Part shown: one piece after another, positions 1 through 37,302 of the stretch | How the letters are laid out: every line of letters begins with the position of its first letter | Position numbering within the stretch: the first letter of the stretch is position 1 | Assembly: GCA_020054815.1 (NCBI GenBank) | Contig: JAIHAN010000010.1 | Location: 1 to 37,302, forward strand | Reading direction: 5' to 3' | DNA length: 37,302 nucleotides | DNA from: Peptococcaceae bacterium | GTDB lineage: Bacteria > Bacillota > Peptococcia > DRI-13 | Made by a program: the position numbers and the translations under genes | The notes under the pieces: model-generated | The model's input: only the letters and a program-made list of their open reading frames with translations | Database searches by the model: none | What the model was told of the DNA's origin: nothing

Positions 1-263
1 TGGTCTATACGCTCCTGTAAGTCCGGGAACTGCGGCTCCAGTCCTTTGATAAGCCTTTTGGCAATTTCCCTGAGAAAAACACCGGTTTTGCAGGCGGGAT
101 CAAGAAAGGTGGTATCGGGGTTTTGAAAGAGTTCCTGCGGCAACATATCAAGCATAGCGTTTACTACGTCCGGCGGAGTAAAAACCTCATCGTTTGAGAG
201 ATTTGCAAGGCAGCACAGCACGTCCGGATTGTATACATTATTAAATAATCCTGTATCAGCCAT
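1..263 (-). CDS. Eco57I-like N6-adenine DNA methylase, N-terminal part (runs off left edge)
   Basis: Starting at ATG 263 on the minus strand, the frame stays open to the window edge (about 87 codons). The visible part reads MADTGLFNNVYNPDVL at the start, then NDEVFTPP, then a SAM-binding motif-I-like segment FLDPACKTGVFLREIAKRL. The EVFTPP segment followed by a DPAC motif is typical of type I/II gamma-class N6-adenine methylases and of Eco57I-type fused restriction-methylation enzymes. Its start overlaps the end of the upstream methyltransferase-like gene by 8 nt, which suggests translational coupling. The catalytic NPPY motif and any nuclease or helicase part would lie outside the window, so whether it is a full restriction enzyme cannot be told. 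Confidence 0.7.
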   Translation of the reverse strand, partial: MADTGLFNNVYNPDVLCCLANLSNDEVFTPPDVVNAMLDMLPQELFQNPDTTFLDPACKTGVFLREIAKRLIKGLEPQFPDLQERID

Positions 264-960
264 TTTCCTGTATCCTCCTATAATGTGATATGCATTTCTT
301 CAGGAACACTCCTTCATCCGAGGGTGCCTCTCTTATATCCTCATCGAGCATGAGTGATATTTGCTCAGGCTCGTCTTTTTTCTTTTTACGTTTAGGCCTT
401 TCCTCTTCAGCAGCCAGCAGTTCGGCAAAGGTATAATCGCTGCGCTGCATCAGAGCATCATTAAACGGAAAAGTCCATTCGGAAAAAACAATAGGTTCAT
501 TCGTATCCTTTCCATTTTCATCAACACATTTGAGCGTCAGCGCATTGCCGCATACGATGTTACGGGAAAGAATAAACTTGGCGGCCTCGCGGGTGTCATC
601 ATTGCACTCTTTTTTACATATAGCCTTATATTCCTTATCCCACATTTCAAATAGCCGCTGCCTACATTCAATGCAGTTGTCGATCAGTAAATCCACTCCA
701 TATAAGCTGCCCAGCGCCAGAAGTGAATTGCGCTCCCAATCATAAGGGCTTTTTTTATATTTTTTCCTCACAACAGCCAGCTTCCTTGAAAGTATTTCTG
801 CAAGGAAATTTCCATTACCGCAGGCAGGCTCCAAAAATCGTGAGTCAATTCTTTCAGTTTCCTGTTTCACCAAGTCGCACATGGCTTTAACCTCGCGTTC
901 GGCTGTAAAAACCTCGCCATGCTCAGCTACGCGCTTCTTGGATTTTACTTGTTTCGGCAT
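256..960 (-). CDS. Short N6-adenine DNA methyltransferase-like protein
   Basis: This is a 234-residue protein. Residues around 10-60 resemble the N-terminal half of an N6-adenine methylase: HGEVFTAEREV, then FLEPACGNGNFLAEIL, a glycine-rich SAM-binding motif I. A second block, LGSLYGVDLLIDNCIECRQRL, fits motif II/III of the same fold. I do not see the NPPF/NPPY catalytic motif; the C-terminal part is a lysine-rich linker (PKRKKKKDEPEQISLMLDED) with no recognised domain. It begins inside the end of the XRE regulator gene (16-nt overlap) and ends inside the start of the next methylase gene (8-nt overlap), so the three form a tight operon. It may be an accessory or specificity-related partner of the second methylase. 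The function is inferred from motif I only. Confidence 0.65.
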   Translation of the reverse strand: MPKQVKSKKRVAEHGEVFTAEREVKAMCDLVKQETERIDSRFLEPACGNGNFLAEILSRKLAVVRKKYKKSPYDWERNSLLALGSLYGVDLLIDNCIECRQRLFEMWDKEYKAICKKECNDDTREAAKFILSRNIVCGNALTLKCVDENGKDTNEPIVFSEWTFPFNDALMQRSDYTFAELLAAEEERPKRKKKKDEPEQISLMLDEDIREAPSDEGVFLKKCISHYRRIQENG

Positions 961-1178
961 TTTTTCATCTGCTCCTCGTCCGGAACAAACTCCAAAATAT
1001 CATTAGGTGTACAGCACATTGCCAAACAAATGCTTTCCACTTTATCTAACGCTATATATTGGCCTGTTCTAATTTTCGTGATTATATTTGCTGATATGTT
1101 TGCTCTACGCATAAGTTCAGCATTAGATATATTTCTATCAATCATTAAGTGTTGCAACTTCTTATAACTTACAGCCAT
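945..1178 (-). CDS. XRE/Cro-type helix-turn-helix regulator
   Basis: This 77-residue protein is essentially one HTH domain: YKKLQHLMIDRNISNAELMR is followed by ANISANIITKIRTGQYIALDKVESICLAMCCTPNDIL, the five-helix Cro/C1 pattern with the common 'CTPNDIL' ending. The ribosome site GGAGG lies about 8 nt before the ATG. It overlaps the methyltransferase-like gene downstream by 16 nt and so heads the methylase operon. Its position and size resemble control (C) proteins of restriction-modification systems, but similar small XRE proteins are also general element regulators. The operator is not defined; the AT-rich gap 1179-1317 upstream is the likely promoter region. Confidence 0.8.
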   Translation of the reverse strand: MAVSYKKLQHLMIDRNISNAELMRRANISANIITKIRTGQYIALDKVESICLAMCCTPNDILEFVPDEEQMKKCRNK

Positions 1179-1317
1179 AAGTTATACCTCCAATTAAGAG
1201 CTGTTATGCAAAGGATATCACATTTCTGTTAAATTTTCAATAAATGCATGAATAAGTTTTAATCCGAAAGCATTTACAACGTCACACACATACCCGGCAT
1301 GGTAGTGAGTTTAATTT

Positions 1318-2268
1318 TTATTCCTTGTTTTCTACTTCCTTCGCCTTCTTCCGAGCATAGCTCGCTCGCCTGTTTCTGCGATTACGCTCGGCCTGGCAGT
1401 CCCAGTTATTACAATATAGCTGGCGGCTTGAATGCCGCACAAAGTATTTGCCGCAGGCAAGGCAGGACAGTATGGAGCCTTGAGATTCAAAATAGTTAAG
1501 GTCTTCATCCACCGGCGGCGCAACGTCAGCTACCATTCTGGAAAAGGTGTACCAGCAAATATCGAATACCGATTGAATGTCGGCGCCGTACATTACTTTC
1601 CCGGTTTTCTTATCCAATTTCAGCCTCATACGGAAGTCCGGGAACATATCTATCACTTGGGATATGTGTTCATTGTAATTCTCAAGTATTCGGGCCTTGT
1701 ATTCCTCGTCGTCCTCGTATTGTCGGTATCTTTCAAGAAAAGCGAGGCTGTCGCAAAGCCTGCCTTCATAATAAAAATTCCTTGCGCAATCAATCTCTCC
1801 GTAGTATTTAACCCTTCTCAAGGCAAAGTAAAGCTCAAATACAGTACCCAGACTGCATAAATCCTTTATGAATTGATTTACATAGAATGCGGCATCTTTC
1901 TGAATCAAATCCATGTATGTTATATGCGCAAACTTCTCGCTATCCAGCATTTCATAAAGACTGTCTATGTTGTAGGGGTGAATATTGTTTCTGCACCAAT
2001 CCCAGACGGCATCTGTAATCGAAACAGTGCTGTCCGGGTTATTTATTTTTCCGTAAAGATTGCACAGGCTGACCAATAGCTCCTGTCCGGTAAGCGAATA
2101 ATCAGTACCGCTTTCCGGAGCATGGCCCCCTGTGAAGATAGGTTTAATTATTTCGCCGTCATCGTCATAGTCCGGAACATACTCGGGAAATCGCACAGCC
2201 CTATATATCATCTCGCCAACGCCGCCAATTTCAACAAAGCCGAGGTTTTCTACCGGCAGTTTTTTCAT
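1318..2268 (-). CDS. DUF6076-like protein with C-terminal zinc-finger-like segment
   Basis: The protein is 316 residues long from the ATG at 2268, chosen because AAAGGA lies 8 nt upstream; an ATG at 2277 is in frame but has no spacing from that site. Most of the protein is acidic and helical with no motif I recognise. The last 60 residues contain CLACGKYFVRHSSRQLYC followed by CQAERNRRNRRASYARKKAK, a CxxC...CxxxxxC metal-binding pattern with a strongly basic tail. This arrangement resembles proteins listed as DUF6076 and, at the C-terminus, the CGNR zinc finger, and is compatible with DNA or RNA binding. It is common to see such genes beside clostridial integrative elements. No enzymatic role can be assigned. 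Confidence 0.6.
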   Translation of the reverse strand: MKKLPVENLGFVEIGGVGEMIYRAVRFPEYVPDYDDDGEIIKPIFTGGHAPESGTDYSLTGQELLVSLCNLYGKINNPDSTVSITDAVWDWCRNNIHPYNIDSLYEMLDSEKFAHITYMDLIQKDAAFYVNQFIKDLCSLGTVFELYFALRRVKYYGEIDCARNFYYEGRLCDSLAFLERYRQYEDDEEYKARILENYNEHISQVIDMFPDFRMRLKLDKKTGKVMYGADIQSVFDICWYTFSRMVADVAPPVDEDLNYFESQGSILSCLACGKYFVRHSSRQLYCNNWDCQAERNRRNRRASYARKKAKEVENKE

Positions 2269-2326
2269 GGCAATCATCCTTTGAATGTAATCGTTATTGT
2301 AAGCGATGAAAATTTAACATCACTTA

Positions 2327-2343
2327 CATTGTATTATACAATG
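2327..2343. promoter_or_regulatory. Perfect inverted repeat in the divergent intergenic region
   Basis: CATTGTAT-T-ATACAATG is an 8-bp perfect inverted repeat around one central base, placed between the divergently transcribed DUF6076-like gene (start 2268) and excisionase gene (start 2576). Its size and symmetry fit an operator for a dimeric HTH repressor such as the XRE protein at 945-1178. The link is inferred only from position. Confidence 0.4.
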
Positions 2344-2390
2344 GCATTGAATACAAGAACAAATTGTAAAACCACTTAATTTCCGGATCC

Positions 2391-2520
2391 TTGACAACTG
2401 AATAGTCCGCCCGCAAGAGATACTTTTGCAGCGTAGCCGCCACGATGGTGAAAGCCGGAGCGCTTCTGCTGCAATCGGATACGGGGAGACCACGAGCAGG
2501 TGGCTGCCTTAGGAACGGTA
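2391..2520 (+). ncRNA. Candidate structured leader RNA upstream of the excisionase
   Basis: The 230-nt stretch before the excisionase gene has no good open frame, is more GC-rich than its surroundings, and can fold. TTGCAGC (2426-2432) pairs with GCTGCAA (2468-2474), and CCAC (2490-2493) pairs with GTGG (2500-2503). CCAC/GGTG pairing is also possible inside the first stem. The segment begins with TTGACA at 2391, but no matching -10 box at normal spacing is visible. I have a general impression that near-identical sequence precedes excisionase genes of other clostridial elements, but cannot verify it here. It could be a leader RNA, a recombinase or excisionase binding region, or a transfer-related site. 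Confidence 0.35.
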
Positions 2521-2575
2521 GCGAATGGTGGATGTGGAAACCGAAACAACTATCAAGATAAGGAGGAAAGAGTAT

Positions 2576-2752
2576 ATGGAAAAGACGACCATGAGTGTGC
2601 AGGAACTGTCGGCGCAGATGGGCATTAGCCTGCCGAAGGCCTACGAACTTGTAAAAAAGCCGGGATTTCCAGTCATACGGGTTGGTACGAGAATCCTGAT
2701 TCCTGTTGAAGCCTTTAAGGAGTGGCTGGTCATAAACTCGGCGCACGAATAA
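2576..2752 (+). CDS. Excisionase-family helix-turn-helix protein
   Basis: The 58-residue protein is a single winged-helix unit of the MerR/AlpA/Xis type: MSVQELSAQMGISLPKAYELVK is followed by PGFPVIRVGTRILIPVEAFKEWL, the standard layout of excisionase-family DNA-binding proteins in which a target-site HTH is followed by a 'RVG.R..IP...F..WL' wing. AAGGAGG lies 9 nt before the ATG at 2576; a GTG-type upstream extension is possible but lacks a ribosome site. It is followed after 28 nt by the primase-helicase gene. It likely acts as recombination directionality factor for the serine recombinase or as an activator of the element. Which of the two cannot be told. Confidence 0.8.
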   Translation: MEKTTMSVQELSAQMGISLPKAYELVKKPGFPVIRVGTRILIPVEAFKEWLVINSAHE

Positions 2753-2780
2753 TGGCAGCACAAAAAGCAGCGGAGAGGAG

Positions 2781-5087
2781 GTGGACAAGACGGCAAACGC
2801 AATGCAGGAACTGATGGATATGAAGATATGGATGCTGTGGCGATGGGCAACGGATAAAAATGGCAAACCGACGAAGAAACCTTTTGCGGCTGGAGGCGGC
2901 CCAACCGGAACAGATGACAAATGGTCTCATACATGGGTCACATACAATGAGGCAGTAAAAGCAAAGGAGCATAATCCTGTTGCCGCCGGTATCGGTTTTA
3001 AGATACCGAAAGGCTATTACTTCATAGACATCGACCATAAAGCGATTACAGATCCGCTTGTGCAGACGATTTTAGCAAGGCATGACTCTTATGCAGAATA
3101 CTCGGTCAGCGGCACAGGCATACATCAATATGGCAAATGCGACTTTACACAAATCCCTACCTACATTGATAAAAACGGGAATTTAAAACTCGATCGGCAG
3201 TTCTATACGAAAAATCCCCATAACAATTTGGAACTGTATATCGGCGGCATTACAAACCGCTTTGCCGCTTTTACCGGCAATATCATTAATGATAAGCCTC
3301 TGCGCGAATGTACCGCGGCAGTCCTTACGACGCTTGATAAAAATATGCGTCGCAAAGGAAAAGCCAAGTACAGTGCCAAGCGTGACGGCGACCGCGCCGT
3401 TTTCGATATTGTCTGCAACTTACGCAAGCAGAAAAACGGAGAGAAATTCAAGAAGCTGTATGACGATGGAGATATCTCCGGATATGGCTCTCACTCCGAG
3501 GCTGACGCGGCGCTGTGCGCCATGATTGCATTCCGTACCGGGCCAGATCCCGCTGCTATTGATGAAATCTTCCGCAGTTCTGCCCTCTATCGCGAAAAAT
3601 GGGAGCGTGACGATTACAGAGAAGCCACAATCAATGCCGGTATTAATGCCTGTCATGGCACCTTTCATAAATCCAGGATAGAGCATCCATACTTCATCAA
3701 ATTTCATGAACAGACCGGTGAACCCTATGTCAGCGTTCCGCTCCTTGCAAAGTACGTACGCGAGCATCTCCGCTATGTGCTTGTAAGGGATAACGGAAAG
3801 CAGGGCCTTTTGAAATATGTCTACGAAAACGGCTGTTATCGGCTCTATGCCGACAATATGCTGATGGGCATTATCAAGCAGTACATCGCAGATTATGACG
3901 AGGAACTTGTGAGAATGGGCATCGTCAGCGAAACTTTACAGCATATCACCACTGACCTTAATTATGTTAGCCAGGATGAATTGAACGCCGATGAGGATTT
4001 AATCAACTTCAGAAATGGTCTGCTCCGTATCACCGCAGATAACGCCATTCTTGCACCACACTCCCCGGATATCCTCTCCACCATTCAGATTCCGTGCAAC
4101 TGGTCGGGAAGGGAAACGCCTACGCCGGTCTTCGACAGGTATATGCACACCCTCACGGACGGAGACAAGGCCATAGAACACCTGCTCCTTGAGTTTATCG
4201 GTGTATGCATCTCCAACATCAAGGGATGGAGAATGAAAAAAGCACTTTTCCTTGTCGGCGATGGCGACACCGGCAAATCTCAGCTAAAGAGTCTTGTAGA
4301 GCGGTTGCTCGGCAAGGGTAACTTCATAGGAATCGACCTTAAGGAGATTGAAGCGCGTTTCGGCACCGGCGCGATATATGGCACACGCCTTGCCGGTAGC
4401 TCGGATATGAGTTTTTTATCCGTAGATGAGTTGAAAACATTTAAGAAAATTACCGGCGGCGACAGCCTATATGCCGAGTTCAAAGGACAGCAGGCCTTTG
4501 AGTTCACCTACAACGGGCTGCTCTGGTTTTGCATGAACAGACTTCCCAAGTTTGGCGGCGATGATGGCAAATGGGTCTATGACCGCATCATGGTGGTGCG
4601 CTGCCCTAATGTCATTCCAAAGGACAAGCAGGACAAAACACTCCTTGACAAAATGTATGCCGAGCGTGATGGCATCGTCTACAAGGCTGTTATGGCGCTG
4701 CAGACGGTTATTGCAAACGGGTACAGCTTTTCCGAGCCGGACAGTGTAAGCCTTGCAAGAGAGCAATATATGTCAGAGAACAATACTGTGATCTCCTTCT
4801 ATGAGGAATGTATGTGCGAGCGGTCAGAAGGCAAGTTTAATGATTCCGCTACAACGAGCCGCATCTACGATGTTTACAGGGCATGGTGCCATGACAACAA
4901 TAACGGCTTTGCCAAGACAGCCAAAGAGTTCAGAGAGACATTGGCATCCCATCTCGGCTGCACCTTTAAGGAGATGACCGTTCATACCAATAAAGGCACC
5001 TATTATAAAAACCTCACCCTCACTATTGAGGCAAAGGAGCAGTACAAGAAGGCTTATGGTTATGACAGTACGGATTTTCTTTCTTAA
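2781..5087 (+). CDS. Primase-helicase (D5/VapE-like, SF3 helicase) of the mobile element
   Basis: A 768-residue replication protein. Residues about 30-150 look like an archaeo-eukaryotic-type primase-polymerase fold with the metal-binding pair FIDIDHK (about 80-86) and GTGIH. Residues about 210-290 match the D5/primase C-terminal linker (SEADAALCAMIAFRTG...IDEIFRSSALYREKW). The helicase core has Walker A FLVGDGDTGKSQL (GDGDTGKS at 493-500), then a Walker B/sensor stretch and WFCMNRLPKF. It should unwind and prime element DNA, as primase-helicases of P4-type and SaPI-type satellites do. The GTG start at 2781 is placed 5 nt after GGAG. It sits directly upstream of a cluster of GTGACAG repeats that look like its binding sites. 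It is complete, with no frameshift. Confidence 0.85.
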   Translation: MDKTANAMQELMDMKIWMLWRWATDKNGKPTKKPFAAGGGPTGTDDKWSHTWVTYNEAVKAKEHNPVAAGIGFKIPKGYYFIDIDHKAITDPLVQTILARHDSYAEYSVSGTGIHQYGKCDFTQIPTYIDKNGNLKLDRQFYTKNPHNNLELYIGGITNRFAAFTGNIINDKPLRECTAAVLTTLDKNMRRKGKAKYSAKRDGDRAVFDIVCNLRKQKNGEKFKKLYDDGDISGYGSHSEADAALCAMIAFRTGPDPAAIDEIFRSSALYREKWERDDYREATINAGINACHGTFHKSRIEHPYFIKFHEQTGEPYVSVPLLAKYVREHLRYVLVRDNGKQGLLKYVYENGCYRLYADNMLMGIIKQYIADYDEELVRMGIVSETLQHITTDLNYVSQDELNADEDLINFRNGLLRITADNAILAPHSPDILSTIQIPCNWSGRETPTPVFDRYMHTLTDGDKAIEHLLLEFIGVCISNIKGWRMKKALFLVGDGDTGKSQLKSLVERLLGKGNFIGIDLKEIEARFGTGAIYGTRLAGSSDMSFLSVDELKTFKKITGGDSLYAEFKGQQAFEFTYNGLLWFCMNRLPKFGGDDGKWVYDRIMVVRCPNVIPKDKQDKTLLDKMYAERDGIVYKAVMALQTVIANGYSFSEPDSVSLAREQYMSENNTVISFYEECMCERSEGKFNDSATTSRIYDVYRAWCHDNNNGFAKTAKEFRETLASHLGCTFKEMTVHTNKGTYYKNLTLTIEAKEQYKKAYGYDSTDFLS

Positions 5088-5390
5088 AAGTGACAGAAGT
5101 GACAGTCGAGTGACAGTTCTCACAGGCAACTGTCACCGCGAAAACGCCCATATATCAAGGGTTTCCAGCCACAAGTGACAGAAGTGACAGTCTTTCAAAC
5201 TTCTTGGCGGGAAGAATAAAGTTTGGAATTGTACAGAGAACAAGGAAAAGATTATGAGTTGTTGTGAGTATGAAATGAAAAGTTCTGTCACTTTCGTCAC
5301 TGAAGCTTTAAAAGCCTTGCTGCAAGCCGCTTTCCAGCGTGACAGTTCATCAAAACTACTGTCACTGAACCGTCACTTCTGTCACCGGAA
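5088..5390. repeat. Iteron cluster (GTGACAG / CTGTCAC), probable replication origin
   Basis: The 420-nt gap after the primase-helicase gene carries many copies of one 7-mer. GTGACAG is at 5090, 5099, 5110, 5175, 5184 and 5339; the complement CTGTCAC is at 5130, 5285, 5359 and 5379; CGTCAC variants are at 5295 and 5371. A 20-bp block containing two copies 9 bp apart is exactly repeated at 5088-5107 and 5173-5192. The stretch between the two groups (about 5195-5280) is richer in A and T. This arrangement, iterons on both sides of an AT-rich segment next to a primase-helicase gene, is that of satellite and plasmid origins. Function is inferred. The remaining 5391-5508 is leader of the next gene with no other structure seen. 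Confidence 0.6.
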
Positions 5391-5508
5391 GTATCACTGG
5401 AGGGAGGAATAGCTATAGTGATACGTCATGATCAGCGCTCAGCAGTTAGATCTACAGGAAATATCATCAACCACATTCAAACATCTTAATTTTGAGGAGG
5501 GCAAAAAC

Positions 5509-5814
5509 ATGAATTATCCGCTTATGAAAATGAACAAGGAAGGCACTCTGCTGCGACCGCAGCACACTTATTATTCCGATGAGTATGCCCAAGCCATGTG
5601 CGACCTGCATCTTTCCGATGTTGTCATCGAAGATGATAAAGGAAAGTTAAAATTGCGATACCGCCTCCATGCAAAGCATCCTCATACCATTGAAGGGGCT
5701 ATGGCATATAGCATTCTGTGTCCGAAATGCCACCACCACTTGAAACAGGTAGGAAGATCGCTCAGCTACCATGACCTCGGTCTCTATGCCTGTCCATTCT
5801 GCGATAAGATTTAA
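5509..5814 (+). CDS. Small zinc-ribbon protein upstream of the capsid gene
   Basis: The 101-residue protein starts at ATG 5509 with GAGGAGG 8 nt upstream; an upstream in-frame ATG at 5428 has no such site. The C-terminal third has a CPKC...CPFC pair about 30 residues apart, a clear zinc ribbon. The N-terminal part (TYYSDEYAQAMCDLHLSDVVIEDDKGKLKLRYRLHAKHP) matches nothing I know. It ends 13 nt before the capsid gene, so the two are surely co-transcribed. A role in capsid gene control or assembly is possible, but there is no direct evidence for either. Confidence 0.7.
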   Translation: MNYPLMKMNKEGTLLRPQHTYYSDEYAQAMCDLHLSDVVIEDDKGKLKLRYRLHAKHPHTIEGAMAYSILCPKCHHHLKQVGRSLSYHDLGLYACPFCDKI

Positions 5815-5827
5815 GGAGGGGAACGCC

Positions 5828-6775
5828 ATGAATTATACTGAAGTCAGAGTATATACCGGTCAGCCGGAATACAGCAGGCACTTCTGGAACGCCATGCGCG
5901 GCCAGGAAAGCGATTATTCTGGACTTTCCGAAGGCCGCAGCAGCGAGACGGGTACTTATGTCATGCCAAATGCCACAAATAACAAATATGAAGCAGCCAT
6001 CATAAACGAGAGCCTGTTCCGTAAAATCGGCACAACCTTTAACGTATATGAAGGCAGTTATCACATCCTTGCAAAGGAATACGATGACCTTGCGCAGTTT
6101 GTGCCGGAAGGCGGCGCTATCCCAGTTTTTGACGGACTAAATGATTTCACTCAATACACCGTTGAAAGCCATAAGCTCGCTGCTCTTGTAAAAATGAATT
6201 CGGACTTTGTCCGCGATGCCGCATTCGACATTGAAAGCTACCTTGTAAAGCGCCTTGCCAGGAACTTTGCCAAAGCTGAGGACAACGCCTTTATTAGCGG
6301 TACCGGCGTACAGATGCCGACAGGTATCTTAAACGGTGCAAACGGCGCTGAGGTTGCCTATGCTGTCGATGAAATTACCTATGATGATATAATCAGCTTG
6401 TACTTCTCTGTGAAGCCGGAATACCGCAAAAATGCCGTATGGCTCATGAACGATAAGACAGCCCTTGCCTTGCGTACGTTGAAAGACGAAGCCGGAAACT
6501 ACCTATGGCGCAGCAGCGATGATACCATCCTTGGCAAAAAGGTATTTGTCTCCGAGTTTATGCCGGATATGGAGTCCGGTTCAAAGCCTATTGCTTTCGG
6601 TGATTTCAGCTACTACTGGATCATCTGCAGAAGCCCTGTCAGCGTGAGGGCGCTCTCAGAGAAGTTTGCCCTGCTCGACCAGATAGGTTACCTTGCCTTT
6701 GAGTTTATTGACGGAAAACTTATCCGCCAAGAGGCAGTGAAGGTAATTCAGAAGAATACTGGAACCAACGGTTAA
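5828..6775 (+). CDS. HK97-fold phage major capsid protein
   Basis: The 315-residue protein starts at ATG 5828 (AGGAGGGG just upstream). It follows the HK97 capsid pattern without an N-terminal scaffolding (delta) domain: the N-arm ends in YVMPNATNNKYEAAIINESLFRKIGTT, then a spine helix region with ALVKMNSDFVRDAAFDIESYL and FAKAEDNAFISGTG, then the P-domain and A-domain (WLMNDKTALALRTLKDEAGNYLW, LGKKVFVSEFMPD, PIAFGDFSYYWI) and a C-terminal FEFIDGKLIRQEAVKVI. These segments are the standard signature of phage major capsid proteins. No protease, portal or terminase gene lies nearby. It may package the element's own DNA in small capsids with helper functions, or be a remnant. A strong terminator follows. 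Confidence 0.85.
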   Translation: MNYTEVRVYTGQPEYSRHFWNAMRGQESDYSGLSEGRSSETGTYVMPNATNNKYEAAIINESLFRKIGTTFNVYEGSYHILAKEYDDLAQFVPEGGAIPVFDGLNDFTQYTVESHKLAALVKMNSDFVRDAAFDIESYLVKRLARNFAKAEDNAFISGTGVQMPTGILNGANGAEVAYAVDEITYDDIISLYFSVKPEYRKNAVWLMNDKTALALRTLKDEAGNYLWRSSDDTILGKKVFVSEFMPDMESGSKPIAFGDFSYYWIICRSPVSVRALSEKFALLDQIGYLAFEFIDGKLIRQEAVKVIQKNTGTNG

Positions 6776-6782
6776 GACATAT

Positions 6783-6824
6783 GGTGGAAAGGCACAGTGG
6801 AAAATCCTGCTGTGCCTTTTCACC
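6783..6824 (+). terminator. Terminator hairpin after the capsid gene
   Basis: A 15-nt arm at 6783-6797 pairs with 6810-6824 with one mismatch around a 12-nt loop; the inner arms are AAAGGCACAG and CTGTGCCTTT. It begins 7 nt after the capsid stop codon. The T-tract is short and lies inside the stem, so it may be a moderately efficient terminator or a processing hairpin. The following 6825-7014 holds no convincing gene. Confidence 0.6.
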
Positions 6825-7014
6825 TAAAAAAGCACTTTTCAAGATGAAATACACACCAAGTTTATTTCAATTATTCGCATTTTATCCCGGTTGTTCCCTT
6901 AATACCCCGTTTGAATCCGCGTTTTTTCGCGCGAAACCCCACGCCCGTTGCACGATCGAAAGGGTGTAAGGATTTGTTACCCCCTACCCCAATGTCAGAA
7001 AGGAGGAGTGCCTT

Positions 7015-7176
7015 ATGGCTGAGAAGACCATCTGCGTTACCGAAAAGGTAATCGGTGATACTCTCTACATTATAGAATCAGCAGTCAGCAGCACTGCCAA
7101 AGAAACCGCCTATGACAAGCTGAAACGAATGATACTTAACGGCACAGCAAAGCTTGAATTAAATAAGGCTTCTTAA
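7015..7176 (+). CDS. TnpW-like small transposon protein
   Basis: A 53-residue protein with an excellent ribosome site (AAAGGAGGAG, 6 nt before the ATG). It has the layout of the transposon-encoded TnpW family: a short beta segment (VTEKVIGDTLYIIESAVS) followed by a S.TAKETAYDKLKRMIL helix, where the 'ETxxDKxxRLI' stretch is the family's most recognisable part. TnpW genes are found next to large serine recombinases of Tn4451-like elements, and here the recombinase begins 75 nt downstream. The role of TnpW is not established; a part in excision or regulation is possible. Confidence 0.65.
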   Translation: MAEKTICVTEKVIGDTLYIIESAVSSTAKETAYDKLKRMILNGTAKLELNKAS

Positions 7177-8957
<1,781 letters not shown>

Positions 8958-8998
8958 CCGGGATTGAAAATCCCTAAGACGCACCCTCAAACCGGTCT

Positions 8999-9097
8999 CT
9001 ATTTTATAAAAGTATTTAAAACCCAATTAACCAATGCCGCTAAAATGCTGATGCTTACGATTAAGAATATCCAATCGTTCCTTTTTTGTTTGTCCAT
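8999..9097 (-). CDS. Possible 32-residue single-pass membrane peptide
   Basis: ATG 9097 is preceded by GGGAGG with 8-nt spacing, and the frame gives a short polar head MDKQKRND, then one hydrophobic segment WIFLIVSISILAALVNWVL, then NTFIK and a TAG stop. A good ribosome site, a charged N-terminus and one clean membrane span make it more than a chance frame. It lies between the recombinase terminator and the terminator of the PhoH-type gene, on the same strand as the latter. I recognise no family. It could be a host small protein or the very edge of the element. Confidence 0.45.
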   Translation of the reverse strand: MDKQKRNDWIFLIVSISILAALVNWVLNTFIK

Positions 9098-9156
9098 CTC
9101 ATGTACCTCCCGGTATTAAGCATAGCAGGTCAGAGTAATAATCACAAGTCAAACAA

Positions 9157-9192
9157 AAAAGTTGGCGAGGTAATCACCACCCCACAACTTTT
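9157..9192 (-). terminator. Terminator of the PhoH-type gene
   Basis: Read on the minus strand, AAAAGTTG pairs with CAACTTTT (9185-9192 with 9157-9164), with an inner GGT/ACC stem in the loop, and the run continues into TTTTTTG. It starts 12 nt after the stop codon of the gene at 9204-10577. Confidence 0.65.
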
Positions 9193-9203
9193 GTAAGTTT
9201 TAA

Positions 9204-10577
9204 CTAAAGCCTTCTCGCCCCTTCTGCGGCCAGCTCCGATCTTTCACATTCTTCATCATTTAAGGTGACCTGATAACAGAGACTGCTTCCTTTCATTTTT
9301 TCCGAGGCATAGCATAAACCATTGCTCCGGGCATCCAAAAAAGGATGGTCACTCTGTTCAGGATCACCCAGGAGAACAATCTTAGTACCATTACCCGCCC
9401 GGGTAATTAATCCTTTGACCTGTTTGGGTGTCAAGTTCTGGGCTTCATCGACTATCACGTACATTTTCACAAGGGAACGACCCCTCATGAAACCTAAAGC
9501 TTCTGTCGTGACAATCTTTCTCTCAAAGAGTTCTTCAACTTTATCTGCCAATTCCTTTTCGTTAACATACCGCATCTCTTCATCGTTATCAATCAGTATT
9601 TCTAGATTATCTCTAACGGGGCGCATCAAGGGATCGATCTTCGCCTGTTCATCACCGGGTAAAAAGCCAATCTGTTCATCCATGGTGATACTGGGCCGTA
9701 AGACCAGAATACGCCTGTACCATTTATCTTTCCCCATTTGGCGATGGAGACCGGCTGCCAGGGCCAGCAGCGTTTTACCGGTGCCTGCGGCCCCTTTGGC
9801 AATAACCAGGGGAGCTTCATGGGGAGGACTCAGTAAGGCCTCCAGCAGGAATTTCTGCCCTACGCTTTTGGGTGCTATACCAAAAGGCCTTATCCCACTA
9901 TATCTTAAGGGTACAATTTCTTTCCCGTTAAATTTACCCAGAGCGGACTGTTTGGGATTTTGCGAGGAACGGAGAAGGACAAATTCGTTGGTTACAAAAC
10001 GAGGGGTAAACACTCCTCCCCATTCTTTTATGAGCCGCACCTCTTCTTCCTTTATAGGAGTTTTGTCTTGATAAAATCTGTCTAATAATTCCCCCTCCAC
10101 GTAAACTTCCTGCCTGCCCTTATACTGGTCATCATAGGAGGGAACGTGATCATTACGGTAATCCTGGGCTTCTACCTCCAGGATATCCGCCTTAATACGT
10201 TCAAATATATCCTTGGTAACAAGAAAGACCTTTTCACCTTCCCCGGCCAATCCCTTACAAACCTGGATGATACGGTTATCCGGACTTTTAGGATCCCAGC
10301 TTGGTGGCAATGGCACGGTGAGATGATTCATTTCTACTTTCAGTAAACCGCCGTTTTCTAAATAAACACCTTCATGGAGTTTCCCTTTTTCCCTGAGCTT
10401 ATCAAGCATCCGTCCCACTAAACGGGCATTGGCTCCTAATTCACCACTCTCGTGTTTAAACTTATCCAGCTCTTCCAAAACTACTTCAGGAATTACTACC
10501 TTATTGTCACCGAACACCTGAAAAGCATTAGGAGCGTGCAAAAGCACATTGGTGTCAAGCACGTATGTCTTTCTCAA
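9204..10577 (-). CDS. PIN domain-PhoH ATPase fusion (YlaK-like)
   Basis: The 457-residue protein has two parts. Residues 1-135 are a PIN nuclease-like domain with the acidic motifs VLDTNVLLHAPNAF (Asp8), VVLEELDKFK and FLVTKDIFERIKAD. Residues about 230-450 are the PhoH ATPase with Walker A AKGAAGTGKTLLAL (262-269 core) and Walker B YVIVDEAQNLTP. PIN-PhoH proteins have been described as RNA-unwinding and RNA-cleaving enzymes (PhoH2); the Bacillus counterpart is YlaK, of similar length. The start is TTG at 10577 with AAGGAGGAG 4-6 nt upstream. It appears single-cistron, with its own terminator. No sign of transfer or damage is visible. Confidence 0.9.
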   Translation of the reverse strand: MRKTYVLDTNVLLHAPNAFQVFGDNKVVIPEVVLEELDKFKHESGELGANARLVGRMLDKLREKGKLHEGVYLENGGLLKVEMNHLTVPLPPSWDPKSPDNRIIQVCKGLAGEGEKVFLVTKDIFERIKADILEVEAQDYRNDHVPSYDDQYKGRQEVYVEGELLDRFYQDKTPIKEEEVRLIKEWGGVFTPRFVTNEFVLLRSSQNPKQSALGKFNGKEIVPLRYSGIRPFGIAPKSVGQKFLLEALLSPPHEAPLVIAKGAAGTGKTLLALAAGLHRQMGKDKWYRRILVLRPSITMDEQIGFLPGDEQAKIDPLMRPVRDNLEILIDNDEEMRYVNEKELADKVEELFERKIVTTEALGFMRGRSLVKMYVIVDEAQNLTPKQVKGLITRAGNGTKIVLLGDPEQSDHPFLDARSNGLCYASEKMKGSSLCYQVTLNDEECERSELAAEGARRL

Positions 10578-10760
10578 GATGACTCCTCCTTAGTCTCCGG
10601 ATACCTAATAGACTTAATAAACTTTCCTCCTGGTTCTTTGGGTTACTATATTCTATGTTCCGCAGAGGTAACTTGTCTTCCTTCCCGTGAAATTATTTTA
10701 ATGTAAAAAAGCATTTAACAACTTATGAACAACAAATGAATACTTATTAACTTTCCAACA

Positions 10761-10793
10761 AAAAAACTGCTGCTTTTTGCGCTGCAGCAGTTT
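10761..10793 (-). terminator. Terminator of the SsuA-type ABC importer operon
   Basis: On the minus strand AAACTGCTGC (10793-10784) pairs with GCAGCAGTTT (10773-10764), a perfect 10-bp stem with a 10-nt loop, followed by TTTTTTGTT. It lies 12 nt after the permease stop codon. The rest of 10578-10760 is AT-rich upstream DNA of the phoH-type gene. Confidence 0.85.
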
Positions 10794-10804
10794 GTGATGT
10801 AACC

Positions 10805-11614
10805 TTATTGCCATTTACCCAGGGACTTTTCTAAGTAGATAACCCCCTGATACATGAGGGCCGCTTCGATAGCTAAAATCATAACGCTGGTCATAACCAG
10901 ATCAAGGTTAAAAACCTGCCCCCCGTACACAATCAAGTAGCCCAAACCGGCCCTAGACACCAGGAATTCTCCTACGATAACCCCTACCCAGGAAAGCCCC
11001 ACGTTGATTTTTAGTGCTGACACAATCGTGGGCACGCTGGCAGGTAAAATTACTTTCTGCAGGATTTGCCACTTGGTAGCGCCAAAAGTTCGCAGCAGTT
11101 TTATTTTGGCTTCATCTACCTGGACAAAACCGGAATGTACGGAAATAACCGTAACAATAAGGGAAATCAAAAGGGCCATGGCCACAATAGCCGGGGAACC
11201 GTTGCCAATCCAAACAATGAGAATGGGCCCAAGGGCTATTTTGGGCAGGGCATTGAGAACAACCAGGTAAGGGTCTAACACTTTGGAAAGAAATTCAGAC
11301 CACCATAAGATCACAGCCAGAAATGTACCTATAATAGTACCGGAGACAAAACCTATTACTGTTTCTGTGGTTGTAATCCCAATGTGGTGATATAAAAGCC
11401 CTTCACTGTGAAGGTTTACTAAGGTAGCCCAGATACGGGAAGGCTGACTGGTAATAAAAGGATCTACCATTTTCCAGCGGGCCGCCAGTTCCCATCCCAC
11501 AACAAATATTACCAGGATAGCCACCCTGGAAATCACGATTTTCATTTGTTCCAGTTTGACAGCTTGGAGGTAAGCTTGATGCTCGCGAGAAATATGTGGG
11601 TTACCGTTGATCAT
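10805..11614 (-). CDS. ABC transporter permease, SsuC/TauC family
   Basis: A 269-residue inner-membrane permease with about six membrane segments and the BPD_transp_1 signature near the middle: SVHSGFVQVDEAKIKLLRTFGATKWQILQKVILPASVPTIV, the EAA loop that contacts the ATPase. The start ATG at 11614 overlaps the TGA stop of the ATPase gene as ATGA, which indicates translational coupling; the longer frame from 11635 is not favoured. It belongs with the ATPase and the lipoprotein binding protein upstream. The substrate class of this family includes sulfonates, taurine, nitrate and thiamine pyrimidine precursors, and nothing here decides between them. Confidence 0.85.
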   Translation of the reverse strand: MINGNPHISREHQAYLQAVKLEQMKIVISRVAILVIFVVGWELAARWKMVDPFITSQPSRIWATLVNLHSEGLLYHHIGITTTETVIGFVSGTIIGTFLAVILWWSEFLSKVLDPYLVVLNALPKIALGPILIVWIGNGSPAIVAMALLISLIVTVISVHSGFVQVDEAKIKLLRTFGATKWQILQKVILPASVPTIVSALKINVGLSWVGVIVGEFLVSRAGLGYLIVYGGQVFNLDLVMTSVMILAIEAALMYQGVIYLEKSLGKWQ

Positions 11615-12384
11615 TTTACGTCCAGCTCCTTCCATATCTGATTAAAATAACTCCTGAATTCCGGTGCTTCCCTTCTTTTGATAGGAGACAGTTCATCACA
11701 GGAAAGCCGGATTTCGTGAATATTTTTAACCGTAGCCGGACGTTTGGTGAGCACAATAATCCTGTCAGACATGGATATGGCTTCAGCAATATCGTGGGTC
11801 ACCAGGATACTTGTCTTTTTTTCCTTGTAAATTATACTTCTTACTTCATCAGAAACAGCTAGTCTCGTTTGATAATCCAGTGCTGAAAAAGATTCATCGA
11901 GAAGAAGTATTTCCGGGTTAATAGCCAAGGTTCTGATGAGGGCTGCACGCTGGCGCATACCACCTGATAATTGATTAGGGTAATGATGTATAAAGTCTCC
12001 TAGCCCATAAGTGGAGAGAAGTTCCTTGGCCTTTTCCCGCGTCTCATCGTTTAACTTATGCTGTACTTCCAGGCCTATCAAGACATTGTTTAGAATATTA
12101 CGCCAGGGAAAAAGCTGATCTCGCTGCGGCATGTAACCTACGTTGGGATTAGGGCCACTAACCACTTCTCCTTTCACCAGTACAGCACCATTAGATGGTG
12201 TGAGAAGACCCGCAATTAAAGAAAGTAATGTCGATTTGCCACAACCACTTGGACCAATAATACTCACAAATTCTCCTTCGTAAACCTGCAAGTTAAGGTC
12301 TTTGATGGCTGCGGTTTCACCATCTAAAGTATGGTAATTCATTGTTAAATCTTTCGCTTCAACGATGACCTTTGCTTCCATCAT
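11611..12384 (-). CDS. ABC transporter ATP-binding protein, SsuB/TauB family
   Basis: A 257-residue ATPase with Walker A GPSGCGKSTL, Q-loop GYMPQRDQLFPW, ABC signature LSGGMRQRAAL, Walker B EILLLDESFSALD and switch histidine VTHDIAEA. In Walker B the usual DEPF reads DESF. The PWR after the Q-loop is typical of nitrate/sulfonate/bicarbonate-type importers. AGGAGG lies 6 nt before the ATG. It is 25 nt downstream of the binding-protein gene and overlaps the permease gene by 4 nt. It supplies energy for uptake by this importer. Confidence 0.88.
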   Translation of the reverse strand: MMEAKVIVEAKDLTMNYHTLDGETAAIKDLNLQVYEGEFVSIIGPSGCGKSTLLSLIAGLLTPSNGAVLVKGEVVSGPNPNVGYMPQRDQLFPWRNILNNVLIGLEVQHKLNDETREKAKELLSTYGLGDFIHHYPNQLSGGMRQRAALIRTLAINPEILLLDESFSALDYQTRLAVSDEVRSIIYKEKKTSILVTHDIAEAISMSDRIIVLTKRPATVKNIHEIRLSCDELSPIKRREAPEFRSYFNQIWKELDVK

Positions 12385-12409
12385 TACCCCCCTCCTGTTT
12401 CTTATTTAG

Positions 12410-13408
12410 TTATTTTTTCACAGCCTCTTCCGCGAATTTGTTTGTCACCAGTTTTTCATAAGGAGCGCGTTTGGAGAGTTCTCCCGCTTCCTGAATAATA
12501 TCCTGCAGCCGTTCAAAGGCTTCTTTAGTAAAGACAGGGCTCTTGGCCCAGGTATCCTGGTCCCGGTACCGCTTTACAACTGTAGCCAGAATCTTTTCAT
12601 CGGCATCGGGGAAGGAAGGCTTAATAGCCTTGGCAATCTCCTCCGGGGTGTGGGATTGTACCCAGCGCTGTCCTTTATAAATAGCGTTAGTAAACTTCTG
12701 GATTATTTGAGGATTCTTTTCGATATAACTCTTTTTGGCTGAAAAAACGGTATAGGGGATTTCCCCGCCTTCCTTGCCAACAGAAGCAACAACGAAGCCT
12801 TTCCCTTCCTTTTCCAGGGTAGCAGCCACAGGTTCAAACAAGGTTACATAATCCCCTGTTCCCCCAGTAAAGGCTCCCGCCATCAGGGCAAACTGGATAT
12901 TGGTAAGAACGGTCACGTCTTTGCCCGGAATAATCCCTTTATTTTTAAGAACGTACTCCAGTGTCATTTCAGGCACGCCGCCTTTACGGCCGCCGATAAT
13001 GGTTTTGCCCTTTACCTTATCCCAGGTAAAGTTTGGATCAGGCTGGCGGCCTACCAGGAAAGAACCGTCCTTTTGGGTCAGCTGGGCAAAATTGATGACA
13101 TAATCGTCTTTACCCTGATTAAAGACGTAAATCGTGGCTTCCGGGCCCATAAAGCCAATATCGGCCTGGCCGGAGAGAACGGCCGTCATCACTTTATCGG
13201 CTCCGGCCCCGTTGGTTAGTTCAATTTCCAGACCTTCTTCCTTAAAGAATCCCTGGTTAAGGGCTACATACAGAGGCGCATAGAAAATAGAATGAGTGAC
13301 TTCATTAAGGCGAATCTTAGTCAATTTCTGCTGGCCACAGCCCAACATACCGGCAACTATCAAACTAAAAACAAGAAGTAAGATTAAGATCAAACTCCAC
13401 TTCTTCAC
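12410..13408 (-). CDS. ABC transporter substrate-binding lipoprotein, SsuA/THI5-like
   Basis: The start is taken as GTG 13408 because AGGAGGG lies just upstream and the signal peptide then begins at once: KKWSLILILLLVFSLIVAG followed by MLGCGQQ, with Cys24 as the lipid anchor. The mature part has NEVTHSIFYAPLYVALNQGFFKEEGLEIEL and GADKVMTAVLSGQADIGFMGPEATI, the hallmark start of NMT1/THI5-like and SsuA periplasmic-type proteins, and GKTIIGGRKGGVPEMTLEYVLK. A longer frame to 13480 exists but would place the signal peptide 24 residues in. No TPP-riboswitch-like leader is seen, so a thiamine-precursor role has no support from the DNA. Upstream is a candidate promoter divergent from the liv operon. 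Confidence 0.85.
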   Translation of the reverse strand: MKKWSLILILLLVFSLIVAGMLGCGQQKLTKIRLNEVTHSIFYAPLYVALNQGFFKEEGLEIELTNGAGADKVMTAVLSGQADIGFMGPEATIYVFNQGKDDYVINFAQLTQKDGSFLVGRQPDPNFTWDKVKGKTIIGGRKGGVPEMTLEYVLKNKGIIPGKDVTVLTNIQFALMAGAFTGGTGDYVTLFEPVAATLEKEGKGFVVASVGKEGGEIPYTVFSAKKSYIEKNPQIIQKFTNAIYKGQRWVQSHTPEEIAKAIKPSFPDADEKILATVVKRYRDQDTWAKSPVFTKEAFERLQDIIQEAGELSKRAPYEKLVTNKFAEEAVKK

Positions 13409-13485
13409 AGTACTTTCCCTCCTAAAATGAGTGTTCATTGATAGTGGTACAGTTTTTACCCACCTCCGCCGGTATTCCACTATCA

Positions 13486-13514
13486 GTCATAGATTTGTAA
13501 CTTAATGTATTCAA
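13486..13514 (-). promoter_or_regulatory. Candidate sigma-A promoter of the SsuA-type operon
   Basis: On the minus strand TTGAAT (13514-13509) and TATGAC (13491-13486) are separated by 17 nt. The match to consensus is partial, but spacing and placement (about 75 nt before the GTG start) are right. Confidence 0.45.
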
Positions 13515-13640
13515 AATGATCTTTTTGGTGTATGTACACAATACGGACTTATTATGGATAGCTCTCAAGCCTGGAAAAAAAGGTCTTGTGAATTGAATTG
13601 TAAATTTTATGTATACTTGTACATCTCTGTCTATCTCACA

Positions 13641-13669
13641 TTGACAACTGTACTAGCTAATTATATAAT
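13641..13669 (+). promoter_or_regulatory. livJ: Consensus sigma-A promoter of the liv operon
   Basis: TTGACA (13641-13646) and TATAAT (13664-13669) are separated by exactly 17 nt, a perfect match to both hexamers. Transcription would start near 13677 and leave a leader of about 118 nt before livJ. The leader has a short AACAG/CTGTT hairpin near 13698-13715 but no recognised riboswitch. The rest of the 13409-13640 region holds the divergent promoter and palindromic GTGTA-TG-TACAC near 13530. Confidence 0.8.
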
Positions 13670-13794
13670 AATCCCAACATTCATTATTTTATTGCATAAC
13701 AGTTTGCCCTGTTCTAACGGAGGTGATAAGGGGGAGGATATTGTAACATCGGGGGGAATACTAAAAATTCTTAATCTTTAGGAGGGTAGAAATA

Positions 13795-14994
13795 ATGAAA
13801 TTGAGTAAAAAAGTCGCATTAATCCTGGTGTTGGCATTTTTAGTAACCATTGCAGGAGGTTGCGGCGGTTCTAAGCCCGCTCCGGCTCCCGCACCTGCAC
13901 CAGCCCCGGAAAAACCCAAGGAAATCTTAATAGGTGCCAACTTTGAATTATCTGGTAACGTTGCTACTTTCGGTATCTCAGCGGTAAATGCTATTGAAAT
14001 GGCTTTTGCCGAAATCAATGCCGGTGGCGGAGTTAACGGAATACCTCTCAAACTGGTAAAAGTCGATAATAAGTCTGATACAGGTGAAGCTACCAACGTT
14101 GCTACTAAGCTGATAACCCAGGATAAGGTTGTAGCCCTGTTAGGACCGGTAACCAGCACTAACGTCTTAGGTGCTGTCCCTGTGGCAACCCAGTATAAAG
14201 TTCCCTTAATTACTCCCACCGGAACAAACCCCAAGATTACTGTCGATGACAGCGGGAAAACCAGAGAATGGGCCTTCCGTACATGTTTTATTGATCCCTT
14301 CCAGGGTTTTGTGGGCGCAAACTTTGCAATAAATACCTTAAAAGCAAAAACAGCCGCTATCTTTATTGAAAAGAACAGTGACTACGCTAAAGGTTTGGCC
14401 GAAGTCTTCGAAAAAACCTTTACGGAAAAAGGCGGCAAGATTGTTGCTAAAGAATATTTTGTCACTGAAGACAAGGACTTCCGGGCAACCCTCACCAAGA
14501 TCAAAGCTGCCAATCCTGATGTCCTCTACGTTCCCTCTTACTATGAACAAGATGGTCTCATTGCCAAGCAGGCCCGGGAATTGGGTTACACCAAACCTAT
14601 CGTAGGCGCTGATGGCTGGGATTCGGAAAAACTCTTGCAAATCGCCGGTGCCAAGGCCTTACAGGAAGTGTACTTTACCAACCACTATTCTCCTCAGGAC
14701 ACAGACCCCAAGCTGGTTAAGTTCGTAGAAAACTACAAAGCCAAATACGGTTCTGTACCTGATGCTCTGGCTGCCCTGGGATATGACGCAGCTTACATCC
14801 TGGCAGATGCTATCAAACGCGCAGGGGCACCCGAACCTGCAAAAATCAAGGACGCCCTGGCCGCAACCAAAGGCTTTGTAGGCGTCACCGGATCTGTTTC
14901 CATAGATGATAAGCACAACCCGGTTAAAGGTGCTGTTATCATCACCTTTGATAAGGATGGTAAGCAAATCTTCAAAGAAAAGGTCAATCCCTAA
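13795..14994 (+). CDS. livJ: Branched-chain amino acid ABC transporter substrate-binding lipoprotein
   Basis: A 399-residue lipoprotein. The signal peptide ends in LVTIAGGC (Cys23), followed by an alanine-proline linker (PAPAPAPAPAPEKP). The mature domain is a periplasmic-binding-protein fold type I of the LivJ/LivK family: IGANFELSGNVATFGISAVNAIEMAFAEINAGGGVNG, LVKVDNKSDTGEATNVATKLI, VVALLGPVTSTNVLGAVPVA and a C-terminal PVKGAVIITFDKDGKQIFKEKV. AGGAGGG lies 9 nt before the ATG. It is the first gene of a liv cluster and is followed by a GC-rich hairpin that may raise its mRNA level above that of the membrane genes. Family members bind Leu/Ile/Val, other amino acids or amides, so the exact ligand is not fixed. 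Confidence 0.92.
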   Translation: MKLSKKVALILVLAFLVTIAGGCGGSKPAPAPAPAPAPEKPKEILIGANFELSGNVATFGISAVNAIEMAFAEINAGGGVNGIPLKLVKVDNKSDTGEATNVATKLITQDKVVALLGPVTSTNVLGAVPVATQYKVPLITPTGTNPKITVDDSGKTREWAFRTCFIDPFQGFVGANFAINTLKAKTAAIFIEKNSDYAKGLAEVFEKTFTEKGGKIVAKEYFVTEDKDFRATLTKIKAANPDVLYVPSYYEQDGLIAKQARELGYTKPIVGADGWDSEKLLQIAGAKALQEVYFTNHYSPQDTDPKLVKFVENYKAKYGSVPDALAALGYDAAYILADAIKRAGAPEPAKIKDALAATKGFVGVTGSVSIDDKHNPVKGAVIITFDKDGKQIFKEKVNP

Positions 14995-15024
14995 TTGACT
15001 AATTAAAACTACCCTGGGTTATAA

Positions 15025-15044
15025 GGGGGGGGTAAATCCCCCCC
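15025..15044 (+). terminator. GC hairpin between livJ and livH (partial terminator or stabiliser)
   Basis: A run of eight G (15025-15032), loop TAAAT, and seven C (15038-15044) forms a very stable stem, followed by a pyrimidine-rich but not T-only stretch (TCTTCTCCTTT). Such hairpins after the binding-protein gene are typical of transporters that need more binding protein than permease. Confidence 0.55.
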
Positions 15045-15080
15045 TCTTCTCCTTTAACCTTCTTGACGGGAGTGGCTTAC

Positions 15081-15974
15081 ATGGAAGACTTACTCATTTT
15101 TCTGCAACAACTGATTAACGGTATTTCCCTTGGCAGCATCTATGCCCTTATCGCACTGGGCTACACCATGGTTTACGGCATTATCAAACTGATCAATTTC
15201 GCCCATGGTGATATTTATATGGTTGGCGCCTACGTAGGTTTCTTTGCTATCACTAAATTAAATATGAGTTTTATCCCGGCTTTGCTTACCTCTATGGTCC
15301 TTTGTTCTATCTTAGGGATCATCATAGAACGAATGGCCTATAAACCTCTAAGAAATGCCACGAGAATCGCTGCCCTCATAACAGCTATCGGGGTGTCACT
15401 CCTCTTGGAATACGGCGGAATGCTGATTGTAACTCCCCAGCCCCGCGCCTTTCCCGAAGTTTTCCCCCAGACTAAGATAAGTTTCTTCGAAGGCAAAGTT
15501 TACATGACAAATCAACAGCTTGTCATCTTTGCGGTTACTCTAATTTTGATGGTGTTACTGCAGTTTATCGTTTATAAAACCAAGACGGGAAAAGCAATGC
15601 GGGCTGTTTCTTTTGACAAAGATGCCGCCCTTTTAATGGGTATTAATATCAACAACACGATTTCCGCTACCTTTGCCATTGGTTCTGCCCTGGCCGCTGC
15701 CGCCGGTGTTTTGGTAGGTATCTATTATACTTCCATTAGTCCGTTGATGGGTATCATACCCGGTTTAAAGGCTTTTGTGGCCGCCGTCCTGGGAGGTATT
15801 GGTATTATTCCCGGGGCAGTTGTCGGTGGTTTCCTCATGGGAATAATTGAAGCCCTGGTGAGCGGTTACGGGGCTTCTACCTGGCGCGATGCCGTGGCCT
15901 TTGGTATCTTAATCCTTATCCTCATTATTAAACCCTCCGGAATTTTCGGCGCAAATATTCGGGAGAAAGTGTAG
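15081..15974 (+). CDS. livH: Branched-chain amino acid ABC transporter permease LivH
   Basis: A 298-residue permease with about eight membrane segments. Family marks are QQLINGISLGSIYALIALGYTMVYGIIKLINFAHGDIYM near the N-terminus, ITAIGVSLLLEYGG, and KAFVAAVLGGIGIIPGAVVGGFLMGIIEAL near the C-terminus. The ATG at 15081 is chosen because GGGAGTGG lies 5-8 nt upstream; TTG at 15063 is the longest alternative. It pairs with LivM to form the membrane channel of the importer. Confidence 0.92.
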   Translation: MEDLLIFLQQLINGISLGSIYALIALGYTMVYGIIKLINFAHGDIYMVGAYVGFFAITKLNMSFIPALLTSMVLCSILGIIIERMAYKPLRNATRIAALITAIGVSLLLEYGGMLIVTPQPRAFPEVFPQTKISFFEGKVYMTNQQLVIFAVTLILMVLLQFIVYKTKTGKAMRAVSFDKDAALLMGININNTISATFAIGSALAAAAGVLVGIYYTSISPLMGIIPGLKAFVAAVLGGIGIIPGAVVGGFLMGIIEALVSGYGASTWRDAVAFGILILILIIKPSGIFGANIREKV

Positions 15975-15983
15975 GTGGAAACC

Positions 15984-16949
15984 ATGCAGAAGATCTTAAA
16001 TAAACGAATTATTTTAACTATTCTTGTCCTGGGCCTTCTCTATGGTTCCATCCAAAACCTTATTGTTCAGGGTAAGCTAAACCCTTATTACGAAATAAAC
16101 CTGTTATTAATTGGGATTAACATCATGATGGCAGTCAGCTTAAACCTCATCAACGGTTTTACCGGCCAGTTTTCTATCGGACATGCGGGTTTTATGGCCG
16201 TAGGTGCCTATACCTCCGCCGTTCTCACCGTAAAACTCCAGCAACCCTTTCCCCTGGCTATCTTAGCCGGTTCACTGGCGGCAGCTCTTATTGGCTTTTT
16301 AATCGGCCTTCCAACGCTCCGCCTCAAAGGTGATTACCTGGCCATCGCCACGTTGGGTTTTGGTGAAATTATTAAGGTTGTCTTTGTAAATATTGAATAT
16401 GTGGGAGGAGCCAGCGGTTTAAGCGGGATCCCCCATATTACAACCTGGAATTGGGTTTTCTTTCTGACAGCATTTACCGTAGTTTTCATTAAGAATTTTA
16501 TCAATTCTACCCATGGCCGGGCCTGTATCTCCATTCGTGAAGATGAAATTGCCGCCGAAACCATGGGTATTAATACAACCAAATATAAAGTTATGGCCTT
16601 TACGATCGGGGCATTTTTTGCCGGTGCTGCCGGAGCCCTCTATGCCCACTACTTTTACATTATCCAGCCCAACACCTTTAACTTCTTAAAATCTATTGAC
16701 TACCTGGTGATGGTGGTCCTGGGCGGCATGGGAAGTATTACGGGTTCGGTTTTAGCCGCGACTGCACTGACAATTATTTCTGCCCTTTTACAGCGTTTTG
16801 CCGAAATCCGTATGGTTATTTATGCCCTTCTCCTTATTGTCATCATGCTCTTTAGACCACAGGGGCTAATGGGTAATAAAGAATTTAGTTTAAGCATCTT
16901 GGAGAGACTGGGAAGGGGTGAAAAACATGGCTCTGTTAGCAGTAAATAA
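15984..16949 (+). CDS. livM: Branched-chain amino acid ABC transporter permease LivM
   Basis: A 321-residue permease with LLLIGINIMMAVSLNLINGFTGQFSIGHAGFMAVGAYTSA, then LIGLPTLRLKGDYLAIATLGFGEI and a C-terminal VVLGGMGSITGSVLAA, all standard LivM segments. The ATG at 15984 has AGGTGG 5 nt upstream; a GTG at 15975, directly after the livH stop, is an equally open choice. Its last 23 nt overlap the livG start. Confidence 0.9.
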   Translation: MQKILNKRIILTILVLGLLYGSIQNLIVQGKLNPYYEINLLLIGINIMMAVSLNLINGFTGQFSIGHAGFMAVGAYTSAVLTVKLQQPFPLAILAGSLAAALIGFLIGLPTLRLKGDYLAIATLGFGEIIKVVFVNIEYVGGASGLSGIPHITTWNWVFFLTAFTVVFIKNFINSTHGRACISIREDEIAAETMGINTTKYKVMAFTIGAFFAGAAGALYAHYFYIIQPNTFNFLKSIDYLVMVVLGGMGSITGSVLAATALTIISALLQRFAEIRMVIYALLLIVIMLFRPQGLMGNKEFSLSILERLGRGEKHGSVSSK

Positions 16950-17700
16950 CCTAACCAAAGTATTTGGCGGTTTAAGTGCTGTCAGCGATTTTAATATAGA
17001 GCTTCACCCTGGTGAACTGGTGGGCCTCATTGGTCCTAACGGTGCAGGCAAAACTACCGTGTTTAACTTACTGACCGGTGTCTATGAGCCTACCGAAGGA
17101 ACCATCCAATTTAACCATGAAAATATTGTGGGCCTAAAACCCTATGAAATAACCCAGCGTGGAATGGCCCGAACCTTCCAAAACATCAGGCTTTTCAGCA
17201 ACCTCTCTGTCTTGGATAACGTGCGGATTGCCTACCATACCCACGTTAAATACGGGTTGACCTCCGCTGTCATGCGCTTGGGTAACTATTATAAAGAAGA
17301 AGAGGAAATGACCAGGAAAGCTATAGAATTCCTGCATATCTTCAATTTAGACCGGAAAAAAGATGAAATTGCCAAAAACCTTCCTTACGGTGAGCAGCGT
17401 CGTCTGGAGATTGCCCGTGCCTTAGCTGCCAAACCCAGACTGCTTCTCCTGGATGAACCTGCCGCCGGGATGAATCCCCAGGAAACCCATGAACTCATGA
17501 ACCTCATTAAATGGATTAGGGACGAATTTAAGCTGACCATTCTGCTCATTGAGCACGATATGTCCTTAGTCATGGGAGCTTGTGAGCGCATTTATGTTTT
17601 GGAATACGGGATGATTATCGCCCATGGCACTCCCGAAGAGATTAAGTCTAACCCCCGGGTTATCGAAGCTTATCTTGGAGAGGAGGTGGCCCATGCTTAA
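16927..17700 (+). CDS. livG: Branched-chain amino acid ABC transporter ATPase LivG
   Basis: A 257-residue ATPase with Walker A GPNGAGKTTVFNLLTG, the LivG-type insertion after ITQRGMARTFQNIRLFSNLSVLDNVRIA, and Walker B LLLLDEPAAGMNPQE followed by LLIEHDMSLVM. The signature motif is LPYGEQRRLEIARAL in place of LSGGQ, as is normal for LivG. The ATG at 16927 has GGAAGGGG at 8 nt; GTG 16918 is in frame too. It overlaps livM by 23 nt and livF by 8 nt. Confidence 0.92.
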   Translation: MALLAVNNLTKVFGGLSAVSDFNIELHPGELVGLIGPNGAGKTTVFNLLTGVYEPTEGTIQFNHENIVGLKPYEITQRGMARTFQNIRLFSNLSVLDNVRIAYHTHVKYGLTSAVMRLGNYYKEEEEMTRKAIEFLHIFNLDRKKDEIAKNLPYGEQRRLEIARALAAKPRLLLLDEPAAGMNPQETHELMNLIKWIRDEFKLTILLIEHDMSLVMGACERIYVLEYGMIIAHGTPEEIKSNPRVIEAYLGEEVAHA

Positions 17701-18397
17701 AGTCAATAATATTAATGTTTACTATGGTGCAATCCATGCTATTAAGGGCGTTAGCCTGGAAGTTAAAGAAGGAGCTATCGTCACCCTGATTGGCGCCAAT
17801 GGTGCCGGCAAAAGTACGATTCTTAAAACCATCTCTGGCCTCCTGCGCCCTAAAACAGGCGAAATAGTATATGAAGGTAAAAAACTCAATACCATGGAAG
17901 CTCAGGACATTGTACGCTCAGGAGTCTGCCAGGTACCGGAAGGACGCCGGGTATTTGCCAACATGTCGGTACTGGAAAACCTGGAACTTGGCGCCTTTCT
18001 CCGTAAGGATAAAGTCCAGATCAAAGAAGACCTGGAGAAGGTCTTTGAAAAGTTTCCCCGTCTCAAAGAAAGAATGACACAATTGGCAGGAACTTTAAGC
18101 GGCGGGGAACAGCAGATGCTGGCCATAGGCCGGGCCATGATGTCAAGGCCCCGTTTAATGCTTCTGGATGAACCCTCCATGGGTCTTGCGCCTCTTTTGG
18201 TTAAGGAGATTTTCAGTATTATTAAGGAAATCAATCTTTCCGGCACCACTATTCTTCTGGTGGAACAAAATGCCCATATGGCTCTCTCCATCGCTAACTA
18301 CGCCTATGTCTTAGAAACTGGTAAAATAGTACTGGAAGGCCCTGCTAAAGAACTGGCGGAAAGTGAACAGGTGAAAAAGGCTTACCTTGGTGGGTAA
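17693..18397 (+). CDS. livF: Branched-chain amino acid ABC transporter ATPase LivF
   Basis: A 234-residue ATPase with Walker A GANGAGKSTILKTISG, QVPEGRRVFANMSVLENLELGAF, signature LSGGEQQMLAIGRAMMSRPRLMLLDEPSMGLAP and LLVEQNAHMALSIA, all typical of LivF. The start at 17693 overlaps the end of livG by 8 nt and has AGGAGGTGG just upstream; longer frames would overlap livG heavily. It completes the importer. Confidence 0.93.
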   Translation: MLKVNNINVYYGAIHAIKGVSLEVKEGAIVTLIGANGAGKSTILKTISGLLRPKTGEIVYEGKKLNTMEAQDIVRSGVCQVPEGRRVFANMSVLENLELGAFLRKDKVQIKEDLEKVFEKFPRLKERMTQLAGTLSGGEQQMLAIGRAMMSRPRLMLLDEPSMGLAPLLVKEIFSIIKEINLSGTTILLVEQNAHMALSIANYAYVLETGKIVLEGPAKELAESEQVKKAYLGG

Positions 18398-18437
18398 GCA
18401 ATAGTGTAAATATAGTAATGAAAGGTGGGAATTAAGA

Positions 18438-19091
18438 ATGTTAGTAAAAGAGCGTATGACACCCAACCCCATTACCATCACACCACAAACCACAGTTGCC
18501 ACTGCCCTGCAGTTGATGCGCGACAACAAAATACGCCGCCTTCCCGTCGTACAGGGAGATAAGCTCATCGGTATTGTCACAGACCGTGATTTACTGGAAG
18601 TTAGCCCATCCCCTGCTACCACCCTCAGTGTCTTTGAACTGAATTATCTACTGGCTAAGACTAAAGTCGCCGACATTCTCCCCAAGGATAAAAAGCTAAT
18701 TGTCATAAGCCCTGATGCCTTTGTAGAAGACGCAGCCTTATTAATGCGCGAAAACAAAATTGGCGGCATCCCTGTTGTGGATGACGGCAAACTGGTGGGC
18801 ATCATTACCGAAACTAACATTTTTGACACCTTTATTGATATCATGGGCATCAAGCAGGCGGGTTACCGTATTACCATCAAACTGGGCGAAGACCGTCCCG
18901 GTGTCCTGGCGGAAATCACCAAAGCCATTGCCTCCTGTGGCGGTAATATTACCCACACTGCCAGCTTTGTGAACGCTTCCGGAAACTCTATTATTGTATT
19001 TCGTATTAATCAAGGCGATTTAGAGAGTATCATTTCTGCCATAAATCAACAAGGCTACAGCGTCGTATCCGTTCAGCAAACCAATGCCTGA
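18438..19091 (+). CDS. CBS-CBS-ACT domain protein (AcuB-like)
   Basis: The 217-residue cytoplasmic protein has two CBS motifs (VKERMTPNPITITPQTTVATAL...GIVTDRDLL, residues about 1-55, and VADILPKDKKLIVISPDAFVEDAALLM...VGIITETNIF, about 73-130), then an ACT domain (GYRITIKLGEDRPGVLAEITKAIASCGGNI, about 142-215). CBS pairs bind adenine nucleotides and ACT domains bind amino acids. It is 40 nt after livF with AAAGGTGGG as ribosome site and is the last gene before a strong terminator, so it likely belongs to the liv transcript. It may sense branched-chain amino acids and energy state; that is inference. AcuB of Bacillus has the same architecture. Confidence 0.85.
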   Translation: MLVKERMTPNPITITPQTTVATALQLMRDNKIRRLPVVQGDKLIGIVTDRDLLEVSPSPATTLSVFELNYLLAKTKVADILPKDKKLIVISPDAFVEDAALLMRENKIGGIPVVDDGKLVGIITETNIFDTFIDIMGIKQAGYRITIKLGEDRPGVLAEITKAIASCGGNITHTASFVNASGNSIIVFRINQGDLESIISAINQQGYSVVSVQQTNA

Positions 19092-19095
19092 CGCC

Positions 19096-19130
19096 AAGAG
19101 GGCTCCCTCCGGAGCCCTCTTCTCTTTTTT
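19096..19130 (+). terminator. Strong terminator of the liv operon
   Basis: AAGAGGGCTCC (19096-19106) and GGAGCCCTCTT (19111-19121) form a perfect 11-bp stem with loop CTCC, followed by CTCTTTTTT. It starts 4 nt after the CBS-ACT stop codon. Confidence 0.9.
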
Positions 19131-19206
19131 CTGACCATAATTACCAAAAGGTAAAAAGTGCAACCATGCAGAATAAGAAATGATATGTACAAAAGGGGGA
19201 ATTAAT

Positions 19207-19596
19207 TTGCGAAAAATTTATATACTCATTCTGCTCCTGGCCATTCTTTCTCTTCTCCTAACCGGTTGCGGTAATAACGAAGAAAAGCAAATTGCCGACA
19301 CGGTAAGAACTTTTTATGATGCCATGAAAAAAGGCGACCTGGATAAAGCCCTCACCTTAACCAAAGGTACGGATCAAGCTTCACCGGAACAGTTACAGGC
19401 CGCCAAGGATATTCTGGCCCTGGGCAGCAGTATGGCTAAAGGTATAGACAAAGTAGTCATCAAGCAGGTAAAACTGCTGGACGAGAAAAATGCTCTGGTT
19501 CTTGTAGAACTACAGCTAGGAGGTAAAGCAAAAGACACAAAAATGAAAGCCTTCAAGGAAGCCTCAGGCTGGAAAGTGGATATTTCGGGGCAATAA
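19207..19596 (+). CDS. Small lipoprotein, DUF4878-like
   Basis: The start is taken as TTG 19207, since AAGGGGGA lies 6 nt upstream and the signal peptide then begins directly (RKIYILILLLAILSLLLTGC); the longer frame from 19180 covers its own ribosome site. The result is a 129-residue lipoprotein with lipobox LLTGC. The mature part (NEEKQIADTVRTFYDAMKKGDLDKALTL, ending in AFKEASGWKVDISG) has the shape of the NTF2-like DUF4878 fold, in which a helix-rich start is followed by a curved sheet. It stands alone between two terminated units. Role unknown; anchored outside the membrane. Confidence 0.75.
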   Translation: MRKIYILILLLAILSLLLTGCGNNEEKQIADTVRTFYDAMKKGDLDKALTLTKGTDQASPEQLQAAKDILALGSSMAKGIDKVVIKQVKLLDEKNALVLVELQLGGKAKDTKMKAFKEASGWKVDISGQ

Positions 19597-19698
19597 TAAC
19601 GGGAGTTACTTTATAACTTTTCCGGCTCGGGATTATAACCAATACTTACTGCCCGTGCAAAAAGTTAGGGGAAAATACGGCTAGAGGGTCCACCAATC

Positions 19699-19968
19699 TT
19701 AATGCACAATACGAGGTTTGCCGTTTCCTTCCCCTTCTGCCTCCGATATATGCTGGAAGATATTACTAAGCCAGTTAATCGTTTCATGCTCTACCCGTTT
19801 GCTCAGGACCATGTCGTTTTCAATCAGGTAATCATAGACCTCAACCCGGTTCTTTTCGGGCAGGTACCTTACAATATCGCAAAGCTCCAGAATTTCCTCC
19901 CGGGACAATTCCCTTTTCCCCTTCCTCGTTATTTCATTTATATCTTTTAGTTTCTCTAAGAGTGTCAT
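19699..19968 (-). CDS. Uncharacterised 89-residue protein
   Basis: An ATG start with AAAGGAG 8 nt upstream supports a real gene. The product is charged and probably all-helical (LLEKLKDINEITRKGKRELS, EEILELCDIVRYLPEKNRVEVYDYLIENDMVLSKR). It has no cysteine cluster, membrane segment or signal peptide. I do not recognise the family. It lies downstream of the aminotransferase on the same strand but is separated from it by a terminator. Confidence 0.6.
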   Translation of the reverse strand: MTLLEKLKDINEITRKGKRELSREEILELCDIVRYLPEKNRVEVYDYLIENDMVLSKRVEHETINWLSNIFQHISEAEGEGNGKPRIVH

Positions 19969-20070
19969 CTTTCGTACTCCTTTCTGAAATCAGCTTAGGA
20001 ATAGTGTTGGCCCCTTTACCCTGATTAATGTATGGGGATTAAGAAGTATAACCACCGGTAATTTCGTTGC

Positions 20071-20103
20071 AAAAAAAGACTCCTTGCTACTTTGCAAGAA
20101 GTC
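20071..20103 (-). terminator. Terminator of the aminotransferase gene
   Basis: On the minus strand GACTTCTTGC (20103-20094) pairs with GCAAGGAGTC (20087-20078) with one G-U pair, followed by TTTTTTT. It lies 28 nt after the stop codon. Confidence 0.85.
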
Positions 20104-20131
20104 CTGGCAGAGGTCCAATATACAATAAATA

Positions 20132-21313
20132 TCAGGCATTGACAAAGGCCTGGGCCAGCCGTCTGATGCCTTCATCGATATCGCTTTCTTTGGCTAAGCT
20201 GTAACAAACCCTTAGGCAATTTTCCCCACGCCGGTCAGGGTAGAAAGAGGAACCGGCCACATAAGCCACCTTATGATTAATCACGGCTGGGGCCAGCCTT
20301 TTCAAAGTATCCACCTGGTCCTTTAACTGTACCCACACGTAATAACCACCCTCGGGTTCATTCCAGGTGGCCCTGTCCTTAAAATATTTCTGTAAAGCGC
20401 TGATAGTCAGGTCTCTTTTTTGTTTTAGCCCGGCACAGGTCATGGCAATCTGCTTTTCTATAAGACCCCGTTTACCTGCTTCATAGGCCAGGAGCTGGCT
20501 AAGAGAGGAGGAAGTCTGATCCGAACCCTGCTTGAAGAGAATTAGTGTCTCAATGAGTTTAGGATGAGCGGCAATCCAGCCTAGCCTTACCCCCGGGGAG
20601 AAAATTTTCGAAAAGGTTCCTAAATAAATCACCATATTCTCCGTATCCAGGGCCTTGATGGTGGGAATCTCATCTCCGCTGAAGCGCAATTCCCCGTAAG
20701 CGTTGTCATCAATGACCGGCACCCGGTATTCATTGGCCAGCTCAATCAATTTCTTTCTCCGCTCCAGACTCATCACCCGGCCTGTGGGATTTTGAAAAGT
20801 TGGTATCACATAAATAAATTTGGGTTTTCGGGGTGTGTTTTTTAGGAAATTCTCCAGCTGGTCCACCTGCATCCCGTCCTCGTCGGCAGGAATGGGAACG
20901 ATCTCCGCTTCATAGGAAACAAAGGTGGTGATGGCTCCCAAATAAGTGGGAGCTTCCATGACAATCAAATCCCCGGGATCCAGAAATACCCGGCAGATCA
21001 GGTCCAGCCCCTGCAGGGAACCACTGGTGATTAGAATATTCTCCATGTTTACCTTCATCTGCTGTTCCTGCATTCTCCCCGCCACAAATTCCCGTACATG
21101 GGTAAAGCCCGGCACCGGACCATACTGTAAAGCAATGTCTTTTTTATCGGTTAAGACCTGGTGGGCTATCTCTTCTATCTCATCTAAAAACCATCTGGGA
21201 TCGGGGAACCCCCCTGCAAAAGAAATGATATCAGGCTGCTCGGAAAGTTTGAATAACTCCGCCAGGTCGGAATTTCCGGATTTTTGCACCCTCTTTGCAT
21301 ATAAATGCTCCAT
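20132..21313 (-). CDS. PLP-dependent aminotransferase, class I/II (2-aminoadipate/MocR-like group)
   Basis: A 393-residue enzyme of fold type I. The N-terminal DIISFAGGFPDPRWF, then ITSGSLQGLDLICRVFLDPGD, PTFQNPTGRVMSLERRKKL, VIDDNAYGELRF and the PLP-lysine motif LGTFSKIFSPGVRLGWIAA are the marks of the subgroup that includes LysN/2-aminoadipate, aromatic and branched-chain aminotransferases and the MocR enzyme domain. It lacks the GntR DNA-binding domain, so it is a free enzyme. Proximity to the liv importer would suit a role in branched-chain or aromatic amino-acid turnover, but that is only context. A perfect 18-bp inverted repeat lies 65 nt upstream of its start. Confidence 0.87.
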   Translation of the reverse strand: MEHLYAKRVQKSGNSDLAELFKLSEQPDIISFAGGFPDPRWFLDEIEEIAHQVLTDKKDIALQYGPVPGFTHVREFVAGRMQEQQMKVNMENILITSGSLQGLDLICRVFLDPGDLIVMEAPTYLGAITTFVSYEAEIVPIPADEDGMQVDQLENFLKNTPRKPKFIYVIPTFQNPTGRVMSLERRKKLIELANEYRVPVIDDNAYGELRFSGDEIPTIKALDTENMVIYLGTFSKIFSPGVRLGWIAAHPKLIETLILFKQGSDQTSSSLSQLLAYEAGKRGLIEKQIAMTCAGLKQKRDLTISALQKYFKDRATWNEPEGGYYVWVQLKDQVDTLKRLAPAVINHKVAYVAGSSFYPDRRGENCLRVCYSLAKESDIDEGIRRLAQAFVNA

Positions 21314-21377
21314 AAACTTCTAGCTCCCCTCGCTCATATAATGATTTAATATAGCATAAATCCGGCAGCCTGTAACA

Positions 21378-21416
21378 AACACACAGACAAGTATACAATA
21401 TACTTGTCTGTGTGTT
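21378..21416. promoter_or_regulatory. Perfect 18-bp inverted repeat upstream of the aminotransferase
   Basis: AACACACAGACAAGTATA (21378-21395) is followed by CAA and then its exact complement (21399-21416). The dyad lies between the hydrogenase stop (21432) and the aminotransferase start (21313), both on the minus strand. The 3-nt loop and 18-bp stem could end the hydrogenase transcript, but no T-tract follows (TTTGTTACAGG on the minus strand), and the core ACAAGTATA/TATACTTGT looks more like a regulator's binding site. Confidence 0.6.
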
Positions 21417-21431
21417 ATGCACAAATGTCCA

Positions 21432-22709
21432 TCAAGTAAAGTCTCTTTTAAACATATTGGATTTTTCTCCTTCTAATAATTCCTGAATTTCTGCAAAACC
21501 TAATTTCTTCAATAAGGCCAAAACATACTCGTTATCAGCGGGAGTCAGACTATCGGCTTCTTCACCGTAGCGGTTAACCAGTTCTCTCCCTTTACCCGGA
21601 TCTATCAGCACCTGGGGCCCTCCCACACATCCTCCTGCACAGCCCATACCTTCGTAAAAATTAACCTCAATTTTACCCTCCAGGGCATCCTGCAGCATCT
21701 TGCGGCATTCTTTAACTCCATCGGCTTGGGCTGAAACAATCTGGATTGGTTTTTCAGGCCTTAACCTTCTCAAGGTATCAGCCACCGCTTTACTGACCCC
21801 GCCCGTCCGGGCATAAATCCTGCCGGCCCGGGAAGAATGTTCGCTTTCGTCCTCTTCCATTTCTGCCGGGTTAATCCCTACAGCCTCAAAAATCTGCTTC
21901 AATTCTTTAAAAGTAATCACCACATCCACGGCATCTTTGACATCCTCTTCTTTAGCTTCGGCCTTTTTTGCCACGCAGGGACCGATAAATACTACCTTCG
22001 CGTCAGGATGAAGCTTTTTTATCCCCCGCCCGCAGGCTACCATAGGCGATACAGAAGGAGAGATATGAGGAATCAGTTTAGTGTAAACCTTTTTCACCAT
22101 ACCTACCCACATTGGGCAGCAGCAGCTTGTGAGAACAAAATCTCCCTCTTTATGAACATGAGTATCAAACTCCAGTGCTTCTTTTAGCGTAAGTATATCG
22201 GCAAAAAGAGCCACTTCCACCATGCCGTAAAACCCTAAATGCTTTAGCGCAGCCCGCAGTTTCCCTGGTGTCACATCAGGACCAAACTGTCCAAAAAATG
22301 CCGGAGCTACAATGGCATAAACCGGTACACTGCGGTCTTTTAAAACTTCGATCAAAGGAATGAATTCCTTTCTGTCTACCAAATGCTTATAATCGCAGGC
22401 TTCAATACAGGCGCCGCAGCTCTCACAATAATCATGTTTGATAATGACATTGCCCTGTTCATCCCTTTCAATGGCATGAAAAAGGCAAGCTACCTCACAC
22501 TTCCTTTTCTCACATCCCGCATCACCCCTGCAATCTTTAACCTTGAAAACCACTTTGTCCGGGTCTCCCCTGCCGGTAGCATAGTCAACATAACGGTTGA
22601 TGTCATCATCACCCAGGCTCTTTAATTTTTCTACATCTTCAGCCAGTTTCCCATCATAGGCCGATTTAACCAAATCTTTAAAGATTTGTTCGTAAGTTAG
22701 AGTTGTCAC
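21432..22709 (-). CDS. [FeFe]-hydrogenase-like protein with variant H-cluster motif
   Basis: A 425-residue monomeric protein with a GTG start (GGAGGG 5 nt upstream). Residues 60-105 hold two [4Fe-4S] ferredoxin-type clusters, the second as CESCGACIEAC. The H-cluster domain has L1 LTSCCCPMW (194-201, three adjacent cysteines), L2 IGPCVAKKAEA (about 242-251) and L3 EGMGCAGGCVGGP (353-365). The usual group A forms are TSCCPxW, MPCxxKxxE and ExMxCxGGC; this set resembles the group B monomeric enzymes. The four H-cluster cysteines are all present. It lies 74 nt after modC on the same strand, so it may share control with the nif-mod genes and handle the H2 or reductant produced with nitrogenase. 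Sensor roles exist in related groups. Confidence 0.85.
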   Translation of the reverse strand: MTTLTYEQIFKDLVKSAYDGKLAEDVEKLKSLGDDDINRYVDYATGRGDPDKVVFKVKDCRGDAGCEKRKCEVACLFHAIERDEQGNVIIKHDYCESCGACIEACDYKHLVDRKEFIPLIEVLKDRSVPVYAIVAPAFFGQFGPDVTPGKLRAALKHLGFYGMVEVALFADILTLKEALEFDTHVHKEGDFVLTSCCCPMWVGMVKKVYTKLIPHISPSVSPMVACGRGIKKLHPDAKVVFIGPCVAKKAEAKEEDVKDAVDVVITFKELKQIFEAVGINPAEMEEDESEHSSRAGRIYARTGGVSKAVADTLRRLRPEKPIQIVSAQADGVKECRKMLQDALEGKIEVNFYEGMGCAGGCVGGPQVLIDPGKGRELVNRYGEEADSLTPADNEYVLALLKKLGFAEIQELLEGEKSNMFKRDFT

Positions 22710-22783
22710 GCTAACCCTCCACTCAGCTTGTATTATCCAATATTATGCCTCACGGCGAAAAATATAATGTGATAAAGAAACTT

Positions 22784-23854
22784 TTACGTTATAATGAAAA
22801 GTTTATCCTGAGGAAGATTAAGATAAACCGTACTCCCCGGATCAAGTAGTGCCCCTTCCTGCTTGGGAATTCTTGCTACGAGATGTAAATCCTGTACATC
22901 AGGAAAATTAAAGTAATAGGTATAATTAGTTACTTCCTCTACTACCTGGCTGACGGTGGCTGAAAACGTATTTGCGCTGGATGAGGCCGTAATCCGTAAG
23001 AATTCAGAACGTATGCCCAGGATAACAGGTTGGTTCATTGTGATTTTTTTGTTATCGGGTATTAGTGCTTTTACCTCACTGTCCAAACCCTTAACCTGTA
23101 CGCATACTTCATTCCCCTCTTGGCAGGTCACAACCCCCTGCAGGAAGTTCTCTACCCCCAGCAGTTTAGCTGCTTCTAACGTTGCTGGCCCCTCAACTAC
23201 ATCTTGTTTGTCCCCAAACTGCAGAAGTTTTCCTCCCCCGTACACTGCCATTTTGGAACAAAGACTGTAGGCTTCGGCAACGTTATGGGTAACGAAAAGT
23301 ATACTGCCTCTGTAATAATTGTGGAGCTCATACAGTTCATACAGAAGCTGCTCCTTGACCTGGGTATCCAGGGCGGAAAAAGGCTCATCCAATAGCAGCA
23401 GCTCCGGTTCGGGAGCCAAAGCACGAGCCAGGGCTACCCGCTGCTGCTGCCCCCCCGATAACTGATGAGGATAACGCCCTTCCAGCCCCTGCAGCTTCAT
23501 TTTCTGCAGGAGAATAGTCACCTTATCCTTAATTTCTGCTTTTGAGAGGTGCTGTATACCAAAGGCTACGTTTTGACCAACTGTAAGATGGGGAAAAAGG
23601 GCGTAATTCTGAAAGACAAGTCCAACTTTACGGCTCTGGGGCGGAAGATTAATACCTAACTGCCCATCATATAAAACCTTGCCGTTAAGAACAATCCGAC
23701 CCTGGTCAGGCCGCACCAGACCTGCTATACACTGTATAGTCAGACTCTTTCCACAGCCCGAAGGACCAAGAATGGCAAGAATCTCCCGCTCAATAGAAAA
23801 TGCTGCATCCAGAGAAAATCCGGGCAGCTTTTTCTTGATATTAACCTTAAGCAC
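22784..23854 (-). CDS. modC: Molybdate ABC transporter ATPase ModC
   Basis: A 356-residue ATPase with Walker A GPSGCGKSLTIQCIAG, signature LSGGQQQRVALARAL, Walker B LLLLDEPFSALD and VTHNVAEAYSL. The C-terminal 120 residues are a TOBE/MOP-like domain (VILGIRSEFLRI...FSATVSQVVEEVTNYTYYFN), as in ModC and CysA-type subunits. The start is GTG 23854 after GGGAGGTG. It is 20 nt downstream of modB. With ModA and ModB it brings molybdate in for the FeMo cofactor. Confidence 0.9.
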   Translation of the reverse strand: MLKVNIKKKLPGFSLDAAFSIEREILAILGPSGCGKSLTIQCIAGLVRPDQGRIVLNGKVLYDGQLGINLPPQSRKVGLVFQNYALFPHLTVGQNVAFGIQHLSKAEIKDKVTILLQKMKLQGLEGRYPHQLSGGQQQRVALARALAPEPELLLLDEPFSALDTQVKEQLLYELYELHNYYRGSILFVTHNVAEAYSLCSKMAVYGGGKLLQFGDKQDVVEGPATLEAAKLLGVENFLQGVVTCQEGNEVCVQVKGLDSEVKALIPDNKKITMNQPVILGIRSEFLRITASSSANTFSATVSQVVEEVTNYTYYFNFPDVQDLHLVARIPKQEGALLDPGSTVYLNLPQDKLFIIT

Positions 23855-23874
23855 TAAGTAAACACCTCCCGTCT

Positions 23875-24552
23875 CTAATGACGATGCGCCCCTATCCGCT
23901 GCCGTTTTTTCAAGTAATTGAGGGCCATGATTACACTAAAGGAAATACAGATAATCACGAAAACCAAGCCATAAGCCTTACCCATTTGGCCTGCTTCCAC
24001 GGCCAAATAAATGGCTACGGGAATTGTCTGGGTTTTCCCATAGATATTACCGGCGAGCATGATAGTGGCACCAAATTCGCCCAGGGCCCGGGCAAAGGAG
24101 AGAACAGTCCCTGCGGCAATTCCCGGCCAGGCCAGGGGCATGGTAATTTTCCAGAAGATAGTCCATTCGGAAGCACCCAAGGTACGGGCCGCATCCTCAA
24201 TATTGGCCTCGACCTGTTCAAAAGCCCCCCGGGCTGTTTGATACATCAAAGGAAAAGCCACTACTGAAGCTGCAATAACCGTGGCAGACCAACTGAATAT
24301 TACTGTTTGTCCAAGCCGTAACAGGAGCCTGCCTAGTGGACCGTTATTGCCAAAAAAAAGCAGCAGGGCAAATCCTATAACCGTGGGAGGTAAAACAATA
24401 GGAAGGATAAAGAGGCCATCTATCAGGTCCCTCCCCCTTCCTCGATAATGTACCATCCAGCGGGCTGCCGCTATACCCAGGAAAAAAGCAATGAAAGTAG
24501 CGGTAAATGCAGTTTTCAAGGAAATCCAGACTGGTAATAAATCAAATTCCAT
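23875..24552 (-). CDS. modB: Molybdate ABC transporter permease ModB
   Basis: A 225-residue permease of about five membrane segments with the typical ModB segments LPIVLPPTVIGFALLLFFGNNGPLG and the EAA-loop region EDAARTLGASEWTIFWKITMPLAWPGIAAGTVLSFARALGEFGATIMLAG. The start is 15 nt after the modA stop. Complete. Confidence 0.92.
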   Translation of the reverse strand: MEFDLLPVWISLKTAFTATFIAFFLGIAAARWMVHYRGRGRDLIDGLFILPIVLPPTVIGFALLLFFGNNGPLGRLLLRLGQTVIFSWSATVIAASVVAFPLMYQTARGAFEQVEANIEDAARTLGASEWTIFWKITMPLAWPGIAAGTVLSFARALGEFGATIMLAGNIYGKTQTIPVAIYLAVEAGQMGKAYGLVFVIICISFSVIMALNYLKKRQRIGAHRH

Positions 24553-24566
24553 TGTTGATCACGCCT

Positions 24567-25344
24567 TTATTTAGCAACTACTATAAAGCCATATTTTTCG
24601 AATATTTTCTTAGCCTTTTCCCCCGTTAGGAAATTAGTGAATTCCACAGCTTCCCGGGAATGCTTGCTGCCCTTGATTACAGCCATGGGGTACAGTACAG
24701 GGGAGTGGGATTGGGAGGCCGCTGCAGCAATAACTTTCACCTTGTCCGATATTTTGGTATCGGTCTGGTAGACTATTCCCGCGTCTACATTTCCTGTCTC
24801 CACATAGGCCAAGACTTGGCGGACATCTTTTGCATACACAACCTTGGAAAGTATTTGTTCCCACAAACCCAGAGATACTATTGCCTCCTGAGCGTATTTA
24901 CCTGCAGGAACGCTCTCTGGAGCTCCTATAGCTACCTTTTTCACCCTCTCCCGGGCCAAATCCTGAAAGCTGTTTATAGCAGTCGAGTCACGGGGTACAA
25001 TTAATACCATCCTGTTTTCTAAAAGATCATGACGCGATCCCTCCATGAGGAAATTTTTCTGCTGTAGGGCGTCCATCTGCTTGGGTGCCGCAGATATAAA
25101 AATATCCACAGGGGCTCCCTGCTCAATCTGCTGCTGTAAAGCGCCGGAAGACCCAAAATTTAACATCAGTTCCACCCCGGAGTTTTCCTTTATATAGTTC
25201 TTTAATTTCATTCATGGCATCGGTCAGACTGGCTGCCACGGAAAGGGTTAAAGTTACCGGTTTCGCTTTTTGCAGTGTACAGGCTCCTAAAACCAGGGAG
25301 ACTATAAATAAAAAAATACATCCGATCATATGTTTTCCCTTCAC
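24567..25344 (-). pseudogene. modA: Molybdate-binding lipoprotein ModA, broken by a frameshift
   Basis: The gene begins at 25344 with a lipoprotein signal (IGCIFLFIVSLVLGAC) and the mature start LTLSVAASLTDAMNEIKELY, exactly as in ModA. From about 25190 the match continues in another frame: KENSGVELMLNFGSSGALQQQIEQGAPVDIFISAAPKQMD, then KVAIGAPESVPAGKYAQEA and VVYAKDVRQVLAYVETGNVDAGIVY to the stop at 24567. The break lies in a short A-run (TTT at 25189-25191 on the plus strand; minus reads TATAAAGGAAAAC). Two extra A residues, or one fewer, would restore a normal ModA of about 260 residues. It may be a sequencing error, a true mutation or recoding. Without it the ModBC importer would lack its binding protein. 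Confidence 0.85.
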
Positions 25345-25385
25345 TCAGCAACCCTCCCTGTAGGAAAAATTTATTACATCTATCT

Positions 25386-26192
25386 CTAAGCCTTTGCGCT
25401 AAGTATCTTCATTATTTCCTGTTCCACCTGCTTAATAGTTTCAAGACCGGGATTTACCTTTACTTGAAGGCATTCTTTGACAGCTTTCATAAACTGGAGA
25501 TAATCGCAATTGCCAGCCCTCTCCCCAATCCCGCCAATTGTACAGTCCACATAGTTAGCGCCACCCTGGACTGCCGCCAGGGAATTAGCCACCGCCAGGC
25601 CGAAGTCATTGTGACCATGAAACCCCAGGTCTACAGGAACGGCTGTTTTAAGATAAGATATCTCGGCAAGTATCCTTTCCGGAGAAAGTATCCCGACAGT
25701 ATCGGCGTATCTTATCATCTGGGCTCCTTCCGCAAAGGCATGAGAGCACAACTCAAGTAAAAAAGCCAGGTCCGCCCGGGAAGCGTCCTCCATCCCTACA
25801 TTGACCGTAAAGCCATACTCCCTGGCAAAATAAACACATCTTTTCAACTGGTCAAGAATCCACTTCCGGTCTTTTTTTAGCTTGGCCGCAATCTGGAGGT
25901 CGGAAGACGGTACGGATATATGAATAATATCCACTCCACAATCTATGGAATGCTGGATATCACTGATATTCATCCTGTTCCAGGCTGAAATCCTGCTATT
26001 GAGCTTTAGTTCGACTATCTTTTCTATACTTTTTTTCTCTTCGCCGCCTATAGCAAGTATTCCTGCTTCAATTTGATATATGCCAATACTGTTCAGCAGC
26101 TTGGCAATTTCGATTTTATCATTAAAATCCAGCGCCAAACCAGGTTGTTGTTCCCCATCTCTAAGAGTTGTATCAATAATCCTTATTTCCAT
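25386..26192 (-). CDS. nifV: Homocitrate synthase alpha subunit (NifV-alpha)
   Basis: The 268-residue protein has the catalytic half of a DRE-TIM homocitrate/isopropylmalate synthase: IIDTTLRDGEQQPGLALDF, IEAGILAIGG, ISVPSSDLQI, NVGMEDASRADLAFL, RYADTVGILSPERI and the metal-binding LGFHGHNDFGLAVANSLAA with GGANYVDCTIGGIGERAGN. ATG 26192 (GGTGG 6 nt upstream) is the start; a longer frame overlaps the next gene. It lacks the C-terminal regulatory part, which is carried by NifV-omega. Such split homocitrate synthases are known from Clostridium pasteurianum (nifV-omega and nifV-alpha). The product homocitrate is a part of the FeMo cofactor. Confidence 0.88.
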   Translation of the reverse strand: MEIRIIDTTLRDGEQQPGLALDFNDKIEIAKLLNSIGIYQIEAGILAIGGEEKKSIEKIVELKLNSRISAWNRMNISDIQHSIDCGVDIIHISVPSSDLQIAAKLKKDRKWILDQLKRCVYFAREYGFTVNVGMEDASRADLAFLLELCSHAFAEGAQMIRYADTVGILSPERILAEISYLKTAVPVDLGFHGHNDFGLAVANSLAAVQGGANYVDCTIGGIGERAGNCDYLQFMKAVKECLQVKVNPGLETIKQVEQEIMKILSAKA

Positions 26193-26205
26193 AATTCCAC
26201 CATAT

Positions 26206-27276
26206 TTATATGAGCGGCAGACCGTTAGTGAGGCGCTGGCAAAGACGGGCCAGTTCATAATCATAGATTTCCCTCTTCAGTTGAACACTGCTGCGCCTGA
26301 CCCATTCCAGTATGAGTGAAGTATATTCCTCACGAATCCCCAGGTTTAATTCCTTTAATTTCGATATTACCGATCTTGATCCGGAATGTTTGCCCAGTAC
26401 CAGTTTTCTTGTCTGCCCCACCATCCCGGGGTCAAATGGTTCATATGTTAAAGGGTTCTTCTCAATACCATCGGCATGAATACCTGATTCATATTTAAAT
26501 ATGCTGGATCCTATTATGGCTTTGTTATTTTTAATGCATCGTTTACTTAGATCCTGGTATAACTTACTGAGGTGAGAAAACAAAGCTGTATCCCCTGGGA
26601 TCTCCACTTTTTTAATTACTTTTAATCCCATGACTAATTCTTCCAGAGCAGCAAACCCATAAAGACCGCCCATACCCGAAAAAGCTACGGTCACAAAATC
26701 TATTGTATCGCCTTTCCCCGTTAATTCCAGAGCTGTTGACGAAGCTAAATAATACCGGTTGTGGGGGCAAATATCCACTTTAACCTTTAACTTCCTCACT
26801 GCCTCCACAACCTGGTGCCATTCCGGAAGAAACGCGTGACTTAAACCTGAAATCCGTACTGCGTCTACCCAGCGCCAACCTGCATAGCCATTTATCAGCT
26901 CAAGCTTTTGTAAATCACCCGGTCCGGTGAATTCAAACTCCACAATGGCCTTCATCTTAATCCTGCTGAACCTTTTGGTCAATGTTTTATCCTGTACTAA
27001 ATCATAATCCATCACACAGTAAGGAAAGCGAGAACCCTTATATTTGTACAGATCCTCAGGTTTTTCCACTCTAAAAATAAAACTAACAGTGTTGGGTAAA
27101 TACTCCAGCACAGCCAGAGCGGAGCTGTTCACTTCAACATAGTCTACACCGCTCCTGGCCAGTATTAAAATGAACTCCTGTAACTCTCGACCAGTTATGT
27201 CACCGTTTGTTTTTAATAGTTCCGGAATAGTCCTGTCAATAATGAAGGAATAATGGTCACCTACTTTTACAGGCAT
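26206..27276 (-). CDS. nifV: Homocitrate synthase omega subunit (NifV-omega)
   Basis: The 356-residue protein is a degenerate DRE-TIM barrel plus the C-terminal subdomain. The N-terminal FIIDRTIPELLKTNGDITGR replaces the catalytic RDGEQ, so it should not be active alone. The later part has FVTVAFSGMGGLYGFAALEELV, SSIFKYESGIHADGIEKNPLTYEPFDPGMVG and KLVLGKHSGSRSVISKLKEL, the communication subdomain motifs (HADG, GKHSG). It lies 13 nt upstream of NifV-alpha; together they should form the enzyme that makes homocitrate. GAGGTGAAGATAA precedes the ATG. Confidence 0.88.
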   Translation of the reverse strand: MPVKVGDHYSFIIDRTIPELLKTNGDITGRELQEFILILARSGVDYVEVNSSALAVLEYLPNTVSFIFRVEKPEDLYKYKGSRFPYCVMDYDLVQDKTLTKRFSRIKMKAIVEFEFTGPGDLQKLELINGYAGWRWVDAVRISGLSHAFLPEWHQVVEAVRKLKVKVDICPHNRYYLASSTALELTGKGDTIDFVTVAFSGMGGLYGFAALEELVMGLKVIKKVEIPGDTALFSHLSKLYQDLSKRCIKNNKAIIGSSIFKYESGIHADGIEKNPLTYEPFDPGMVGQTRKLVLGKHSGSRSVISKLKELNLGIREEYTSLILEWVRRSSVQLKREIYDYELARLCQRLTNGLPLI

Positions 27277-27289
27277 TTATCTTCACCTC

Positions 27290-27940
27290 TTAGCTGCTGT
27301 CAGACCATGTTTTCTCAGGAACTCTCCTGGAGATGACGATTTTCATTTCCTGTTCATTGAGTTCCATAATCTCTTTGTCAAAATTACCTGCCAGTATTTC
27401 CCCTTCTAACCAAAGGGGAATGTGATTACACAAGACTTCCAGGGACTCAAATTCCCCTTTTCTGAGAAAAGGCAACAGGACCTGTTTGGAAGTTAACTGT
27501 GAGTCCTTTTTTTGAATCTCTTTAAGGGAAATAGTATAAACCCCCGGATAAACCTCAACGGGGAAAATACTCTTGGGGGATTTTCTCCGTTTCATTTTAT
27601 TACGTCTTTCCTCTTCCTCGCGGTGCCAGATATCTGTCAGGAATTCCTTTGGTTTGCCGCTGCACTCCCACACACTGCACTGCACTTTCTCCAGGATATA
27701 ATAAGGGATACCTACAATTGAACGTCCCACAAAGATTTTGCACTCATGTAGAAACATTATAATCTCCTGCATTTTCGTCCTCAAATCCTTGATACTAAGC
27801 ACTGCTTGCAGGCTGAAGTCTTTTTCCCTGGCAATACGCCATTGTCCCTTTTCTTTTTGATAAATAACCACCTTGCCTTTCTCATACAAAGATGCTGTTT
27901 CTCCATTTTCACCAAGGTATACCGCGATTTCGTCAGACAT
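27290..27940 (-). CDS. AnfO-family nitrogenase accessory protein
   Basis: The 216-residue protein starts at ATG 27940 with AAAGGGGGG upstream. Its first 100 residues match the AnfO pattern as I know it: EIAVYLGENGETASLYEKGKVVIYQKE, LRTKMQEIIMFLHECKIFVGRSIVGIPYYILEKVQCSVWECSG. AnfO was named from iron-only nitrogenase clusters, but the family also occurs beside Mo nif genes in Clostridia; no vnf or anf structural genes are in this window. The rest has a highly basic stretch (RKMKRRKSPKS) and a C-terminal domain with the CNHIPLWLEGEI segment. Role unknown; probably in metallocluster assembly or protection. Operon position is between nifB and nifV-omega. Confidence 0.65.
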   Translation of the reverse strand: MSDEIAVYLGENGETASLYEKGKVVIYQKEKGQWRIAREKDFSLQAVLSIKDLRTKMQEIIMFLHECKIFVGRSIVGIPYYILEKVQCSVWECSGKPKEFLTDIWHREEEERRNKMKRRKSPKSIFPVEVYPGVYTISLKEIQKKDSQLTSKQVLLPFLRKGEFESLEVLCNHIPLWLEGEILAGNFDKEIMELNEQEMKIVISRRVPEKTWSDSS

Positions 27941-28029
27941 CAATAATCCCCCCTTTCACAGACTACTTAAAAAGTTTTTCATCCCGGAACCCTATAATAC
28001 GAAAATATGCTGTTTAGGTTTTAGCATTA

Positions 28030-28920
28030 TTACGCTCCTTTCTGGACCTGTTCCGTAAATTCCAACGACCTGTCATTCCCCAGAAGACCAACGGCATCAG
28101 CCCTGCACTGCCTGCAGTGATACATTTGTAAGAGGTCAGTTTGACATTTTTTTCTCATTTCGTTGAGTTTGATAATATTAGTCTCAGGGTAATGCTCAAA
28201 ACTACTTCCCTTAGCGGGAATGAGAGGCATAATGTTGGTCATGAAGGCTCCCAAATCTCTCACTTTTCTAACAATGTCGGGAACATGATGATCATTGATA
28301 CCTTCAACCATGACTATATTTACTTTCACCAGTACACCGTGGTGTGAAAGGTAAGCAATACCCTCCAGTTGGTTACCGATTAGAATCTGTGCTGCTTCTT
28401 TACCCCAGTAACGACTGCCCTTATAGTTTACAAATTCATAAATTTTTGCCCCAATTTCCTGATCCAGGCAGTTTACAGTAACCGTTACATGTTTTAAACC
28501 CAGTCCAATTATTTCTGCGGCATACTCAGGGAGCATTAACCCGTTAGTGGATAAACAAAAAAGTATGTCAGGGTCTGACTTTTGAATCAAGTCGATAGTT
28601 TTTCTTACACTTGCCCAGTTAGCTAATGCATCACCAGGTCCGGCTATCCCAACTACGCTAAGATTCTCTATTCTTTCCTTAACTTTTTGGAATCTCAGTA
28701 AAGCTTCCATTGGATTTAATATTTCACTGGTTACCCCTGGCCGGCTTTCATGTAAACAGTCAAATTTTCGATTACAGTAATTACAGCTGATATTGCAGTG
28801 TGGCGCTACCGGTAGATGGAGCCTGGCGTATTTATGCTGTGCATCAAAAGAGTAACAAGGATGTTTACTGTTACTACTGTCGGTATTATTGTCTATGTTT
28901 CGTTTGCATGAGCATTGCAC
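28030..28920 (-). CDS. nifB: NifB, radical-SAM FeMo-cofactor precursor synthase
   Basis: The 296-residue protein (GTG 28920 with GAGGTG upstream) has the radical-SAM cluster motif CNISCNYCNRKFDC (Cys42, 46, 49), VVGIAGPGDALAN, and the C-terminal CRQCRADAVGLLGND motif that binds cluster precursors. It is the short, stand-alone form without the NifX domain; in C. pasteurianum NifB is fused to NifN, which is not the case here. A TTG at 28962 would add 14 residues and overlap nifN by 11 nt, so the GTG is preferred. It makes the NifB cofactor (an 8Fe-9S-C cluster) passed to NifEN. Confidence 0.92.
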   Translation of the reverse strand: MQCSCKRNIDNNTDSSNSKHPCYSFDAQHKYARLHLPVAPHCNISCNYCNRKFDCLHESRPGVTSEILNPMEALLRFQKVKERIENLSVVGIAGPGDALANWASVRKTIDLIQKSDPDILFCLSTNGLMLPEYAAEIIGLGLKHVTVTVNCLDQEIGAKIYEFVNYKGSRYWGKEAAQILIGNQLEGIAYLSHHGVLVKVNIVMVEGINDHHVPDIVRKVRDLGAFMTNIMPLIPAKGSSFEHYPETNIIKLNEMRKKCQTDLLQMYHCRQCRADAVGLLGNDRSLEFTEQVQKGA

Positions 28921-28951
28921 GTTCCTCACCTCAGTCCTGTTATTAGCTTTA

Positions 28952-30319
28952 CTAGCCGACAAAATATTTCCGGTAAAGAGAAGAGCGATAATTTTGATGT
29001 TTATTGTCCAGCAGGGTATTGGTGATACGGTCTAAAAAAGCCATGGTTCCCTGGTAACCCAGGGACAGGATACGCTGGCCTCCTACCTGGTCGTGGACTG
29101 GAAAGCCCACTCTCACCAGGGGTATCCCTTCTCTTTCCGTCAAATACCGGCCTTCGGAACTGCCTATAGCCAGGTTAACCTTCATTATTTTGCACTGCTC
29201 CCGGATATGGGCAAAATCTGTGTCATTGAGGAGAACATAATTACTGCCCCCTTCCTGCAGAGATTTGGCCAGCAGCGCACCCAGCCTCTCATTCCTGCTG
29301 CCCGTGGCAATTACAGCAGGGAAAATACCGTTTTCCAGACAGGTAGTGGATATGGCGTAGACCAGTTCCGTTTCCCCAAAGACAGCGCATCTTCCCTGAA
29401 AGTTATACTTGTGGGAATCAATCATACTGTCCAGGAGCCTGCCCCGCTCCAGTTCCAGGACTTTGGGGACACCTTTCCCTGTTATCTCTCCCAGCGTCTT
29501 AAGAAACAGGTCTGTATTTTCTATGCCCATGGGCAGGGGAAGTCTATAGAGGGGAACACCGTATTCATCTTCCAGGTATTTTCCCGCGGAAAGGCTGTCG
29601 TCGACGGTTATACCCAGTTCCACCGTAGCCATGGCTCCCGACATTGCCTTGATGTGGGCAAGAGGGGTACCCCCTTCGGGAATTTTGCGGTACAACCTGG
29701 AATAAGGGGCGTCTAAAGTATCGGAAAAATCCGGAAGAAGAATATAGCCAATATCCATCAGGCTTAATATCCTTTTTAGCTCCCTAATATCAGCAGGGCT
29801 GATATTAGGGATGATTACATTAATCCGGCTGTGTTTTTGCGTCTTCTTAGCCAGTTTGGCAACTATTCTTCTTATCGTAAGAAAATATCCCTCGGTATGA
29901 GTACCACCATAGCCAGGCGTAGGTACAGCTACCACTAAATCTTGGGACAGGTCCCTTTCTCTCACATATTCCTGGGCAATTCTTTCGATATCTTCACCAA
30001 TGGTTTCTGCCAGGCAGGTGGTGAGAATACCTATGAAATCCGGGTGATAGACCTTTCTAAGGTTATCCAGCCCTTTTTTCAGGTTTTCCTCCCCCCCGTA
30101 CACAGTACCTTTCTCATTGAGGGAAGAAGAAGCCACATCTACAGGTTCATTGAAATGTTCAGAGATATGCCTGCGCATATAAGTGCTGCAGCCTTGGGAA
30201 CCATGGATAATGACCATGGTTTTTTCAATACCTTTTAAGGCCAGAATTCCTCCCATAGGCATGCACATATTACAGGGATTTTCATTAACATTGCGGAAGT
30301 GAGTATTTGTTTCACTCAT
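28952..30319 (-). CDS. nifN: NifN, FeMo-cofactor scaffold beta-like subunit
   Basis: The 455-residue protein starts at ATG 30319 (AAGGTG upstream; the frame up to 30361 overlaps nifE). It shows NENPCNMCMPMGGILALKG, then HGSQGCSTYMRRHISEHFNEPVDVASSSL, GILTTCLAETIGEDI, VAVPTPGYGGTHTEGY and a C-terminal GYQGTMAFLDRITNTLLD, the NifN layout. In NifK the corresponding cysteines bind the P cluster. With NifE it forms the scaffold on which FeMo-co is completed. It is separated from nifE by 14 nt. Confidence 0.92.
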   Translation of the reverse strand: MSETNTHFRNVNENPCNMCMPMGGILALKGIEKTMVIIHGSQGCSTYMRRHISEHFNEPVDVASSSLNEKGTVYGGEENLKKGLDNLRKVYHPDFIGILTTCLAETIGEDIERIAQEYVRERDLSQDLVVAVPTPGYGGTHTEGYFLTIRRIVAKLAKKTQKHSRINVIIPNISPADIRELKRILSLMDIGYILLPDFSDTLDAPYSRLYRKIPEGGTPLAHIKAMSGAMATVELGITVDDSLSAGKYLEDEYGVPLYRLPLPMGIENTDLFLKTLGEITGKGVPKVLELERGRLLDSMIDSHKYNFQGRCAVFGETELVYAISTTCLENGIFPAVIATGSRNERLGALLAKSLQEGGSNYVLLNDTDFAHIREQCKIMKVNLAIGSSEGRYLTEREGIPLVRVGFPVHDQVGGQRILSLGYQGTMAFLDRITNTLLDNKHQNYRSSLYRKYFVG

Positions 30320-30333
30320 GAAAGCACCACACC

Positions 30334-31668
30334 TTAGACATATTTCCAGACCGGGGAGCAAACCGTAGAGTACACTTCCCGGGCAAAATTTACTGCCCCG
30401 TCAAACCCGCATAAAGGATGTTTCCGGTCATGGTTATGGTCAATAAAGGCTAGCCCCAATTTATAGGCCAGCGGCCTTTCCTTAACCCCACCTACCAGGA
30501 GATGAGCTCCTTTTTCCAAAGTAAATCTTTCGATTTCTGCCGGATTGGCATCATCCAGGATCACTGTGCCTTCTTCCACCAGGTCATTTATAGCTGCATA
30601 ATCTTCCGGTCCCCCCGTTTGGGTACCAATCATGACCACTTCAATACCCAATTCCTTAAACTGTTTGATGAGGGAAATAGCCTTAAATCCACCCCCCACA
30701 TAGACAGCGGCTTTCTTACCCTGGAGAGCCTTGCCATATTCCTGGATAACCGGTATGGTTTTTTCCATTTCGACCGCGATAAGTTCTTCTGTTTTTTCAT
30801 AAACCTCCTGGTCATTAATTGCCTTGGCTATCCTGCGTAAGGATTCCACTGTATCCTCAATGCCCACAAAAGAAACCCGGAGAAATGGTGTTCCATACTT
30901 TTCCTCAAATTTTTTGGCCAGGTACATCATAGAACCGGCACACTGGACAATATTAAGTGAAGCCTGGGTGGCAGTCTTTAAAGTCTCGTATTTGGCATCA
31001 CCGGTAAAGGCCACATTAAGCGCTAACCCCATGCGGTTCAGATATTCCTTAATAATCCAGGTTTCACCCGCCAGGTTGAAATCACCCATTAAGTTGAGAC
31101 AATTCTTTCTCTTCACGATTTTCTGCCCCCGCCGGGGCTCGATCAGCCGCAGGAGGCTGTCACAGGCAGCGCGGTAACCCATGGATTTATTTCCCACAAA
31201 ACCGCTGGACTGGACAGGAATAATTTCGATATTATGTTTTGCCGCCATGGCCCGGCATACCGCTTCTAAATCATCACCTATCACGCCCACGACACAGGTT
31301 GAGTAGACAAAAACTAACCTGGGCCTGTATTTCTGTACAAGTTCTTCAATGGCTTTTGTCAACTTCTTTTCCCCGCCAAAAATTACATCCTGTTCTTTCA
31401 AATCCGTAGAAAAACTGTTACGATACAGTTCTGAGCCACTGCTCAGGCTTCCCCGGATATCCCAGGTATAGCTGGCACAGCCAATAGAACCATGTACCAG
31501 ATGAACAGCATCCGTAATAGGATTAAGAACAACCCTGGCTCCACAATACACACAGGCCCTTTGACTTACCGCTCCGGAAATACTGTCTGTATCACACTTT
31601 AAAGCTTTACGTTGTTTACTTTTGGTATAAACAAAATCCTTTCTTTCCTCGATGGCCAAATCCAGCAT
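30334..31668 (-). CDS. nifE: NifE, FeMo-cofactor scaffold alpha-like subunit
   Basis: The 444-residue protein has CVYCGARVVLNPITDAVHLVHGSIGCASYTWDIRGS, FVYSTCVVGVIGDD and LNIVQCAGSMMYLAKKFEEKYGTPF, and ends in DHNHDRKHPLCGFDGAVNFAREVY, the NifE version of the C-terminal segment that in NifD carries the FeMo-co histidine. It therefore keeps the full alpha-type C-terminus that the neighbouring fused nifD-nifK gene has lost. It begins 29 nt after that gene with a weak ribosome site, so translation may depend on the upstream gene. Confidence 0.92.
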   Translation of the reverse strand: MLDLAIEERKDFVYTKSKQRKALKCDTDSISGAVSQRACVYCGARVVLNPITDAVHLVHGSIGCASYTWDIRGSLSSGSELYRNSFSTDLKEQDVIFGGEKKLTKAIEELVQKYRPRLVFVYSTCVVGVIGDDLEAVCRAMAAKHNIEIIPVQSSGFVGNKSMGYRAACDSLLRLIEPRRGQKIVKRKNCLNLMGDFNLAGETWIIKEYLNRMGLALNVAFTGDAKYETLKTATQASLNIVQCAGSMMYLAKKFEEKYGTPFLRVSFVGIEDTVESLRRIAKAINDQEVYEKTEELIAVEMEKTIPVIQEYGKALQGKKAAVYVGGGFKAISLIKQFKELGIEVVMIGTQTGGPEDYAAINDLVEEGTVILDDANPAEIERFTLEKGAHLLVGGVKERPLAYKLGLAFIDHNHDRKHPLCGFDGAVNFAREVYSTVCSPVWKYV

Positions 31669-31697
31669 ATTATCACGTCCATTTTCCCGTATTCACA

Positions 31698-34376
31698 TTA
31701 CATCACTAACTCCAGATCCTCATCGGCAGCATCACGGTCTGCTCTGTCCAGGAGGGCGCTGCTGATCATTTCAATTATGCGCATAGCCCCTTTATAGCCG
31801 ACAATAGGCAGATAGCTATGAACACTCCTGTCCAGGATAGGAAAGCCTATACGCACGAAGGGAATATCTTCCGCTCTGGCAATATACTTTCCATAGGTAT
31901 TGCCAATTAATAAGTGTACAGGTTCATTCTTTATCCACTGGTGCAGGGTAAAGAGATCTCCGGCTGCTTTTACCCTTCCTTCTATTCCGGCTTGTGCTAA
32001 CATTTCGCTTATTTCCTTTTCGAAGGCAGTACCAGGAGTACCTGTCAATACATGAATGGGCTGCATTCCTAAACTCAGAACAAATTCTGTTAAAGAAAGG
32101 ACGATGTCGGGGTCGCCAAAAATAGCCACTTTTTTTCCATGGAAGTGAAAGTGGGTATCCGTCATAATATCCACCAGTTGTCCCCTTTCCTCTTCCAATT
32201 CATAGGGAACTTCTTTTACAAATTGTTTGCGCAGCGTCATGAGCAAATCATCTGTAGCCCTAATCCCGATAGGTGTTTTCAATACTTTAGCAGGTACATT
32301 GCATTTTTTCTCCAGGAGGAAAGCGGCATCAGCCGAGGCAAAACTGCCCAGAGCTATGGTCAGCTTGGAATTCCCCGCATCTACCAGGTCTTCCACTTTC
32401 GTCCCTCCCCTGGGGTACATGGTAAACTCCCCGGTCATGGGAGAATCTACTACGCCAGAGGTATCAGGAAACATAATGAATTTTAATCCTATTAACTTAA
32501 GCATTCTCTTTATTTCTCTCATATCAGCGGGGTTAACAAAACCAGGTATGATGTTCACCTGTTCCTTTTTCTTTTCCCCGCTGGCTTTCGCCAGGTAATT
32601 CACCATACCTTTAGTCATGTTGGAAAAACCGGTGATATGGGAACCCACATAACTGGGGGTATTAGCATGGATGACCAGCTTCCCTTCCGGGATTTCTGCA
32701 GTACGAATAATACTGGGGATATCATCGCCTATAGTTTCTGATAAACAAGTGGTATGAATGGCTATTACATCGGGTTTATAAATGGTAAATACATTTTTAA
32801 TAGCAGTTTTTAGATTACTGCCACCCCCGAAAACAGAGGCACCTTCTGTGAAAGAACTGGTAGAAGCCATAATGGGGTCACGGAAGTGCCTGGTCAGATG
32901 CATCCGGTGATAAGAACAGCAGCCCTGAGACCCATGGCTGTGAGGAAGGCACTTATGAATACCCAGCGCCGCATACATGGCACCGATAGGCTGACAGGTT
33001 TTCGCCGGGTTGATAAATTCTTCCGTTTCATAATGATTTAGATCGTCCACAATAATGCTGCCATCTTTCATTTCTGTAATCATACCTGAATAATGGCTCA
33101 GGGGAATTCTCGCCTTCAGTTCTTCCATCTTGGCCGGGGATATTTTCAGCCTGAAATGCTTTTCATCAGGGACCACCTGAAGGTCAGGTATGTTTTTGGA
33201 GTCCGCATCAGGCTTTATAAAGGGGATAACCTGTCTGCCCTCATAATCATCACGGTGGGCAAACTCATAACCGGCGAGCACCGTCTCAATGCCTAATTCC
33301 GCAAACAACCCCTGGTAATGATGTCCCCGGGACCCCCCTACAAAGCAGAAAGCTGTTTTCCCCTGGCAAATTTTTCTGTACTGGTCCATCACCGGTTGAA
33401 TCCGGGCCAGTTCCCTGGCAATAACCTCTTCCGTCTTCTGCAGCAAATCAGGGTCGTCAAAATAGAGGGCCATATTTTTCAAAGAATCAATAGTGTTCTG
33501 AATCCCAATAAAGTTAACTTTTAGCCAGGGCGTACCGTATTTTGTCTCCAGCATTTCCGCTATATAGTTGATAGAACGATGACATTGGACCAGGTTCAAC
33601 TCCGCCACATGGGCGTTTTTTAATTCTTCGTAAGAACCATCCCCTGTCATCACGGAAATCACATGATAACCTATCTCCTCCAGGACCCTTTGAATCTCCC
33701 AGCCGTCTCCGCCAATGTTGTATTCTCCCAGGAGATTGATGGAATACCTGGCAGGGGCCTTCTCCATTTCCCCCTGTCCGATAACTTTCTCCATGAGGCC
33801 GTTGTTGGCAATATGGTGACCGGCAGATTGACTGACTCCTTTATAGCCTTCACAATTGAAAGCCAGTACTTGGATGCCGTGTCTTTTTTCAGCTGCTTTG
33901 GCCACTGCAGCCAAATCGTCCCCGATCAGCCCCACAGGGCAAGTGGCAGAAACAGTGATGGCATTGGGTTTAAAGATTTCCACCACTTCATCAATAACTT
34001 TGGCCAATTTTTTTTCCCCGCCAAAAACGATATCACTTTCCTGCATATCCGTGGAAACGCAATAATTGAGGTAATTCTTTTTTCCTTCTTCACTCTTGGC
34101 TTTGTTGCGGCGGGTACCCCAGGTATAGTAGGCACACCCTATGGGACCATGCACAATATGGACCATATCCTTTAAAGGACCCAGCACCACCCCTTTACAC
34201 CCGGCAAAGGCACAGCCGCGGTTAGTGATGATACCCGGTATTGTCCTGGTATTGGCTTCAATCTCCTGGTTATCTACGGAGGAATCTTTAATTAAAATGT
34301 GATTCTTACGATTTCTTTTTACCTTAGCCGGATACTGATCCAGTATCTTCTCCAGCATTTTTTCGTTTACTGCCAT
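31698..34376 (-). CDS. nifDK: NifD-NifK in-frame fusion lacking the NifD C-terminus
   Basis: A single 892-residue frame. Residues 1-455 are NifD: P-cluster cysteines in RGCAFAGC (Cys55), HGPIGCAYYTW (Cys81) and ATCPVGLIGDD (Cys146), and the FeMo-co cysteine in LVQCHRSINY (Cys265), with the clostridial insertion near residue 400. Residues 456-892 are NifK: INPAKTCQPIGAMYAALG (Cys461), HGSQGCCSYH (Cys486), HTTCLSETIGDD (Cys544) and a normal end. The joint is at EEFI|NPAK (plus 33012-33017). Compared with C. pasteurianum-type NifD, about 85-90 residues are missing, including the HSYDY-type segment with the FeMo-co histidine (His442 in Azotobacter) and the lysine near homocitrate; about 15-20 NifK N-terminal residues are also missing. 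GGAGGG precedes the ATG. As it stands it should not hold FeMo-co normally: a deletion, assembly error or new fusion. Confidence 0.9.
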   Translation of the reverse strand: MAVNEKMLEKILDQYPAKVKRNRKNHILIKDSSVDNQEIEANTRTIPGIITNRGCAFAGCKGVVLGPLKDMVHIVHGPIGCAYYTWGTRRNKAKSEEGKKNYLNYCVSTDMQESDIVFGGEKKLAKVIDEVVEIFKPNAITVSATCPVGLIGDDLAAVAKAAEKRHGIQVLAFNCEGYKGVSQSAGHHIANNGLMEKVIGQGEMEKAPARYSINLLGEYNIGGDGWEIQRVLEEIGYHVISVMTGDGSYEELKNAHVAELNLVQCHRSINYIAEMLETKYGTPWLKVNFIGIQNTIDSLKNMALYFDDPDLLQKTEEVIARELARIQPVMDQYRKICQGKTAFCFVGGSRGHHYQGLFAELGIETVLAGYEFAHRDDYEGRQVIPFIKPDADSKNIPDLQVVPDEKHFRLKISPAKMEELKARIPLSHYSGMITEMKDGSIIVDDLNHYETEEFINPAKTCQPIGAMYAALGIHKCLPHSHGSQGCCSYHRMHLTRHFRDPIMASTSSFTEGASVFGGGSNLKTAIKNVFTIYKPDVIAIHTTCLSETIGDDIPSIIRTAEIPEGKLVIHANTPSYVGSHITGFSNMTKGMVNYLAKASGEKKKEQVNIIPGFVNPADMREIKRMLKLIGLKFIMFPDTSGVVDSPMTGEFTMYPRGGTKVEDLVDAGNSKLTIALGSFASADAAFLLEKKCNVPAKVLKTPIGIRATDDLLMTLRKQFVKEVPYELEEERGQLVDIMTDTHFHFHGKKVAIFGDPDIVLSLTEFVLSLGMQPIHVLTGTPGTAFEKEISEMLAQAGIEGRVKAAGDLFTLHQWIKNEPVHLLIGNTYGKYIARAEDIPFVRIGFPILDRSVHSYLPIVGYKGAMRIIEMISSALLDRADRDAADEDLELVM

Positions 34377-34394
34377 GTTTCAACCCTCCAATGC

Positions 34395-34775
34395 TTAGAT
34401 TGCATCTATGCCACGTTCACCCGTTCTGACCCTTACTACATCCAGGATGGGCAGAACAAAGATTTTGCCGTCGCCGCTGTGGCCTTCCTGATTGACTTTA
34501 ATAATAGTCTCAATTACTTTCTGTACCTGGTCATCAGGTACGATAATATTCAGCATTCTCTTGGGTATCAGCCTGCTCCCCTGGGCTAAACCTTCGGCAA
34601 TTTTGCCTGCCACCTCTTCCGGTGCAGCCAGTTCATCAATAATGGAGTGAACATTAACCATTTTGCCCCGCCCCAATACCTTCCTTGCGGTCATAGAACT
34701 TATCCCCGCTTCGGCCAGAGCCTTCTTGGTAATATTTACCTTATTCATGCGGATGATAGCCATAACTTCTTTCAT
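34395..34775 (-). CDS. nifI2: NifI2, PII-like nitrogenase regulator
   Basis: The 126-residue PII-family protein has VMAIIRMNKVNITKKALAEAGISSMTARKVLGRGK, the T-loop region, RMLNIIVPDDQVQKVIETIIKVNQEGHSGDGKIFVLPI. ATG 34775 (AAGGGG 8 nt upstream) is the start; GTG 34784 is in frame. The nifI1-nifI2 pair between nifH and nifD is a mark of archaeal and clostridial nif operons. In methanogens NifI1/NifI2 bind the MoFe protein and inhibit it in response to ammonia through 2-oxoglutarate and ATP. Their target here would be the fused NifDK. Confidence 0.92.
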   Translation of the reverse strand: MKEVMAIIRMNKVNITKKALAEAGISSMTARKVLGRGKMVNVHSIIDELAAPEEVAGKIAEGLAQGSRLIPKRMLNIIVPDDQVQKVIETIIKVNQEGHSGDGKIFVLPILDVVRVRTGERGIDAI

Positions 34776-34787
34776 AACGGCCACCCC

Positions 34788-35114
34788 TTAGAGACCATTT
34801 TTGCCGCTGCTGATGGTGTACACTTCTTCTACAGGACTAACGAAAATTTTTCCGTCACCGTAATTGCCTTTTTCTCCGGTTTTAGCGTATTTAAGAATAA
34901 TATTTATCACATCTTCCTTGTCTTCATCCCTTACTACCATCATCAGCATTTCTTTAGGTATCTCATCATAAATCACATCCCCAATTCTGACTCCTTTCTG
35001 TTTACCCCGTCCTACCACATCTATTTTTGTAACGGCAGGAAACCCGGCGCTGTTTAGCTCAGCCAGAATGGTATTAGTTTTTTCCGGTCTAACAATGGCC
35101 CTGATCATTATCAT
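34788..35114 (-). CDS. nifI1: NifI1, PII-like nitrogenase regulator
   Basis: The 108-residue PII-family protein has MIRAIVRPEKTNTILAELNSAGFPAVTKIDVVGRGKQKG, MLMMVVRDEDKEDVINIILKYAKTGEKGNYGDGKIFVSPV, the PII C-loop motif G..GDGKIF being clear. AAGGAGGGG lies 7 nt before the ATG. It is 14 nt after nifH and 12 nt before nifI2. It acts with NifI2 in reversible inhibition of nitrogenase. Complete. Confidence 0.92.
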   Translation of the reverse strand: MIMIRAIVRPEKTNTILAELNSAGFPAVTKIDVVGRGKQKGVRIGDVIYDEIPKEMLMMVVRDEDKEDVINIILKYAKTGEKGNYGDGKIFVSPVEEVYTISSGKNGL

Positions 35115-35128
35115 TAGTTCACCCCTCC

Positions 35129-35968
<840 letters not shown>

Positions 35969-35997
35969 CTATCCTTTTAAATAAAATAATAGATATA

Positions 35998-36065
35998 GAA
36001 AAAGACGCTTTAACTGGCAGGAAAATCACCGTTTCCAGTTCTTTTCCTCTTGTTAAAGCGTCTTT
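35998..36065 (-). terminator. Attenuator-type terminator in the nifH leader
   Basis: In the minus-strand RNA, AAAGACGCTTTAAC (36065-36052) pairs with its perfect complement GTTAAAGCGTCTTT (36014-36001), with an inner AGGAAAA/TTTTCCT-type stem, and ends in TCTTTTTC. It lies upstream of the nifH start, so it must be bypassed for nif expression. Its 5' arm is shared with hairpin P2 of the element at 36055-36101. Confidence 0.85.
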
Positions 36066-36101
36066 GCCCTCAAATACAGCAACTACTCTGTTATCTGTAT
36101 T
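36055..36101 (-). ncRNA. ANTAR-type two-hairpin antitermination element
   Basis: Reading the minus strand, the first hairpin has outer arms AATACAG/CTGTATT (36101-36095 and 36079-36073) and an inner AAC/GTT stem closing the hexaloop AGAGTA. After a 2-nt linker, the second has arms AGGGC/GCTTT (36070-36066 and 36059-36055) closing the hexaloop AAAGAC. Both six-base loops have A at position 1 and G at position 4, the defining feature of RNA sites bound by ANTAR-domain proteins such as EutV and NasR, which prevent terminator formation. The second hairpin uses the terminator's 5' arm, so the two are mutually exclusive. The regulator is not in this window. Confidence 0.65.
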
Positions 36102-36124
36102 GAATGTAATTTTATAGTTAAGTG

Positions 36125-36196
36125 AAAGGCGCTTTTATCTTCTGGTCTGCTGACTTTTAAGAGCCAGAGTTCCCGAAATAAAAGCGCCTTTGCTTT
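36125..36196 (-). other. Upstream sister hairpin in the nifH leader
   Basis: AAAGGCGCTTTTAT (36191-36178 in the RNA) pairs perfectly with ATAAAAGCGCCTTT (36138-36125), and as in the downstream copy the 5' arm can instead form a small hairpin AAAGC-[AAAGGC]-GCTTT (36196-36181) whose hexaloop also has A1 and G4. No clear first ANTAR hairpin precedes it and no T-tract follows (CACTTAAC), so it may be a degenerate or structurally different copy. The region 36102-36124 between the two is AT-rich linker. Confidence 0.6.
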
Positions 36197-36268
36197 GTAT
36201 TTTTAATTATTTTAATTGTTATAATACAGTTGGAATTAATCTCGCCTGTATTAGCTTTGTTGTTTCAC

Positions 36269-36298
36269 ATTATAGATTACGGTTTACTAGCAAGTCAA
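36269..36298 (-). promoter_or_regulatory. nifH: Sigma-A promoter of the nif operon
   Basis: On the minus strand TTGACT (36298-36293) and TATAAT (36274-36269) are 18 nt apart. Transcription would start near 36262, giving a leader of about 305 nt that contains both hairpin units. There is no sign of a sigma-54 (GG-N10-GC) box, which agrees with control by attenuation and not by NifA. Confidence 0.75.
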
Positions 36299-36392
36299 TT
36301 GTTTTTACGTATGTATTATGTATTATTATTTGTATTATGAGGATTCTTTCTTATATGATTTTTTGAATACAATATATTACTTTATAACTGTC

Positions 36393-36438
36393 GTATACAA
36401 AATTCCTGGTTTAATTCAGTGTAGTATACAGAATTCCT
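36393..36438. repeat. Two direct repeats GTATACARAATTCCT
   Basis: GTATACAAAATTCCT (36393-36407) and GTATACAGAATTCCT (36424-36438) differ at one base and are 31 nt apart start to start, three helical turns. They lie in the AT-rich region between the divergent nif promoter and the DUF4931 gene and may be binding sites for a regulator. The regulated gene cannot be told from position. Confidence 0.45.
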
Positions 36439-36476
36439 TCGTAAGTATATCTCGCATTTTAATTATAACTGATTCT

Positions 36477-36519
36477 AAAAGCTATAGCTTTTCTTGTAAA
36501 ATATAGTTATGATAACTAT
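36477..36519. promoter_or_regulatory. Two palindromes just upstream of the DUF4931 gene
   Basis: AAAAGCTATAGCTTTT (36477-36492) is a perfect 16-bp palindrome, and ATAGTTAT-G-ATAACTAT (36503-36519) is an 8-bp inverted repeat. Both lie within 75 nt of the start codon at 36549, where a promoter and operator would be expected. Confidence 0.4.
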
Positions 36520-36548
36520 GAAAACATAAGTAAATTAAGGTGAGATTA

Positions 36549-37302
36549 ATGTCTTCCAGTACTCATTTACACTTTAATTCCCATCTGGGCGCTCAGAAGC
36601 CCAGGACCATCGCCCGGCAAAAGCCCAATCCAGCGCAAAAAAATGACACAAGCTGTCCTTTCTGCAACCGTGAAAGTTTGGTCGATATTCTGGCATCCGA
36701 AGGTCCCCTCGTCCTCCTCAAGAATAAATATCCGGTTTTGGAAGATACCCTTCAACTGGTGTTAATAGAAACTTACGATTGTGATGAAGAACTTTCCATA
36801 TACCCTAAAGAACACCTGCACCATGTGATTCGCTTTGGCGTGGAAAAATGGCTGGAAATGGAGAACAGCGGTGAATTTAGTTCCGTTATTTTCTTTAAAA
36901 ATCATGGTCCTTTTTCCGGAGGAACCATCTTTCATCCCCATATGCAGATTGTGGGCCTAAAAAATGTTGATTACCGCGAAAATATCAGGGAAGAAGATTT
37001 TGAAGGTATTCTTATCGCCCAAGCCCCGGGGGTGGAATTCAACCTTTCTACCAAACCACGTGTTGGTTTTTTTGAATTTAATGTGGTTCTCAGTAATATA
37101 AACCAGATTGATCAGATGGCGGATTATATCCAGACCGCCGTTCACTATGTTTTGAACTACTTTGACTATCACTGCAACAGTTACAACCTCTTCTTTTACA
37201 AATTGCAGGAAAAGATCATCGCCAAGATCATGCCCCGCTTTGTCACCTCGCCTATTTATTTGGGTTTTTCTATTCCCCAGGTGTCTAATCGTATTGTAGA
37301 AA
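36549..37302 (+). CDS. DUF4931 protein, GalT/HIT-like nucleotidyltransferase fold (runs off right edge)
   Basis: The frame opens at ATG 36549 (AAGGTGAGA upstream) and stays open to the window end, 251 codons. It shows a zinc-binding-type TSCPFCNRES near residue 36, LVLLKNKYPVLEDTLQLVLIET, YPKEHLHHVIRFGVEKWLEME, and the diagnostic SGGTIFHPHMQIVG, in which HPHxQ is the nucleotide-binding motif of galactose-1-phosphate uridylyltransferases. This order of segments is that of DUF4931 proteins. The substrate is not known; it may be a GalT-like nucleotidyl transferase. It is transcribed divergently from nif and probably not linked to nitrogen fixation. Confidence 0.8.
   Translation, partial: MSSSTHLHFNSHLGAQKPRTIARQKPNPAQKNDTSCPFCNRESLVDILASEGPLVLLKNKYPVLEDTLQLVLIETYDCDEELSIYPKEHLHHVIRFGVEKWLEMENSGEFSSVIFFKNHGPFSGGTIFHPHMQIVGLKNVDYRENIREEDFEGILIAQAPGVEFNLSTKPRVGFFEFNVVLSNINQIDQMADYIQTAVHYVLNYFDYHCNSYNLFFYKLQEKIIAKIMPRFVTSPIYLGFSIPQVSNRIVE

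Follow-up and report, generated by a model that had tools for sequence, protein, structure and literature searches.

What does a dense array of short repeats do directly behind the gene of a primase-helicase in a mobile element of a Peptococcaceae bacterium? The window analysed here is one whole contig of 37,302 nucleotides; the element lies in its left part and continues past the contig start. We conclude that the array very probably serves a satellite-like mobile element as its replication origin and is read by the primase-helicase encoded directly upstream. Judged by sequence comparison, the best reading is an initiator-iteron origin of the SaPI/PICI type, that is, a known kind of origin, with what appears to be an unusually legible recognition code.

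The iteron array and its symmetry

The primase-helicase reading frame ends at 5087, and the first iteron therefore starts 3 nt past the stop codon. Within 5090–5385, GTGACAG and its complement CTGTCAC occur in exactly ten copies, in both orientations, and just two more are found elsewhere in the 37.3-kb window. The chance expectation for the whole window is 2.35 (sd 1.53), a count of 12 was reached in 0 of 100 shuffles, and the maximum for any 7-mer in 2000 first-order shuffles of the array region was four copies. Two degenerate iterons, at 5294–5300 (two mismatches) and 5370–5376 (one mismatch), bring the set to 12; CGTCAC variants lie at 5295 and 5371. A 20-bp block, AAGTGACAGAAGTGACAGTC, is identical at 5088–5107 and 5173–5192, and the block GTGACAGAAGTGACAGT has no second occurrence in the host assembly. 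The initial annotation had described at least ten exact copies within 300 nt in both orientations, the CGTCAC variants, the repeated 20-bp block and an AT-richer centre, and our counts bear out each of these. An RNA element was also considered here and rejected: the Rfam match is sub-threshold, lies outside the array and is attributed to chance.

The 12 iterons are mirror-symmetric, exactly to the base, about an axis at 5237.5, with the orientations +++-++ on the left and --+--- on the right and start-to-start distances of 9-11-20-45-9 bp and 9-45-20-11-9 bp, respectively. The left half-site (5090–5190, forward) holds iterons at 5090(+), 5099(+), 5110(+), 5130(-), 5175(+) and 5184(+); the right half-site (5285–5385, reverse) holds those at 5285(-), 5294(-, two mismatches), 5339(+), 5359(-), 5370(-, one mismatch) and 5379(-). 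The mirror arrangement of all 12 sites had been missed by the initial annotation.

Between the half-sites lies the presumed melting region (5191–5284), the most AT-rich part of the array, with 65–70% AT at 5220–5280 compared with 45–60% in the arms. It contains two motifs that are not iterons. AACTTCT, at 5198–5204, is present in 38 of 69 arrays and in 3% of control windows; GTGAGTAT, just ahead of the right inner pair (5285), is present in 12 of 69 arrays and in 0.3% of control windows. A third, CAAGGNTTT, occupies the left 45-bp spacer of many arrays, with its reverse complement in the other 45-bp spacer. These fixed-place motifs could be sites for melting, priming or accessory proteins. For AACTTCT we considered template recognition of the kind found in NrS-1 polymerase, which is reported to recognise 8 nt of its template (PMC7102993).

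Conservation of the scaffold and co-variation with its putative reader

Relatives of the primase-helicase were taken from genome and viral collections, and the 400 bp 3' of each gene were examined. In the first set, 54 of 77 loci have at least five copies of one 7-mer there, compared with 6 of 2795 control windows drawn from the same loci. Conservation of the repeat in related elements had been named earlier as a check, and what we find is an array at the same place beside the same gene, made of repeat letters that often differ. These dialects, labelled by the commonest 7-mer and in part by eye, include GTGACAG, GTAGCAG, GTGGCAG, GTGGTCG, GCGGTCG, GGTGTAG, CTGACAG, GGTACA and others.

What stays constant is the spacing. 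In the relative L006, from the cultured Anaerobium acetethylicum GluBS11, which uses GTAGCAG, sites begin 5, 14, 26, 45, 92, 101, 203, 212, 259, 278, 290 and 299 nt past the stop, in the same orientation order as in the window. Of 61 loci scored against a 12-slot template drawn from the window, with small shifts allowed, 48 filled 8–12 of the 12 slots; an equal number of sites placed at random gave means of about 2–4 and a maximum of 7. The scaffold is kept even in viral relatives with about 25–40% protein identity (L111, L116); the GGTACA array of L116 has sites at 2+, 11+, 22+, 44-, 90+, 98+, 184-, 192-, 238+, 260- and 270-. Arrays are reduced or absent in L015, L023, L048 and L087–L092 (reduced in the last group), and where no array is seen, the gene is mostly truncated or the match distant, with L023 and L048 as exceptions. 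In three further loci (L030, L031, L165) the outer iteron triples are inverted relative to the inner pairs.

Could this be a relic origin, left in an element that has lost the ability to move or replicate? Two of the 12 sites are degenerate in the window, whereas in the relative L005, from the cultured Acetivibrio mesophilus N2K1, every one of the 12 slots holds a site with no more than one mismatch. We nevertheless consider a relic improbable, as the reading frames of both the primase-helicase and the recombinase are open, close relatives at 98–100% primase identity occur in other assemblies, and decay looks like L057, the carrier of a damaged gene. Two of these close relatives (L004 and L003, with primase-helicases 98–100% identical to that of the window) come from assemblies that carry the labels of other Clostridia, pointing to a recent transfer or to samples in common. 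A genome search found no further copy of the element in 45 other genomes of the host's own class, and we therefore regard the element as sporadic. A DNA-level search with the array sequence gave no match in phage records, as would be expected if the dialect changes.

If the array is a functional origin, its reader should change with it. The primase-helicase (2781–5087, forward strand, 768 aa) comprises a PrimPol domain, an NrS-1-type HBD, D5_N, an AAA+ domain and a C-terminal winged helix (about 671–768); Pfam matches are to NrS1-1_pol-like_HBD, D5_N, DUF5906 and Pox_D5. The winged helix is encoded at 4791–5087 (forward strand). An AlphaFold2 model (pLDDT 84) places a helix at 714–724 and a strand pair at 733–736 and 739–742; in this model the helix is the predicted recognition helix and the strands are the predicted wing, with Gly at residue 739. 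From the sequence co-variation described below, we infer that this domain reads the iterons.

Two proteins of one dialect resemble each other more than their overall similarity predicts, and the excess lies mainly in residues 673–768 (t up to 18–19, from pairs that are not independent). The comparison of the window with L006, whose dialects differ, illustrates this: the proteins are 63% identical in 671–768 and 88–97% identical in all other domains. By parsimony, 18 dialect changes are needed on a tree of residues 1–640 and 12 on a tree of residues 671–762, where the minimum is 11. The twelve columns that track dialect best fall in the stretch 686–758. At residue 739 all 12 GTGACAG rows have G and all 23 GTAGCAG rows have N, and loci fetched later follow the same pattern (N in 3/3 GTAGCAG, G in 3/3 GTGACAG). 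Column 739 is also the sole one of 572 that tracks dialect in all four fully independent pairs, although with only four such pairs the sign test gives p 0.125 and formal significance is out of reach. Because N739 also occurs with other dialects (L040, L169 and L176, each time together with Arg 740), there is no one-to-one code between residue and repeat.

Strong co-variation with dialect thus points to the initiator's C-terminal domain as the probable iteron reader, and a change of dialect in step with this domain is the behaviour that a recognition pair should display. The 12-slot scaffold appears clearly to be conserved while the sequence and its putative reader change together, and it is the clarity of this pattern that seems to us the noteworthy part. 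It also bears on whether these are passenger direct or inverted repeats, arisen by chance or for structural reasons and recognised by no protein. Nothing beyond the general frequency of intergenic repeats favours that explanation, and we give it almost no weight, given a copy number that was not reached in shuffles, a scaffold conserved despite changing sequence, and iterons that co-vary with a protein.

Genes and ends of the element

The remaining genes of the element resemble those of a phage satellite. On the left, a methyltransferase-like gene (256–960, reverse) belongs to an arm of exchangeable restriction-modification cargo, which spans 1–960 in the window, 824–6180 in L004 (Eco57I/type IIG-like) and 1714–5851 in L055 (type I-like). 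It is followed by a Cro/C1-type HTH regulator (945–1178, reverse; PF13443, E 2.5e-17), divergent from the replication genes, and by a protein without an assigned role (1318–2277, reverse). A small HTH_17 protein (2576–2752, forward; PF12728, E 1.3e-7), found in 32 of 52 relatives, gives a weak PHROG excisionase match and is a putative excisionase.

Downstream of the array lie a small zinc-ribbon-like protein (5509–5814, forward; Pfam matches weak and below cut-off; 35 of 49 relatives) and a 315-aa homologue of HK97-type major capsid proteins (5828–6775, forward; PF05065, E 1.4e-67), which adjoins the origin in 40 of 45 relatives with enough flank. Because the HK97 model TIGR01554 is matched only from position 85 of 385, the capsid homologue lacks the N-terminal delta (scaffold) domain. 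It might redirect capsid assembly of a helper phage or form a shell of its own. The Ccm protein of SaPIbov5, likewise a capsid homologue, redirects the capsid assembly of the helper and has a delta domain (PMC8569155); a Ccm-like role for the delta-less homologue is therefore only a suggestion.

The position of these two genes raises the question of whether the repeats instead control transcription of the zinc-ribbon and capsid genes, as an operator or regulatory array to which a regulator binds in place of the primase-helicase. The array does lie upstream of them, and the element encodes an HTH regulator. However, iterons are found neither at the regulator nor ahead of the replication genes, the dialect tracks the C-terminal domain of the primase-helicase far more closely than it tracks the other parts of the enzyme, and the array stays beside the primase at loci where the downstream genes differ or none is recognisable (L025, L037, L038, L049). 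We regard an operator as very unlikely and rejected it, the other intergenic regions of the element being free of iterons; an origin read by the primase-helicase remains the preferred explanation.

Further right, a TnpW-family protein (7015–7176, forward; PF14202, E 2.1e-11) precedes a large serine recombinase (7252–8922, forward; PF00239, PF07508, PF13408, PF14287), the presumed enzyme of integration and excision, which is present in 25 of 39 relatives with enough flank. The right end of the element, CCCTCAAA at 8984–8991, was placed by the loss of DNA identity to relatives at about 8990 and by right-end alignment; on its 3' side is what looks like part of an intrinsic terminator, namely its 3' arm with the T-run, and beyond it are chromosomal genes for a PhoH-like protein and transporters. 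The left end is outside the contig. Elements with both ends visible measure 10.7–14.2 kb and sit inside the loops of intrinsic terminators. Rejoining the host flanks yields a hairpin, mostly with a T-run, in seven relatives (L004, L008, L011, L014, L021, L055, L057), and in stability five of these seven hairpins exceed about 99.7% of random 40-mers. Other right flanks, that of the window included, resemble the 3' arm of a terminator. The large serine recombinase possibly targets terminators, and the gene set and terminator-loop insertion sites are compatible with a mobile satellite.

Known origins, a proposed mechanism and possible exchange of reader and origin

How does this origin compare with those already described? 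The enzyme matches TIGR01613 (P4-family primase) above the model cut-off, and to this extent it is a P4-family primase-helicase like the alpha protein. The P4 origin likewise has short iterons read by the C-terminus of alpha, but its ori and crr lie apart, where the window has one dyad immediately behind the gene; we liken the two origins by description. Of the two comparisons drawn in the initial annotation, that with P4 is the weaker; that with SaPI elements, widened to SaPI/PICI, fits.

The best PDB match of the protein is the SaPI5 primase-helicase (7ola/7om0; phmmer E 3.6e-30, Foldseek rank 1), although the two are only about 20% identical. In PICIs the origin lies 3' of the initiator gene and consists of two iteron sets with an AT-rich region between them (PMC6092414), and the C-terminal domain of SaPI/PICI initiators is reported to read the iterons (PMC7581432, PMC6092414). 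The window and its relatives share a fused primase-helicase with the origin directly 3' of its gene, the initiator here being of the primase/D5-helicase type and the sites 6 + 6, mirrored about a centre of 65–70% AT. Twelve sites in exact mirror order may set this origin apart from those of SaPIs. Array conservation, co-variation with the C-terminal domain and the SaPI5 structure match together support the earlier proposal that the adjoining primase-helicase reads this origin in the SaPI manner.

The gene order also recalls PICIs: a divergent HTH regulator (reverse), an HTH_17 xis-like gene (forward), the primase-helicase and the array follow one another in the same order. In contrast, the large serine recombinase is at the right end here, whereas the integrase of Gram-positive PICIs is at the left, beside the master repressor; no integrase was seen in the left arm of L004, a 98%-identical relative. 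Compared with cfPICIs, of the head and packaging module only the delta-less capsid homologue is present, and Pfam searches found no portal, protease or terminase among the ORFs of the window and those of the L004 left arm. Given the different type and position of the integrase, and with searches for a terminase, portal or protease negative, we do not class the element among the PICIs.

Two other systems share parts of this design. SCCmec Cch2 is a D5-type self-loading helicase that binds iterons just 3' of its own gene via its C-terminal domain (PMC7581432); it differs in that only three iterons are reported, the primase is a separate A-family polymerase pair and there is no capsid homologue. 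In Bacillus phage phi105, whose primase is 26% identical, two 9-bp-spaced AGTAACA pairs face each other across an AT-rich centre; phi105 keeps the two inner pairs, but has only six exact sites and a full phage genome.

The anatomy matches that of published origins, and on this basis we infer that one hexamer would be placed by each six-site side and that the centre would melt. In this mechanism the serine recombinase would first excise the element, winged-helix domains would bind the six iterons on each side, two helicase hexamers would load face to face, the AT-rich centre would open and the fused PrimPol domain would prime bidirectional replication. The element would then be a self-replicating excised circle and, if so, an independent replicon. 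Its 6 + 6 mirror layout allows a direct test of the model in which helicases of this class load as two hexamers.

The place of the origin may have a reason of its own. DNA identity between the window and L006 is 77–90% up to about 4800, 57–71% from there to about 6400, and 74–91% thereafter, so that the drop begins at the start of the C-terminal domain. As the coding sequence of this putative DNA-reading domain adjoins its target, a single recombination event can swap both reader and origin, and replicon specificity can therefore change as a cassette; such joint exchange may be why the origin lies right after the reading domain. With about even confidence, we propose a widespread satellite-like family in which a rigid 12-site mirror scaffold is retained while its letters have been rewritten repeatedly together with a few winged-helix residues (wing 734–740, helix 689–705), reader and origin forming an exchangeable cassette; this would be a natural recognition code that may define replicon compatibility groups. 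If this is true, nature supplies in this family dozens of initiator domains, each with its cognate origin and all built on one scaffold, and the rules by which a self-loading helicase recognises its sites could be read from them and tested.

Exchange is also seen at the other end of the gene. L005 differs from the window only in the PrimPol part (2800–3400) and the left arm; among close relatives the PrimPol part has been exchanged alone, L005 being 62–65% identical at 2800–3400 and more than 90% identical in the rest.
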